DNA of 64,000 bases, taken from assembly GCF_017875275.1 (NCBI RefSeq), contig NZ_JAGGML010000001.1, forward strand, positions 3,369,001-3,433,000, given 5' to 3'. A model generated the notes under the pieces. It saw only the letters and a list, made by a program, of their open reading frames with translations. It made no database searches and had not been told where the DNA came from. Positions 1 through 64,000 of the stretch are shown here, piece after piece. The stretch's first letter is position 1, and each line of letters starts with the position of its first letter. A program made the position numbers and the translations under genes. Source of the stretch: Xanthobacter flavus. Its GTDB lineage: Bacteria; Pseudomonadota; Alphaproteobacteria; Rhizobiales; Xanthobacteraceae.

Positions 1-1789
1 GCGGGGTCAGGGGAAGGGTGTCGTCCAGCATGGTCGTCAGCACGTCCACGAACGGCACCTCGGCGACGATGCCGGCGAAGAGGTCCGGCCGCATGTTCGC
101 CACCGCTCCCATCAGCATCCCGCCCGCCGAGCCGCCCTGGGCGACGATTCGTTCAGGCTGGGTGAAGCCTTCCGCCACCAGGTGCGCGGCCGCGGCGATG
201 AAATCGGTGAAGGTGTTGGTCTTCTTCGCCAGCTTGCCGTCGGCGTACCAGCGCCAGCCCTTGTCCGTGCCGCCGCGGATGTGGGCGATGGCATAGATGA
301 AGCCGCGGTCCACCAGCGACAGCCGGTTGGTGGCGAAGCCGGCGGGGATGGTGATTCCGTAGGCGCCATAGCCGTAGAGCAGCAGCGGCGCGGAGCCGTC
401 GAGCGGCGTGTCCTTGTGATAGAGCAGGGAGACCGGAACGTTCTCGCCGTCCGCCGCCTTCGCCATCAGGCGGCGCGTCACATAATGCGCCGGGTCGTGA
501 CCGGAGGGCACTTCCTGCCGCTTCAGCATTTCGCGGCGGCGGCTTGCCATGTCGTAGTCCCACACCTCGGACGGCGTGGTCATGGACGCATAGGTGAAGC
601 GCAACTGCGTGGTGTCGAAGGCATAGCCGGCCGACATCCCCAGCGCATAGGCCTCCTCGTTGAAGGCGATGGCATGCTCCGCACCATCCGCGAGCGCCCG
701 GATGACGATGCGTGGCAGACCACCCTCGCGTTCCAGGCGGGCCATGTGGCCGCTGAACACCGTGTGACTCAGGATCATGCAGCCCGGACGGTGCGGGACG
801 AGATCGCGCCAGTGGTCGCGCCCGGGCGTGGCGACGGGCGCCACGGTGATCTTGAAGTCTTCCGCGTTGTCGGCGTTGGTCAGGAAGACGAGGGTATCGA
901 CGCCGCCGAGGTCGGGATGGTGCTCCACCTCGTAGCGCACACCCTCGGTGCGGGGCGCGATGCAGCGGGGAGGCGCGGCGGGGTCGAGAAGGTCCAAGAG
1001 GTGGACCTCGGAAGTCTCGTGGTCGCCGCAGGCAATCAGCCCGTAGCGGCGGGACTGGGTTTCCCCCAGCGAGACGAAGAAGCCCTTGTCCGGCTCCTCA
1101 TAGATCAGCGTGTCCGTCTCCGGCGCTGTGCCGATGACATGGCGGAAGACGAGGGAGGGGCGGTGCTCGGCGTCGCGGCGGATGTAATAGAGCACGTCCC
1201 CGTCGGCGCTCCACAACAGGTCGCCGGTTGTCTCCTCGATGGCGTCGGGCAGGTCGGCGCCGGTCGCAAGGTCACGGATGCGCAGCGAATAGAGCTCGGC
1301 GCCGGAGGTGTCGGCGGAATAGGCGAGGCGGCGGTGGTCGGCGCTGTGGCGCCAGTGGCCGAAGTGGAAATAGGCCTTGCCCTCAGCCTCCCTGTCGCCA
1401 TCGAGGAGGATCTCCTCCTCGCCGTCTGGCAGGGCCTTGCGGCAGGCGAGGGGATGCTGTCCCCCTTCCCGGTGGCGGGAATAATAGGCGAAGGGGCCGT
1501 CCGGCGCGGGCACGGAGGAATCATCCTCCTTGATGCGCCCGCGCATTTCCGCGACCAGCCTCGCCTTCAGCTCGCCGAGCGGCGCGAGCCAGGCGTCCGC
1601 ATAGGCATTCTCGGCTTCAAGGTAAGCCCGGATGTCGCCGTCCAGCACCGAGGGGTCGCGCATGACGGCGCGCCAATTGTCGGCGCGCAGCCAGGCGTAA
1701 TCGTCGGTGAGGGAAATGCCGTGGACGGTACGGGTCGACGGGCGGCGAGGGGCGCGCGGCGGCTCAGGCGCCACGGTCTGCCTCGCCAT
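1..1789 (-). CDS. ptrB: Oligopeptidase B (S9A prolyl oligopeptidase family), 3' end outside window
   Basis: Serine peptidase that cleaves short peptides after basic residues, normally cytoplasmic. About 596 codons are present; the C-terminal part with the catalytic Asp and His lies beyond base 1. The translation starts [11 protein letters not shown] and shows the S9 nucleophile motif [10 protein letters not shown] near bases 120-150, with the upstream GYGAYGI and HIRGG segments typical of the family. The ATG at 1789 lies inside the end of msrB, so the two genes overlap by 26 bases and are probably co-transcribed. The family assignment is firm; substrate range is inferred from the family. A long open frame on the opposite strand here is only a GC-rich shadow. 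Confidence 0.9.
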
Positions 1790-2207
1790 CCGGGGTCAGG
1801 GAGAGGGCGGTGCCGTTCATGCAGAAGCGCAAGCCGGTCGGCGCCGGGCCATCCGGAAAGACGTGGCCCAGGTGGCTGTCGCAGGATGCGCAGCGCACCT
1901 CGATGCGGCGCATGCCGTGGGAGACGTCCTCATGGGTGACGACCGCATCCGGCGACACCGGCTGGAAGAAGCTCGGCCAGCCCGTGCCGGAATTGTACTT
2001 GCTCTCGGAGCGGAACAGCGGCGCGCCGCAGGCGACGCAGGAATAGAGGCCGGCGCGCTTCTCGTCCCAGTAGGGGCCGGTGAAGGCGCGCTCGGTGCCG
2101 GCCTGGCGGGTGATTCGGAACTGCTCCGGCGTGAGGCAGGAACGCCATTCGCTTTCGCTCTTCACGACCTTGGTGTGGTCCGCGTCGGAAGGGGCAGAGG
2201 TGGGCAT
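1764..2207 (-). CDS. msrB: Peptide-methionine (R)-S-oxide reductase MsrB
   Basis: Reduces the R-diastereomer of methionine sulfoxide in proteins, part of oxidative damage repair. The 147-aa product has the standard MsrB layout: CVACGAPLF and [12 protein letters not shown] supply the four zinc cysteines, GTGWPSF is the conserved core, and [10 protein letters not shown] carries the catalytic cysteine near the C terminus. The ATG at 2207 starts MPTSAPSD and gives the usual family length; the frame stays open further upstream but without homology. It is the first gene of a pair with the oligopeptidase, overlapping it by 26 bases. Confidence 0.95.
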
Positions 2208-2698
2208 GGAGGAACCCCGGTCTGATCTGTGGCAGAGGTAGGCATTCCCAATGGCGACGGCAAGGCTCTCCCGATCACATGCCCGCGGGCGTGCCTGTTG
2301 CCGTGGCTGTCGGCGGGGCGGCGGAGGGGACGCGCAGATCTGCGATCTTGAGTCACCTGACGAAGATGAGCCGCATTGCCGAAATATCGGTTGCAAAGTT
2401 GAAACTGCGAAACTAACACGGTCTCTACAGGGGCCATCGCAGCATCCGTGCGTGGGCGACTGATCAGGGTATGTACACTGTCCGGGGTTCGGACACTTTG
2501 GGTCTGCGGACCATCGAGACGGGGCGCCGCGAAAGCGTCTCGGGAGTGTGCTGCGTCTTGGGGGTGCCTTGGCTGCACTGGGCTCCACCTTTCTGGCGCG
2601 CGCCGAGTTCTCGGCTGCGCGTGTCCTGATTGTCCGGAACCGCGAAACCTGACCGACGGCGCAGTCCTCTCAAGCCATCTCAACGCGAAGCAGATCCC
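2208..2698. other. Intergenic region between msrB and mucR
   Basis: About 490 bases between divergently read genes. I see no convincing coding content: the open frames crossing it have no recognisable domain and extend into neighbours. It must hold both promoters. The segment around 2350-2420 is less GC-rich than its surroundings, and an inverted repeat lies at 2479-2495. Confidence 0.6.
2479..2495. promoter_or_regulatory. Inverted repeat upstream of mucR (possible operator)
   Basis: TGTCCG (2479-2484), a 5-base spacer GGGTT, then the exact reverse complement CGGACA (2490-2495), about 200 bases before the mucR start. Perfect 6-base arms in an intergenic region suggest a dimeric regulator site. 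A further TGTCCG occurs near 2632. Which protein binds is unknown; MucR autoregulation is one possibility but its known targets are AT-rich. Confidence 0.3.
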
Positions 2699-3112
2699 AT
2701 GAGCGACACAACGGAACAGACGGCCTTCATCGAGCTCGCGACGGACATCATCTCCGCCTATGTCGGCAACAACACGGTCGCCGCGACCGAGCTGCCGGCC
2801 CTCATCAACGACGTCTTCCTCGCCCTCACGCGCCTCGGCACCGGCGAGGCGCCGGCCGGCGCGGAGCCGCTGAAGCCGGCGGTTGCGGTGAAGCGCTCCG
2901 TGCATCCGGACTTCATCATCTGCCTGGAGGACGGCAAGAAGTTCAAGTCGCTGAAGCGCCACCTGCGCACGCACTATGACATGACGCCCGAGCAGTATCG
3001 CGAGAAGTGGGGCCTGCCGGCCGACTATCCCATGGTCGCCCCCAATTATGCCGCCGCCCGCTCCGAGCTCGCCAAGCAGATGGGTCTCGGCCAGCAGCGC
3101 CGCCGCAGCTGA
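2699..3112 (+). CDS. mucR: MucR/Ros family zinc-finger transcriptional regulator
   Basis: A 137-aa DNA-binding regulator of the MucR/Ros family, which in rhizobia and brucellae controls exopolysaccharide, motility and cell-cycle genes. The N-terminal half (about residues 1-60, with an [14 protein letters not shown] helix) is the oligomerisation region. The C-terminal half holds the prokaryotic zinc finger: [19 protein letters not shown], with Cys, Asp and two His as metal-site candidates, followed by [13 protein letters not shown]. The Asp in place of the second Cys is common in MucR proteins. The ATG at 2699 is preceded by an in-frame extension without homology, so I chose the shorter form. 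A strong terminator follows. Confidence 0.93.
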
Positions 3113-3132
3113 ACGGCTTCTCCCTGAAAGAC

Positions 3133-3163
3133 AAAGGCCCGGCGCGCTGCGCCGGGCCTTTTT
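3133..3163. terminator. Intrinsic terminator between mucR and pckA (bidirectional)
   Basis: A perfect 13-bp stem, left arm AAAGGCCCGGCGC (3133-3145), loop GCT, right arm 3149-3161, with a T run to 3163 on the plus strand and matching A run for the minus strand. It sits 20 bases after the mucR stop and 24 bases beyond the pckA stop, so it can serve both convergent genes. Confidence 0.92.
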
Positions 3164-3187
3164 GCTTTGGGCTTCTGGAGAGGCCGC

Positions 3188-4801
<1,614 letters not shown>

Positions 4802-4971
4802 GAAAAATCCTCCAAATTCCCGCCGGCGTGACGCCGGCATTCAAGCCGCCATCCCGCTCTCACAGAGTTATGCGGGAGGTGTCGGGCCGGGGATGTCTTT
4901 GCGCATCCCTCGAAGCCGCGGCGAGCACGCTAGAGGGAGTTGGCCGTCAAGGAAACTCCGACGAAAGCAGA

Positions 4972-4983
4972 TTAAACGTTTAA
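4972..4983. promoter_or_regulatory. 12-bp AT-rich palindrome upstream of pckA
   Basis: The perfect palindrome TTAAACGTTTAA lies about 170 bases upstream of the pckA start and 3 bases from the stop of the neighbouring HugZ-like gene. In such GC-rich DNA this stands out. It could be an operator acting on pckA; no regulator can be assigned from sequence. Confidence 0.3.
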
Positions 4984-4985
4984 AT

Positions 4986-5702
4986 TCAGGCTGCCGTCCC
5001 GCGTCGAGCGTCAGTGACAAGCTTCACCAGTTCTTGCCGCACTGCAGCAAGGTCTTCGGTGCGTCGGGTGAAATCCAGGCGCCGCACAAGATCGCCGCAG
5101 ATCAGTTCGCAGCCCTCAGGATCGAGCGACAGCATCCGCCACTTGCCATCGGGCGCGCCGAGGAGAACGGTGGCGTAGAGATGCACGGCGTCGGCATGGT
5201 CCTCGTTCATGTGCGCGATCACGCCCTCCGCCCCACCGGCCAGCGCCTCCGCTCCCTGCCAGGAGGTGACCAGCATTTCTCCCGGCACGTCGACGATGCG
5301 GCCGAAGCCCTCGACCAGATGCGCCTCGGATATGTCGATGGCATAGAAGGCGAAATCCGTAAAATCGGCATAGCCCGCAGCGGCCTCATGCCGGGCGAGA
5401 TAGCGGGCGCGCACCTCCGGGGCCGGGGCGGGGACGATGCGCCCGACAAGGCTGGCGCGCGGGGCGTTCAACGGGTCGTCGGCGCCGGCGGCCGAAACGA
5501 GGAGGGAGACGCGCGCGTCGCCGGCGATGTTGCGGGTGTGCCGGGCAAGGCGGGAGATGAGCAGCGTCGGCCTGCCCTCGGGGTCTGTGGCCACGGCCAC
5601 CAGGGAGGCATAAGGCGCGCCGTCACCCTCCAGCGTTGCAAGGGCGCCGAATCGGGCCTCGCGCACGAGGTGGCGGACGGCGGTCGCGGACGGCTTGGTC
5701 AT
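4986..5702 (-). CDS. HugZ-like pyridoxamine 5'-phosphate oxidase-family protein (DUF2470 C-terminal domain)
   Basis: A 238-aa two-domain protein. Residues about 8-140 form an FMN-binding split barrel (FGALATLEGDGAPYASLV, then PTLLISRLARHTRN). Residues about 155-230 match the DUF2470 domain, with HMNEDHADAV providing histidines of the type that contact heme in HugZ/HutZ proteins. The likely role is heme handling or degradation, or flavin-linked reduction; substrate is not proved. The ATG at 5702 is supported by GGAGGAGACC immediately upstream. It lies between pckA and chvI, interrupting an otherwise conserved neighbourhood, and reads toward pckA. Confidence 0.85.
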   Translation of the reverse strand: MTKPSATAVRHLVREARFGALATLEGDGAPYASLVAVATDPEGRPTLLISRLARHTRNIAGDARVSLLVSAAGADDPLNAPRASLVGRIVPAPAPEVRARYLARHEAAAGYADFTDFAFYAIDISEAHLVEGFGRIVDVPGEMLVTSWQGAEALAGGAEGVIAHMNEDHADAVHLYATVLLGAPDGKWRMLSLDPEGCELICGDLVRRLDFTRRTEDLAAVRQELVKLVTDARRGTAA

Positions 5703-5974
5703 GGTCTCCTCCCACGGGGCGGTGCCACGATGCTCCCGCGCGGCGTGCCGGCGCAAGGGGCGACGCGCCGCTGGGGAAAGTGCAACGCTGATTAAGGCTA
5801 TTCCGCCGACGCCATTTGGTGTCGGTGGAGAATCCCGCTACTTTGCGTCAAACGAGTCTTGTGTGTCACATTTCGGCCACGCGAACGCGGTTCACCGCAA
5901 GATGCGGCCGCAACAGGTGGCCGGCTTGAAGGCCCGTGTTCAGCGGACCGCCCGGACGGCTCCAAAGAGGTGTC

Positions 5975-6673
5975 ATGCCCACGATCGCCCTTGTCGACGA
6001 CGACCGCAACATCCTGACCTCGGTCTCCATCGCCCTGGAGGCGGAGGGCTACCGCATCGACACCTACACGGACGGCGCCTCGGCTCTCGACGGGTTCAAG
6101 ACCAACCCGCCGGACCTCGCCATCCTGGATATCAAGATGCCCCGCATGGACGGCATGGAGCTGCTGCGCCGCCTGCGCCAGAAGACCGACATGCCGGTGA
6201 TCTTCCTCACCTCCAAGGACGAGGAGATCGACGAATTGTTCGGCCTCAAGATGGGCGCCGACGATTTCATCAAGAAGCCGTTCTCCCAGCGCCTGCTGGT
6301 GGAGCGGGTGAAGGCGGTGCTGCGCCGCGCCGGAGCCAAGGACGGCGCCGCCCCGCGTGAGGTGGACAGCGCCAAGGTTCTCGAGCGCGGCAACCTGCGC
6401 ATGGACCCCGAACGCCACACCTGCACCTGGAAGGCCGAGCCGGTGACGCTCACCGTCACCGAATTCCTGATCCTCCAGGCGCTCGCCCAGCGCCCGGGCG
6501 TGGTCAAGAGCCGCAACGCCCTGATGGACGCGGCCTATGACGATCAGGTCTATGTGGACGACCGCACCATCGACAGCCACATCAAGCGGCTGCGCAAGAA
6601 GTTCAAGTCGGTGGACGATTCCTTCGAGATGATCGAGACCCTGTACGGCGTCGGCTACCGGTTCAAGGAGTGA
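5975..6673 (+). CDS. chvI: Response regulator ChvI (OmpR/PhoB family)
   Basis: Cytoplasmic response regulator of the ChvG-ChvI acid and envelope-stress system of rhizobia. The 232-aa protein has a receiver domain (residues 1-120) with acidic pocket VDDDRN, phosphoacceptor Asp52 in [11 protein letters not shown] and Lys in IKKPF. An OmpR-type winged helix follows (about 135-232) with [27 protein letters not shown] and TLYGVGYRF. The ATG at 5975 follows AAAGAGGTGTC. It is the first gene of chvI-chvG-hprK. Confidence 0.96.
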
Positions 6674-6704
6674 TCCGGGCCGCGCGCGGCAGGTTCGGCG
6701 CCAA

Positions 6705-8468
6705 ATGACGGTCGAGACCAACGAAGCGCCGCTGGAGCGCCCGAGCGAGCCGGCGGGCGGCATTCTCGCCACCGTCCGGCGGGTGCGCCGCTTTGTGGCG
6801 TTCAAGGGCTTCTCGTCGCTTACGCGGCGCATCGTGCTCCTGAACCTTGCTGGCCTGTGCGCGCTGGTCTCCGGCATCCTGTATCTGTCGGAATTCCGCT
6901 CCGGCCTCATCGACGCGCGCATCCAGAGCCTTCTGGTGCAGGGCGAGATCATTGCCGCGGCCATCGCCTCCTCGGCGCAGGTGGAGACCAACGCCATCAC
7001 GCTCGATCCCGATCGCCTGCTGGAATTGCAGGCGGGGGAGAGCTACGGCCCCGAGGACGGCTTCGCGCCGCTGGAATTCCCCATCAATCCCGAGCGGGTC
7101 GCCCCCGTGCTGCGCCGCCTCGTCGGCCCCACCCGCACCCGCGCCCGCATTTACGATCGGGAAGGCCAGCTGCTGCTGGATTCCCGCTCGCTCTATTCGC
7201 GCGGCGAGATCCTGCGCTTCGATCTGCCCTCGCCCAACGAGCCGAAGCCCGGTTTCCTGGAGCGCGCGTGGCTGGGGCTTCAGCTGTGGTTCGGTCGGGG
7301 CGACCTGCCGCTCTACCGGGAGATGGGGCCGCAGGCCGGCAAGAGCTATCCGGAGGTCGCCTCCGCGGCGCTCGGCACCAAGGCCAGCGAGGTGCGGGTG
7401 GACGAGCGCGGGCAGGTGGTTGTCTCCGTCGCGGTGCCCATCCAGCGCTTCCGCGCCATCCTCGGCGTGCTGCTGCTCTCGACCCAGAGTGGCGAGATCG
7501 ACGCGGCGGTGAAGGCCGAGCGCTTCGTCATCGTGCGCGTCTTCCTTGTCGCGGCGGCGGTGATGGTGCTGCTCTCCGTGCTGCTCGCCGGCACCATCGC
7601 CGATCCCGTGCGCAAGCTGGCGGCCGCCGCCGAGCGGGTGCGCCGGCGTATCAAGACCCGCGTGGAAATTCCCGATTTCACCGCCCGCGCCGACGAAATC
7701 GGCCATCTCTCCGGCGCCCTGCGCGACATGACGAGCGCGCTCTACAACCGCATCGAGGCCATCGAGAGTTTCGCGGCGGATGTGGCGCACGAATTGAAGA
7801 ATCCGCTCACCTCCCTGCGCAGCGCGGTGGAAACGCTTCCGCTCGCCAAGACCGATTCCTCCCGCTCGCGGCTGCTGGAGGTGATCCAGCACGACGTGAA
7901 GCGTCTCGACCGCCTGATCTCCGACATCTCCGACGCCAGCCGCCTCGACGCCGAGCTGCAGCGGCAGGAGGCCGTGACGGTGGACCTGAAGCAGCTTCTG
8001 GAGATGGTGGTCGGCCTTGCCCAGGACGTGCGCAAGGACGATGGCGTGAACGTCTCCCTCGCCTTCGAACGCGCGGCGGGGGCGCCGCAGGACTTCAATA
8101 TCGCCGGCCACGCCTCCCGCCTCGGGCAGGTGGTGGACAATCTCGTCTCCAACGCCCGCTCCTTCTCGCCCCAGGGCGGCTCGGTTCGCGTCATCTGCCG
8201 GCGCGTCAAGGACGGGGCCGAGATCGTTGTGGACGACGACGGGCCGGGCATCCGCCCCGACGCCCTCTCGCGCATCTTCGAGCGCTTCTACACCGATCGC
8301 CCGCATCAGGGCTTCGGCCAGAATTCCGGCCTCGGCCTCTCCATCTCGCGGCAGATCGTGGAGGCCCACGGCGGGCGCATCTGGGCCGAGAACCGCACCG
8401 TCACCGACCCCGACGGCACCCCCCATGTGACCGGCGCCCGCTTCATCGTGCGCCTGCCGGCCGGCTGA
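6705..8468 (+). CDS. chvG: Sensor histidine kinase ChvG
   Basis: Membrane sensor partner of ChvI, 587 aa. Transmembrane helices lie at about residues 43-61 and 276-298 with a periplasmic sensor domain between them, then a HAMP region (ADPVRKLAAAAERVRRR). The H box FAADVAHELKNPL places the phosphorylated His at about 362. N box VVDNLVSNARS, G1 DDDGPGI and GLGLSISRQIVEAHGG complete the kinase domain. It starts 31 bases after chvI and ends 1 base before hprK, so the three are one transcript. In rhizobia the periplasmic regulator ExoR restrains ChvG; exoR is not in this window. Confidence 0.96.
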   Translation: MTVETNEAPLERPSEPAGGILATVRRVRRFVAFKGFSSLTRRIVLLNLAGLCALVSGILYLSEFRSGLIDARIQSLLVQGEIIAAAIASSAQVETNAITLDPDRLLELQAGESYGPEDGFAPLEFPINPERVAPVLRRLVGPTRTRARIYDREGQLLLDSRSLYSRGEILRFDLPSPNEPKPGFLERAWLGLQLWFGRGDLPLYREMGPQAGKSYPEVASAALGTKASEVRVDERGQVVVSVAVPIQRFRAILGVLLLSTQSGEIDAAVKAERFVIVRVFLVAAAVMVLLSVLLAGTIADPVRKLAAAAERVRRRIKTRVEIPDFTARADEIGHLSGALRDMTSALYNRIEAIESFAADVAHELKNPLTSLRSAVETLPLAKTDSSRSRLLEVIQHDVKRLDRLISDISDASRLDAELQRQEAVTVDLKQLLEMVVGLAQDVRKDDGVNVSLAFERAAGAPQDFNIAGHASRLGQVVDNLVSNARSFSPQGGSVRVICRRVKDGAEIVVDDDGPGIRPDALSRIFERFYTDRPHQGFGQNSGLGLSISRQIVEAHGGRIWAENRTVTDPDGTPHVTGARFIVRLPAG

Positions 8469-8469
8469 C

Positions 8470-8925
8470 ATGACAGCGGACGCGCCGCCCACCCTCCACG
8501 CCAGCTGCGTCGCCGTGGGGGATGCGGGGCTCCTCATCCGCGGGCCGTCGGGCTCCGGAAAATCCACGCTCGCGCTGCGCCTTATCCTCGACGGCCCCAG
8601 CGTCCTGCCACCGGCCGAGCTTGTGGCGGACGACCGGGTGGTGCTTGCGGTCGAGGGTGGTATGCTGATCGCTCGTCCACCGCCTCTGCTTGCGGGCCTC
8701 ATCGAGCTTCGCGGTATTGGTGTGCGGCGCATGGCGCACCGTTCGCACGTCGCAGTGCGGCACGTGGTCGATCTGAGGGCATCGGAAATGGCGCGGATGC
8801 CGGAGCCGGCCGAACTCCGGGACAACATCCAAGGTATTGAAATTTCGCGGATTCCCGTCCGTGACCTAGCGCTCGCGCCGCTCGTAATCGCTTGCATTCT
8901 CAGAACGCAGGCTTACGAAAACTAA
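8470..8925 (+). CDS. hprK: HPr kinase/phosphorylase, short alphaproteobacterial form
   Basis: Phosphorylates HPr on a serine and connects carbon status to the nitrogen-type PTS. At 151 aa it has only the catalytic domain; the N-terminal domain of Firmicutes HprK is absent, as is normal in alphaproteobacteria. P loop GPSGSGKS (residues 25-32), then VADDRV and the ELRGIGV segment. It starts one base after the chvG stop, with the EIIA and HPr genes next. Confidence 0.93.
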   Translation: MTADAPPTLHASCVAVGDAGLLIRGPSGSGKSTLALRLILDGPSVLPPAELVADDRVVLAVEGGMLIARPPPLLAGLIELRGIGVRRMAHRSHVAVRHVVDLRASEMARMPEPAELRDNIQGIEISRIPVRDLALAPLVIACILRTQAYEN

Positions 8926-9033
8926 ATGTGCTTTTGTGCGTTGCACCCCTTGCGTAATTTTTGAGCCCCTCTGAATATGGCCATCCCGCAGCGCGGGAGG
9001 CCTTCATCCGGGGGAGGTGAGGGCGGAGGAAGC

Positions 9034-9435
9034 ATGATCGGTCTCGTCCTCGTCACACATGGCCGTCTGGCAGATGAATTCTGCTCCGCGCTGGAGCACG
9101 TTATGGGCCCGCAGGCCCAGATCGCCGCTGTCACCATCGGTCCTGAAGACGACATGGAGCGGCGGCGTCAGGACATCATCGACGCGGTGGACCGCGTGCG
9201 CACCGGCGACGGGGTGGTGATCCTGACCGACATGTTCGGGGGAACGCCCTCGAACCTCGCGATCTCGGTGATGAACACGCCCGACGTCGAAGTGGTGGCG
9301 GGCATCAACCTGCCCATGCTGGTCAAGCTCGCCAAGGTGCGCGGGGAGATGCCGCTGGCCCAGGCCGTGGACGTCGCCCAGGAAGCCGGTAGGAAATACA
9401 TCAATGTCGCAAGCCGCGTCCTCTCCGGTAACTGA
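9034..9435 (+). CDS. PTS EIIA component, mannose-type fold (PTS-Ntr EIIA-Man)
   Basis: Regulatory phosphocarrier of 133 aa. LVLVTHGRLA places the phosphoacceptor at His9, and LTDMFGGTPSNLA is the conserved EIIA-Man loop. No sugar permease domains are encoded nearby, so it most likely acts as a regulatory acceptor from HPr. GGAGGAAGC precedes the ATG at 9034. Its end overlaps the HPr gene by 32 bases. EI is not in this window. Confidence 0.93.
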   Translation: MIGLVLVTHGRLADEFCSALEHVMGPQAQIAAVTIGPEDDMERRRQDIIDAVDRVRTGDGVVILTDMFGGTPSNLAISVMNTPDVEVVAGINLPMLVKLAKVRGEMPLAQAVDVAQEAGRKYINVASRVLSGN

Positions 9436-9787
9436 GCTTTTCGCCGACGCCGGCTGTGAGCCGGCCGGCTGTGTCGAAGACCCGGCCATTGCCTGCGGCC
9501 GGCCCATCGCCCCCGAGGCGCTGGTGCGCGTGCTACCCATCATCAACAAGCGCGGCCTCCACGCCCGCGCCTCCGCCAAGTTCGTGCAGACGGTGGAGCG
9601 CTTCGACGCCATGGTCACCGTGTGCCGCAGCGGCGAGGCGGTGGGCGGAAACTCCATCATGGGCCTGATGATGCTTGCAGCCGGGCCAGGCACCTGCGTC
9701 ACCGTCACCGCAACCGGCCGCGAAGCCTCTGATGTCATCGAGGCCCTCGGGACCCTCGTCGCGGATCGCTTCGGCGAGGAAGAATAG
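9404..9787 (+). CDS. ptsH: HPr phosphocarrier protein with N-terminal extension
   Basis: Accepts phosphate from EI at a histidine and is a target of HprK at a serine. INKRGLHARASAKF puts the active His at residue 53, and GGNSIMGLMML puts the regulatory Ser at 84. The 127-aa form carries about 40 extra N-terminal residues (two Cys, no known domain) before the HPr fold; AGGAAATACATCA before the ATG at 9404 supports this start inside the EIIA gene. A later start cannot be excluded. Confidence 0.92.
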   Translation: MSQAASSPVTELFADAGCEPAGCVEDPAIACGRPIAPEALVRVLPIINKRGLHARASAKFVQTVERFDAMVTVCRSGEAVGGNSIMGLMMLAAGPGTCVTVTATGREASDVIEALGTLVADRFGEEE

Positions 9788-9968
9788 GGCAGGCGCCCAG
9801 CCCGCACGTCGGCGGGCACGCAAAAGCGCGAGCGCTGCCGCTCGGCCGTTTACCTCAAATTGAGGTTGCTCTGGCTCAGCCCCGAATGGTTGCCTATTTC
9901 TTAATTCTGATCCCTCGCGCACTGGGCCCGATGGATCCGGGACGGGCCTTCCCCCCGTATCAGATACG

Positions 9969-11453
9969 ATGTTCGAGCCGAGGAGCCATAAGCCCGAGGA
10001 GGCACCGGCGCCCAAGCGCCGCCGGTGGAGCCTCGGCTTGTCGGCAAAGCTGCTCGCCTTGACGGTGGCGGTGGTGGCCACGGCGGAAATCGCCGTGCTG
10101 GTGCCGACCATCGCCAACTACCGCATCGCCTGGCTGTCCGACCGCCTCGCCGCCGCCCGCACCGCCGCCCTCGTCCTCGACGCCGCGCCCCAGGATGGCG
10201 TGACGGCGGACCTCACCCGCGAGCTTCTGGACAGCGTGGGCGCCAAGGTGATCGTGGTGAAGCGCGAAGGCACCCGCCGCCTTCTCGCCGCCTCCGACAT
10301 GCCGCCCGAGGCCAATGTGCATATCGACATGCGCGAGACCACGCTGTGGAGCGCGGTGCACGATGCGCTGGACACGCTGGTCTCGGAGAATGGTCGCATC
10401 CTGCGCATTGTCGGCGAGCCGCCGCGCGGTGCGGACTTCATCGAGATCGTGCTGAGCGAGACGCCACTGCGCATCGCGCTGCTGCGGTTCGCGGCCACCG
10501 TGCTGCTGATCTCGCTGGCCGTGGCGGTGGCGGCGGGCGTGCTGGTCTATGTCAGCCTCAACTGGCTGTTCGTGCGCCCCATGCGGCGCCTCACCGAGCG
10601 CATGTCCGCCTTCCAGAACGATCCGGAGGACGCCTCGCGCATCATCGTGCCCTCCGGCCGTTCGGACGAGATCGGCACGGCGGAGGAGGCGCTGGCGGAG
10701 ATGCAGCGCGAGCTCTCCCACACCCTGCACCAGAAGAGCCACCTCGCGGCCCTCGGCCTCGCCGTGTCGAAGATCAACCACGATCTGCGCAACCTCCTGT
10801 CATCGGCTCAGCTGCTGTCGGACCGCCTCGCGTCCGTGCCGGACCCGACGGTCCAGCGGTTCGCGCCGAAGCTGCTCGCCGCCCTCGACCGCGCCATCCA
10901 TTATTGCGAGCAGACCCTCTCCTACGGCCGCGCCAAGGAGCCGCTGCCGGAGCGGCGCGACGTGCAGCTGGCCCATCTGTTCGAGGAGGTGCGCGAGACC
11001 CTCGGCCTTTCGTCTGGCAGCGGTGCCAGCGTTGGCTGGGTGGTGGACGTGGAGCGCGGCCTTACCGCGGACGCGGATCCCGACCAACTGTTCCGGGTCA
11101 TCCTCAACATCACCCGCAATGCCCTTCAGGCGCTGGAGGCGCGGGCGCCGCTCGATCCCGAGCGCGACCAGATCCGCATCCGCGCCCGCCGCAAGGGGCC
11201 TGTTGTGGAGATCGAACTGAGCGACACCGGCCCCGGCATCCCCGCAGCCCGGCGAGACCATCTGTTCGAGGCCTTCGTCTCCTCGGCGCGACGCGGCGGG
11301 ACCGGGCTGGGCCTGCCCATCGCCGACGAACTCGTGCGCGCCCACGGCGGCCACATCCGCCTTTTGGACACCAAGACCGGCACGACCTTCAGCATCACCA
11401 TCCCCGACCAGCCGGAAAGCCGCCATCACCGCCGCGAGCGCATCCGGGCGTGA
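9969..11453 (+). CDS. Orphan membrane sensor histidine kinase
   Basis: A 494-aa kinase with a basic N terminus, transmembrane helices at about residues 25-47 and 174-200 with a periplasmic domain between them, and a HAMP segment (VRPMRRLTERM). VSKINHDLRNLLSSAQ holds the phosphorylatable His at about 271; ILNITRNALQAL is the N box and SDTGPGI with GGTGLGLPIADELVRAHGG the G boxes. No response regulator lies beside it, so the partner is unknown. The start has a weak ribosome site and an 11-base palindrome (GTATCAGATAC) directly before it. In related genomes ahcY commonly follows ptsH; here this kinase occupies that place. Confidence 0.9.
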   Translation: MFEPRSHKPEEAPAPKRRRWSLGLSAKLLALTVAVVATAEIAVLVPTIANYRIAWLSDRLAAARTAALVLDAAPQDGVTADLTRELLDSVGAKVIVVKREGTRRLLAASDMPPEANVHIDMRETTLWSAVHDALDTLVSENGRILRIVGEPPRGADFIEIVLSETPLRIALLRFAATVLLISLAVAVAAGVLVYVSLNWLFVRPMRRLTERMSAFQNDPEDASRIIVPSGRSDEIGTAEEALAEMQRELSHTLHQKSHLAALGLAVSKINHDLRNLLSSAQLLSDRLASVPDPTVQRFAPKLLAALDRAIHYCEQTLSYGRAKEPLPERRDVQLAHLFEEVRETLGLSSGSGASVGWVVDVERGLTADADPDQLFRVILNITRNALQALEARAPLDPERDQIRIRARRKGPVVEIELSDTGPGIPAARRDHLFEAFVSSARRGGTGLGLPIADELVRAHGGHIRLLDTKTGTTFSITIPDQPESRHHRRERIRA

Positions 11454-11630
11454 TGCGCCGAGTTTTCCACAAGGCGGACGCTTTGCAGCCTGCCGCTCAT
11501 GCGATCCGGCGCAGGGGCCTTGCACCCTCCGGTGAAAAGGAGTAGCAGACGGGCCTCGCGGAATTCCAAGCCGCGAACGTCCCGGAAAGCTCCCCGCTTT
11601 CTCGACCGGCCCAGCCGGTCCCGGGCATAG

Positions 11631-11707
11631 GCGCCGGTAGCTCAGCTGGATAGAGCACCAGACTACGAATCTGGGGGTCGGGAGTTCGAATCTTCCCCGG
11701 CGCGCCA
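11631..11707 (+). tRNA. tRNA-Arg (anticodon ACG)
   Basis: A 77-nt cloverleaf. Acceptor arms GCGCCGG (11631-11637) and CCGGCGC (11697-11703) pair fully, the discriminator is G and CCA is encoded at 11705-11707. Anticodon stem CCAGA/TCTGG encloses CTACGAA with anticodon ACG at 11665-11667. The T loop shows TTCGAAT. The position-34 A would be deaminated to inosine by TadA. Confidence 0.97.
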
Positions 11708-12183
11708 CCTAAATTAAAGACAATAAACGATAATTTCCCCCGCATGCTCGGGTGCGTAAAGGCGTCCTGGCGCGGTCGGGTCATCACCGGGTCATCACCA
11801 GAAGCAGCGTTTGGACTGGCGTAGTTGGCTGTCTCGGATGAAGCTGGGCGGGCAGAGGCAGCCGGCTCATGCCGTCTCCTCCGGCACCCGATTGGCGTCC
11901 GGGCAGGACGATCGTGTATGCGACGACACCGCCGTGCCAGAGGCCGGAGCCTCAGCCGAATACCGAGAGCTTCACCCCCAAGCCGCATGGTGCAAGCGTG
12001 GGAAGCATCCCCCGCCTCAGCCGGAACATGGGCGAGCATGCCATTGCGGAGAGGGCGGGCGTTTGTCAGTCGACGGAGGAGAGCGCGGGTCGGTCTGGCC
12101 CGATGCCTTGCCACACGACCCGCTCTTCTGCCCGTCTAGTTGACGACAGACTGAGAGTCGCCATGTCGCCATCGTCGGTCGTT
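11708..12183. other. Non-coding gap downstream of tRNA-Arg
   Basis: About 475 bases with no supported gene. Open frames here, including one antisense to the tRNA, show no domain. GGGTCATCACC is repeated twice in tandem at 11778-11788 and 11789-11799. The location directly after a tRNA and before an accessory region makes old integration a possibility, but no integrase or att duplication of the tRNA end was seen. Confidence 0.5.
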
Positions 12184-12954
12184 CTAACTGCCTTCGCTAT
12201 CCCTGAAGTCGGACTCGCCGTTCTTCCAGTAGCCGGCAACGATGAGACGGTCGCGCGGCATGTTGCGATCAAGTTGGAAGTGGCGGCGCACCGATCGCAC
12301 GACCGAGGCTTCGGCGGCGAACCACACAGTGCCTGAGTCGTGTGGGACCTCCGCCTCCGTCACCGCCTCGGCGAGCGTGGAGCGCTGTCCGGCATCGCCG
12401 CTGCCGCGCGGGAGCCAGGTGATCTCCACATCGGCCTTCGAGTGGATGATCTGGGCATCGGCGTCCTCGGGAATTTCCACGAAGGCATCGACGGAAAGCC
12501 CGGCCGGCAGGGCCTCGAGAATCGCGCCGATCGCCGGAAGCGCCGTTTCGTCGCCGCCGATCAGCAGATGCGAGACGTCCGGATCGAGCCGGAAGCCGCC
12601 GCGCGGGCCGGCGATCTGCACCACATCGCCGGGCGCCGCGTACTGCGCCCAGGTGGAGCAGGGGCCATCCCCATGCAGGACGAAATCGATGTCCATCTCG
12701 CACAGCGTCTCGCGGAAATGACGGATGGTGTAGGCGCGTCCGCTGGGCTTCCCGCCATCGGCCGTCGGCACGAAGACCTTGACCCACTGGGCCGGGCGGC
12801 GGACGGGAAAGTCCATCAGCGCCGTCGAGGCGAGGGTGATGCGCCGCATGTGCGGGCTCACCTCGGTGACCTTCCGGACCTCGGCGATCCTCAGCCGGCG
12901 TTCGGGCGGCACCGGGCGTTCGGTGCCCGCGAGGGCGGTGTTGTTCTGTTTCAT
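12184..12954 (-). CDS. Siderophore-interacting protein (ViuB-type FAD-binding ferric reductase)
   Basis: A 256-aa cytoplasmic flavoprotein that would reduce ferric-siderophore to release iron. The N-terminal FAD-binding barrel contains SGRAYTIRHF; the NAD(P)H-binding half contains LLIGGDETALPAIGAIL, WFAAEASVVRSVRRHF and the family C-terminal signature AGYWKNGESD. AGGACCTATCCA precedes the ATG. It lies 23 bases downstream of a shortened MFS transporter gene, so they form an operon probably concerned with siderophore traffic. Confidence 0.9.
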   Translation of the reverse strand: MKQNNTALAGTERPVPPERRLRIAEVRKVTEVSPHMRRITLASTALMDFPVRRPAQWVKVFVPTADGGKPSGRAYTIRHFRETLCEMDIDFVLHGDGPCSTWAQYAAPGDVVQIAGPRGGFRLDPDVSHLLIGGDETALPAIGAILEALPAGLSVDAFVEIPEDADAQIIHSKADVEITWLPRGSGDAGQRSTLAEAVTEAEVPHDSGTVWFAAEASVVRSVRRHFQLDRNMPRDRLIVAGYWKNGESDFRDSEGS

Positions 12955-12977
12955 TGGATAGGTCCTTGGTGACCGCG

Positions 12978-13826
12978 TCAGGCGCCACGTCCGCGCAGCG
13001 TGGTGAGGGAGAGAAGGAAGGCGGCAGCCGCCATGGACGCGGCGATGCGGAAGGCGAAGCGCATGGCATCCGTCACGAGGTCCGGGTTGGCGGTGGCCGT
13101 ATCGCCGGCGACGCTGGCGAAGAGCGCGCCCATGAGCGAGGCGCCGGTGATGAGGCCGAGATTGCGGGCAAGGGCCAGCAGGCCGGAAACGAGGCCGCGC
13201 TGTTCGGGGCGCGCATCGGTCATCACGGCGGTGTTGTTCGGCGTCTGGAAGAAGGCGAGGCCAATGCTGATGAACAGGATGGCGACGATGTAGATGGCGA
13301 CGCCGCCATCACGCGACACCCAGGACATGGCGAAAGCCCCGATGGCGAACAGCGCCAGCCCGATGACCATGGCGCGCCGTGGGCCGATGCGGTCGGCCAA
13401 GGTGCCGGCCGGCACGCCCATGATGGCTGCGGCGAGGGGACCGATCGTCATCACCAGGCCGACCATGCGGGTGTCGAGGCCGAGCGCCTTCGAGAGGAAG
13501 AACGGCCCCAGCACCAGGGTCGCCATGAAGACGGCGAGCCCCCACAGATAGAGGCGCTTCTTGCCGAGCTGGTCGCCGAAACGGCCCACGCCGACGATGA
13601 GGGCGGTGACGACGAGCAGATAGCTCACCACCACCCATTGGACGGCCCCGAAGTCCACGCCGAGGCTCTTCACCAAGGTGGGCAGGGCGACGTTGATGAT
13701 GTTGGTGCCGAGCTGCGACAGCAGGATGGCAAGGCAAAGCCCGGTCAGCACCATGCCGGAATGGATGGGCCGGTGTGCGGCCGTGGCGTGCGGTTGGGCG
13801 GTGGGGGAAGAGGTTTGTCGGGTCAT
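12978..13826 (-). CDS. MFS (DHA2-type) transporter lacking its middle helices
   Basis: At 282 aa this is far shorter than the roughly 450-500 aa of 14-helix DHA2 drug/proton antiporters. Residues about 24-100 match the N-terminal end (helices 1-3, LCLAILLSQLGTNIINVALP and motif A GRFGDQLGKK). From about residue 101 the protein continues with a segment normally found in the second half (LVLGPFFLSKALGLDTRMVG, then AGTLADRIGPRR) and runs to a normal C terminus. About five helices appear to be deleted in frame. AGGATCCCAC precedes the ATG at 13826. Such a protein may be non-functional or may have fewer helices by design. Confidence 0.8.
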   Translation of the reverse strand: MTRQTSSPTAQPHATAAHRPIHSGMVLTGLCLAILLSQLGTNIINVALPTLVKSLGVDFGAVQWVVVSYLLVVTALIVGVGRFGDQLGKKRLYLWGLAVFMATLVLGPFFLSKALGLDTRMVGLVMTIGPLAAAIMGVPAGTLADRIGPRRAMVIGLALFAIGAFAMSWVSRDGGVAIYIVAILFISIGLAFFQTPNNTAVMTDARPEQRGLVSGLLALARNLGLITGASLMGALFASVAGDTATANPDLVTDAMRFAFRIAASMAAAAFLLSLTTLRGRGA

Positions 13827-13892
13827 GTGGGATCCTGTCGAAAGGAGCGCGCAGGCGCGTTGAACTGGTCTTTCGATAGGGGCGGGCCTTGT

Positions 13893-13939
13893 TTGCATAC
13901 AGTGCAATGTCGCTATTATATGAGTGCATCAGACGCACT
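13893..13939. promoter_or_regulatory. LysR-type box and second inverted repeat in the MFS/LysR divergent gap
   Basis: TTGCA (13893-13897), five bases, then TGCAA (13903-13907): a perfect T-N11-A LysR recognition box. A second repeat, AGTGC-N7-GCACT, lies at 13923-13939 just before the LysR gene. The arrangement fits a recognition site plus an activation/autoregulation site for the divergently transcribed regulator. Confidence 0.65.
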
Positions 13940-13956
13940 GATGCGGAGGCGCCCTC

Positions 13957-14901
13957 TTGCCCGCCAAACCGACAAGACATCGTGTGCCGCCGCTCGACAT
14001 GAACCTGCTGGTGACGCTCGACGCGCTTCTCTCGGAAGGCAGCGTCGTGGGGGCGGCGCAGCGGCTGAACCTCTCGCCGCCGGCCATGAGCCGCCAGCTC
14101 GCGCGCATTCGTCACCTCCTGGGCGATCCGGTGCTGGTGCGGGCGGGGCGGGGGCTCGTGCCGACCCCGCGTGCCGAGGGCCTGCGCGAGCGGCTGCGCG
14201 GCCTCGTGGCTGAGGCCGAGGCGCTGGTGCGGGGCGACGGGATCGAGCTTTCGACCCTTGAGCGCACCTTTGTCATCCGCGCCAATGACGGTTTCGTCGG
14301 CACCTTCGGCGCGACGCTGGCTTCAGTGGCTGCGCAGCAGGCGCCGCACGTCCGGCTGCGCTTCGCCCATCAGGACAAGGAGGATGTGGAGGCCCTGCGC
14401 GAGGGGCGGATCGACGCTGATGTGGGCGTCATCGGCGCCATGGGGCCGGAGATCCAGTTGCAGGCGCTGTTCTTCGACCGTTTCGTCGGAGTGGTGCGCC
14501 CAGGCCATCCGCTCGCCGGGGAGGTGACGCCGGAGCGGTTCGCTGCCTTTCCCCATGTCTCCGTCTCGCGCCGGGGCCGGTTTTCGGGACCCATTGACGT
14601 GGCGCTGGCCGCGCTGGGACTGCAGCGCTTCGTGGCCATTGCGGTCGCCAACTTCAACGATGCGCTGGCCATCGTGCGCACCTCTGACCACGTCGCCGCG
14701 GTGCCCGCCCGGCTGACGGAGCCGGCGCGTGCCGGCCTCCACAGCTTCGACCTGCCGGTGAAGACCGACGCGCTCGCCGTGTCACTTGCCTGGCATCCCC
14801 GCTTCGATGCCGACCCCGCCCACAAATGGCTGCGCGCGACCCTGCGGGCGGCCTGCAGTTCCCACGCTGCGAGGCGCCGCGGGCCCGCCGGACTTGGCTA
14901 G
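13957..14901 (+). CDS. LysR family transcriptional regulator (MFS/siderophore-protein module)
   Basis: A 314-aa LysR protein. The N-terminal winged helix (about residues 15-75) includes LLVTLDALLSEGSVVGAAQRL and MSRQLARIRHLLGDPVLVRAG; the effector-binding domain follows. The likely start is a TTG at 13957, since GGAGG is 7 bases upstream; an ATG at 13999 is the alternative. It is divergent from the MFS-siderophore-protein operon and presumably regulates it. Its last 4 bases (CTAG) overlap the convergent aldolase stop. Confidence 0.88.
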   Translation: MPAKPTRHRVPPLDMNLLVTLDALLSEGSVVGAAQRLNLSPPAMSRQLARIRHLLGDPVLVRAGRGLVPTPRAEGLRERLRGLVAEAEALVRGDGIELSTLERTFVIRANDGFVGTFGATLASVAAQQAPHVRLRFAHQDKEDVEALREGRIDADVGVIGAMGPEIQLQALFFDRFVGVVRPGHPLAGEVTPERFAAFPHVSVSRRGRFSGPIDVALAALGLQRFVAIAVANFNDALAIVRTSDHVAAVPARLTEPARAGLHSFDLPVKTDALAVSLAWHPRFDADPAHKWLRATLRAACSSHAARRRGPAGLG

Positions 14902-15659
14902 CGAAACGCCGAGAGCAACTGCTCCAAGTTCCGCGCGAGGATGCCCGCATCGACGCCGATAGCGGTGAACGTGGTACCGAGATCAATGCAGCGCTTCGCG
15001 AAGGCGGCATCGCCCGTGAGGATGCCCGCGGGTTTGCCGGCGGCGCGGATGTGGGAGACGGCATTTTCCACGGCGTCCACCACGCGGGTGTGCTTCAGGT
15101 CGCCCACGTGCCCGAGACTCGCCGCAAGGTCGCCGGGGCCGATGAAGATGCCGTCCACGCCTTCCACCGCAGCGATAGCCTCGATCTGGTCCAGCGCCTC
15201 CTGCGTCTCCACCTGCACCAGAAGACACAGTTCCCGCGCGGCCTCGCGGGCATAGTTCTTCACCCGGCCGAAGCGGGTGGCGCGGGTGAGCGCGGACACG
15301 CCCCTTATGCCATCGGGCGGATAGCGCGTGGCCGCGACAGCCGCGCGGGCTTCCTCGGCATTTTGCACATAGGGGATGAGCAGGCTCTGCGCGCCGATGT
15401 CGAGCAGGCGCTTGATGAGCACGGCGTCGTTGGCCGCCGGCCGCACCACCGGGGAGACGGGATAGGCCGACACCGCCTGCAATTGCGCGAGCACGGTCGT
15501 CAATTCGGCCGGGGAATGCTCCGTGTCGAGGAGCAGCCAGTCAAAACCGGCCCCGGCCACCACCTCGGTGGCGTAGGCGCTGGAGAGGGTGCACCAGAGG
15601 CCGAGCTGCTGGCGGCCCTCGATCAGGGCTGCCTTGAAGGCATTGCGGGGCAGGTCCAT
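14898..15659 (-). CDS. HpcH/HpaI family class II aldolase
   Basis: A 253-aa metal-dependent aldolase of the type that cleaves 4-hydroxy-2-oxo acids to pyruvate plus an aldehyde. Core motifs: LGLWCTLSSAYATEVVAGAG, DWLLLDTEHSP, QVETQEALDQI and IFIGPGDLAASLGH; Glu in QVET and Asp in GPGDL are the expected metal ligands. It is the last gene of a four-gene operon, 9 bases after the hydratase. Together with that enzyme it resembles the last two steps of homoprotocatechuate-type meta-cleavage pathways, but no ring-cleaving enzyme is nearby, so the substrate is open. Confidence 0.9.
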   Translation of the reverse strand: MDLPRNAFKAALIEGRQQLGLWCTLSSAYATEVVAGAGFDWLLLDTEHSPAELTTVLAQLQAVSAYPVSPVVRPAANDAVLIKRLLDIGAQSLLIPYVQNAEEARAAVAATRYPPDGIRGVSALTRATRFGRVKNYAREAARELCLLVQVETQEALDQIEAIAAVEGVDGIFIGPGDLAASLGHVGDLKHTRVVDAVENAVSHIRAAGKPAGILTGDAAFAKRCIDLGTTFTAIGVDAGILARNLEQLLSAFR

Positions 15660-15668
15660 GGGAAGGCC

Positions 15669-16451
15669 TCAGGTGAAGGAGACGCTGATGGCGCCCACCG
15701 GTCCATAATCGGCCGTTATCACGTCGCCGGCGGCGACATCCACGGGGCGGGTGAAGGACCCGGCCAGCACGATCTGCCCCTTCTGGAGCTTCGCGCCCAC
15801 GGCGGAGAGCTTGTTCACCAGCCAGGCGATCCCCGCCGCCGGATGGCCCATGATGGCGGCCGAGACGCCGCTCTCCTCGATGATGCCGTTCTTGCTCAGC
15901 GTCGCGCCCACCCAGCGGATGTCGATGTCCATGGGGCGGATGACGCGGCCGCCCACCACGATGGCGGCGAAGGCGGCATTGTCGGCGATGGTGTCGACGC
16001 TGGCGCGGGGAACCTCGGTGCGATAGTCGATGATCTCCAGCGCCGGCACGACGAACTCGGTGGCGCGCATCACGTCATAGATGCGCACGCCCGGCCCTTC
16101 GAGGTCCTCGCCCATCACGAAGGCCAGTTCCACCTCAAGGCGCGGCTTGATGAAGCGCGCGGCGGGGATCTGGGCGCCGTCATTGAACAGGGCGTCGTCG
16201 AGGATGCGGCCATAGTCCGGCTCGGTCATCTTCGAGGCCATCTGCATGGCGCGGGAGGTGAGGCCGATCTTGTGGCCGGCCACGCGGGCACCGTTGGCGA
16301 TGCGCGCCTGCGCCCACAGATCCTGAACGCGGTAGGCGTCCTCGATCTCCATGTGCGGGAAGGTGCGGCTGAGCTGGACGACGGGCTTGCCCTCGCGCTC
16401 GGCCTTGAGAATCGATTCAGCGCCGAGACGGCGCTCCTCTTCGGTCATCAT
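15669..16451 (-). CDS. 2-oxo-hepta-3-ene-1,7-dioate hydratase-like enzyme (HpaH/MhpD family)
   Basis: A 260-aa hydratase of the FAH-related fold that adds water to a 2-hydroxy-dienoate. Family signatures: VAGHKIGLTSRAMQ, PRLEVELAFVMGEDL (metal-binding Glu residues), ALEIIDYR and GHPAAGIAWLVNKL. It is followed 9 bases later by an HpaI-type aldolase, the usual pairing of hydration and retro-aldol cleavage. It starts at one of two adjacent ATGs at 16451/16448. Confidence 0.9.
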   Translation of the reverse strand: MMTEEERRLGAESILKAEREGKPVVQLSRTFPHMEIEDAYRVQDLWAQARIANGARVAGHKIGLTSRAMQMASKMTEPDYGRILDDALFNDGAQIPAARFIKPRLEVELAFVMGEDLEGPGVRIYDVMRATEFVVPALEIIDYRTEVPRASVDTIADNAAFAAIVVGGRVIRPMDIDIRWVGATLSKNGIIEESGVSAAIMGHPAAGIAWLVNKLSAVGAKLQKGQIVLAGSFTRPVDVAAGDVITADYGPVGAISVSFT

Positions 16452-16473
16452 GGATGCGTGTTCCGGCGCGTGG

Positions 16474-17313
16474 TCACAGGAGGGCGAGGGGGCGGACCGG
16501 CGAGCCCGTGGCGCCGGTGATCCGCAGCGGCTGGGCGACGAAGGCGAAGGCGCCCTGGCCCGCCGCGCCCAGCTCGTCGAGGGTCAGGTTCTCGATGATG
16601 TGGATGCCGTTCTGGGCGATGAGGATCATGTGCACCTCCAACGTGATGTTGTGGTGGTTCATCACCTCGAAAGCCGACGTATCGGAGCCCACGGAGAACG
16701 GCTTGCGCGCCGCGAGCCAGCGCCCGCCATCGACGCCCGGTCCCGGCGCGCCGGCGGAATCAAGGCCGAGATATTTCGGCGAATCCTGCCAGTAGGCCGC
16801 CCAGCCGGTGCGCACCAGCACCACGTCCCCTTCCCCCACCCGCGTGCCGGACGCGGCCTCGGCCGCCTCCAGCTCCGCGACGGTGATCTCGTGGGCGGGA
16901 TCGAGCGCGTCCACGCCCAGCGCGCGCGCCACATCGAGCAGCACGCCACGCCGGAAAATGGGGGCGATGGTTTCCGCCCCGTGCACCTTGAACAGGCCTG
17001 TGCCCTGCTGCTCGCGGCCCGCATCATATTTGCCGTAGAGCGCGCCATGCTCGGAGACGTGGCACAGGGCATCGATGTGGGTGGACGAGTGGGTGCTCGT
17101 CACCATCAGCTCGTTCGACGAGGAATGGCCACAAGAGCGCAGCACGTCGCCGTGCCGGTTGTTGAGGGTGATGTGGAAGGGCGGATGCGCCGGGTGAATG
17201 GGCATGCCCTTCTGCATCGGGTGGCTGAGGTCGATCCGGCGGGCAGCCTGCGCGGCCTTCAGCCAGTCGTCGAAATCGAAGCTGCGGGACGGCGCGGGAG
17301 TGACGGCATTCAT
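16474..17313 (-). CDS. Cyclase family protein (kynurenine formamidase-like amidohydrolase fold)
   Basis: A 279-aa protein of the metal-dependent cyclase/formamidase family. The hallmark histidine-rich motif appears as STHSSTHIDALCH, and RIDLSHPMQKGMP and DVVLVRTGW are also family-typical. Members hydrolyse formamides, lactones or isatin-type amides; in this context ring opening of a cyclic amide or lactone would be plausible. It overlaps the upstream MFS gene by 4 bases and lies 22 bases before the hydratase. Confidence 0.87.
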   Translation of the reverse strand: MNAVTPAPSRSFDFDDWLKAAQAARRIDLSHPMQKGMPIHPAHPPFHITLNNRHGDVLRSCGHSSSNELMVTSTHSSTHIDALCHVSEHGALYGKYDAGREQQGTGLFKVHGAETIAPIFRRGVLLDVARALGVDALDPAHEITVAELEAAEAASGTRVGEGDVVLVRTGWAAYWQDSPKYLGLDSAGAPGPGVDGGRWLAARKPFSVGSDTSAFEVMNHHNITLEVHMILIAQNGIHIIENLTLDELGAAGQGAFAFVAQPLRITGATGSPVRPLALL

Positions 17314-18569
17314 TGGAGCTTGGCTCCCTTCGTCTCAGGCAGGAAGATGAGGACGATGAGGCCGGCGATGAGGAAGAAGCCGGCGGTGAAGGCGAGGGCT
17401 CCCGAGAGGCCGTAGCCCGCCGAGAGGAAGCCCACCATCATGGGGGCGAGGGCGCTCACCGCGCGTCCCGCGTTGTAGATGAAGCCCTGCGCCGTGGCCC
17501 GCACATTGGTGGGGAAGAGCTCGGCGAAGGTGGGGGCAAACCCGGAATAGAAGCCGGTGCCGAAGAAGGCCACCACTGGGCCGAAGGCCAGCAGCACCGT
17601 GGGGCTCGAGATCATCGTGTAGGCCGGCACCGCGATGGCCGACAGCACGAAGTAGACTATGAAGGCCACCTTGCGGCCCAGCGAATCCGCCACATAACCG
17701 AAGGAAATGAAGCCGAGCGCCGCGCCCACCTGCATCACCACGATCCAGGTGGTGGACTTCACGAGATCGAGACCGGGGCCGCCATTGGCCACGGGGGTCG
17801 CGAGCCAGGTGGGAATCCAGGTGAACAGGCCCCAGTAGCCGCACATGGCCGCCGCCGTGAAGGCGAAGCACACCAGCGTGCTGCGCCCGTGCTCGCCGCT
17901 CAGCATCTTGACCGTCTCCATGAAGGTCAGGCGGCGGGTCTGCTGCTTCCAGATTTCCGGCTCCGGCGTGTGGCGGCGGATCCAGAAGGCGAGGAGCGCC
18001 GGTGCGATGCCGAAGAAGAACACGCCGCGCCAGCCGATCACCGGCAGCAGCACCGCCGCGACGATGGCGGCGAGCGCGTAGCCCGACGCGAACGCGCTCT
18101 GCACCCAGGCCATCACCTTGCCGCGGTGCTGGGCCGGCCATGTCTCGGTGATGAGCGCGGCGCCCGCCGACCATTCACCGCCGACGCCGAGGCCGACCAC
18201 CATGCGGAACAGAATCAGCTGCGCCACGCTCTGGGAGAAGCCGCACAGCAGCGTGCCCACCGAGTAGCACAGGATCGAGAGCACCATGGAGCGGGTGCGG
18301 CCGATGCGGTCGGCGAGGAAGCCGAAGACGAGACCGCCGAAAGCCGTGGCCACGAGGCTTGCCGAGGCGATCACGCCCGCCGTGGAGCGCTCCATGCCGA
18401 GGTCCGCGCTGATGTGGCTGATCAGCATCGCGAACAGCAACAGGTCCATGATGTCGAGGGCCCAGCCGAGATAGGCGGACCAGAACGACTGCCATTGGGC
18501 TTTGGTGGCGCCCACATACCAGCGTGTGCCGGCGGCCGCGGGGCGGCTGCCGGAAACATCGAGGCTCAT
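17310..18569 (-). CDS. MFS transporter, aromatic acid/organic acid:H+ symporter type
   Basis: A 419-aa, about 12-helix transporter. Motif A occurs as GFLADRIGRTRS between helices 2 and 3 and again as GYVADSLGRK in the second half; RMVVGLGVGGEWSAGAAL is the helix-4 signature of this subfamily. GGAGGAATTCCG precedes the ATG at 18569; the longer upstream extension lacks homology. It is the first gene of the operon and probably imports the substrate degraded by the cyclase, hydratase and aldolase. Confidence 0.9.
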   Translation of the reverse strand: MSLDVSGSRPAAAGTRWYVGATKAQWQSFWSAYLGWALDIMDLLLFAMLISHISADLGMERSTAGVIASASLVATAFGGLVFGFLADRIGRTRSMVLSILCYSVGTLLCGFSQSVAQLILFRMVVGLGVGGEWSAGAALITETWPAQHRGKVMAWVQSAFASGYALAAIVAAVLLPVIGWRGVFFFGIAPALLAFWIRRHTPEPEIWKQQTRRLTFMETVKMLSGEHGRSTLVCFAFTAAAMCGYWGLFTWIPTWLATPVANGGPGLDLVKSTTWIVVMQVGAALGFISFGYVADSLGRKVAFIVYFVLSAIAVPAYTMISSPTVLLAFGPVVAFFGTGFYSGFAPTFAELFPTNVRATAQGFIYNAGRAVSALAPMMVGFLSAGYGLSGALAFTAGFFLIAGLIVLIFLPETKGAKLQ

Positions 18570-18690
18570 CGGAATTCCTCCACGATTATTGCTTGCCGCG
18601 CCTTTTGCGCGGGCCTTTCCGCCTCGGCCATGAATTGCCTTGGCGGACAGGGCTTTGGACCTTGATAGGAATGGCGGGTGCGGGCCGCAA

Positions 18691-18705
18691 TTGGTCAATT
18701 TTCAA
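18691..18705. promoter_or_regulatory. Candidate LysR box between the MFS operon and its LysR gene
   Basis: TTG, nine bases, CAA (TTGGTCAATTTTCAA) gives the T-N11-A spacing, and overlaps a short palindrome AATTG-GT-CAATT at 18689-18700. It lies between divergent start codons at 18569 and 18789. Confidence 0.4.
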
Positions 18706-18788
18706 GCGGGATGTGAGCGGAATTGACATGCACGCGGCGGAGCCCCATGCCTCAAGGCCATTTGTCCGTGGCCGCGTGTGAAATTGGA

Positions 18789-19685
18789 ATGTCTCAACTC
18801 TATCGCTCCCTGCCGTCGCTCCAGACGCTGCGCTGCTTCGAGGCGGCGGCGCGGCTTGGCAGCTTCACGTCGGCGGCCGAGGAGATGTGCATCACCCACA
18901 GCGCCGTGAGCCACCAGATCCGCGCGATGGAGGAGGCCGTCGGCCAGCCGCTGTTCACGCGGCAGGGCAACCGCATGGCGCTGACCATGGTCGGCCGGAG
19001 TCTGGCCGCCGAGACCCGGCGTGCGCTCGACTATCTGAGCCAAGCCTATGCGGTCGCCCATGCGCAGGCGGTGCCGCGGCCCGAAATGCTGAACCTGTCA
19101 CTCCAGGTGGCGCTGGCCGAGCATTTCCTGCTGCCCCGCCTCAACGCGTTCAAGCAGGTGCTCGGCCCGGTCGTGCTGCGCATGACGAGCCTGCCCGACC
19201 TCGAGGAAAAGTGCCCGGACGACACCGATATCGCCCTCGTCTACGGCACCGGGGACGTGCCCGGCATGATCGTGGAAAAGATCGTGGACGAAGAGGTGTT
19301 TCCGGTCTGCAGCCGCGCCTTCCTCGCGCGCTATCCCGACCTGTCGCTGGAGCGCATGCCCGAGGTGCCATTGCTGCTGCATTCCCAGGTGACGTGGAAC
19401 CTGTGGCTTGAGAAGGCGGACCTGCCGATCCTCTATCCAACCCAGTCGACCCTGCTGGACGACATCGCCCTCACCATCCGTGGTGCGCTCGCCGGCCAGG
19501 GCATCGCCATGGCCCGCTCGCTGGTCGTGCGGGACTATCTGCGGACCGGCGAACTGGTCCGCCTGTTCGATCTCTCGGTGCCCGGCATCTTCTCCTATCA
19601 CCTCGCCTGCCGCAGTCAGGACGTGCGCACGCAATACGCCGATCAGATCGCCTGGATCGTTGGCGAGATGCGCGCGCTGCGATAG
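18789..19685 (+). CDS. LysR family transcriptional regulator (GcvA-like subgroup)
   Basis: A 298-aa LysR protein with LQTLRCFEAAARLGSFTSAA and ITHSAVSHQIRAMEEAVGQP in the DNA-binding domain, close to the GcvA/AmpR subgroup (MEEAVGQPLFTRQGN). It reads away from the MFS/cyclase/hydratase/aldolase operon and is the obvious candidate regulator. The ATG at 18789 gives the typical length; upstream in-frame residues have no homology and the ribosome site is weak. Confidence 0.88.
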   Translation: MSQLYRSLPSLQTLRCFEAAARLGSFTSAAEEMCITHSAVSHQIRAMEEAVGQPLFTRQGNRMALTMVGRSLAAETRRALDYLSQAYAVAHAQAVPRPEMLNLSLQVALAEHFLLPRLNAFKQVLGPVVLRMTSLPDLEEKCPDDTDIALVYGTGDVPGMIVEKIVDEEVFPVCSRAFLARYPDLSLERMPEVPLLLHSQVTWNLWLEKADLPILYPTQSTLLDDIALTIRGALAGQGIAMARSLVVRDYLRTGELVRLFDLSVPGIFSYHLACRSQDVRTQYADQIAWIVGEMRALR

Positions 19686-19932
19686 TCACGGATTTGGTGC
19701 GAGATCGCCCCCGCCTGCCGGGGGGCGCCCAGTTCCCTCCGCAACCGCTGCAGCACTCGGGAAGGCGGCGACCGTCAGCAGGCCATTCGCGCGGCAATAG
19801 ACCGAGAAGCTCCAGCTGGATCGCACCCGGACCGGCCTGACGGCGAGCGCGACACTCGATGGGCCGACATGCTTCCGCCCCTGGCGGGCATCGGCCGCTA
19901 TTCGGTCCTCGTGAAGACAGACACAGGCGCTG

Positions 19933-20838
19933 TTACGCTTGGGCTTCCCACTCATAGCGCCTGACGAAATCGAGAAAGGCACGCATCGCAGCGCTCGGGA
20001 GGCGGCGGCTCGGATAGTACAGGAACCAGTGCGGCAATGCCGGGCTCCAATCGGGGAGGAGCTCGACGAGCCGGCCGTCCCGGATATGAGGTTTGGCATA
20101 GTCATCGAAGACATGCGCGATCCCTCTGCCGGCAAGCGCCGCCTGCAACTCGTTGTGCGCGGAGCTGACCAACAGCCGGCCGACAGGGGTTGCTTCAATC
20201 TCGTCATGTCCATTGGAAAACCGCCACGTGACCAGTGTGCCGCCGGGAAACCTGCGCCTGATGCAGTCGTGATCGATGAGGTCTTGTGGTGTCCGTGGAT
20301 GGCCATGCTTTTCGACGTAATCCGGTGAGGCCACGATCGCATAGCGCAGCGGCGGGCCGAGCGGCAGCGCGATCATGTCCTGTGCCAGTTGATTGCCGAA
20401 CCTCACGCCGGCATCGAAGCCTTGTTCCACAATGTCGATGACCGCCGCATCGCTGATGATGTCGATGTTCACCTCGCGATAAGCATCCATGAAATCGAAC
20501 GCCAACGGGCAAAGAAAATGATCGACCGCCGGCGCCGGGGCGTTGATCCGAAGCGTTCCGGACGGCGTGTCCCGCAACTCGTCGACTTCCGCGATCGCCA
20601 GCCTGATGTCACTCAATGCGGGGGTCAATCGTTCGAGGAGGCGCTGTCCGGCTTGCGTGGGCGACACGCTCCTCGTCGTGCGATTGAGGAGCCGGATGCC
20701 CAGGGTCTCTTCGAGCGCGTTCATCGTTTGGCTCAGGGCCGATGACGACACGCCGCGCTCGAGCGCCGCAGCGCGGAAACCGCCACAGCGGACGATCGAG
20801 ACGAACACGTCGAAGCTGTCCAGGCGGATCCGGTTCAT
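19933..20838 (-). CDS. LysR family transcriptional regulator (exported hydrolase module)
   Basis: A 301-aa LysR protein. The N-terminal HTH reads FDVFVSIVRCGGFRAAALERG and SSALSQTMNALEETLG, followed by LNRTTRSVSPTQAG and an effector domain similar to those of the DsdC/PerR-like subgroup. It faces the metallo-hydrolase gene at 21014 and probably controls that gene and the following aldo/keto reductase. The 247-base gap on its 3' side shows no gene. Confidence 0.88.
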   Translation of the reverse strand: MNRIRLDSFDVFVSIVRCGGFRAAALERGVSSSALSQTMNALEETLGIRLLNRTTRSVSPTQAGQRLLERLTPALSDIRLAIAEVDELRDTPSGTLRINAPAPAVDHFLCPLAFDFMDAYREVNIDIISDAAVIDIVEQGFDAGVRFGNQLAQDMIALPLGPPLRYAIVASPDYVEKHGHPRTPQDLIDHDCIRRRFPGGTLVTWRFSNGHDEIEATPVGRLLVSSAHNELQAALAGRGIAHVFDDYAKPHIRDGRLVELLPDWSPALPHWFLYYPSRRLPSAAMRAFLDFVRRYEWEAQA

Positions 20839-20906
20839 TGCGAAGCAGGACTAATCAAGCTGATCGTGGGTGCGCACCTTATCGGCTCAATGGCCGCATG
20901 TCATGG

Positions 20907-20921
20907 TTGCCTTAAGGGTAA
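20907..20921. promoter_or_regulatory. Candidate LysR box upstream of the metallo-hydrolase
   Basis: TTGCC (20907-20911), five bases, GGTAA (20917-20921): an imperfect inverted repeat with the T-N11-A geometry of LysR sites, located between the divergent starts at 20838 and 21014. Confidence 0.45.
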
Positions 20922-21013
20922 CTGACGCGCGCCGCTGGCCGGTGTCCGCTCGCCGGCCCCTCCGGCCCTGCTGCTGGAATGAAGCACGTGCGTCCAACCG
21001 CAAGGGAAGACCG

Positions 21014-22006
21014 ATGAATGCCTTCACCCTCAACCGACGCGCCATCATGCTGTCCGCCGTCGCAGGCGCATCGGGTGCGATCGTCCCTGTCATTGGCGGT
21101 TCCGGCAGCGCGAAGGCTAAGGCCGCACCCGCGCCGGATGGCAATTCCGGCTGCTACCGCTTCCGTGTCGGCGACATCCGGGCAACGGTCTTGAGTGACG
21201 GTGTCATTGGCGGCCCGCCGCGTGTCTATGCCAGCGATGCGCCCGAGGCGGAGCTCCAGGCGGTGCTCCGGCGCGCATTTCTCCCCACGGACCACATGAC
21301 GCTTAATCTCAACACGCTGCTGATCGAAACCGGCGGCCGGCGGATACTGATCGAGGCTGGCGCGGGCAAGACGATGGGTCCGAATGGTGGCCGCATCTTT
21401 GAAAATCTGGCCGTAATCGGGCTCGGTCCTGCCGATATCGATGCGATCGTCATCTCGCACACCCATCCCGACCATGTGGGCAATCTGAGAACGGCGGACG
21501 GCGGCAAAGCCTTCCCCCGCGCCATCGTCTTAGTGCCGAAGGCGGACTGGGATTTCTTCGTCCGCACCGACCCCGATCTCTCCTACATGCCGGTCCCGCA
21601 GGATTTCCGCGTGCGCTTCGCGTCGGCCATCAAGACCAGCCTTGAGCCGGTGAAGAACGATGTCACGCTCTATGGAGCCGGCGCCGAGATCCTGCCCGGC
21701 CTCACGACCATCGCCGCATCCGGCCATACGCCCGGAATGGCCACGTTTCTCGTCCATTCCGGCAACGACCAACTGCTCCTGACGGCCGACCTCGCCTATC
21801 ACCCCGTCGTCAACATTGACCGGCCCTGGGTCCCGGGCCCGGACCGCGACAAGGACACGGCCCTTGCCTCCCGCCGGCGCATCTTCGACCGGGCGGCGGC
21901 GGATCGCGTACCCGTGCTCGGCTTCCACTTTCCGTTTCCTGGCCTCGGCCGGCTGCTCAAGACCGATGGCGCCTACGTCTGGGTGCCGGCCAATTGGCAA
22001 TTTTGA
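21014..22006 (+). CDS. Exported metallo-beta-lactamase-fold hydrolase
   Basis: A 330-aa MBL-fold protein. The N terminus (LNRRAIMLSAVAGASGAIV) looks like a twin-arginine signal, with an Ala-Lys-rich stretch before the mature protein at about residue 40. Metal motifs are HTHPDHVG (near residue 153), the second His in SGHTPGM, the Asp in LLTADLAYHP and a C-terminal GFHFPFP. This architecture fits lactonases and related esterases of the family. AAGGGAAGACCG precedes the ATG. An aldo/keto reductase gene starts 23 bases later. Confidence 0.88.
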   Translation: MNAFTLNRRAIMLSAVAGASGAIVPVIGGSGSAKAKAAPAPDGNSGCYRFRVGDIRATVLSDGVIGGPPRVYASDAPEAELQAVLRRAFLPTDHMTLNLNTLLIETGGRRILIEAGAGKTMGPNGGRIFENLAVIGLGPADIDAIVISHTHPDHVGNLRTADGGKAFPRAIVLVPKADWDFFVRTDPDLSYMPVPQDFRVRFASAIKTSLEPVKNDVTLYGAGAEILPGLTTIAASGHTPGMATFLVHSGNDQLLLTADLAYHPVVNIDRPWVPGPDRDKDTALASRRRIFDRAAADRVPVLGFHFPFPGLGRLLKTDGAYVWVPANWQF

Positions 22007-22029
22007 CGCTCGGGACAGAGGAGGACCTC

Positions 22030-23129
22030 ATGAACCAGTCCAAGATCAACCGACGCGGTTTCCCGGCACGATGGGCGCGGCGGCAACAGGGCTCGGCCTC
22101 GCCACGCAGGCCAATGCCGAGACCCAGGGGACAGCACAGACCCAGGGGACAGGGGTGGCCTCGCCCGCTTCCGGTCCCAGCCCGGCTGCGTTGACCCGCA
22201 CCCTGCCGCGCACGGGCGAGCAGCTCACGGCGCTCGGCCTCGGTACCTTCCTGACCTTCGATCTGAAGCCCGGCGCGCGCCGCGACGCTTTGCGTCAAGT
22301 ATTCGAGCGGTATGTTGCCGCGGGCGGCCCCGTCGTCGACACCTCGCCGCTCTATGGCTCGGCCGAGGGCAGTGTCGGTCAGTTCATGGGGGAGTATGCG
22401 GGATCGGACGGGATGTTCCTCGCCAACAAGGTCTGGGCCACCGGAGAATATCTCGGTCATGAGAGCCATGCCGAGGATAGCCTGCGGCAGTCGCGGCTGC
22501 GCACCTGGCGCGACACGATCAATATGATGCAATGCCACAGCATCACCAACGCGCCCGTCATCATCCCCCTGATGAAGGCCTGGAAGCGGGAGGGCCTGAT
22601 CCGCCACGTGGGCGTGACCCACCACGAATCGGCGGCGCAGGACCAGCTGACCACCATAGTGGAACGCGACGATGTGGACTTCGTCCAGACCGACTATTCG
22701 ATCTTCAACCGCACGGCCGAGAGCCGCCTGCTCCCGGCGGCGGCCGACAAGGGCATGGGCGTGCTCATCAATCTGCCGCTCGAGAAGGCGCGCCTGATGA
22801 AGTTGGTCGAAGGACGGCCGCTGCCGGGCTTCGCGCAAGAGTTCGGCGTCACCAGCTGGGCGCAATTCTTCCTGAAGTGGGTCATGGCGCATCCTTCCGT
22901 CACGACCGTACTGTGCGGCACATCGAATCCCGACCACATGGGCGACAATGTCCAGGCCATGAGCGGTCCGCTGCCCGACCAGCGTATGCGCGCCCGCATG
23001 GTCGCGCATATGGAGACAATTCCCGGCTTTGGCTCCATCAGCACCATGCCTTGGTATCCCGGCAAGGAGACCTTGTACCAAGGCCTGGTCCGGGAGGCAC
23101 AAGCTAAGGCCGTCCAGCGCCTGCAATGA
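22030..23129 (+). CDS. Aldo/keto reductase, frameshifted inside its twin-arginine signal
   Basis: The AKR fold is intact in one frame up to 23129: DTSPLYGSAEGSVG (catalytic Asp and Tyr), NKVWATG (Lys), MQCHSI (His), and GVTHHES. The natural start, ATG at 22030 with GAGGACCTC before it, encodes MNQSKINRRGF, a Tat-type beginning, but leads into a different frame from the rest. One base appears to be missing in the run at about 22060-22064; restoring it joins the RRGF to GTMGAAATGLGLATQANA, the hydrophobic part of the signal. As it stands, an internal ATG at 22071 could produce a 352-aa protein with no twin arginines. Either it is a recent loss of export or a sequencing error. Confidence 0.8.
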
Positions 23130-23193
23130 TCGTTGGCGTCCCGCCAATGGGCGAGGCTTGCGAGCGGGTCAGGCCTGCGTGACAGGGTGAGAC

Positions 23194-23211
23194 CCGCCGG
23201 GTTCGGCGGGG
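23194..23211. terminator. Hairpin between convergent aldo/keto reductase and FAH genes
   Basis: CCCGCCG (23194-23200), loop GGTT, CGGCGGG (23205-23211). It is a perfect 7-bp stem in the 194-base gap between convergent stops, without a clear T run on either strand, so termination is only inferred from position. Confidence 0.35.
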
Positions 23212-23323
23212 AGGGGCATCGCCGCGCGTCGTCCTGGTTTCGTGCATTCTGCTGTGGAGCGCGATGACGATGCTCGGTGGCTTCGTCGCGAGCCTTGAGC
23301 TGCTGCCTGCCTTCTGCCACCCC

Positions 23324-24169
23324 TCACCTGTGGGCGGTTATCTCCTGCCGCTGCCGGCCAAGCCCAGCGATTTCAAGTTCCACGACGTCCCCCGGGCGCA
23401 GCCATACCGGCTCGGGCTTCATCCCCATGCCGACACCGGGCGGGGTGCCGGTGGCGATGATGTCGCCGGGCAGGAGCGTCATGTAGCGGCTGCAATAGGC
23501 GATGAGCTCCCGGACGCCGAAGATCATCGTGCGGGTGTTGCCGGACTGCATGCGCCGGCCGTTCACGTCGAGCCGCATGTCGAGGTCCTGCGGATCGGGC
23601 ACCTCATCCTTGGTGACGAGGAACGGCCCGACGGGGCCGAACGTGTCGCAGCCCTTGCCCTTGTCCCACTGGGACGACTGCATCTGGAAAGCGCGCTCGG
23701 ACACGTCGTTCACCACGCAATAGCCGGCGACGTAGGCGAGCGCATCGTCTTCGTCTACGTAACGGGCGGTGGTGCCGATCACCACGCCCAGTTCGACTTC
23801 CCAGTCGAGCCGTGTGGAGTGCGGCGGCTGGATGATGGGATCGTCCGGCCCGGAAAGGGCGGACGGCGCCTTCAGGAAGATGATCGGCTCGCTCGGCACC
23901 GCCATGCCGGCTTCGGCCGCGTGGTCCGAATAATTCAGCCCGATGCAGATGAACTTGCTCATGCCGGCGAAGGGCACGCCGAGGCGGGGCTCGCCCTCCA
24001 CCAGCGGCAGGGTGGCAGGATCAATCGCGGCGAGGGCGGCGAGCCCCTCGGGCGACAGTTCGCGCGGGCCGATATCCGGGCGGACGCCGGAGAGATCGCG
24101 CAACCGGCCGTCGCGGTCGACAAGGGCCGGCATCTCGGCGCCGGGAGCACCAAAGCGGCAGAGCTTCAT
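23324..24169 (-). CDS. Fumarylacetoacetate hydrolase family protein
   Basis: A 281-aa FAH-fold enzyme (acylpyruvase / 2,4-diketo acid hydrolase group). Signatures: FICIGLNYSDHAAEAG, PIIFLKAPSALSGP, LDWEVELGVVIG (metal-binding Glu residues), GYCVVNDVSERAFQ and GDIIATGTPPGVGMG. The ATG at 24169 is preferred over the one at 24178, because the only ribosome-binding sequence (GAGG) abuts the latter but is 9 bases from the former. It is the last gene of the operon beginning at 28243; C-C hydrolysis of an acylpyruvate would suit a terminal step. Confidence 0.9.
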   Translation of the reverse strand: MKLCRFGAPGAEMPALVDRDGRLRDLSGVRPDIGPRELSPEGLAALAAIDPATLPLVEGEPRLGVPFAGMSKFICIGLNYSDHAAEAGMAVPSEPIIFLKAPSALSGPDDPIIQPPHSTRLDWEVELGVVIGTTARYVDEDDALAYVAGYCVVNDVSERAFQMQSSQWDKGKGCDTFGPVGPFLVTKDEVPDPQDLDMRLDVNGRRMQSGNTRTMIFGVRELIAYCSRYMTLLPGDIIATGTPPGVGMGMKPEPVWLRPGDVVELEIAGLGRQRQEITAHR

Positions 24170-24208
24170 GGCTGTCATCCTCGAAAAAAGGGCAAGGACC
24201 GATGGGGT

Positions 24209-24946
24209 TCAGGGGACCGTGGCGCCGGCATCCACCGTCCAGGCGGCGCCATTGACGTGGGCGGCTTCCGGCGAGAGGAGGAAGGCGACGACCGCCGCCA
24301 CGTCCTCCGGCGTGCCATAGGTGGCGGTGCCCGCCCTGCGAATGCCGCCGGCGGCCGCCGCCTTCTCGTCCAGCGCATGGATCATCCGTGTGTCCACGGG
24401 TCCGGGCAGGACGGCATTGACGCGGATGGCGGTGCCCGCGACATCCAGGGCTGCGACGCGGGTGAGGCCGAGCACCGCGTGCTTGCTCGCCACATATCCG
24501 GCGAGCCCTGGACGTCCCCGGATGGCGGAGGTGGAGGCCGTGGTGACCACCGCGCCCCGCCCCCTCGGCCGCATCCGCGCCAGCACGTGCTTGAGCCCGA
24601 GGAAGACGCCGCGCACATTCACCGCCATCACGGCATCGAAGGCATCGTCCGGGTAGTCGAAGATGGGTGCGACCGCCCCCTCGATGCCGGCATTGTTGGC
24701 GAACAGATCGATGGGACCGAGCTGCCCCTCGGTCTCGGCGACGAAGGCCGCGACCTCCGCCGGCGACGAGACGTCGGCCGCGAGGAAAAGGGCGGTGCGA
24801 CCCGCCCCTTCCACGAGCCGGGCCGTCTCGGCCCCGAGCGCCCCGTCGCGGTCGATCACCGCCACGTCATGGCCTGCGGCGGCCAGCCGCAGCGCGATGG
24901 CGCGGCCGATGCCGCCGCCACCGCCCGTGACCAGCGCGACGCTCAC
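24209..24946 (-). CDS. SDR family NAD(P)-dependent oxidoreductase
   Basis: A 245-aa classical short-chain dehydrogenase: cofactor motif TGGGGGIG, NNAGIEG, catalytic Ser in TTASTSAIRG, YVASKHAVLG with the Tyr-Lys pair, and PGPVDTRM. The start is a GTG at 24946 that overlaps the stop of the upstream binding-protein gene (GTGA), so the two are translationally coupled; no ATG lies nearby in frame. Substrate presumably a hydroxy or keto intermediate of the operon's pathway. Confidence 0.9.
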   Translation of the reverse strand: MSVALVTGGGGGIGRAIALRLAAAGHDVAVIDRDGALGAETARLVEGAGRTALFLAADVSSPAEVAAFVAETEGQLGPIDLFANNAGIEGAVAPIFDYPDDAFDAVMAVNVRGVFLGLKHVLARMRPRGRGAVVTTASTSAIRGRPGLAGYVASKHAVLGLTRVAALDVAGTAIRVNAVLPGPVDTRMIHALDEKAAAAGGIRRAGTATYGTPEDVAAVVAFLLSPEAAHVNGAAWTVDAGATVP

Positions 24947-26205
24947 GACTTGACCAGCGAACAGCCGCCTTCCGACAGCGGACGCCACACCTGCTCCGGC
25001 GGAATGGACTTCACCACCGTGTAATAGTCCCACGGATACTTGGATTCGGCCGGCGTCTTCACCTGGAACAGGAACATGGGGTGGATCTTGCGGCCGTCGA
25101 CGCGGATCGAGCCTTTGCCGAACAGCGGATCGTCGGTGGGCAGCGCCTTCATCTTGTCCACCACCGCCACGCCGTCCGTGGCCCCGCCAACGGCGGATAC
25201 GGCCTTGAGATAGTGCAGGGTCGAGGCATAGGCCCCGGCGTGCAGCGCGCTCGGATAGCGCCCGTCGTTGCGCGGCGCGAAGCGCTTGGTCCAGGCGCGG
25301 GTACCCTCGTTCAGGTCCCAATAGAAGGACTCCGTGAACTGGAGCCCCTGGGCCACCTTGAGCCCCAGCGAGTGGACATCGGTGACGTAGAGCACGGTGG
25401 CCACCAGGCGCTGCCCGCTCTGCGGGATGCCGAACTCCACCGCCTGCTTGATGGAATTGATGGTGTCGCCGCCGGCATTGATGAGGCCGACCACCTGCGC
25501 GCCCGACGCCTGCGCCTGCAGCAGGAAGGAGGAGAAATCCTGCGTATTGAGCGGCGCGCGGACGCCGCCGATCACCTTGCCGCCGGTCCGGGCGACCACG
25601 TTCCTGACGTCCTGCTCCATGGCATGGCCGAAGGCATAGTCGGCGGTGAGCGTGAACCAGTTCTTGCCGCCGGATTCCACCACCGCGGTGGCGGCGCCGG
25701 TGGCCAGGGCATAGGTGTCGTAGGTCCAATGCACCGTATTGGGCGAGCAAGCCTTTCCGGTGAGGTCCGAGGAGGAAGGACCGGAGGCGATCATCACCTT
25801 GTTCTTCTCGCGCGCGATGGAGGCCACGGCGAGCGCGACGGCCGAGTTCGGCACGTCCACGATCATGTCGACACCCTCGGTGTCGAACCACTTGCGGGCG
25901 ATGCCGGCTGCGACATCGGCCTTGTTCTGGTGATCGGCAGCGATCACCTCCACCTTGAGCGGCTTGCCGGCCGCGTTGAAATCCTCGACCGCCATCTGGG
26001 TCGCGACCACCGAGCCTTTGCCGGTCACGTCCGCATAGAGGCTGGACATGTCGGTGAGCACGCCGATCTTGATCGTCTTCTGGTCCTGCGCGAGGGCGAG
26101 GCCCGGCATCGCCAACATCAGCGCGCCGGCGGCTACCAGGGCTCGGCGTGAGGGCGATGGCGGGCGCCGGAGCCGGGCGAGGGTCTCGTCTGTGGTTCGG
26201 GTCAT
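24943..26205 (-). CDS. ABC transporter substrate-binding protein, LivK/branched-chain amino acid type
   Basis: A 420-aa periplasmic binding protein of the type I fold. The N terminus carries basic residues then ALVAAGALMLAMPGLALA, ending with a signal-peptidase-like ALA before QDQ. The mature part begins IKIGVLTDMSSLYADVTG, with DHQNKADVAAG, DVPNSAVALAV, TADYAFGH and NAGGDTINS. It shares these blocks with the binding protein at 33526 and is clearly paralogous to it. No permease or ATPase genes are in the operon, so it must use components encoded elsewhere. GGGAGGACTATCC precedes the ATG. Confidence 0.92.
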   Translation of the reverse strand: MTRTTDETLARLRRPPSPSRRALVAAGALMLAMPGLALAQDQKTIKIGVLTDMSSLYADVTGKGSVVATQMAVEDFNAAGKPLKVEVIAADHQNKADVAAGIARKWFDTEGVDMIVDVPNSAVALAVASIAREKNKVMIASGPSSSDLTGKACSPNTVHWTYDTYALATGAATAVVESGGKNWFTLTADYAFGHAMEQDVRNVVARTGGKVIGGVRAPLNTQDFSSFLLQAQASGAQVVGLINAGGDTINSIKQAVEFGIPQSGQRLVATVLYVTDVHSLGLKVAQGLQFTESFYWDLNEGTRAWTKRFAPRNDGRYPSALHAGAYASTLHYLKAVSAVGGATDGVAVVDKMKALPTDDPLFGKGSIRVDGRKIHPMFLFQVKTPAESKYPWDYYTVVKSIPPEQVWRPLSEGGCSLVKS

Positions 26206-26241
26206 GGATAGTCCTCCCTTCGTTTTTGTTCTGGTGGCAGC

Positions 26242-27006
26242 TCAGGGAATGAGCCGCTTGAGCAGACGACGGTCCTCCACCGCAAAGCCGCCGCCGTATA
26301 CGTCGGAGACCATGAACTGGGCGGAGAGGACTTCCGGCTCCAGCTCGGTCAGCGGATCGAAGGCACTCGCGTGCAGGTTCATGACCGCGCGGCCGGCGAC
26401 AGGCGCGGAATAGGCGATGGGCGTGCGGCGGTAGACGACGTCGGCATAGGCCGTCTCCAGCCGCTCGGGGTGCGGCAGACGGCGCACATGGATTTCGCCG
26501 CCGGGCTGCTCGGCGCCGTCCACGAGCCGCACGACGGGGGCCTCGGGGTCCGGCGTGAACGACACTTCCGCGAGCGGCACGCCGCGCCGGATCACCGCGC
26601 TTTCGATGGCGCCGGTCTCGGCCTCGTCAAAGCGATAGGTGCAGTCCTTCTTGGTGTATCCGAACAGCTCGCGGCCGGCCGCGATGCCCATGGGGTCGGA
26701 GCAGTACATGTAGATGTGCGTCTGGGTGAACAGGTCCTCGTAGCGCACCGCCACCGTGACCATGAGGTCGAACATGCGGCCCTGGTGGAGCGACAGCGTG
26801 TGTCCCGGCGAGGCCATGAAGCGGAAAGCGACCCGGTCGTTCACCAGCTCGAACGGCGTGTCCGCGAGCAGAGCCCGCGTCTTCGCGGGATCGACGCGGG
26901 TCATCACCTCCAGCGTGCGCAAGGCGCATTCCCACTCCACCGGATAGGCCGGGGAATAAGGCGGGTTGACCCCGCTGCCGGGGTGCATCTGATACTTGCC
27001 GAACAT
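26242..27006 (-). CDS. Acetoacetate decarboxylase family protein
   Basis: A 254-aa ADC-fold protein. AAGRELFGYTKKDCTYRF contains the conserved Lys-Lys pair whose second element forms the Schiff base in acetoacetate decarboxylase. Many family members act as decarboxylases, aldolase-dehydratases or hydratases on keto acids, so activity on acetoacetate itself is not proved. GGAGAGGACCG precedes the ATG at 27006. It lies 46 bases after the 2-hydroxy-acid dehydrogenase gene and 36 bases before the binding-protein gene. Confidence 0.85.
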   Translation of the reverse strand: MFGKYQMHPGSGVNPPYSPAYPVEWECALRTLEVMTRVDPAKTRALLADTPFELVNDRVAFRFMASPGHTLSLHQGRMFDLMVTVAVRYEDLFTQTHIYMYCSDPMGIAAGRELFGYTKKDCTYRFDEAETGAIESAVIRRGVPLAEVSFTPDPEAPVVRLVDGAEQPGGEIHVRRLPHPERLETAYADVVYRRTPIAYSAPVAGRAVMNLHASAFDPLTELEPEVLSAQFMVSDVYGGGFAVEDRRLLKRLIP

Positions 27007-27052
27007 CGGTCCTCTCCTTTTATGGCTTGCCCTGGCGCGCGGGGCTTGTCGT

Positions 27053-28243
27053 TCAGACGGGCGCCGCAAGGCGCGCGGCGGGTTCGGAATAAGCGGGCGC
27101 GTCCAGCAACGCGCGCGCGGCGTCGGCCGTGTCGGTGATGCCGCACAGGGCCATGGTCAGGTCGAGTTCCCGGCGGATGAGTTCGAGGCAGCGCGTCACT
27201 CCCGCCTCGCCCATGGCCCCGAGGCCGTAGAGAAACGCCCGGCCGATGAGCACGCCGCCTGCGCCCAGCGCCAGCGCCTTCAGCACGTCCTGTCCAGAGC
27301 GGACGCCGCCATCAAACAGCACCTCGGTGCGCGCGCCCACCGCCTCGGCGATAGCCGGCAGCGCGGAGATGCTGGACGGCGCTCCGTCGAGCTGGCGGCC
27401 GCCGTGGTTGGACACGACGATGGCATCCACCCCCGCGCGGGCAGCCGCCCGGGCGTCCTCGGGGTCCATGATGCCCTTCACGATGAGCTTGCGGTCCCAA
27501 AGGCGCCGCAGCCACCGCACGTGCTCCCAGCTGAGGGTCTGATCGAACTGCTCGGACACCCAGTGGGCCAGAGAGGAGGCATCGCTCACCCCCTCCACGT
27601 GGCCCACGATGTTGCGGAAGGTGCGCCGCTGCGTCCGCGCCATGTTCAGGCACCAGCGCGGCTTGGTGGCGAGGTTGACGAGATTGCGCAGCGTGGGGCG
27701 CGGCGGGGTCGAGAGCCCGTTCTTGATGTCGAGGTGGCGCTGGCCCTGCACGGGCAAATCCATGGTGAGCACCAGCGCCGAGCAGCCTGCGTCATGGGCG
27801 CGGGCGACGAGCCGTTCCATGAAGGCCCGGTCCTTCATCAGATAGAGCTGGAACCAGAAGGGGCGCGAAGTGTGGGCGGCGACGTCCTCGATGGAGCATA
27901 CACTGACGGTGGACAGGGTGAAGGGCACGCCGAACCGCTCCGCGGCGCGCGCGGCGAGAATCTCCCCGTCCGCCCACTGCATCCCGGCAAGACCGGTCGG
28001 GGCGAGCGCCACCGGCATGGCGACATCCTCGCCCAGCATGCGGCCGGAGAGGCTGCGCCGGGAGATGTCGATGCCGACGCGCTGGCGCAGGCGAATGGCA
28101 GCAAGGCCTTGCTCATTCGCGCGGTAGGTTGCACCGGTCCAGGAGCCGCAATCCACGTAGTCGTAGAACATGCGCGGCACCCGGCGGGCGGCCAGGCGGC
28201 GAAGGTCCTCGACCGAGGTGATGGGCGCGTCCGGGAAGATCAC
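27053..28243 (-). CDS. FMN-dependent alpha-hydroxy-acid dehydrogenase (LldD/glycolate oxidase family)
   Basis: A 396-aa TIM-barrel flavoenzyme that oxidises an L-2-hydroxy acid to a 2-oxo acid. Motifs: MFYDYVDCGSW, LAPTGLAGMQWADGE, WFQLYLMKDR, LTMDLPVQGQRHLD, VKGIMDPEDA, and SNHGGRQLDGAPSS with the catalytic His and Arg. DGGVRSGQDVLKALALGA forms the FMN phosphate site. The start is a GTG at 28243 with CAGGA upstream. It is the first gene of the GntR-controlled operon, 25 bases from the edge of the long palindrome. Lactate, glycolate or mandelate cannot be distinguished by eye. Confidence 0.92.
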   Translation of the reverse strand: MIFPDAPITSVEDLRRLAARRVPRMFYDYVDCGSWTGATYRANEQGLAAIRLRQRVGIDISRRSLSGRMLGEDVAMPVALAPTGLAGMQWADGEILAARAAERFGVPFTLSTVSVCSIEDVAAHTSRPFWFQLYLMKDRAFMERLVARAHDAGCSALVLTMDLPVQGQRHLDIKNGLSTPPRPTLRNLVNLATKPRWCLNMARTQRRTFRNIVGHVEGVSDASSLAHWVSEQFDQTLSWEHVRWLRRLWDRKLIVKGIMDPEDARAAARAGVDAIVVSNHGGRQLDGAPSSISALPAIAEAVGARTEVLFDGGVRSGQDVLKALALGAGGVLIGRAFLYGLGAMGEAGVTRCLELIRRELDLTMALCGITDTADAARALLDAPAYSEPAARLAAPV

Positions 28244-28267
28244 TCTAGCTGTCCTGAGGCGTGGCCA

Positions 28268-28297
28268 AAAACGTACTTTGGATTCAAAGTACGTTTT
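28268..28297. promoter_or_regulatory. Perfect 30-bp palindrome, probable GntR operator
   Basis: Left arm AAAACGTACTTTG (28268-28280), spacer GATT, then the exact reverse complement CAAAGTACGTTTT (28285-28297). It lies in the divergent gap between the dehydrogenase operon (start 28243) and the GntR regulator (start 28410). A 13-bp perfect arm in GC-rich DNA is not chance. Its location close to the operon start suggests repression by overlap with the promoter; a terminator is unlikely because neither gene ends here. Confidence 0.85.
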
Positions 28298-28409
28298 ATG
28301 TTAGAAGCCATGCGACGGGTCCTGTCAAGGGTGCGGACCTCTTGCATCGGGCTGTCGCTGCCGATAGGCGCGAACGATGCCGCGCGGAACCGGGAGAACG
28401 GAGCAGGCC

Positions 28410-29399
28410 ATGGGGGTTGAAAAAGCCGGCAAGGACGCTGACGCCGCGGCGGGCGGCTCCCTTCAGGACCGGACCTATCTCCAGCTCCGCGAGATGATCG
28501 CCGCCGGCCAGATCCGTCCCGGCGAGCGCCTGCTGGAGGCGGAGGTGGTCCGCGCTTTCGGCATCAGTCGGTCGCCGGCCCGACAGGCGCTGGAGCGGCT
28601 GCGCCGGGATGGCGTGGTGGAACCGCTCGAAGGCCGTGGCTACCGGGTTCCCGGCGGCGCACCATCCGACACGGCGGTGCTCGATCCCGTGGACATGTCG
28701 GCGCCCCGGCAGTGGGAGCGGATGTATCAAGAGGTCGAGCAGGAATTGTTCGTACGCACCCTGTTCGGTTCGGTGCGTCTGAACGAACTGCGTCTGGCCG
28801 AGCATTTCGGCGTCAGCCGGACGGTGACCCGGGACCTGCTGGCGCGGATGCACGGCGTCGGCCTCATCGCCAAGGATCATGCCGGCCACTGGATCGCCGA
28901 GCAGATGACGCCGGATCGCATCCGCCATCTCTACGAGCTGCGCTGCCTGCTGGAGCCGGCGGCCTTGCGCCAGGCGGCGCCCCGCGTGCCCGCCGCCGTG
29001 CTGGCGGACATGCGCGCCCGCGTCCTCGCCACTCGCGCAGAAACACCCATCAGCAGCACGCGCTTCGACGAGGCGGAAACCGATCTTCACATCACGCTGC
29101 TCGGCTATTGCGCGAACCCGGAGATCATGCGCGCCCTGAAGCGCACGCACCTCCTGTTCGGCCCCACCCGCCACCTCTTCGATCCGTTCCTGGGCATTCC
29201 CATCCGGTTGATCGTAGCGGCGCTGGACGAGCACATCGAGATCATCGACCTTCTGCTGGAGGCCCAGCCGGAGCGGGCCGCGCAGGCCCTTGAGGCCCAT
29301 CTGAGGGACGCCGTCGAGCGCTGGCTCCGCCGCTTCGAGATCACCGCCAAGGGCAAGCCGATCCCCGTCCCGTCCTATCTCCAGGCCGTCGCGGACTGA
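28410..29399 (+). CDS. GntR/FadR-type regulator with two winged-helix domains
   Basis: A 329-aa regulator. A first GntR winged helix (about residues 20-85) reads LREMIAAGQIRPGERLLEAE and FGISRSPARQALERLRRDG. A second, more diverged one (about 100-165) reads LFGSVRLNELRLAEHFGVSR and TVTRDLLARMHGVGLI. An FCD-type ligand domain (about 170-310) follows, with LYELRCLLEPAALR and DLHITLLGYCANPE. Ordinary FadR-type proteins have one winged helix and about 220-250 residues. The ATG at 28410 is preceded by GGAGCAGGCC. It is divergent from the dehydrogenase operon across the 30-bp palindrome. Confidence 0.9.
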   Translation: MGVEKAGKDADAAAGGSLQDRTYLQLREMIAAGQIRPGERLLEAEVVRAFGISRSPARQALERLRRDGVVEPLEGRGYRVPGGAPSDTAVLDPVDMSAPRQWERMYQEVEQELFVRTLFGSVRLNELRLAEHFGVSRTVTRDLLARMHGVGLIAKDHAGHWIAEQMTPDRIRHLYELRCLLEPAALRQAAPRVPAAVLADMRARVLATRAETPISSTRFDEAETDLHITLLGYCANPEIMRALKRTHLLFGPTRHLFDPFLGIPIRLIVAALDEHIEIIDLLLEAQPERAAQALEAHLRDAVERWLRRFEITAKGKPIPVPSYLQAVAD

Positions 29400-29425
29400 A
29401 CGGCCGGCCGTGTCCTCGCCGGCGT

Positions 29426-29451
29426 CCATCGGCGTCCCCTTGGGCCGATGG
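29426..29451 (+). terminator. Candidate terminator after the GntR gene
   Basis: CCATCGGC (29426-29433), 10-base loop, GCCGATGG (29444-29451), followed by a weak CGATTTC tail. It begins 27 bases after the GntR stop. Confidence 0.4.
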
Positions 29452-29630
29452 CGATTTCAGATACACCAGGCTGATACCTGCAGGGCATGAAGGGACTGAA
29501 GAGTCGGAGAAAGCCGACGAAGAAGTACTCGCCAAAACGAACGGCATGGGCCAAGTATGCCGAGCGCGTTGGTGAGAATACCGGGGTCTGGTTATTTTAC
29601 CTCCGCGCCAAAAAAGGCGGGGGAGGCCCC

Positions 29631-29834
29631 ATGATACCGCATCCTTGCACCCGATTCCCGTGCCCCTCGCCAGGCTGCGAACACTGCGACCCGCTCATCA
29701 TGAGCCTGCCTGTCCCGGATACTACGCTGCCGCCCTACTGCCCCGGATGGGAATGCCCGCGCTGCCACAAGATCAATGCGCGGGGAGTGGGGGAATGCGA
29801 TTGCGAACCGCGAAAAAAAGAAGGCGAGAAATAG
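29631..29834 (+). CDS. Small cysteine-rich zinc-ribbon-like protein
   Basis: A 67-aa ORF with GGGGGAGGCCCC directly before the ATG at 29631. Cysteines are arranged CTRFPC, CEHC, then CPGWECPRCHK and CDC near the C terminus, a pattern like the small zinc-ribbon proteins found in phages and mobile elements. The frame stays open upstream to an ATG at 29487 (115 aa, lysine-rich), but the internal start has the better ribosome site. It stands alone between the GntR gene and the sigma-54 activator. No function is known to me; existence as a gene is likely but not proved. Confidence 0.5.
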   Translation: MIPHPCTRFPCPSPGCEHCDPLIMSLPVPDTTLPPYCPGWECPRCHKINARGVGECDCEPRKKEGEK

Positions 29835-30066
29835 TGCCGGCTTCGCGCGCAAACGCCCTTGGCTTCGGTCTGACGTGCAGTTGAGGACAGGCAGTGCACG
29901 AAACCGGGCTGTTACCTGACGACCGTCGAGCCTGGACAGAGTTCGCGACGGTGGCGTGTTTACCTTCCACGGGCGTGGTGCGCACTCCCGGCTTGGACCG
30001 AAACATGGCGAGCCCCTCCGCTGCCGCCGGAACCCGAGAAGCGCGCGGGCCAGCGCTTCTTCAGCC

Positions 30067-31452
30067 TCACGCGGCCCCGTATTGCTTGATCTTCGCGTAG
30101 AGACTGCTGCGCGACAGGCCCAGAAATCTTGCCGCCTCCCGCTTATTGCCCGCCGCCTGTTGCAGCGCGTCGGCAATCATCGAGCGCTCCAGCCTGGCGA
30201 CGGCGCCGCCGAGATCAAGGACCGGCGACGCTTCGTTCTCGTGCGCTGCGGATGGAAGAACGTCCGCGACATGGTCCGCCTCGATCCGCGCCCCGTCGCT
30301 GCGCACATAGATCTGCTCGATGACGTTGGCGAGCTCGCGCACATTGCCCGGCCAGTCATGGCGCTCCAGCCGCGCCACGGCGGCCGCCGTCAGCGGACGG
30401 ATGGCGACGCCGAAGGCGGCGGCGGTCTGCTCGCTGAAGCGGGAGGCCAGCAGTTCCACGTCTCCCGCCCGCTCGCGCAAGGGCGGCAGGTGGATGGGCA
30501 GCACGTTGAGCCGGTAATAGAGATCCTGCCGGAACGTGCCCGCACGCACCATGTCGGCGAGGGGGCGGCTAGTGGCGGCGATGATCCGCACGTCCACCCG
30601 CAACGGCTGGTTGGAGCCCACGGGCTCCACCTCGCCATCCTGCAGCGCGCGCAACAGCTTTGCCTGCAGGCCTAGCGGCATGTCGCCGATCTCATCGAGG
30701 AACAGCGTGCCCTCGTGGGCGATCTGGAACTTGCCGGGCCTCGGCTGGCGGGCGGCCCCGGTGAAGGCGCCCGGCGCCACGCCGAAGAATTCCGCCTCCA
30801 GCAGGTTTTCCGGCACCGCCGCCACATTGATGGCCACGAACGGCCGGCTCATGCGCTTGGAGGCGGCATGGATGGCATGCGCGGCCATTTCCTTGCCCGT
30901 GCCGGTCTCGCCGAGGAGCAGCACGGCGGACCCGACCTCGCCCGCCCGGCGCAGCAGGCGCGCCAGCTGCCGCATGGCGGGGCTCGCGCCGAGGATGTGC
31001 TCGGCGGTGAAGCGCACGGCCCGCTTGGCGGAGAAGGCCTGCTCCATCCGGCTGAGTCGCGACTGCATCTGATGGAGCCGCTCGGCGATGGGCCGCAGAT
31101 AGGGAATGCTGTCCTTGAGGGCGAAGGCGATGGCGCCGATGATCTCGCCCGTCTCGTCCCGAAGCGGAAGCCGCGTCACCAGCAGCCAGCGGTCGCCATA
31201 CTGGATGATGTCGAGGGGATGGGGATGGCCGGTCTCCACCACCTCGCGCATCCGGCTATGGGGGATGACGCGCTCGATCTCCTGCCCCACCAGATCGGCA
31301 AGGTCCGGCTTGCCGAGCAGCGCCAGCTGGCCCTCGCTGAACCAGACGACCCGGGACTCCCGATCGACGAGGGTCGCCCCGTCGATCATGCCCTCCACCA
31401 TGCCCAGGAGCGCTCTGGCGGCGGCGAAGCGTTCGTCGGCGATGGTGGTCAT
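30067..31452 (-). CDS. Sigma-54-dependent transcriptional activator (PAS-AAA+-Fis)
   Basis: A 461-aa enhancer-binding protein. A PAS-like sensor (about residues 15-125, DGATLVDRESRVVWFSEGQ) precedes the AAA+ domain: LLLGETGTGKE Walker A, GAFTGA sigma-54 contact loop, LFLDEIGDMP Walker B, and WPGNVRELANVIEQ. The Fis-type helix-turn-helix at the C terminus reads NKREAARFLGLSRSSLYAKI. With no receiver domain, it probably senses a small ligand directly. It is divergent from the -24/-12 promoter at 31680, the likely target. Confidence 0.93.
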   Translation of the reverse strand: MTTIADERFAAARALLGMVEGMIDGATLVDRESRVVWFSEGQLALLGKPDLADLVGQEIERVIPHSRMREVVETGHPHPLDIIQYGDRWLLVTRLPLRDETGEIIGAIAFALKDSIPYLRPIAERLHQMQSRLSRMEQAFSAKRAVRFTAEHILGASPAMRQLARLLRRAGEVGSAVLLLGETGTGKEMAAHAIHAASKRMSRPFVAINVAAVPENLLEAEFFGVAPGAFTGAARQPRPGKFQIAHEGTLFLDEIGDMPLGLQAKLLRALQDGEVEPVGSNQPLRVDVRIIAATSRPLADMVRAGTFRQDLYYRLNVLPIHLPPLRERAGDVELLASRFSEQTAAAFGVAIRPLTAAAVARLERHDWPGNVRELANVIEQIYVRSDGARIEADHVADVLPSAAHENEASPVLDLGGAVARLERSMIADALQQAAGNKREAARFLGLSRSSLYAKIKQYGAA

Positions 31453-31453
31453 G

Positions 31454-31604
31454 GGACAAATCCCGATGGATGAGTGTCGCATTTCTGGACGCGCATGTCG
31501 GTTATCTGGACATCAGGCGTGCGGGCCGTTGTCAATGGACAAATCGGCCCCTTCGCTGACGGACCTCGGCAGGTCCGAGGCGCCTCTGTCCGGAATGCTG
31601 GACA
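31454..31604. promoter_or_regulatory. Cluster of TGTCC/GGACA half-sites, candidate activator-binding region
   Basis: GGACA or its near variant recurs at 31454-31458, 31486-31490 (TGGAC), 31508-31512, in TTGTC-N4-GACAA at 31529-31542, and in TGTCC-N8-GGACA at 31587-31604. The last pair ends 76 bases upstream of the -24 element, in the range expected for enhancer sites of a sigma-54 activator. Confidence 0.5.
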
Positions 31605-31679
31605 CATCTGACGTCGAGCTTGGCCGGGCCGCCTGCGCAATCCGTTGATTTTGCTGGTTCGGCGCGGCGCTCCGGCCGC

Positions 31680-31694
31680 TGGCACGCGCCTTGC
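31680..31694 (+). promoter_or_regulatory. Sigma-54 (-24/-12) promoter
   Basis: TGGCAC (31680-31685), five bases, TTGC (31691-31694): an exact match to the invariant parts of the RpoN consensus TGGCAC-N5-TTGC. It lies 58 bases before the hydroxyacyl-CoA dehydrogenase start and opposite a sigma-54 activator gene. Confidence 0.85.
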
Positions 31695-31752
31695 GCAGGG
31701 ACAAGGCAAAACAGGTCGCCCTGACGGCGGGCGCGCAAGACATCGGGACGAA

Positions 31753-32661
31753 ATGCAGCCGAAGAGGATCGCCGTCATTGGCGCCGGCCTGATGGGCCAT
31801 GGCATCGCGCAGGCCTTCGCCGGTGCCGGGCTGCCTGTTTCCATTCACGACGCCGACCCGGCACGCCGCGCCGGCGTTCCCGGCCGCATCCGCGAGAGTC
31901 TCGAACGGCTGGGTGCCGATCCCGCCGCCGTGGACCGGGTGACGCCCGCCGATACGCTCGCCGCGGCGGTGGCCGGCGCCGATGTGGTGATCGAGGCGGT
32001 GCCGGAAGATCTTGAGCTGAAGAAGAGGGTGTTCGCGGAGATCGAGGCCGCCGCCCCGCCTCACGCGCTGCTCGCCAGCAACACTTCGGTCATTCCCATC
32101 ATGCAGATCATGGCCGGGCTCGCCCACCGGCGGCGGGCCATGGGCACCCATTGGTGGAACCCGCCGCACCAGATCCCCCTCGTGGAGGTGGTGCAGGCCG
32201 AGGACACAGGCGTCGCCGAGGTCGCGGCCATGATGGCGCTCCTCGCCGGCATCGGAAAGAAGCCGGTGCATGTGCGCCGCGACGTACCGGGCTTCATCGG
32301 CAATCGGCTGCAGCATGCCTTGTGGCGCGAAGCCATCGCGCTCGTTCAGGCCGGCGTCTGCGATGCCGCGACCGTGGACGAGGTGGTGAAGGAGAGTTTC
32401 GGCCGTCGCCTCGCGGTGCTGGGCCCGCTGGAGAATGCCGACCTTGTTGGCACGGACCTGACGCTGATGGTCCACCGCTATGTCCTGCACGACCTCGACC
32501 GCACGCCCGGCCCCCTGCCGCTGCTGGAAGAGCTTGTCGCCGACGGTCGCCTCGGCATGAAGACCGGCGGGGGCTTCCGGGACTGGACCGAGGCGGAGGC
32601 GCAGGCGGTGCGCACGCGCCTCGCGGACCATCTGCGCCGGTTCGACGTTCACGACACATGA
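31753..32661 (+). CDS. 3-hydroxyacyl-CoA dehydrogenase family protein
   Basis: A 302-aa NAD-dependent dehydrogenase with Rossmann motif IAVIGAGLMGHGIAQAFA, ADVVIEAVPEDLELKK, SNTSVIPIMQI, the catalytic-His region GTHWWNPPHQIPLVEVV and DVPGFIGNRLQHALWREA. The WWNPPH form departs from the HFFNP of standard 3-hydroxybutyryl-CoA dehydrogenases, so the substrate may be another hydroxy acid or ester. It is the first gene downstream of the sigma-54 promoter and lies 13 bases before bdhA. Confidence 0.9.
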   Translation: MQPKRIAVIGAGLMGHGIAQAFAGAGLPVSIHDADPARRAGVPGRIRESLERLGADPAAVDRVTPADTLAAAVAGADVVIEAVPEDLELKKRVFAEIEAAAPPHALLASNTSVIPIMQIMAGLAHRRRAMGTHWWNPPHQIPLVEVVQAEDTGVAEVAAMMALLAGIGKKPVHVRRDVPGFIGNRLQHALWREAIALVQAGVCDAATVDEVVKESFGRRLAVLGPLENADLVGTDLTLMVHRYVLHDLDRTPGPLPLLEELVADGRLGMKTGGGFRDWTEAEAQAVRTRLADHLRRFDVHDT

Positions 32662-32674
32662 GAGAGACCACACC

Positions 32675-33454
32675 ATGAAAGGCCGCAACGCTATCGTCAC
32701 CGGCTCCACCTCCGGCATCGGCCTCGCCATCGCGCGGGCGTTGGCGGGGGAGGGCTGCAACGTGATGCTCAACGGTCTCGGCGATGCGGGCGAGATCGAG
32801 GCCGTCCGCGCCGATCTCGCCGCGGCCGCCGGTACGAAGATCGCCTATAACGGCGCCGATGTGAGCCGCCCGGCCGAGGTCCGCGCTTTGGTCGCGGCAG
32901 CGTGCGCGGAACTGGGCCCGGTGGACATTCTCGTGAACAATGCCGGCATCCAGCATGTCTCGGCGCTGGCGGATTTTCCGGACGAGCAGTGGGACCGCCT
33001 CGTCGCGGTGAACCTCTCCGCCGCCTTTCACGCCAGCAAGGCGGTCATCGGTTCCATGACGGAGCGGCGCTTCGGCCGCATCGTCAACATCGCCTCCGTG
33101 CTCGGGCTCGTGGGCGCGCCGCACAAGGTGGCCTATGTGGCCACCAAGCACGGCCTCGTGGGGATCACCAAATCCATCGCGATCGAGGTGGCGGAGACCG
33201 GCGTCACCTGCAACGCCGTCTGCCCCGGCATGGTGATGACGCCGATCATCGAGATGCAGGTGGCCGACCAGGCGAAGGTCACGGGCCTGTCGCCCGAGGA
33301 CGTTGTGAAGGAGGTGTTCCTCCAGAACCAGCCCATCCGCCGCCCGGTGACGGCGGAGGAGATCGCCGGGGCCGTCGTGTTCCTGTGCTCGCCGGCCGGC
33401 TCGGGCGTCACGGGCACGACGCTGGCGGTGGATGGCGGCTACGTCGCCCGCTGA
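32675..33454 (+). CDS. bdhA: 3-hydroxybutyrate dehydrogenase
   Basis: A 259-aa SDR with the sequence pattern of bacterial D-3-hydroxybutyrate dehydrogenase: AIVTGSTSGIGLAIARALA, NNAGIQHVSALADFP, NIASVLGLVGAPHK, YVATKHGLVGITKS (Tyr-Lys pair) and NAVCPGMVMTPI. It would interconvert 3-hydroxybutyrate and acetoacetate. It is co-transcribed with the upstream dehydrogenase and followed 71 bases later by a binding-protein gene. Confidence 0.92.
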   Translation: MKGRNAIVTGSTSGIGLAIARALAGEGCNVMLNGLGDAGEIEAVRADLAAAAGTKIAYNGADVSRPAEVRALVAAACAELGPVDILVNNAGIQHVSALADFPDEQWDRLVAVNLSAAFHASKAVIGSMTERRFGRIVNIASVLGLVGAPHKVAYVATKHGLVGITKSIAIEVAETGVTCNAVCPGMVMTPIIEMQVADQAKVTGLSPEDVVKEVFLQNQPIRRPVTAEEIAGAVVFLCSPAGSGVTGTTLAVDGGYVAR

Positions 33455-33525
33455 AGGCTCCGAAAGGTTCCATCGACGCGTTCAAGCAAACAAAGCTCAG
33501 CAAACATAACGCAGGGAGAAATCGC

Positions 33526-34734
33526 ATGAAGGGTCTCATGGTTGCCGCGGCGCTCGGCACCGCCGTCGCCGCGCTCGCAGGGCCGGCTTCTGCCCAGATG
33601 TCCGACGGCAAGATCAAGATCGGCCTGCTGTCCGATCTCGCCGGCGTCTATTCCGACATCAACGGGGAGGGCTCGGCCCAGGCGGCCCGGCTCGCGGCGG
33701 AAGAGTTCGGCAACGCCATCAACGGCGTGCCGGTGGAGATCATCGTCGGCGATCACCAGAACAAGGCGGACGTGGCGGCGAGCCTCGCCCGCAAGTGGAT
33801 CGACACCGAGCAGGTGGACGTGGTGGCCGACGTGCCGAACTCCGCCGCCGCGCTGGCCGTGCAGGCCATCACCAAGGAGCGCAAGCGCATCTTCCTCATG
33901 TCCGGCCCCGGCTCGGTGGACCTCACCGGCAAGGCGTGCAGCCCCTACGGCTTCATGTGGACCTGGGACACCCACTCGGTGTCGGCGGCCACCGCCCGCG
34001 CGCTGGTGACCAAGGGCGACAAGAGCTGGTTCTTCATCACCGCCGACTATGCCTTCGGCCATTCGCTGGAGGAGGAGGCATCCAAGACGGTGAAGGCCAT
34101 GGGCGGCACCGTGAAGGGCGGCGTCCGCGTGCCCCTCGCGACCTCGGATTTCTCCTCTTTCCTGCTGCAGGCGCAGGCGTCGGGCGCCAAGGTGGTGGCC
34201 CTCGCCAATGCCGGCGGCGACACCATCAATTCCGTGAAGCAGGCGACCGAGTTCGGCCTGCCGCAGGGTGGGCAGACGCTCGCCGGCCTGCTCCTCAACA
34301 TCAACGACATCCACGCGCTGACGCTGCCGGTGGCGAAGGGCCTCATCCTGTCCAACTCGTTCTACTGGGACATGAACGACGAGACCCGCGCCTGGTCGAA
34401 GAAGTTCGAGGCCAAGACCGGCCGCAAGCCTTCCATGAACCAGGCGGGCGTCTATTCCGCCGTCCGCCACTATCTCCAGGCGGTGAAGGACCTCGGCACG
34501 GACGACGCCGACAAGGTGGCCGCCAAGATGCGCGCCACGCCGGTCACCGACATGATGATGAAGGACGCGAAGATCGGCGAGAATGGGCGTGTATTTAACA
34601 ACATGTACCTCTTCGAGGTGAAGAAGCCTCAGGATTCCAAGGGTCCGTGGGATTATCTCACGCTCCTCCAGACGGTGCCCGGCGCCGAAGCCTACATCCC
34701 GGTCAAGGACAGCGGCTGCCCGCTGGTGAGGTAG
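33526..34734 (+). CDS. ABC transporter substrate-binding protein, LivK type (paralogue of 24943 gene)
   Basis: A 402-aa periplasmic binding protein with signal peptide MVAAALGTAVAALAGPASA and mature start QMSDGKIKIGLLSDLAGVYS. DHQNKADVAAS, DVPNSAAALAV, DLTGKACSP, TADYAFGH, DFSSFLLQAQASGA and NAGGDTINS recur in the paralogue. AGGGAGAAATCGC precedes the ATG. It follows bdhA in the sigma-54 unit, so its ligand is probably a hydroxy acid or a precursor handled by those dehydrogenases. No membrane components lie nearby. Confidence 0.92.
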   Translation: MKGLMVAAALGTAVAALAGPASAQMSDGKIKIGLLSDLAGVYSDINGEGSAQAARLAAEEFGNAINGVPVEIIVGDHQNKADVAASLARKWIDTEQVDVVADVPNSAAALAVQAITKERKRIFLMSGPGSVDLTGKACSPYGFMWTWDTHSVSAATARALVTKGDKSWFFITADYAFGHSLEEEASKTVKAMGGTVKGGVRVPLATSDFSSFLLQAQASGAKVVALANAGGDTINSVKQATEFGLPQGGQTLAGLLLNINDIHALTLPVAKGLILSNSFYWDMNDETRAWSKKFEAKTGRKPSMNQAGVYSAVRHYLQAVKDLGTDDADKVAAKMRATPVTDMMMKDAKIGENGRVFNNMYLFEVKKPQDSKGPWDYLTLLQTVPGAEAYIPVKDSGCPLVR

Positions 34735-34939
34735 CAGCCAGAGGCCCAGCTCGCGGCGACGCACGACCTCCGATTGGGCGCGGGTGATGGGGTGCATTGA
34801 AGGATAAGCCTGGCGGCCGCCTGCGGGACGGTTGCCCGGCTTCCCTCTGTTAAAGTGCAGCCCGTCAGGGCGATGAGCGGGGTGATCGCCTGTGTCAAAT
34901 CGTGCGGCGGTCTCACCCAGATCTTCGACACGCCGGTCA

Positions 34940-35357
34940 CGGCATGCGCCGTGGCCAAGCGCTCGTGCGCCGAGGCGAAGGGCATCGCGCCGCTTGGCCG
35001 GCTCGCGGGCTTTGGCGTCGCCGGCGTCGAGCCGGGCCTGTTCGGCCTCGGCCCGGTGCCGGCCGTGCGCAAGGCGCTCGCGCATGCCGGCTGGTCCCTC
35101 GGCGACATCGAGCGCATCGAGATAAACGAGGCGTTCGCCGCCGTGCCCATCGCCGTCGCGCGCGAGCTGGGACTGCCAGAGGACATCGTGAACGTGGAGG
35201 GCGGCGCGGTGGCGCACGGCCATCCTATCGGCGCCACGGGAGCGATCCTCGTCACCCGCCTGCTCCACGCCATGCGGCGCGACGGGCTGAGGCGCGGCAT
35301 GTCACCCTGTGCATCGGGGGTGGACAGGGCATTGCCCTCGCCCTCGAAGCGATGTGA
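34940..35357 (+). pseudogene. Thiolase (acetyl-CoA acetyltransferase) C-terminal remnant
   Basis: Only about the last 135 of roughly 390 thiolase residues remain: AKGIAPLGRLAGFGVAGVEP, GLGPVPAVRKALAHAGWSL, EINEAFAAVPIAVARELGL and GGAVAHGHPIGATGA with the active-site His. The N-terminal two thirds with the nucleophile Cys is missing. Near base 35300 the frame shifts: LRRG is followed, one frame over, by VTLCIGGGQGIALALEAM and a stop at 35357, the normal thiolase end with its second catalytic Cys. A one-base deletion explains it. It may be the relic of a beta-ketothiolase once part of the hydroxybutyrate unit. Confidence 0.85.
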
Positions 35358-35365
35358 GGCCCGCC

Positions 35366-36623
35366 ATGTACCGCGCCCCGACAGAAGCGGCCGTTGCCGC
35401 GCTAAGCGCGACGCCCGCACACCAAGCCGCCGACGCCAGAACCTGCCGGCTGGTGGAAGCGCCCATCGTGCCGCTTCTGATCAGGCTCGCCTGGCCCAAC
35501 GTGCTCATTATGCTCGCGCAGGCCTCGGCCGGGCTGATCGAGACCTTCTTCGTGGCCAAGCTCGGCTCGGCGGCGCTCGCGGCCATGGCGCTGGTCTTTC
35601 CGGCCGTCATGTTGATGACGACGCTGTCGGCCGGCGCGCTGGGCGGCAGCATTTCCTCCGCCGTGGCGCGGGCGCTCGGCGCGGGAAGGCAGGCGGCGGC
35701 GGATGCGCTGGTGCTCCACGCCATTGCGGTGAGCCTTGCTTTCGGGTTCGCCTTCGCCGCGCTGTTCCTTCTGTTCGGCCGACAGATCTATGGGGCGATG
35801 GGCGGGTCCGGGCCGGAGCTGGAGGCGGCGCTCATCTATTCCAAATCGTCTTCCTCGGCACGCCGCTGACCCGGACCATGAACGGGCTCGCCAGCGTCGT
35901 GCGCGGCACCGGCAACATGCTGCTGCCGGCCATCGTCATCTGCGTCGGCGTGGTTCTGCTGATCCCGATCTCGCCGGTACTGATCTTCGGCTTCGGCCCC
36001 ATTCCCGGCTTCGGCATCGCGGGGGGCGGGCTGGCGCTCATCGCCTATTATCTCGGTGGCACGCTGGTGCTCGGCGCCTACATCCTCTCCGGGCGCAACC
36101 CCGCCCGCTTCCGCTGGGTGCGGCTCGACTGGCGGGTCATCGGCTCGGTCATGCGGGTCGGGGCGCTGTCGTCGCTGCAGTCGATCCAGACCAATGTCGT
36201 CGTCGGCGGCGCGACGGCGCTCGTCGCGCTTCAAGGCGGCGTCGATGCGGTCGCCGGCTTCGGCACGGGCGTGCTCATCTGGAGTACCTGCTCATCCCGC
36301 TCATCTTCGGCATCGGTGCGCCGATGGTGGCGATGGTGGGCACCAATCTCGGTGCCGGGCGCGGCGACCGCGCGCTGCATATCGCGCTGACCGGTGCGGG
36401 CCTCGCCTTCGTCGTGACGGAAACGGTGGGGCTTGCCGCGGCCTTCTTCCCCGAGGCGTGGCTGTACCTGTTCAGCGCGGAACCGGCCATGGTGGCCGCA
36501 GGCAGTTCTTACTTGCGCATCGTCGGGCCGTTCTACGGCTTCGTCGGCATCGGGCTCGCGCTTTACTTCGCGGCGCAAGGCGCGGGGCGACTGTTCTGGC
36601 CGGTCGTGGCCGGCTTCCTACGC
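35366..36623 (+). pseudogene. MATE family efflux transporter, frameshifted and truncated
   Basis: The reading frame starts at ATG 35366 (PLLIRLAWPNVLIMLAQASA, then AKLGSAALAAMALVFP) and breaks at about 35844, where LIYS should continue into QIVFLGTPLTR one frame over. It breaks again near 36278, where the homology resumes in the third frame as LEYLLIPLIFGIGAPMVAMV. MATE homology ends at FWPVVAGFLR (36623), short of the final helices. Two single-base indels plus the lost C terminus make this a clear pseudogene. It begins 8 bases after the thiolase remnant. Confidence 0.9.
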
Positions 36624-37518
36624 GGAGCAGCCGGCTTCCGTAGCCCGCGTCGCTCTTGACCTCGACAGGCGGCCCATTGCGCTCGGTCCACACCACGGTG
36701 ATCTCGTCGCCGTTGGTCGATCCGGAGATGTCCAGGATCCCCGATGACACCGACAGGGCGCCATATTTCAGCGAGTTGGTCGCGAGTTCGTGGATGACCA
36801 GAGCGAGGGCGGTCGCGGATTGCTCGCCGATGCCCATCCGTGGCACCGCCACCCGGATGCGCCCGCTGAACGCGCCCTCGTCGTCATAGGGGGCAAGCAG
36901 GACCGCAATCAGATCGCCCAGGAGCGCGGCCCGGCCCTGGTCCTTCGCCAGCGGCCGGACCAGATCGTGAGCGCGCCCGAGGGAGGTGAGCCGCTGGATA
37001 AGGTCGCTCGCCATGTCCTCCACGGATGTCGCCGAACGCTATGTCAGGCTGGTGAGCCCGGCCGCGATCGCCAGCAGGTTCTTCACCCTGTGGCTCATCT
37101 CGCCCGCCAGCAGCTCGTGGCCCTCTTCCGCCTGCTTGCGGCCGGTGACATCGAGAAAAACGCCCCAAACCTGGCCCTGGTGCAGCCCCTCGTCATTGCC
37201 GAGACCGCGGGCGGAAATCCAGCGGATCTCATCGCCGAGGAGAATACGGAAGTCGATCTCATAGGAGCCGACCAATGCCCGCGTGGCCGTGAATGCCGCC
37301 TGCACCCTGTCGCGGTCGGCGGGGTGGATGCGGGAGGAGAGATCCTCGAACGTCACGCTCTTCGCCTGCGGCAGACCCCACAGATCAAACCCCTGCTCGT
37401 CCATGGCGAAGGCGTTGGTTTCGACGGTCCACGCCCAGAGGGCGACCCCCGCGGCATGAAGGGCGCGCTTGAGGTTGTGCACATCCCACAGGGGGTGGGC
37501 TTCGTCGCTGACGGGCAT
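36624..37518 (-). pseudogene. PAS-HWE histidine kinase with in-frame stop and lost C terminus
   Basis: From the ATG at 37518 a PAS domain (GVALWAWTVETNAFAMDEQG, SSRIHPADRDRVQAAF) leads to the HWE-family H box HRVKNLLAIAAGLTSLT. There a TAG at 37039-37041 interrupts the frame. The same frame continues with the expected sequence DMASDLIQRLTSLGRAHDLV, ALALVIHELATNSLKYGALS and VVWTERNGP. One base change (for example TCG to TAG) would explain the stop. Homology ends at GYGSRLL, directly against the truncated MATE gene. Confidence 0.88.
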
Positions 37519-37790
37519 GGCAACCTTTCATGGGGCGTAAAACGGAGGTTTTGAACCGGCCTTGTCCGTAAAAGGGGAGTTACCATTTGGGGGTGTAGAC
37601 TACAATAAGCTCACTATTTTCCATGTTTTTAACGGAGAGTCATAGCAGCGTCTCAGCTCATCCTGACGTTGGCATTTTTCCCGGCCGCCCGGCCAGCAAT
37701 AGACAACATGCACTTTACTGCGCGAGCTTTGCCGTGAACGGAGCCGAAAGCGATCTCGGGCGTTACGTTACATAGCCAAGGGAGCACGTC
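37519..37790. other. Intergenic region before the 58-aa gene
   Basis: About 270 bases without coding content, including the most AT-rich stretch of the window (about 37570-37640). It must carry the promoter for the 58-aa gene and was formerly the promoter region of the decayed kinase. No clear operator recognised. Confidence 0.5.
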
Positions 37791-37967
37791 ATGGCCAAAC
37801 GCGAACTCATCGATACGGGCACCGACAAGCGCTACGTCCGGCGCGACGAACAGGGGCGGTTCCGGGAATCCGACGATGTCGGCAAGTCGCTGGCGCAGGA
37901 CGTGCGCAAGACCGCCAAAGCCTCGGTCAAAGCCGGTCAGGGCGACACGGGCGACCGCAAGCGATAA
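37791..37967 (+). CDS. Small basic hydrophilic protein (58 aa), conserved-hypothetical type
   Basis: ATG at 37791 with AAGGGAG 7 bases upstream. The product begins MAKRELIDTGTDKRYVRRDE, is rich in Lys, Arg, Asp and Gly, has no membrane segment and ends GDTGDRKR. Such small proteins are widespread in alphaproteobacteria, often near stress functions, and their role is unknown to me. It ends 11 bases before the exonuclease III gene, so they are probably co-transcribed. Confidence 0.75.
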   Translation: MAKRELIDTGTDKRYVRRDEQGRFRESDDVGKSLAQDVRKTAKASVKAGQGDTGDRKR

Positions 37968-37978
37968 GCTTTGCCGCT

Positions 37979-38827
37979 GTGAAGATCGCGAGCTTCAATG
38001 TCAATGGCGTCAACGGCCGGTTATCGGTCCTGCTGCGTTGGCTCGCTGAAGCGCAGCCGGACGCGGTCTGCCTTCAGGAGCTGAAGGCGCCCAGCGAACG
38101 CTTCCCGATCGGCGAGATCGAGAAGGCCGGCTACGGCGCGATCTGGCAGGGCCAGAAGAGCTGGAACGGGGTCGCGATCCTCGCCAGAGGCCGCGAGCCG
38201 ATCGAGACGCGGCGCGGCCTGCCCGGAGACGGGGACGACAGCCAAAGCCGCTACATCGAAGGGGCGGTCGACGGAATTCTCATCGGTTGCCTCTATTTGC
38301 CCAATGGCAATCCGGCGCCCGGGCCGAAGTTCGACTACAAGCTGGACTGGTTCCGGCGCCTTACCACCTATGCGGAGGAGCTTCTGGAGCTTGAGGTGCC
38401 GGTGGTGCTCGCCGGCGACTACAATGTGATGCCGACCGACCTCGACGTGTACAATCCCGAACGCTGGCGCGACGATGCCCTCTTTCGGCCAGAGGTCCGC
38501 GCACTGTTCGCGGCGATGGTCGACCAGGGCTGGACCGATGCCCTGCGTTCTCTGCATCCCGGCGAGGCCCTCTACACGTTCTGGGATTATTTCCGGAACG
38601 CTTGGGGGCGCAATGCAGGGCTGAGGCTGGACCATTTTCTGCTGAGCCCGAGCCTCGCGCCCCGCCTGGCCGCAGCCGAGGTTGATCGCGCCGTGCGGGG
38701 CTGGGAGAAGGCAAGCGATCATGCCCCCCTGTGGATCGAATTGGCCCAGGAGGAGAGCGCGGACCGGCCGGGTGGAAAGCTGACGGCGCCCTCTCGATCA
38801 CGAGAGCGCCCCACGCGCCGGAAGTGA
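37979..38827 (+). CDS. xthA: Exodeoxyribonuclease III (AP endonuclease)
   Basis: A 282-aa EEP-fold nuclease that cleaves abasic sites and trims 3' ends in base excision repair. MKIASFNVNGVNGR, LQELKAPSERFP (catalytic Glu), GCLYLPNGNP, LAGDYNVMP (Asp-Asn), FWDYFRNAWGRNAGLRLDHF and SDHAPLWI are all present. The start is a GTG at 37979. The C-terminal 25 residues are a basic tail beyond the fold. Convergent with the alpha/beta hydrolase gene; a nested hairpin lies across the stop. Confidence 0.93.
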   Translation: MKIASFNVNGVNGRLSVLLRWLAEAQPDAVCLQELKAPSERFPIGEIEKAGYGAIWQGQKSWNGVAILARGREPIETRRGLPGDGDDSQSRYIEGAVDGILIGCLYLPNGNPAPGPKFDYKLDWFRRLTTYAEELLELEVPVVLAGDYNVMPTDLDVYNPERWRDDALFRPEVRALFAAMVDQGWTDALRSLHPGEALYTFWDYFRNAWGRNAGLRLDHFLLSPSLAPRLAAAEVDRAVRGWEKASDHAPLWIELAQEESADRPGGKLTAPSRSRERPTRRK

Positions 38828-38878
38828 GGTCGCGCGACCGATCTCCAGCCGTGCAGCGGCTGTCACGCACGCGACCTC
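38826..38878. terminator. Nested hairpin between convergent xthA and hydrolase genes
   Basis: Outer arms GAGGTCGCG (38826-38834) and CGCGACCTC (38870-38878) pair perfectly. An inner stem CAGCCG/CGGCTG (38846-38851 and 38857-38862) with loop TGCAG lies inside. It spans the xthA stop and the hydrolase 3' end and has no T run, so it may act as a bidirectional terminator or as mRNA end protection. Confidence 0.45.
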
Positions 38879-39861
38879 GGAGCCAAGCGTTCGCCCGCGT
38901 CGTGGGCGGCATTGGCGACCTCTTCGATGGCGGACATGACTTCGGCCGTCGCGGTGTGGTGCACCATGTGACCGCCGGCCTTGACCCGCCTGAGCGAGCT
39001 GCCCGCGATCAGGTCATGCAGGCGGCGAGACTGCTTGTCGATGTCCACCACCCGATCGCCTTCGCCGGCGACGAGGGCGACCGGCATCGTGAGCGCTCCA
39101 TACCTTTCGCTGGCGCTGTAGGCCGCAGGAATCATCAGCATCGATTCGGCTGCGGCGGCGCGTAGCTGGGAGGGGCGCAGTGCCATGTCCCGTGGAAAGG
39201 CCCGGAACTTCGCCGGAATTTTCGCCGGGGCGAAGAGGTTTCGGAGCATCTGGCGCCAGGTGAGCCGGGCAAGGAGCGGCGAAACCGTGTAGCGGAGCAC
39301 GTCGCCGACAACGGGAATGGCTGGTCCGCCGAGCGCGACCGCATCGGCGCGGAAATCCGGGAAGTAATAGCCGGACGCCAGCACCAGACCCGACACCGCC
39401 TCAGGATGGTCCGCCGCCAAGCGGACTGCGACGCAGGCTCCCCATGAATGGCCAAACAGAAGACAGCGCGAAACCCCGAGCTGGAGCAGCGCCTTGCGGA
39501 GGAGTTCCGCCTGCGCGGCCGCTGTCCAGACCGTGGTGCGCGGACGTGAGCTGTGTCCGAAGCCGGGACGATCGAAGGCGATGACCCGATATCTGGTGGC
39601 GGCAGCCGCCATCAGACCGCTTGCATCGAGATCGTCGAGGGTCACGCCATTGCCGTGCAGCAATACCAGAGGCTCGCCGAAGCCGCGCTCCACGTAATGA
39701 AGGCGCACGCCATCCACATCGATGAATGCGCCAGAGGGAGGGTTCAGCCGCTCCGTGTCCCGCGCGATCAGAGCATTGGCGACGGCGGCTGCGACACCGG
39801 CCGCGACCAGGGAGGCAAGGGTGATCTGCCGGTTGGAAAGACGAGAGAACAAGGCGAACAC
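38863..39861 (-). CDS. Membrane-anchored alpha/beta hydrolase
   Basis: A 332-aa hydrolase. A hydrophobic segment at about residues 13-33 (ITLASLVAAGVAAAVANALI) looks like a signal anchor. The hydrolase fold shows HGNGVTLDDL (oxyanion region), AFDRPGFGHSSRP, the nucleophile elbow FGHSWGACVAVRLA and a late AGGHMVHH with the catalytic His. The start is the GTG at 39861, the only in-frame candidate before the hydrophobic segment, though its ribosome site is poor. Substrate unknown; haloperoxidase/epoxide-hydrolase-like sequences are the nearest by eye. Confidence 0.85.
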   Translation of the reverse strand: MFALFSRLSNRQITLASLVAAGVAAAVANALIARDTERLNPPSGAFIDVDGVRLHYVERGFGEPLVLLHGNGVTLDDLDASGLMAAAATRYRVIAFDRPGFGHSSRPRTTVWTAAAQAELLRKALLQLGVSRCLLFGHSWGACVAVRLAADHPEAVSGLVLASGYYFPDFRADAVALGGPAIPVVGDVLRYTVSPLLARLTWRQMLRNLFAPAKIPAKFRAFPRDMALRPSQLRAAAAESMLMIPAAYSASERYGALTMPVALVAGEGDRVVDIDKQSRRLHDLIAGSSLRRVKAGGHMVHHTATAEVMSAIEEVANAAHDAGERLAPRSRA

Positions 39862-40136
39862 TCCATGAAAGGCATGCTCGATGCCTCTGTGAATCGAAAA
39901 ATGTTGCAGTCGGCAGCAAACGCCCCCCGTCCGGCGATGTTCCTGCCGATAAACGCGACGCGTCAGTATTCCGCGCGTTTCCTGGGTACGTTCTTTTACT
40001 TTGCTGCTGCGCCAGCGATTGTTGCGCGACGGGGCTGTCGCGCGTTTCGAGGATGCGGCACAGGTCGTGCTTCGCTGCACGATGGAGTTAGGGTCTCTGA
40101 TCTTCGCTGTGGCCCGCCTGATCGTCGCTGTCGCCG

Positions 40137-40162
40137 GGAACACCCAAGCCTGCTGCGCGGTT
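40137..40162 (+). promoter_or_regulatory. Possible EcfG-type general-stress promoter
   Basis: GGAAC (40137-40141), 17 bases, GGTT (40159-40162), close to the alphaproteobacterial EcfG consensus GGAAC-N16/17-CGTT. It lies 28 bases upstream of the 25-aa peptide gene. The rest of the 39862-40189 gap, about 330 bases between divergent genes, shows nothing else. Confidence 0.4.
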
Positions 40163-40189
40163 CATCTCACATCGAAACAGGAGGTCATC

Positions 40190-40267
40190 ATGGGCCGAGG
40201 CATTCTACTGTGGCTGCTGGGCGTTCCGATCCCGATCATCATCCTTCTCTTCCTCTTCTTCAGGTAG
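40190..40267 (+). CDS. 25-aa single-helix membrane peptide
   Basis: ATG at 40190 with a perfect AGGAGG 5 bases upstream. The product starts MGRGILLWLLGVPIPIIIL and ends LFLFFR: one hydrophobic helix broken by a PIP motif, with basic ends. I recall near-identical short peptides annotated in other Rhizobiales, which supports it being real; its function is unknown. A strong terminator follows 12 bases later, so it is a monocistronic unit, possibly with a stress promoter. Confidence 0.7.
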   Translation: MGRGILLWLLGVPIPIIILLFLFFR

Positions 40268-40279
40268 CCGCTGACACCA

Positions 40280-40313
40280 GACACGGGCCGGCGCGAAGCC
40301 GGCCGGTGTCTTT
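40280..40313 (+). terminator. Intrinsic terminator after the 25-aa peptide gene
   Basis: GACAC (40280-40284), G-G mismatch, GGCCGGC (40286-40292), loop GCGAA, GCCGGCC (40298-40304), GTGTC (40306-40310), then TTT. Twelve paired bases in two blocks. Confidence 0.8.
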
Positions 40314-40403
40314 ACTGGTGCCGCTGCCGCTGAACGGCGTGGAGGTCCCATCAGGGGCACAGAAGCCCGGCTGCAGTTGGCGGAGGGCTCGTGTCGCTGA
40401 TCT

Positions 40404-40556
40404 TCAGCTCAGCTTGCCGGTAGCCTGTTCCAGCAGATCCCATGCCTTGTCGCCGAACTTCGCCCGCCAGTCCGCACAGAAGCCGGACGTGCTGAGCACG
40501 TCGCGGACGGGCAGGGGATCAACCGTCTTGAAGATAAGCCGCTTTTCCACCAGCAC
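40404..40556 (-). pseudogene. C-terminal remnant resembling a TRAP/DctP binding protein
   Basis: In the same frame as the upstream SDR, starting right after its stop, the translation reads VLVEKRLIFKTVDPLPVRDV and then FCADWRAKFGDKAWDLLEQ with end ATGKLS. The tail pattern (DWRAKFG..AWDLLE..TGKL) resembles the C terminus of TRAP-type solute-binding proteins, but nothing else of such a protein is present. A GTG at 40556 could start a 50-aa ORF, so a small gene is the alternative. Confidence 0.35.
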
Positions 40557-40577
40557 GCCGCGCAGGGCCGCCGCGTG

Positions 40578-41372
40578 TCAGCCGGCGCGGCAGGACAGGC
40601 CGCCATCCACCGGCAGGCTGACGCCGGTGATGTAGCCAGCCTCGTCGGAGGCGAGGAAAAGGGCGGCGTTGGCGATATCCCAGGCGGTTCCCATCTTGCC
40701 GGTGGGGCAGGCGGCGTCGCGCGCCGCGACCATCGCCTCGGCATCGGCGTACTGGCCGGAAATCTGCTGGAAGATCAGCGGCGTGTTCATGAGCCCGGGC
40801 ATGATCGCGTTCACGCGGATGCCGTCCTTCGCATATTGAAGGGCAAGGCCCATGGTGAAGTTGTTCACCGCCGCCTTCGCCGCGTAATAGGCGATGTAGG
40901 GATAGCCGGTGTAGCGCACCGCCGCGATGGACGAGACGTTGACGATGGCGCCGGAGCGGCGCGCCAGCATATGCGGCAGCACGTGCTTGCAGGTGAGGAA
41001 GCAGCCGGTGAGGTTGAGGTCGATGGTCCGGTGCCAGGCCGCCTCGTCCAGCTCGATGGGGCCGCCCATGGTGGCGTAGCCCACATTGTTGTGCAGCACG
41101 TCGATGCGCCCGTGGGCCGCCATGACCTGCGCCACAACATCGGCCACGGCATCGGAACTGGTCACGTCGCAGGCGAAGGCGGAGGCGGCGCCGCCCTCGG
41201 CGGCGATGATCTCTAAGGTCGCCTCGGCGGCGGCCGGGTTCACGTCCACGCACACCACGTGGGCGCCGTTGCGGGCGAAGGTCACCGCCGTCGCCTTGCC
41301 GTTGCCCCAGCCCGGCCCGACAGACCCGGCGCCGAACACGATCGCGATCTTGCCTTCAAGGCGGTTGCTCAT
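40578..41372 (-). CDS. SDR family oxidoreductase
   Basis: A 264-aa short-chain dehydrogenase with an unusual cofactor loop, FGAGSVGPGWGNGKATA, in which the Gly-rich turn is lengthened relative to TGxxxGIG. The rest is typical: HNNVGYATMGGPIEL, VNVSSIAAVRYTGYPY, the Tyr-Lys pair in YIAYYAAKAAV, and PGLMNTPL. The ATG at 41372 gives the standard length. It is divergent from the Coa1-like gene; substrate unknown. Confidence 0.9.
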   Translation of the reverse strand: MSNRLEGKIAIVFGAGSVGPGWGNGKATAVTFARNGAHVVCVDVNPAAAEATLEIIAAEGGAASAFACDVTSSDAVADVVAQVMAAHGRIDVLHNNVGYATMGGPIELDEAAWHRTIDLNLTGCFLTCKHVLPHMLARRSGAIVNVSSIAAVRYTGYPYIAYYAAKAAVNNFTMGLALQYAKDGIRVNAIMPGLMNTPLIFQQISGQYADAEAMVAARDAACPTGKMGTAWDIANAALFLASDEAGYITGVSLPVDGGLSCRAG

Positions 41373-41601
41373 CTCGAAAGTCCTGGAATGTGCGTTGAAG
41401 CGCGAAGCGCCGTCGCGGGACGTCGCGCATGTTCTAGACGAAACCCGTCGAGATCCACTGCTCGGCGATGACCGGCGCAGCCCTGCGACCAGCGCGACCA
41501 TATAGCCGATGATGGGTTTCATGCCCGCGTCGGCACGCCGCTCAACTCCCACTTGCCTCGGCGCTCCGAAACACGCCATCGTGCGGCGAGGAGATCCCAC
41601 G

Positions 41602-42234
41602 ATGACCAACGAAGCCCTGAATGACCCAGCGGAAATCCCGCCCGAGCTCGACCGCTGGAACTGGGGCGCCTTCTTCCTCAACTGGATCTGGGGCATCGGC
41701 AATTCCACCTGGATCGCGCTGCTCGCGCTCATCCCGCTCGTCAACCTGGTCATGATGATCGTTCTGGGCTTCAGGGGCAGCCGCTGGGCCTGGCGCAATC
41801 GCACATGGCGCAGCCCCGACCAGTTCCGCCGCACACAGCGCGCCTGGGGCATCGCCGGCCTCGTCGTCTGGCTCGTCGTGGTGGGCGGATTCGGCACGAT
41901 GTTCTACACCATGCCGGGCATCCTGAAGAATACCGACGCCTACGCGCAGACCATGAAGGCGGTGCAGTCCGACCCGCAGGTCGTCAGCGCGCTCGGCGCG
42001 AACATCCAGGACGGCTTCTGGGTGTTCGGGCAGGTGACGGTCGATGGGAATGGCGGCGGCTCCGCGAGCTACAGCATCCCCATTCATGGGGACAAGGGAT
42101 CGGGGAAAGCCATCGCCCAGGCGACCCGGGAGGGTAACCGCTGGACCATCCGGCAGCTTGTCGTCACCGTGGATGGCCGGCAGACGCCCATCGTCCTCAT
42201 CCGCAACGGCCGGCCGGGGGGCATCGGCGCCTGA
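41602..42234 (+). CDS. Coa1/Tim21-like membrane protein
   Basis: A 210-aa protein. The N-terminal half has WNWGAFFLNWIWGIGN followed by two hydrophobic segments (about residues 38-58 and 84-105) of the kind found in DUF2628-like proteins. The C-terminal half (about 130-205, VSALGANIQDGFWVFGQVTV, then SYSIPIHGDKGSG) resembles the Coa1 domain of cytochrome oxidase assembly factors. GGAGATCCCACG precedes the ATG. No cytochrome oxidase genes are nearby, so a role in assembly is only suggested by the fold. Confidence 0.7.
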   Translation: MTNEALNDPAEIPPELDRWNWGAFFLNWIWGIGNSTWIALLALIPLVNLVMMIVLGFRGSRWAWRNRTWRSPDQFRRTQRAWGIAGLVVWLVVVGGFGTMFYTMPGILKNTDAYAQTMKAVQSDPQVVSALGANIQDGFWVFGQVTVDGNGGGSASYSIPIHGDKGSGKAIAQATREGNRWTIRQLVVTVDGRQTPIVLIRNGRPGGIGA

Positions 42235-42319
42235 GCGGCGCGGATGGGGCGGGATCGCGGCCTTTGCGGAAGGCCGGAAGTGTGCGACCAAGCGCGGGGT
42301 TTCGCAGGGGAAAGCCGGC

Positions 42320-43444
42320 ATGTGCACAGCGCTCGTCTATGGTGATGCCGCGGGGCGGTCCTATCTCGGTCGCACGCTCGAACTGACGATGGATCTGCCT
42401 TACGAGGTCGCCTGGTTCCCGGCCGGTTTCCCCGTGACCTCGCAGGCGCCCGGCCATCCGGCGCTCGCCTATGCGGTCGATCATGCCTTCCTCGCCATCA
42501 CCATGCCCTGGCGCGTGCCCACGCCCGAGGCGCCGCTCGGCATGGCGGATCTCAAGGTCATCGAGGGCCTGAACGACAAGGGCCTCACCTTCAGCCTCCT
42601 GTCCTATCCAGCCGCCGCCGGCCGCGCGCAGGGGGTGGAGATGACGCGCGCCGTGCTCGCCGCCTCCGATCTCGGCAGCTGGGTACTGGGACGGTTCGCG
42701 AGCGTGGCGGAGGTGAAGGCGGCCCTCGCCGCGCAGCCGGTGGTGCTGGAGGCGCTGGCGCTGCTGCAGGGGGCGGTCTCGCCCTTCCATTATGTGGTGA
42801 ACGACGCCGCGGGCGCCTCGCTGGTGATCGAGTTCCACAAGGGCGAGATGCAGCTCTACGACAATCCCGTGCGGGTGATGACCAACGGCCCCCGCTTCGA
42901 CTGGCACCTGACCAATCTCGACAATTACACCTTCCTCAGCAATGTCGACCGTCCTGCGGCGACCTTCGGCGGCTATGCGGCGCGCCAGCCCGATTCCGGC
43001 ATCGCCACGGCGGGGCTGCCATCCTCCAGCACGTCGGTGGGGCGCTTCGTGCGGGCGGTTTATTACGCCGAGTTCGCCGAGAAGGCGGACACGGCCGATG
43101 GGGCGGTGAACGCGCTCGCCCATGTGATGAACACCTTCGACCGGCCGCGCGGCGTCTCCATCGATTACCCGGGGGAGGGCGGCGGCCACATGGAGGTGGC
43201 GGGGCTGAAGGAGGACGCCGCGCGGCCTTACGCGACCGAATTCACCTCCTGGACCAGCCTCTCCGACCTCGGCCGGCTCCTGTTCTTCGTGCGCGACTAT
43301 GCCGGCATGAACTTCACCCGCTTCGACCTCGCCGCGCTCCGGGATGCGGCGCAGCCGCTCGCGCTTCCCCTGAGCCGCCTGTCGGCGCTGCCGCCGGACG
43401 CGACCGGATCGCTGAAGGCGGCAGCGAAAGCCGAAATCGGATGA
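42320..43444 (+). CDS. Linear amide C-N hydrolase, choloylglycine hydrolase family
   Basis: A 374-aa Ntn hydrolase. The product begins MCTALVYGDAAGRSYLGRTL, so removal of Met exposes the nucleophile Cys, with the conserved Arg in GRTLE. NDKGLTFSLLSYP, VNDAAGASLVIE and VMTNGPRFDWHLTNL (Asn and Arg of the active site) follow. Members hydrolyse conjugated bile salts, penicillin V or acyl-homoserine lactones; which applies here is unknown. GGGGAAAGCCGGC precedes the ATG. Convergent with the bicupin gene, 10 bases apart. Confidence 0.88.
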   Translation: MCTALVYGDAAGRSYLGRTLELTMDLPYEVAWFPAGFPVTSQAPGHPALAYAVDHAFLAITMPWRVPTPEAPLGMADLKVIEGLNDKGLTFSLLSYPAAAGRAQGVEMTRAVLAASDLGSWVLGRFASVAEVKAALAAQPVVLEALALLQGAVSPFHYVVNDAAGASLVIEFHKGEMQLYDNPVRVMTNGPRFDWHLTNLDNYTFLSNVDRPAATFGGYAARQPDSGIATAGLPSSSTSVGRFVRAVYYAEFAEKADTADGAVNALAHVMNTFDRPRGVSIDYPGEGGGHMEVAGLKEDAARPYATEFTSWTSLSDLGRLLFFVRDYAGMNFTRFDLAALRDAAQPLALPLSRLSALPPDATGSLKAAAKAEIG

Positions 43445-43454
43445 GGGCGCAGCC

Positions 43455-44600
43455 CTATTCGTAAAGGTAGCCCACCGGGCTGCCGGCGAGGCGGTCGCTG
43501 CGCAGGTCGGCACGGGTGATGATCCGGCCGGCGAGGGCGTCGATCTCGTCGCGCTGGCCGGGCGTCCACATCTTCAGCGCGTCGAAGCCGTTGAGCAGGC
43601 CGAGCCGGAGGATCTGCGTGTCGTCGCCGACATCCGTGAGCCGGATGGCGCCCTTGCCGGCGGTCACCGTATCGCCCGTGCCCAGTTCGATCGTCTTGCC
43701 CGCGCCGTCGACGAAGCCGGCGGTGCCGCGGATGATGCGGTAGACCACGACTTCGCCCTTCGCGAGCCCCTCCGCGTCGGCCGCCATGGCGGACTTGGGC
43801 AGCACCGCGCCGCCGCGCGGATCGGTGGCGATGATGTGGCCGGTGACGAGGCTGCCGCTCGGTGCCTCGATGCCGAGGTCACGCACATGCACCGGCATGG
43901 CCGAGCCCACCGGGCCGAGCGCGCCGGCGGGATAAAGGCGGAAGAGGGCGTCGAGGGCGAGCGGATCCTGGACCCAGAAGCCCGCGCCGGCCGGGCGGTT
44001 GTGCAGCGGATGCTTCCAGGCGGTGCGGGGGGTCTCGTCCTCGCGGATCTTGTCGGGGCCGACCACCGTGGGGTTCGGGAAGGTGGAGGGATCGGTGATG
44101 AAGGCTTCGAGGAACTTGCCCGAATAGCCCATGCAGAGCGGGTCCGGCACCACGGTCTGCGGTGTCTTCAGATTCTCTTCCGTGGAGAGGCCGGACCAGG
44201 TGTAGAAGAGCTGGCGATGCACGATGGCGCTCTGCAGCATCACCGCGCCCGGCCCCACGTAATGGAGCTTGCCGTCATAGTCGAAGGTGAACATGCCGGA
44301 GGTGACGAGCACCAGCTGGAAGCCGCCGGGCGGCAGGTGCAGATGGAAGTCGGTCGGCCCGGTGTCTTCCCGGTAGATGGGCAGGTTGGTGGCCACCTCC
44401 TGCAAAAGAAAAGCGCCATTGTTGGCGTGGAGCCCTTCCAGCGCGCGGTGATAGAGCGCCTGCGGCCGGTACACCGGATCGTAGCTGATGTCCTTGTAGC
44501 GATCGATCGCGATGAAATCGGCGCGATTGAGGGCGATGGCCGCGCCATCCGGCTGCATGAGGCCGGGCCATTTGAAATCACCCATGGACTGAAGACCCAT
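43455..44600 (-). CDS. Bicupin-like protein of unknown function
   Basis: A 381-aa cytoplasmic protein that I cannot assign to a named family. Two cupin-like beta segments are visible: FHLHLPPGGFQLVLVTSGMF with GPGAVMLQSAIVHRQ near residues 85-135, and VVVYRIIRGTAGFVDGAGK with LGTGDTVTAGKGAI near 290-330. The first carries a His-x-His pair that could bind metal; the second lacks it. GGGAGATTGCT precedes the ATG at 44600. It is divergent from arsH. Confidence 0.65.
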   Translation of the reverse strand: MGLQSMGDFKWPGLMQPDGAAIALNRADFIAIDRYKDISYDPVYRPQALYHRALEGLHANNGAFLLQEVATNLPIYREDTGPTDFHLHLPPGGFQLVLVTSGMFTFDYDGKLHYVGPGAVMLQSAIVHRQLFYTWSGLSTEENLKTPQTVVPDPLCMGYSGKFLEAFITDPSTFPNPTVVGPDKIREDETPRTAWKHPLHNRPAGAGFWVQDPLALDALFRLYPAGALGPVGSAMPVHVRDLGIEAPSGSLVTGHIIATDPRGGAVLPKSAMAADAEGLAKGEVVVYRIIRGTAGFVDGAGKTIELGTGDTVTAGKGAIRLTDVGDDTQILRLGLLNGFDALKMWTPGQRDEIDALAGRIITRADLRSDRLAGSPVGYLYE

Positions 44601-44645
44601 AGCAATCTCCCGGGCGCGAGGCGGATGCGTGATTGTGATGTCGTC

Positions 44646-44764
44646 GCTTATATTCAATCCAGGCTCTGCTGCGTCAATCGAATAGTTTAGACCGCGCGGG
44701 GCTGGCGCGAAGTTGAACGCGATGCCGGGTATTCGTGCGCAACATCTGCTCTTTTGCTTATATT
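44646..44764. promoter_or_regulatory. Direct repeats in the bicupin/arsH divergent gap
   Basis: GCTTATATT occurs at 44646-44654 and again at 44756-44764 in the same orientation, in an AT-richer part of the 287-base gap between divergent start codons. Spacing of 110 bases would allow one site per promoter. No regulator gene is adjacent. Confidence 0.35.
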
Positions 44765-44887
44765 TTGACTTGTCCGTGCTCAAGCCGGGGGCAGGCACGC
44801 GATCCTCCCGTCCCGGGATGATGGAGGGTGTGAGCCGCGCCGCGCCCTGCTATGAGAGCGGCCAACGAGATCAGGTGAGGCGCATCC

Positions 44888-45610
44888 GTGACCGACGACA
44901 TCCTCCCCAACGTGAACGAAGCCCTGTTCCACGTTCCGGCCCCCGACCGGCTCATCCCGGCCGCGCCCTCCCGTCACCCCCCGCGCATCCTGTTGCTCTA
45001 TGGCTCGCTGCGCGAGCGCTCCTACTCCCGCCTGCTGACGCTGGAGGCCGAGCGTCTGCTGAACCGGCTGGGGGCGGAAACGCGGGTCTATCACGCGGAT
45101 GGCCTGCCCTTGCCCGATGGCGCCCCGGTGCACCACCTCAAGGTAGCGGAGCTGCGCGAACTCGCCCTGTGGTCGGAGGGGCAGGTGTGGTGCAGCCCGG
45201 AGCGGCACGGCGCCATGAGCGCGGTGATGAAGGCGCAGATCGACTGGATCCCCCTCGCGCTGGGCGCCATCCGCCCCACGCAGGGGCGCACGCTCGCCGT
45301 GATGCAGGTGTGCGGCGGTTCGCAATCCTTCAATGCGGTGAACCAGATGCGCATCCTCGGCCGCTGGATGCGCATGCTCACCATCCCCAACCAGTCGTCC
45401 GTCGCCAAGGCCTATCAGGAGTTCGACGAGGCGGGCCGCATGAAGCCCTCGGCTTATTACGACCGGGTGGTGGACGTGATGGAGGAACTGGTGAAGTTCA
45501 CGCTGCTCACCCGCGACATCTCCCCCTACCTCACGGACCGCTACAGCGAGCGCAAGGAGGCGGCCGAGGCGCTGGAGGCGCGGCTCGCCCTCGGCTCGGC
45601 CGTGCGGTGA
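44888..45610 (+). CDS. arsH: ArsH NADPH-dependent FMN reductase
   Basis: A 240-aa flavodoxin-like protein; ArsH oxidises trivalent organoarsenicals and produces resistance. [17 protein letters not shown] is the FMN phosphate loop, [21 protein letters not shown] and [23 protein letters not shown] are ArsH hallmarks. Start is a GTG at 44888. The stop overlaps the GTG start of the MFS gene, so both are translated together. No arsR, arsB or arsC is in the window. Confidence 0.95.
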
Positions 45611-46794
45611 CTGCCGCCGCATCGCCGGCCGGAGCCGGCGGCGCCGGCCGTGGGGTCATCGCCGCGCTCGGCGTGGTGCAGATCCCCACCTGGGGCTCGT
45701 CCTTCTATCTGCTCACGGTGCTGGCCGGGCCGATCGCGGCGGACACGGGCTGGCCGCTGCAATGGATCGTCGGCAGTCTCTGCGTGGGGCTGCTGGTGGC
45801 GGGGCTCGTCTCGCCGAAGGTCGGCGCGTTGATCGCTGCGCGCGGCGGCCGGCCGGTGCTGGCGGGCGGCTGCGTCCTGCTGGCCTGCGGCCTCGCGCTG
45901 CTGGCGCTGGCGCAGGGGCCGATCGTGTTCGCTTTGGGCTGGTGCATCGCCGGCGCGGGCATGGCGGCGAGCCTTTATGATGCGGCCTTTGCCGCGCTGG
46001 GCCGGCTCTATGGCGCCGGGGCGCGTCGGGCGATCACGCTGCTGACGTTATGGGGCGGCTTCGCCAGCACGGTGTGCTGGCCCATCACCGCCTTCCTCGA
46101 TGCGCATCTGGGCTGGCGCGCGACCTGCCTCGTCTATGCCGGCCTGCATCTGGGCCTCTCCATGCCGCTGGTGCTGGCGTTCGTGCCGAAGGTCGCGCAT
46201 CGGGAGGAAAGCGGCGGGCCGACGCGGGTCACGCCGGTGACGCTCGGCGGGCGGGAGCGCCTCGCCTTCCTCCTCATGGGCGGCATCGTCACCTGCATCG
46301 GCACCATCGCGTCCGCCATGTCGGTGCAGGTGCTGGCGCTACTCCAGTCGCGCGGCCTCAGTCTTGCGGAAGCGGTGGCGCTCGGGACGCTCGTCGGGCC
46401 ATCGCAGGTGCTCGCGCGCGTGGTCGAGCAGATGTCTGGCGGTCGGCATCATCCGCTCTGGACGATGATCTGGGCGGTGGCGCTGATGGGGCTCGGGCTC
46501 GTGCTGCTCGCGGCCGGCTTTCCCATCGTCGCGGTTGCGCTGGTGGCTTACGGGGCGGGTAACGGCATCTTCTCCATCGCCAAGGGCACGGTGCCGCTGG
46601 CGGTGCTGGGAGCGGAGCGCTATCCCGTGCTCGCCGGCCGCCTTGCCCGCCCGGCTTTGCTGGCGCAGGCGCTGGCGCCGCTGGGTGCGGCGCAGCTGCT
46701 GACGGCCGGCGGGGCGGGCGCGGTGCTCGCGGCGTTGGTCGCCCTGTGGCTCGCGGCGGCGGTGCTGCTCGCGCTGCTGTGGCGGCGGGTTTAG
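45607..46794 (+). CDS. MFS transporter coupled to arsH
   Basis: A 395-aa, about 12-helix transporter starting at GTG 45607 (GTGA overlap with arsH). Features include [20 protein letters not shown] in helix 1, [40 protein letters not shown] and [15 protein letters not shown]-like sequence late in the protein. The tight coupling suggests export of an arsenical or its oxidised product, but no arsenic-specific residues are recognisable and other substrates are possible. It is convergent with treY, only 3 bases apart. Confidence 0.85.
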
Positions 46795-46797
46795 CCT

Positions 46798-49329
46798 TCA
46801 GTCGCTGTCGCCGGTGAGGACAGCGAAGGGCCATTGCGAGTTGGCGGCGAGATCGGCGGCGGAGGTGAGATCGCTGGAGAGCCCGGGCAGCGCGAAGCGC
46901 CAGCGGAAGCCGTCCGGCAGCGCAACGCCCATCGCCTGCCACACGCGCGGATCGAGACCTCCGGCAGGCGTCACCTGCTCGAACGTCCGCCCGGGGCAGA
47001 GCACCAGCAGCGCCTTTCCTCCGCTTGTGCGGAGGAAGCCCACCATGGGCAGCGTGCCACCCAGCTCCAGCTTAAGATAGTCGCCGAGGAACAGCTCCGG
47101 TGCCTCTGCCCGAAGCCTCAGCAGCACTTGGATTAGACACTGCTTGCGGCCGTCGGCGCTTGCAGCAGGGGCGGCGAGCGCGGCGCGGCGGCGGACGAAA
47201 TCCACCGGGCGTCGGTTGTCCGGGTCTACCAGCGAGAGGTCGAGAAATTCCGTGCCCTGATAGATGTCGGGAATGCCGGGGGCGGTGAGCTTGAGCACGC
47301 TCGCCACCAGCCCCTTCGCCTCCGCCGCCCGGCGCAGGAGATCCACGAAGCGGGAGATTTCCCGCCGCATGTCCGCCCCCTCGGGCGCGGTGAGGATGAA
47401 GCGGGCGAGGCCCTGCGCCTCGGCTTCGAAGGCCTCGTCCGGCCGGTCCCACGATGTCGCGCGCTTGGCCTCGCGCAGCGCCTTCATCTGCCAGCCCTCG
47501 ACGCGGGCGAGGAAGCTCTCCATGTCGGCGGCATCGTCCGGCCAGGCGCCCACCAGCGTTTCCAAGAGCATGATGCGATCGGCCGCGTCCACTGCGGGCG
47601 CCCGTTCCTTGAGCGCCGCCAGCCAGCGGTCGAGGAGGGCGATCCACAGGTCCGCGCATTCGCTCAGGATGGAGAGGCGCGCGCGCACATCCTCGCCACG
47701 CTTGTGGTCGTGGGTGGCGCTCGCCAGCATGGCGAAGGGCCAATCTTCCGCCCGCGCCCCGGCGGTCCGGTGCCAGTCGGCGACGCTGCCGCCGCCCGTG
47801 GCGGGGTTCGAGCCCACCTCGTTGCGCGAGAGCAGGGGGCCGTAGCGGTAGAAGGCCGTATCCTCCACCGATTTCGCGGCCACCGGCGAGGAGAGCTGCT
47901 CGAAGCGGGTGATGGCGGCGCGCCGCAGGTCGGCGTGGGGCGCGTCCGGGGCGAGGGGGCCGAGCCAGTCGCCGATCCGGTCGAGATGCCATTCATCACC
48001 GGGAAAGGCGCTCCCGCGCGCCGCCGCGATGGCCGCGTGGAGCGCGTCCTCTCCCGTCTCGCCCGTGCCGGCGGCATAGGTGCGATAGCGGGGGAAGTGG
48101 ACGAGGATTTCGATCAGGCAGCGCCGGAGCGCCGGGCGCGGCCGGTCCCGGTCGGCAAGATCGGCGGCGGCGAGGGCGGCGAGGGCATCCACCGCGGTCT
48201 CCAGCGGGGCGGTGAAGGACCGGGCGATGATCTCGCGCCGCGCCGCCTCTTCCTCGGTGGAGAAGGCGGCGGGGCGGCCGGTGCGGGCGGCCCAGTGGGC
48301 CGTGAGGCGCTCGAAGCCGGCGGCGTCGTGGATGAGGCGGCTCACCTCCTCCATGAAGTCGTAGCCGGTGGTGCCGTCCACCTCCCAACTGGCATCGAGG
48401 CTCTCGCCGGCGGCAAGGATCTTCTCCACCACCAGCCAGGCGCGCCCGCGCAGCGCCGCCGGCCGCATCGCCTCCCGCGCCGAAAGCTCTGTCCGAAGCC
48501 GGCGGCAATAGGAACCGGGATCGGCGAGGCCGTCCACATGGTCCACGCGCAGGCCGTCGATGAGGCCCTGGGCGTAAAGGTCCAGCACCGTGGCGTGGGT
48601 GCGCTCGAACACACCGGGCGCATCGGCGCGGAGGGCGGCAAGCTCCGTCACGTCGAAGAAGCGGCGCCAGTTGATGGCGTCCGGCGCCGTGCGCCAGAAG
48701 GCGAGGCGATAATGCTGGCGCTCCAGCAGCGCGTGGAGATGCCGGGCGGCCTCCTCCCCGGCCAGGCCGCTGGCGGCGGCGGGATCGGCCTCCAACGCCT
48801 CGGCATCCTCCGGCCGCAGCGGGAACAGGTGGTGGAAGTAACGCACCGCCCAGCCGGCCTCGGCGTCGCGCACCAGCTTGAGATCGCCGCTGGCAAGCAC
48901 CTCGTGATAGGGCGCGCCGAGGAAGGGCGCGCGCAGCCGCCCGCCGCCGGCGTCGAAGTCGATGTCGAACATGGCCGCGAAGGGGCTCTCGCGCCCGTTG
49001 CGCAGCACGTCCAGCCAATAGGGATTCTCGTCGCCGCCGACGCCCATGTGGTTGGGCACGATGTCTACCACCAGGCCCATGCCGCGGCCGCGCAGTGCGG
49101 CTACCAGGCGCTTGAGGCCGTCTTCGCCGCCGAGTTCCGGATTGACGAGGGCCGGGTCCACCACATCGTAGCAATGGGTCGAGCCCGCCCGCGCCTTCAG
49201 GATGGGCGAGGCATAGACGTGGCTGATGCCGAGGTCGGCGAGATAGGGCACCAATGCGGCGCCGTCGTCGAAGGTGAAGCCCTTGTGGAATTGCAGGCGA
49301 TAGGTGGCGCGGGGGATGGCGGAGGTCAT
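46798..49329 (-). CDS. treY: Maltooligosyl trehalose synthase
   Basis: A 843-aa GH13 enzyme that converts the reducing-end alpha-1,4 link of a maltooligosaccharide into alpha,alpha-1,1, making maltooligosyl trehalose. TYRLQFHKGFTFDDGAALVP and LGISHVYASPILKARAGSTH are TreY-specific; VDIVPNHMG, GLRVDHVDGLADP (nucleophile Asp), VVEKILAAGE (acid/base Glu) and GIPDIYQGTEF follow. It starts at ATG 49329 overlapping the malQ stop by 4 bases. It is the last gene of the operon and feeds TreZ. Confidence 0.96.
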   Translation of the reverse strand: MTSAIPRATYRLQFHKGFTFDDGAALVPYLADLGISHVYASPILKARAGSTHCYDVVDPALVNPELGGEDGLKRLVAALRGRGMGLVVDIVPNHMGVGGDENPYWLDVLRNGRESPFAAMFDIDFDAGGGRLRAPFLGAPYHEVLASGDLKLVRDAEAGWAVRYFHHLFPLRPEDAEALEADPAAASGLAGEEAARHLHALLERQHYRLAFWRTAPDAINWRRFFDVTELAALRADAPGVFERTHATVLDLYAQGLIDGLRVDHVDGLADPGSYCRRLRTELSAREAMRPAALRGRAWLVVEKILAAGESLDASWEVDGTTGYDFMEEVSRLIHDAAGFERLTAHWAARTGRPAAFSTEEEAARREIIARSFTAPLETAVDALAALAAADLADRDRPRPALRRCLIEILVHFPRYRTYAAGTGETGEDALHAAIAAARGSAFPGDEWHLDRIGDWLGPLAPDAPHADLRRAAITRFEQLSSPVAAKSVEDTAFYRYGPLLSRNEVGSNPATGGGSVADWHRTAGARAEDWPFAMLASATHDHKRGEDVRARLSILSECADLWIALLDRWLAALKERAPAVDAADRIMLLETLVGAWPDDAADMESFLARVEGWQMKALREAKRATSWDRPDEAFEAEAQGLARFILTAPEGADMRREISRFVDLLRRAAEAKGLVASVLKLTAPGIPDIYQGTEFLDLSLVDPDNRRPVDFVRRRAALAAPAASADGRKQCLIQVLLRLRAEAPELFLGDYLKLELGGTLPMVGFLRTSGGKALLVLCPGRTFEQVTPAGGLDPRVWQAMGVALPDGFRWRFALPGLSSDLTSAADLAANSQWPFAVLTGDSD

Positions 49330-51359
49330 TGCTCGGCGGCCCCTTCGCCGCGGGTCAGCTGGAGGAGGGAGAGGCGGGCCTTCACCTTCGGCGCGGCGAG
49401 GAGGTCGCCCTCCGGCGCGGCCATGCGGCGGCGCCAGTTGGGGTGCTCGTCCACCGTACCCGGCAGATTGGGGCTTTCGTCGAGGCCGAGGAGGTCTTCC
49501 AGCGGGATGATCGCGAGGTCGCACGTGCTCCGCGCCACATAGGCGATGGCGGCGTCCACCGCGTCGTCCGCATTGTCGAGGGTCGGCGCGATGCCCGTCT
49601 CGGCCGCCGCCGCCGCGAAGGCCGCGCGCTCGCCGTCGCGCGCGGTGAGGGCTTCGGCGGCCACGTCGCAGGCGGCGATGCGGGCGCGCCAGTGGAGGTC
49701 ACGCCCCGCCCACCAGCCGGCGATGGTGGGCAGATCGTGGGTGGAGGTCATGGCCGCTGCCTCGCGCTGCCAGTCCTCCGGCGGCAGAAATCCGCAGTCC
49801 GCGTCGCGCTCGAAGGGCAGCACGCGCATGCCGAGGATGCCGCGCGCCGACATCTCCTCGCGCAGGCCTTCCGGCACCGTGCCGAGATCCTCGCCGATGG
49901 CGATGGCGCCGTGGGCGTGGGCCTCGATGGCGACGAGCCGCAGCAGATCCTCAAGCGGATAGGTGAGATAGGCGCCCTCTCCGGCCCCCGCGCCATCGGG
50001 CACCAGCCACAGGCGGCGCAGGCCGAGGATGTGGTCGATGCGCACCCCGCCGGCATGGCGCAGCGCCGCGCGGATGGCGGCGAGGAACGGTTCAAAATTG
50101 AGCGCCGCGAGCGCCGTGGGCGAGATGGCGGTGAGGCCCCAGTTCTGCCCGGCGATATTGATGAGGTCCGGCGGTGCGCCGATGGCGAGGCCGGCGAGGA
50201 GATCGCCCGGCCGGCTCCACGCCTGCCCGCCGGCGGGATCGAGCCCCACGGCGAGGTCCGCGATGAGGCCGATGCCCATGCCGGCCGCCCGCGCGCGGGC
50301 CTGCGCATCGGCAAGGCTCCGCCCGGCGAGCCATTGCAGGAAGAGATGGAAGCGCACCTCCTCCACGCGTGCGGAGGCGAACTCCGCGACGGCCGGGCCA
50401 TCCGGATCGCGCAGCGGGGCCGGCCAGCGGCGCCAGTCGGGGCCGTGGCCCTCCGCCATCATGGCGGCATGCAGCGCCTCGAACAGCGCATGGCGGGCGA
50501 GGTCGTCGCCGGGCTGGGCGGCGAAGGCGGCAAATCCCCCGGCGCCGTCGGGGAAGGTGTCCAGCGTGTCGAACAGCCGGCGCAGATGCGCGAGCTTGCG
50601 CCGGGCCGCGCGGGGCCAGTCGATGAACCCGTCCTCGTCCTCGGGCGCATCCTCGATCCCGCGTCCGGGGAACAGCGCGGCGGTATCGGCAAGGAGGGGG
50701 TTGAGGGCGAGCCGGCTGGAGGGCGCATACGGGCTGAAGCGCTCGGGCGCGGCGGAGAACAGGGCGTGCAGCGGGCTCAGCGCGACCGCGTGCGCGCCGA
50801 AGCCGGCCAGCCGCTCGGCCAGCGCCGCGACGGCGCCGAGATGGCCGATGCCGCCATCCCCCGCCTGCCGCAGGCCATAGACCTGCGCCGCCACGCCGAA
50901 GGCCCGCGCACGGCCGGTGCGTTCCGCGACCGAGGGCGCGCTATGGGGCGCCACGGCGAGCCGCACGCTCTGCGATCCGATGCGCAGCACGTGGTAGCCG
51001 GGCTCTTTGGGCGCGGTGAAGACGGAGCCCTCCCGATGCGGCCGCAGGATGAGGCGGCGGGGCGTCTCCCCTTCCAGCTCCACGGGCACCGACGGCACGA
51101 TGCCCGGCAGCACCACCTCGCGTCCCGCGTCGGCGGTCATCAGCCCGGGAAGGCCGGGCGGTGCCTGAAGGGCGGCGAGGGCGCGCGCGATGTCGGCGGA
51201 CGTTCCGCAGGGGTGGCCGAGAGCGGTGAGCACGCGCTCGAGCGTTTCGGGAGGCACGCGGTGCGGGCGCTCGAAGGCGTCCGCCCATTGGATGGAGACG
51301 CCGGCCGCCTGAGCCAGTGTCTCGATGGGCGAGGGGGCGGGCCGGCGGGGCGCCGTCAT
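49326..51359 (-). CDS. malQ: 4-alpha-glucanotransferase (amylomaltase)
   Basis: A 677-aa GH77 enzyme that moves glucan chains between acceptors, adjusting maltooligosaccharide length. Motifs: YGLRQAGDGGIGHL, SPYAPSSRLALNPL, GVRIDHILGLRRLW (nucleophile Asp), AIGEDLGTVPEGL (Glu) and MTSTHDLPTIAGWW. An N-terminal region of about 140 residues precedes the barrel, as in the longer bacterial MalQ group. Both ends overlap neighbours by 4 bases (ATGA). In this operon it would turn short leftovers into substrates long enough for TreY. Confidence 0.95.
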   Translation of the reverse strand: MTAPRRPAPSPIETLAQAAGVSIQWADAFERPHRVPPETLERVLTALGHPCGTSADIARALAALQAPPGLPGLMTADAGREVVLPGIVPSVPVELEGETPRRLILRPHREGSVFTAPKEPGYHVLRIGSQSVRLAVAPHSAPSVAERTGRARAFGVAAQVYGLRQAGDGGIGHLGAVAALAERLAGFGAHAVALSPLHALFSAAPERFSPYAPSSRLALNPLLADTAALFPGRGIEDAPEDEDGFIDWPRAARRKLAHLRRLFDTLDTFPDGAGGFAAFAAQPGDDLARHALFEALHAAMMAEGHGPDWRRWPAPLRDPDGPAVAEFASARVEEVRFHLFLQWLAGRSLADAQARARAAGMGIGLIADLAVGLDPAGGQAWSRPGDLLAGLAIGAPPDLINIAGQNWGLTAISPTALAALNFEPFLAAIRAALRHAGGVRIDHILGLRRLWLVPDGAGAGEGAYLTYPLEDLLRLVAIEAHAHGAIAIGEDLGTVPEGLREEMSARGILGMRVLPFERDADCGFLPPEDWQREAAAMTSTHDLPTIAGWWAGRDLHWRARIAACDVAAEALTARDGERAAFAAAAAETGIAPTLDNADDAVDAAIAYVARSTCDLAIIPLEDLLGLDESPNLPGTVDEHPNWRRRMAAPEGDLLAAPKVKARLSLLQLTRGEGAAEQ

Positions 51360-53103
51360 TCAGCTTCGCTTTCGAGGAAGGCGAGGGTGGCGCGCGGCGG
51401 AATGGCGAAATCGTCCACGGCGCCGCTCGACGCGATGAGGGTGAGCGCCGCCGGCAATTCGGCGGGGCAGGGCTCCGCGCCGAAGTTCGCCGCCAGCGTC
51501 AGCACCACGCCGTCGCCCATGCGCCAGCGCGCGACGACGGCGTGCTCGGACACGGCCTGCGCGCCGAGGCTGACCGCGCCTTCAAGGCGCGGGATCACAT
51601 GCGTGTGGCGGGCGGCGATCATGTCCTCCACGAACGCTTCCCACTCCTCCGCATCGGGCGGCGGCGCGGGGATGGAGGCGGTGAAGGTCGTCTCCGCATT
51701 CGGGTCCGGGATGGTGGCGCGGCGCGCCGGATCGGAGAAGGCGGAAAAGCGGGCGAATTCCGCGCGCCGGCCCTCGCGCACGAGGTCCGCGAGCCCCTCG
51801 GCATGGTCCGTGAAGAAGAGGAAGGGCGTGCGCGTACCGATCTCCTCGCCCATGAACAGCATGGGAATCTGCGGTGCGAGCAGCACCAGCGCCAGCGCCG
51901 CGCGCACGCTGTCGGGATCGGCCAGCGCGAGAAGCCGCTCGCCGAAGGCGCGGTTGCCGATCTGGTCGTGGTTCTGGACGAAGGACACGAAGGCGGTGGG
52001 CGGAAGATGGCCACTTTGCGTGCCGCGTGCGCGGCCGAGGTTCGGCGCCATCTCGCCCTGATAAGCGAAGCCTTCGGAGAGGCAGCGGGCGAGGCGGGCG
52101 GACGGGGCGTCGGCGAAGTCGCCGTAATAGGCCTCCCGCTCGCCGGTCAGCAGCACATGGAGGCAATGGTGGATATCGTCGTTCCACTGGGCATCGAACG
52201 GGCGCGGCAGCAGGGCCGCGTCGTTGTGCTCGTTCTCCAGCACCAGATGCACATGGCGATCCGCCGGCAGGTGTGCGCGGATATCGCGGCCGAGGGCGGC
52301 GAGCGCCTCGGGCGGCAGGATGGCGTGGACGGCATCGAGCCGCAGCCCGTCGAACCGGAACTCCTCGATCCACATCAGCGCATTTTCGAGGAAGAAGCGA
52401 CTCACCTCCGGCCGGTCGAACGCCACCGCCGGCCCCCACGGGGTCGCCTGCTCGGGATGGAAGAAGTCGGGGGCATAGAGGCCGAGATAATTCCCGTCCG
52501 GCCCGAAGTGGTTGTAGACCACGTCGAGCAGCATCATCACGCCGTGCGCGTGGGCAGTGTCGATGAGCGCTTTCAGCTCGTCCGGCGTGCCGTAGGCGGC
52601 GGCCGGGGCGAAGGGCAGCACACCGTCGTATCCCCAGTTGCGTGTGCCGGGAAAGGCCGCGATGGGCATCAGCTCCACGGCCGTTATGCCCAGAGCGGCC
52701 CACGCTGGAATTTTCGCTGCCACGCCCGCAAAGCCGCCGCAGATGCCTGCGTGAACCTCCAGGATCACCGCCTCGTGCCACGGCCTCCCGCGCCAGTCCG
52801 TGCACCAGCGATAAGCCTCGGGATCGGTGACGAGGCTGAAGCCGTGGACGTCCTCCGCCTGCGCGCGCGACGCGGGATCAGGAAAGGCGGTACCGTCCGG
52901 CAGGTGGAAGCGGTAGCGCGTGCCCGGCCCCACCGGCGCCTCGACCGCGAACCAACCGCCCCCGCGCGGCGCCATGGCGAGGCGCGTGCCGCTGGACAGC
53001 TCCAGCTCGATGCCGTCAGCGCCCGGTGCCCACAGGCGGAACCGCGTGCCGTTGGGGGTGAGAACAGGGCCGAAGGCGGTCGTGGTGTCGTCCCGCGCCC
53101 CGC

Positions 53104-53107
<4 letters not shown>
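51356..53107 (-). CDS. treZ: Maltooligosyl trehalose trehalohydrolase
   Basis: A 583-aa GH13 enzyme that releases trehalose from maltooligosyl trehalose. An N-terminal CBM48-like domain (FGPVLTPNGTRFRLWAPGAD) precedes the barrel: [45 protein letters not shown] (nucleophile Asp), HLVLENEHNDA (Glu) and VQNHDQIGNRAFGE. The ATG at 53107 overlaps the glgX stop by 4 bases. It and treY are separated by malQ, an unusual interleaving. Confidence 0.95.
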
Positions 53108-55205
<2,098 letters not shown>

Positions 55206-55206
<1 letters not shown>

Positions 55207-57410
55207 CAGTGTTCTCCCGCATGTACGAAGAGGAGGGTGGAGAGGGGGGGGAGTGTGAGGTCGAGGCTCTGGCCTTCGCCGTGGGCGGGCGCGTCCCGCG
55301 TTTCGACGCCGCCGTAATTGCCCATGCCGGAGCCGCCATAGAGGGGGGCGTCCGAGTTCAGCACCTCGCGCCAGCGGCCGGCATGGGGCACCCCGATGCG
55401 GTAGCCCTGCCGGGGCACCGGCGTGAGGTTGATGACCGCCAGAACCGGCGCTGCATCGGGGGCGAGGCGCAGGAAGGAGAGGACGCTGTTCTCCGCGTCA
55501 TCGCCGACAATCCAGCGGAAGCCCTCGGGCTGGTCATCGAGCGCATGCAGCGCGGGCCATTCGCGATAGGTGCGATTGAGGTCGCGCACGAGGCTCTGGA
55601 TGCCGCGATGGGCGGGATCATCCAGCAGGAACCAGTCGATCTCCCGGTCGTGGCTCCACTCGCGCTCCTGCCCGATCTCCCCGCCCATGAAGAGCAGCTT
55701 CTTGCCGGGATGGGTCCACATGAGGCCGAGCAGCGCCCTGAGGTTCGCCCGCTTCTGCCAGGTGTCGCCCGGCATCTTGCCGATGAGCGAGCCCTTCCCG
55801 TGCACCACCTCGTCATGGGAGAGGGGCAGAACGAAGCGCTCGGAGAAGGCGTAGACGAGGGAGAAGGTCAGCTCGCCATGGTGGTGGCGGCGATAGATGG
55901 GCTCGCGCGCCATGTAATGGAGCGTGTCGTGCATCCACCCCATGTTCCACTTGTAGGAAAAACCGAGGCCGCCCTCCTCGGTGGGCCGGCTGACGCCGGG
56001 CCATGCGGTGGATTCCTCGGCCAGCGTGATGGCGCCGGGGCAACGCTCCGCCACCACCGCATTGAGGTGGCGCAGGAAGTCCACGGATTCCAGATTTTCC
56101 CGCCCGCCGAAGCGGTTGGGGATCCACTCGCCGGCCTTCCGGCTGTAGTCGCGGTAGAGCATGGAGGCGACCGCATCCACCCGCAGCCCGTCCACGTGGA
56201 AATGCTCCAGCCAGTGGAGCGCCGAGGCGATGAGGAAGCCCGCCACCTCGCGTCGGCCGAGGTTGTAGATCAGCGTGTTCCAATCCTGATGGAAGCCCTC
56301 GCGCGGGTCGGCATGCTCATAGAGCGCGGTGCCGTCGAAATGGGCGAGGCCGTGGGCGTCGGACGGGAAATGCGCCGGCACGAAATCGATGATGACCCCG
56401 ATGTCCGCGCGGTGGCAGGCATCGACGAAGGCGGCGAAATCCTCCGGCTCGCCGAAGCGGCGGGAGGGTGCGAAGAGGCCGAGGGGCTGATAGCCCCACG
56501 AGCCGGTGAAGGGATGCTCCGTCACCGGCAGCAGCTCCACATGGGTGAAGCCGAGGTCCTTCACATAAGGCACCAGCCGCTCGGCGAGGCCGAGCCAGGA
56601 GAGCGGCTCCCCCGTCGCCGGATCGCGCAGCCACGAGCCGGCATGCACCTCATAGATGCTGATGGGCGCGGAGGGCGCGTTGCGCGCGGCGCGTGCGGCC
56701 ATATAGGCGCTGTCGCGCCAGCGGTGAACGCGCGGCGTCGGCACCACGGAGGCCGTCTGAGGCGGCAGCTGCGTCGCCCGCGCCACCGGGTCCGCCTTCA
56801 GCGGCAGGCGCGCGCCATCCGGCCCGAGGATCTCGTATTTGTAGAGCGCGCCGGGGCCAACGCGGGGAATGAAGATTTCGAACACGCCGCTGGCGCCGCG
56901 CCGCCGCATGGCATGGCGGCGGCCATCCCAGCCGTTGAAATCGCCCACCACGCTCACGCGCCGCGCATTGGGCGCCCACACGGCGAAGCGCGTGCCGGCA
57001 ACGCCCTCCACCGTCACCGGCGCTGCGCCGAGCGCATCCGTGAGGCGGAAGTGGCGGCCTTCGGAGAAGAGATGCAGGTCGAGATCGCCGAGCAGCAGGC
57101 CGAACGCGTAAGGGTCCTCCGTCTCCTGCGTTGTCTCGCCCCACTGAATGGACAGCGCATAGGCGCCTTCCGGCAGCGGGCCGCAGAACAAGCCTTCGAC
57201 GGGTCCCTGTTCCAGAAACAGCGTCTGCGATCCCGCCTTCGGCCGCACCGCCACCGCCTGCGCGCCCGGCACGAACACGCGCACGAAGCGGCCGTGCGGC
57301 CCCTCGTGCGGGCCGAGCACGGCGAAGGGGTCTTCCAGCCGCCCGCTCGCGAGCTGATCGAGAATGGCGGGGTCGAGCGGCGGCACGCGGCTCATATGAA
57401 CGTGGTTCAT
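55206..57410 (-). CDS. glgB: 1,4-alpha-glucan branching enzyme GlgB
   Basis: A 734-aa GH13 enzyme that introduces alpha-1,6 branches. Two N-terminal beta domains (residues 1-250, the second with [20 protein letters not shown]) precede [48 protein letters not shown] (nucleophile Asp), [16 protein letters not shown] (Glu) and [15 protein letters not shown]. It overlaps treS by 4 bases upstream and glgX by 1 base downstream. With GlgE it builds branched glucan from maltose-1-phosphate. Confidence 0.97.
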
Positions 57411-60400
57411 GCGCGGGCATCCGGCGCCAGATCGGAGACGAGGCGGGCGAGGCTGCCGAGGGCGATGGGGAGCCAGTCCGGCCGATTGTCCATTTCGTAG
57501 GTCACCTCATAGGCCGCCTTCTCCAGGAGGAAGAGGCGCAGCAAGGCCTCGTCGCGCTTCGCCTCCGCGCCGCCAGCTTCGATGCCGGCGCCCCGGCGAT
57601 AGGCGTCGAGCAAGGCCTGCGGGATGCGTGCCTGGAAGAGATCCGCGAGGCGGCCGAAATTGGCGTCGCCGGCCGCCTGCGAGGGGCGGCGGCGGGCGCG
57701 CACGGCATAATCCAGCGAGCGCAGGATGCCGGCCACGTCCCGCCATCCGCTGTCCTTGGCGCGGCGGGCCTCCACCGGCAAAGCGGGCTCGCCCTCGAAA
57801 TCGATGATGACCGCGTCGCCCTGCGCCACCAGCACCTGTCCCAGATGGAAATCGCCGTGGATGCGATGCAGCCGGGCGCCTTCGCCGGCAGCGATGAGCC
57901 GCTCGATCTCGGTGGTCAGTGCGGCGCGCCGGTCGAGGATGCAGGCCGCTTTTTCGCGGTCACGCTCGGCAAGGGTGTCGAGGCGGTCGGCAAGCCCGTT
58001 CAGCGCGGCGTCGATGCGCCCGCCGATGCGGCTGCGCCAGGCGTCCAGCGCCGCGCGGCCGGCGGGCTCGGGCGAGAAGGCCGGGTCTTCGGTGTCCGCG
58101 GCGAGCAGCCGGTGCATCTCGCCGAGGTGCAGGCCCAGATGCTCGGTGAAGCGCAGATAGGGAGCGATGAGGTCTTCCTGCTGGCTGCCCTCATGGTCCA
58201 CCTCGTGACCGATCTCGTCGGCGGCGCGCTGGAGAAATGAGAGGGTGAAGGTCCAGGCATCGCCCTCGCCGGCCACATAGGCCTGGAGCACCGCGAGCAC
58301 CTGCGGCGCGCCGCCCTCCGGCTCGTGCACGATCTCGCCCAGCAGCGTCGCCGTGTTGGCGAAGCCCCGCTCCGTGAGCGCCCGGCTCATCTCCGCCTCG
58401 GGATGGATGCCGGGCGTGATGCGGCGGAACAACTTCAGAATGGCCTTGTCGCCGTAGATGAGAGAAGAATTGGACTGTTCCGCCGAAAGAAATCGCACCG
58501 GGGCACCCTCGGGCGTCGCTGCGGGATCGAAAGCCTCCGTTCGGCGGAAAACGATGCGGCCTTGCGAGCTTGGAACCTCGCCATTGGCGGCGATGAGCTC
58601 CATCACGTCGGCGGCGAACTCGGGCAGCGCGAATGCATCGGTGAGATAGCCGGTGCGCCGCCCGCGCCGCACGCGGGCCAGGGCGAGCTGCTGGGGCAGG
58701 GACTGGCCGGCCTCGTCATCCCAGGAGATGCCCACGGGAATCTGGTAGAGGTCCGATCCGCCGGCCCGCTTGGTCTCCACCATCACGAAGGCGCGCTCGC
58801 GCTTCTTGCCAAGGCGTGCCGTCATGGCGACGCGGGCGGATTGGAGCGCATCGGCCTTGCCCGCGAACCAGCGGCGCTTGGGCAGATAGGCCGGCAACAC
58901 GTCGGCCTCGAAGCTCTTGCGGTGGGCGGCGGTGATCATCTCCTCCGGCGCCCCCTTCAAGACGAAGGTGAGATATTCGGGCATGGCCTCGGGCGCCGGT
59001 GTGTGCCAGTCCGGCGATTGCGCGTCGGTGGCGAGGAGGAACCAGTAGAAGCCGTAGGGCGGCAGCGTCAGCAGATAGGTGAGTTGGCCGATGGGCGGGA
59101 AGGGCGAGGAACCGAGCAGTTCCAGCGGAATGCGGCCGGCAAATTCCGAGAGGTCCACCTCCACCGCCTGCGGCGAGCGCGACAGATTGGCGACGCACAA
59201 CAGCGTTTCGCCCTGGTGTTCGCGCAGATAAGCGAAGACTTTGCGGTTCTTCGGATAGAGAAAGCGCAGCGTACCGCGCCCAAAGGCGGGATGGGCGCGA
59301 CGCACGGAGAGGAGCTTGCGCGTCCAGTTGAGCAGCGAGTGGGTGTCGCGGCTCTGCGCCTCCACATTGATGGCCTGGAAGCCGTAGAGCGGGTCCTGGA
59401 TGGGCGGCAGCACGAGGCTCGCGGGGTCGGCCTTGGAGAAGCCGCCATTGCGATCCGGCGACCATTGCATGGGCGTGCGCACGCCGTCGCGATCGCCGAG
59501 GAAGATGTTGTCGCCCATGCCGATTTCGTCACCGTAATACATCACGGGCGTGCCGGGCATGGAGAGGAGCAGCGACTTCATCAGCTCCACCCGCCGGCGG
59601 TCGCGCTGGAGCAGGGGCGCGAGGCGGCGGCGGATGCCGAGATTGATGCGGGCGCGCCGGTCGGCGGCGTAGAAATTCCAGAGGTAATCGCGCTCGCTGT
59701 CGGTGACCATCTCCAGCGTCAGCTCGTCATGATTGCGCAGGAAGATGGCCCACTGGCAGTTTTCCGGAATATCCGGCGTCTGGCGCATGATGTCCGTGAT
59801 GGGAAAACGGTCTTCCTGCGCGATCGCCATGTACATGCGCGGCATGAGCGGGAAGTGGAACGCCATGTGGCATTCGTCGCCCTCGCCGAAATACTGCTGC
59901 GTATCCTCCGGCCACATGTTGGCTTCGGCGAGCAGGAGGCGGCCGGGATAGGCGGCGTCCAGCTCCGCGCGGATCGTCTTCAGGATGGCGTGGGTCTCGG
60001 GCAGATTCTCGTTGGAGGTGCCCTCGCGCTCCACCAGATAGGGCACGGCATCGAGCCTCAGGCCATCCACGCCGAGATCGAGCCAGAAGCGCATCACGCC
60101 CAGCACCGCCTTCAGCACGGCGGGATTGTCGAAGTTGAGATCGGGCTGGTGGGAATAGAAACGATGCCAGAAATACGCGCCGGCCACCGGGTCCCACGTC
60201 CAGTTCGACTTCTCGGCGTCGAGGAAAATGATGCGCGTTCCGGCGTAGGCGTGGTCATTGTCGGACCAGACGTAGAAATTGCGGTGCGCCGAGCCGGGCT
60301 TCGCCTGCCGCGCGCGCTGGAACCAGGGGTGCTGGTCGCTGGTGTGGTTGATGACCAGCTCGGTGATGACCCGCATGCCGCGCGCATGAGCCTCGCGGAT

Positions 60401-60703
60401 GAAGCGGCGCGCGTCGGCCATGGTCCCGTAATCGGGATGGACGTTCTTGTATTCGGAAATGTCGTAGCCGTCATCCCGCCGGGGGGAGGGATAGAAGGGC
60501 AGCAGCCAGATGCAGGTGACGCCAAGGCTTGCGATGTAATCGAGCTTGGAGATCAGCCCCGCGAAGTCGCCGATGCCGTCGTCATTGGCATCGAAGAAGG
60601 ACTTCACATGTAATTGGTAGATCACCGCGTCCTTGTACCAGAGCGCGTCGTCGTCGCTGGTGGTGGCCGGCGCGGAAGAGGTGGGGGCGGAATGGACGTT
60701 CAT
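57407..60703 (-). CDS. treS: TreS-Mak fusion: trehalose synthase joined to maltokinase
   Basis: A 1098-aa bifunctional protein. Residues about 15-560 are the GH13 trehalose synthase/isomerase (trehalose to maltose): [31 protein letters not shown] (nucleophile Asp), [20 protein letters not shown] (Glu) and [13 protein letters not shown]. Residues about 640-1090 are a maltokinase: [36 protein letters not shown] and [20 protein letters not shown] with downstream IDFEGEP, the kinase-like catalytic site. It makes maltose-1-phosphate for GlgE. Start ATG 60703 overlaps the glgE stop by 4 bases; an open frame continuing upstream is not part of the protein. Confidence 0.96.
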
Positions 60704-63700
60704 ACGACGCCTCCCACGGGGCGGATGCGCCAGATGGCGTAGGGCAAATCGGCCGGGTCGAGGTGAAGGTTCTGCATCTTGCCGGTCCAGGTGAAACGGG
60801 TGTCGCGCAACAAATCCTCGACCTCCACGGAGGCATGGTCGGGCAGGCCGAATTCCCACAGGGGGAGTTCGAAGGCGGCGCTGCGCGGTGCGTGGGGATC
60901 GAGGCTCACCGCCACGAGCACCATCTCGTCCTCGCCGGGCAGGCGTTTGCCGAAGTAGAGAATCTGATCGTCGAAGGCGTTGTAGAAGGTGACGTTGAGA
61001 TGGCTCTGCAGCGCCGGATAAGCGCGGCGGATGGCGTTGAGGCGGGTGATCTCGGCGACGATATTGCCGGGCGCTGCGTAGTCGCGCGGCCGGACCTCGT
61101 ATTTCTCGCTGTTGAGATACTCTTCCTTCCCCGGCACAGGCTCCGCCTCGCACAGTTCGAAGCCGGAATAGAGGCCCCACAGACCCGAGAGCATGGAGGC
61201 AAGCGCGGCGCGGATGAGGAAGCCGGGGCGGCCCGAGCGCTGGAGGAAATAGGGGTTGATGTCCGGCGTGTTGACGAAGAAGTGCGGGCGGTAGATGTCC
61301 CGCGCCGGTGCACGGTTCAGCTCTTCCAGATAGTCGCGCAGCTCGGCCTTCGTATTGCGCCAGGTGAAGTAGGTGTAGGACTGGGAAAAGCCGATCTTGC
61401 CCAGGCGATACATCAGCTTCGGCCGCGTGAAGGCCTCGGCGAGGAAGATCACGCCGGGGTCGCGGCTGCGGATGTCGGCGATCAGCCACTCCCAGAAGGG
61501 GAAGGGCTTGGTGTGGGGATTGTCCACCCGGAAGATGCGCACGCCGAGGCGCACCCAGCCCTCCACCACATCGCGCAAGGCGAGCCAGAGGTCCGGCACC
61601 GCGCCCTTGGCATAGAAGTCGACGTTGACGATGTCCTCGTATTTCTTCGGCGGGTTCTCGGCGTAGCGGATGGTGCCGTCCGGCCGCCACTGGAACCAGT
61701 CCGGATGCGCCTTCAGCCAGGGATGGTCTGGCGAGCACTGGATGGCGAAGTCGAGCGCGATCTCCAGCCCCTCGTCCCGTGCCGCCGCGACGAGCGCGCG
61801 GAAATCCTCGAAGCTCCCCAGATCGGGATGGATGGCCTCGTGCCCGCCCGCCTCGGCGCCGATGGCATAGGGGCTGCCGGGATCATCCGGGCCGGCGCTG
61901 AGCGAATTGTTGCGGCCCTTGCGGTGGGTGCGGCCGATGGGATGGATGGGCGGGAAATAGAGCACGTCGAAGCCCATGTCCCTGATGGCCGGCAGCCGCC
62001 CGATGACGTCACGCAGCGTGCCGTGGCGGGTGGCGTCGTCGGTGACGGAGCGGGGAAACAGCTCGTACCAGCTGGCGAATTGCGCGGCTTCGCGGTCGCA
62101 TTCGATGGGGTAGGGCTGCTGCCCGCCGGTGGCGAAGGCGCGCGGCTCGGCCTCGGCCATGGCGGCGGCGAGGGCAGGCGAGAGCAGCGCCTCCACGGCG
62201 GCGGCCTCGCTGCCCTTCAGCCGCTTGAGATGATCGCGGATCACGCTGCGCACGGCCTTCGGCGCACGCTCCTGCGCGGTCTCAAGCAAGTCTCGCCCTT
62301 CGGCAACCTCCACCGCCAGAGCCTGACCGGCCTCGCGCTTCTTGCCGAGATCGCGGCGGAAGGTGCCGAAATGGTCCCACCACGCCTCCACGAGAAATTC
62401 GTGGCGGCCGACGCGCAGAAGCGGAAAACGCGCCTGCCAGCGGTCGTTCACCGTGGGCACCATCGGCACGCGCTGCCACGTCTTCTCGTCCACCGCGCGC
62501 CAGCGCAGTTCGGCGGCGAGCTTCTCGTGGCCGTCGGAGAAAATGTCCGCCTCCACCGTCACCACGTCGCCCACGCAGCGCTTTACCGCGAAGCGGCCGC
62601 CGTCCACGCTCGGCGTCACCCGCTCGATGGCGATGCGCGGCGCGGCGATGAAGGGGGCAACCTCCTGGCGCGGAGCGAGGATCGGGGCGGTGGGGGAGAG
62701 ATCCATGGCAGCCGTTCCGCCCGGGGGCAGTTCGTCGGCGACGGGGCCGGCGAGCGCGAGGCCGAGGCGTGCCGCAGTCTGTCGCGCGCTCAGGGGCGCG
62801 GGTTGCGTCAGGTCGGCATTGAAGGCGAGGAGCCGGGCGCCGCCGGGGCCATCGGCCTTGACCAGCGTCGCCGGCGCGCCGGGCGCGGTGAGCTGGCGGA
62901 GGCGGCGCACAGTGAACGACTGCGTGTTGAGCGCGGCGATCTCGGCGGAAAGGTCGAAGCTCTCAGCCGCGATTAAGTCTTCGTCAGCCAAGTCTTCGCC
63001 AGCCAAGTCTTCGCCAGCGTCGTGCGCCGCCATGAAGGGCGTGCGCGCGCCGTGCTCGAAGCCCATGGGCATGAGCCAGCCATCAGTAAGCTGCGCGGCG
63101 GCGGCCAGCGCAAGGCGGTGGCTCGCCTCCGCGGCCGCTTCCGGCACCCGCGCGGCGAGGCGCTGGCCGAAGGGATCGTCGCAGAAGGCGAGCAGCCGCG
63201 CGTAGGGGCGCAGCGCGTTGACTTCGTCCACCAGCCAGGGTGCGCGGCCATCCCACCAGGCGGTGGAAGAGGTGACGAAATCGAAGGCGGAGGCGAGATC
63301 GCGCACCCGCTCGCGCGGCAGCCCGGGCGTCCAGCCCACCGCCACCAGTCCCGCGTCGCGCGTCGGGCCGAGAAGGCGCCGCCAGATGTCGGCGGGCAGC
63401 GCGCCGGCATCGTGGCAGCGCACGCCGCTGATGCCGGCGCGCCGCCAGCGGTCGAGATGCCCGGACCAGAAGGCGATGAAGCGGTCGGCGTCCGCATCGT
63501 CGGAAAGCGTCACGGTGTGGCCGGCGGCGGCGGAAGAGACGCGCGGGTCGCCTTCGCGCGCATTGCCGCTCCAGCACTCCGGCAGGGCCGTGAGAAGGTC
63601 GCCATTGCCGGCGCGGGTGCAGGCAAGGTCGAGAAACAAGGCGAGGCCGTGGGCGGCAGCCGCTTCGGCGAGATCGGCGAAAGCCGCGTCCGGCGTCTCA

Positions 63701-63942
63701 CCATCGAAGGGCTGCGCGAGGCTGTCGAGCGTCCGGGTGGCGAACCAGCTGTGCGGCTCCACGGGGAAGGGCCAGCCGAGGAGCAGCGTGTCGAAGCCGA
63801 GCGCGGCGATGCGCTTCAGAAGGGCGTCCCGCGCCGCGCCGTCTGGCAGCGCCCGCGCAGGCACATGATACAGCCGAGGCCGCGTCTCGTCCGACACCCG
63901 GGGCATGCGCCCATATTCGCCCTCCATCGCCTGATGGTGCAC
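60700..63942 (-). CDS. glgE: GlgE maltosyltransferase with a large degenerate N-terminal domain
   Basis: Transfers maltose from maltose-1-phosphate to the end of an alpha-1,4-glucan. The GlgE part runs from about residue 430 ([20 protein letters not shown]) to the end, with [35 protein letters not shown] (nucleophile Asp), [18 protein letters not shown] (Glu) and [15 protein letters not shown]. At 1080 aa it is about 400 longer than mycobacterial GlgE. The added N terminus looks like a GH13 barrel ([24 protein letters not shown]) without the catalytic Glu. The start is a GTG at 63942 with GAGGG 6 bases upstream; ATGs at 63927 and 63906 are alternatives. First gene of the operon. Confidence 0.94.
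62975..63019 (-). repeat. Three 15-bp tandem repeats inside glgE
   Basis: Units at 62975-62989, 62990-63004 and 63005-63019 differ from each other by one or two bases (consensus AAGTCTTCGCCAGCC). On the coding strand they specify GEDL/DEDL repeats ([15 protein letters not shown]) in the linker-like part of the N-terminal domain. The unit is a multiple of three, so copy-number change would keep the frame. Confidence 0.9.
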
Positions 63943-64000
63943 GTCTTGCCCTCGCCGATACCGTTTGCCTGCGGGGAGACAATGTCTTGGGCAGTGAGGG

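Follow-up and report, generated by a model that had tools for sequence, protein, structure and literature searches.

A two-headed GntR/FCD regulator of Xanthobacter flavus and a candidate four-part 26-bp operator in its divergent gap

GntR proteins form a very large group of bacterial regulators, in which chains with one DNA-binding head pair; NanR, for example, is single-headed. TM0439 (3sxy_A) is an FCD regulator with a single head. A regulator of the VanR group of FCD/GntR proteins, Atu1419 (PDB 6ZA3), binds the operator ATGTATACAT, a 10-bp palindrome of which G3 is essential, as described in PMC7797058. Groups of GntR proteins also possess weaker extra half-sites 7-12 nt from the operator centre, according to PMC4494728; a term search of the main text of that paper for a second, tandem or two HTH found nothing. 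A full-text literature search, with most subscription journals outside its range, found no paper on a two-headed GntR/FCD protein among those listed, judged by their titles and the opening of their abstracts, which is weak evidence.

The regulator and its divergent gap

The window analysed here is a stretch of 64,000 nucleotides from the genome of X. flavus, which comprises 5,354,025 bases in a single contig. It encodes a GntR regulator with the following parts:

28410..29399, plus strand: two-headed GntR/FCD regulator, 329 aa, with an alternative upstream ATG at 28377 (ORF, Pfam, model)
28461..28655, plus strand: HTH1, GntR winged helix, residues ~18-82, with E43, R54 and R58 (Pfam, model, structure comparison, alignment)
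28710..28901, plus strand: HTH2, second GntR-type winged helix, residues ~101-164, with E126, R137 and R141 (model, structure comparison, alignment)
28929..29306, plus strand: FCD effector/dimerisation domain (Pfam, model)

Pfam PF00392 matches HTH1 only in this protein (62.7 bits against a cut-off of 27), and PF07729 identifies the FCD domain (68.7 bits against 24.3). An AlphaFold2 model (mean pLDDT 83, nine sequences) has winged-helix topology at both ~18-82 and ~101-164. Modelled residues 102-311, comprising HTH2 and FCD, align with TM0439 over 198 of 201 residues (Z 20.1, rmsd 2.5 Å), while residues 12-81, comprising HTH1, align with the DNA-binding domain of AraR, 5d4r_B, over 70 residues (Z 10.7, rmsd 1.5 Å). 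HTH1 likewise matches BusR, 7oz3_A, over 68 residues (Z 11.5, rmsd 1.3 Å). The two tandem winged helices that a sequence-only reading had placed before the FCD domain are borne out: the model gives the second region a winged-helix fold, and PF00392 matches twice in six of nine relatives scanned.

Identity between HTH1 and HTH2 within the protein is 25% over 51 residues, and both heads retain the same contact residues. In an alignment of 81 proteins (the window protein and 80 homologues), E43 of HTH1 is kept in 80 and R54 and R58 in all 81; in HTH2, E126 is kept in 76 and replaced by Asp in five, and R137 and R141 are kept in all 81. The Glu/Arg/Arg sets of both heads have 11- and 4-residue spacings, the same as Glu34/Arg45/Arg49 of Atu1419. 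The protein shares with the FCD/VanR group an FCD domain and an N-terminal GntR winged helix and departs from it, according to the model, in having more than one winged helix per chain. It scores below the curated cut-offs for NanR (NCBIfam PRK03837, 62.4 bits against 260) and for PhnR of Burkholderia (TIGR03338, 68.3 bits against 271.5). Histidines H227, H275 and H297 are invariant across nine sequences and are presumably of the kind that binds metal in FCD domains.

The regulator is transcribed away from a run of minus-strand genes, and the gap between them contains a palindrome:

28268..28297, no strand: exact 13-4-13 palindrome (inverted-repeat search, shuffles)
27053..28243, minus strand: FMN-dependent 2-hydroxyacid dehydrogenase, first gene facing the regulator (ORF, Pfam, NCBIfam)
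26242..27069, minus strand: acetoacetate decarboxylase-like ORF of the same gene run (ORF, Pfam)
24943..26205, minus strand: periplasmic substrate-binding protein, Peripla_BP_6 (ORF, Pfam)
24209..24997, minus strand: short-chain dehydrogenase
23324..24178, minus strand: fumarylacetoacetate-hydrolase family protein

The dehydrogenase scores above the cut-off of the PRK11197 L-lactate dehydrogenase subfamily and below that of LldD. On the other side of the regulator, a 115-aa open frame at 29487-29834 contains several cysteine pairs and has no Pfam match up to E 0.1.

The arms of the palindrome (28268-28280 and 28285-28297) are 13 nt long, fully complementary and separated by 4 nt. Only two inverted repeats in the 64-kb window, this one included, have arms of at least 13 and a loop of at most 14, compared with a mean of 0.09 in Markov-1 shuffles (n=100), of which seven contained at least one. 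The other exact repeat lies at 3133-3161 and has 13-bp arms and a loop of 3. GC content of the palindrome is 30%, against 68% for the window. It is separated by 24 bases from the GTG of the dehydrogenase (28243, minus strand) and by 112 bases from the ATG of the regulator (28410, plus strand), and a 96%-identical orthologue has it with one mismatch. A consensus scan at the palindrome and the dehydrogenase start found no sigma-70-like promoter. From the position of the palindrome, a bound regulator could plausibly block transcription and thereby repress the dehydrogenase.

A four-part site beside two-headed homologues

A single peptide pattern, run against one genome for each species, yielded 220 candidate relatives, of which the best 80 were analysed. 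Xanthobacter sp. YC-JY1 is the closest named relative among these best 80 of 220 (96% protein identity). Judging from record titles, the family presumably occurs in both Alpha- and Betaproteobacteria, and no regulator among the 80 is known to be characterised. A class-wide search, in which up to seven candidates were scored per genome and membership was set at E <= 1e-30, found a member in at least six of 289 genomes, the host genome counted. The divergent genes of eight other members belong, by Pfam, to FMN_dh (one), Ldh_2 (four), SDR (two) and FAH (one), suggesting that the family controls the use of hydroxyacids or sugar acids; of the ten neighbours scanned, that of L040 had no Pfam match and that of L026 was downstream rather than divergent.

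Plain palindrome searches upstream of the homologues missed most sites because these are not strictly symmetric. Most close relatives listed have a centre TGGATKCA or TGGACGCA (the search itself required such a centre) flanked by CGTAC-like arms, a layout that generalises to GT-N4-TG-N4-CA-N4-AC. The exact pattern occurs upstream of 41 of the 80 regulators (42 matches). Outside these stretches the loci contain five matches in 663,773 bp, and reading them backwards gives four in 696,725 bp. When the outer gap was varied from 1 to 8 and the inner gap from 2 to 7, the 4/4 combination occurred in 41 loci and each of the other 47 of the 48 combinations in 0 to 3.

A first matrix drew on just ten sites, all of them from close relatives. 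A symmetric matrix was then derived from 37 distinct sites, with the own-locus site left out and those of close relatives kept; the L092 site was excluded from training as a likely chance match. With this leave-one-out matrix, 64 of 80 upstream regions scored above the 99th percentile of 1186 equal-length null blocks. The refined matrix (>6 bits, -560..+10 of the start) found a site in 65 of 80 loci. Across 697 kb of the same loci read backwards, 24 matches exceeded 6 bits and none scored more than 13.4, so one or two of the 65 sites may be chance.

The site lies elsewhere in the loci L048 (29.4 bits) and L088 (32.4 bits), while L034, L035, L037, L039 and L043 each have two sites 4.5-4.9 kb upstream, 118-164 bp apart, the better one scoring 26.8-30.9 bits and the other 22.5-25.5. 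The paired sites were present in all five readable upstream stretches of these regulators (L150-L154, belonging to L035, L037, L039, L034 and L043, respectively). Those of L150 lie at the upstream end of a same-strand ORF run that ends with the regulator (ORFs were listed in two loci). The pairs look as if arranged to allow looping or cooperative binding. In all, 72 of the 80 homologues with two heads have a long dyad whose geometry is fixed, close to the regulator start in 65 and farther away in seven; the long palindrome that the sequence-only reading had proposed to look for beside such homologues recurs there as a 26-bp site.

No site was found in eight of the 80 loci (L028, L030, L036, L038, L051, L052, L054 and L056). 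L030 and L036 stop at a contig edge, and the contig of L038 was not reached. The regulators of L051, L052, L054 and L056 are Xanthobacter proteins of ~40% identity; a scan of 10 kb upstream in L051 found nothing above 5.0 bits. Of the 17 family-level loci, nine have the site (L002, L003, L004, L005 and L010-L014), and in L006-L009 and L015-L018 it was not found in the stretches read. The site of L005 lies ~3.0 kb upstream and was found in L021 (35.7 bits), where a regulator outside the 80, 49% identical by tblastn, has AATGTACAGTGGATGCAATGTACATT at that distance. The same geometry recurs at 36-41% protein identity. A strong site of L027 (27.5 bits), one of the five exact-pattern matches outside the upstream stretches, is located ~4.1 kb downstream of the regulator start and is a candidate second target. 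L062 and L068 have second sites of 22 bits just after the gene, 1036 and 1013 bases past the regulator start, respectively.

In the host genome, a scan with up to three mismatches found four places: the window site, the site of a paralogue and two weak ones that were not counted (backward control, two per strand). The second two-headed regulator (L022 8816, L014) has its own site of 24.9 bits before a divergent 425-aa ORF; in the related L072, the divergent gene is Ldh_2 by Pfam. Both two-headed FCD regulators of the genome (L123 and L129) have the exact pattern in their loci, and it is absent from the loci of the 24 other FCD regulators (~3.4 kb each, 80,814 bp in total). These controls were taken as single-headed: in 22 the pre-FCD frame is too short for two heads, and L120 and L126 have one GntR match immediately before FCD. 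L133, which is partial, is not among the 24. The refined matrix scored at best 15.5 bits (L126) and next 11.7 in the control loci, so weak look-alikes occur. As a genome-wide predictor, a looser pattern with one mismatch did not exceed chance (117 forward and 165 backward matches in 14 genomes); it was used only to locate sites beside regulators, which the matrix then confirmed. The single-headed L109 family of the same genome (16 loci, 13 used) has a core TTTGTATACAA and flanking conserved bases, by eye in a different register from those of the two-headed family. A further single-headed family, L108, was dropped as a control since its motif looked like conserved coding sequence.

Across the family, the site has the 26-bp consensus AAYGTMYWNTGTRYACANWRKACRTT. 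In the window it comprises:

28270..28295, no strand: 26-bp operator in the family register, AACGTACTTTGGATTCAAAGTACGTT, predicted (matrix scan)
28270..28276, plus strand: left outer half-site AACGTAC (family AAYGTMY), putative HTH1 contact (site alignment)
28277..28288, no strand: inner pair TTTGGATTCAAA (TG-N4-CA, family TGTRYACA), putative contact of the HTH2 pair (site alignment, Atu1419 operator)
28289..28295, minus strand: right outer half-site GTACGTT, putative contact of the second HTH1 (site alignment)

This site scores 30.6 bits, and the runner-up in the 64-kb window only 6.0. The half-site derived from 68 distinct sites reads A A Y G T M Y W N T G T R, with conservation of 99% for G at position 4, 92% for T10 and 96% for G11. 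The outer and inner key guanines share a strand and lie 7 bp apart, so an arm consists of two GT-type half-sites in direct repeat and not of one long uniform half-site. Nor is GATT a free spacer, since the four central bases belong to the operator, whose centre in the family is TGTRYACA. Inner G28280 and C28285 have a spacing of 5, equal to that of G3 and C8 in the Atu1419 palindrome; the outer guanine is 9.5 nt from the centre. Per half, the outer columns, which have their own consensus, hold 8.3 bits and the inner columns 6.7; when the inner matrix is applied to the outer box, the score is 0.43 of that of the inner one. Of the 73 sites, 42 have the four dinucleotides intact, and the other 31 lack at least one. 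The perfect 30-bp palindrome is real at this locus, and its perfection is no family rule: across the 73 sites a mean of 8.2 of 13 pairs are symmetric, and the window site, with 12 of 13 in the family frame, is the highest, an extreme rather than a typical case.

Possible modes of reading by four heads

The two folds (in the model), the conserved contact residues, the four-part geometry and the position beside two-headed regulators are computed observations. We regard it as probable that the facing regulator uses the palindrome as its operator and that a dimer with four heads reads its 26 bp, HTH2 on the inner and HTH1 on the outer half-sites. An FCD-held dimer, presumably one per site, would present four heads to the DNA. 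HTH2, which connects directly to the FCD dimer, would read the inner TG-N4-CA pair, and HTH1 the outer AAYGTMY pair, whose key guanine lies 7 bp farther out, so that each chain would use both of its heads to read the direct repeat in one arm. At this locus, the bound dimer would lie across the region where the dehydrogenase operon starts and would keep the operon, and probably the regulator gene too, repressed until a metabolite binds FCD.

A second arrangement, which we consider unlikely, is that the regulator binds with only two heads per dimer touching DNA, a second dimer or a tetramer filling the outer half-sites and HTH1 serving oligomerisation or another role. Precedents of this kind have been described: additional subunits have been suggested for the extra half-sites in GntR groups, and SdhR has a 26-bp palindrome (PMC4494728), Atu1419 is a tetramer of two DNA-binding dimers (PMC7797058), and BusR binds GAC-N22-GTC as a tetramer (PMC8517857). 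Flanking conserved bases also accompany the core of the single-headed L109 family, and the relative score of the outer box under the inner matrix is near the half reported in PMC4494728. Covariation gives HTH1 no special tie to the outer box: partial distance correlations with the outer half-site are 0.09 for HTH1 given HTH2 and 0.21 for HTH2 given HTH1, and with the inner half-site 0.23 and 0.43, respectively. However, the DNA-contact arginines of HTH1, both invariant, would be superfluous in a non-DNA role, the outer box matches the inner in strength and follows a consensus of its own, unlike the weaker published boxes, and the gap combinations indicate rigid spacing. What probability this arrangement keeps, it owes mainly to the L109 flanks, which fit the published weaker half-sites.

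Still less probable is an exchange of the heads, with HTH1 on the inner pair and HTH2 on the outer. The covariation values are compatible with it, and Pfam marks HTH1 as the more canonical of the two GntR heads; however, HTH2 occupies the place next to FCD that the sole head has in single-headed FCD proteins, and one such protein, Atu1419, binds an inner-type 10-bp site (PMC7797058). It is very improbable that the palindrome is unrelated to the two-headed protein and acts as a terminator or attenuator hairpin in RNA, or as the site of another regulator: a 13-bp hairpin could form and five T follow on the minus strand, but a terminator scan at the palindrome found no terminator-like site, the palindrome lies before genes and not after them, and the same geometry recurs at two-headed regulators that face divergent genes of different kinds (FMN_dh, Ldh_2, SDR, FAH).

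Returning to the four-headed dimer, the finding that relatives in many bacteria adjoin the same 26-letter site suggests a link between the doubling of the head and the length of the site. The proposed co-evolution of long operator and doubled domain holds as co-occurrence, not as co-evolution, because all members found belong to one family. With slightly better than even confidence, we propose that duplication of the head in one GntR chain turned a VanR-type operator of 10-12 bp into a 26-bp operator of four half-sites, in which the chain reads a direct repeat of 7-bp period, the dimer mirrors it, and ~30 bits specify roughly one site per regulator per genome. If so, the two-headed family would have hard-wired into a single polypeptide what other GntR proteins have as weak flanking boxes.

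Comparison with known systems

Two intact heads per chain with a matching four-part operator would be a simple way to lengthen a DNA address. For 72 of the 80 regulators, the sites supply predicted binding positions and, through these, candidate target genes, and the question of what reads the additional half-sites of GntR proteins becomes testable in one protein.

A close counterpart is Atu1419, in which FCD also follows directly after a GntR winged helix, the contacts are Glu/Arg/Arg, and the operator has the inner TG-N4-CA geometry. In contrast to the two heads and single 26-bp site here, Atu1419 has one head per chain and binds two separate 10-bp palindromes as a tetramer (PMC7797058). BusR, another GntR protein, similarly places several winged helices of one complex on one bipartite, rigidly spaced operator; however, its heads come from a tetramer, and it has a coiled coil and an RCK_C domain instead of FCD and the operator GAC-N22-GTC (PMC8517857). 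In the window, we found no RCK_C-type Pfam match up to E 0.1 and no GAC or GTC in the 30-bp palindrome.

A long operator is not in itself a mark of two-headed proteins, since multi-box sites also occur in GntR groups and SdhR has a palindrome of the same length (PMC4494728). The additional symmetry of the long SdhR palindrome resembles that seen here, but SdhR belongs to the HutC subfamily, lacks FCD and is treated as an exception in that paper. The paper also describes direct-repeat half-sites for NanR and other GntR proteins, as in each arm here, but those sites are given without the inverted arrangement of the present one. The extra half-sites of the GntR groups are weaker and lie at 7-12 nt, a range that includes the position of our outer guanine, whereas the outer half-site here is of full strength and would be read by a second head (PMC4494728). 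The parts of the system are of known kinds; the duplicated head and the full-strength four-part operator together appear to be new.
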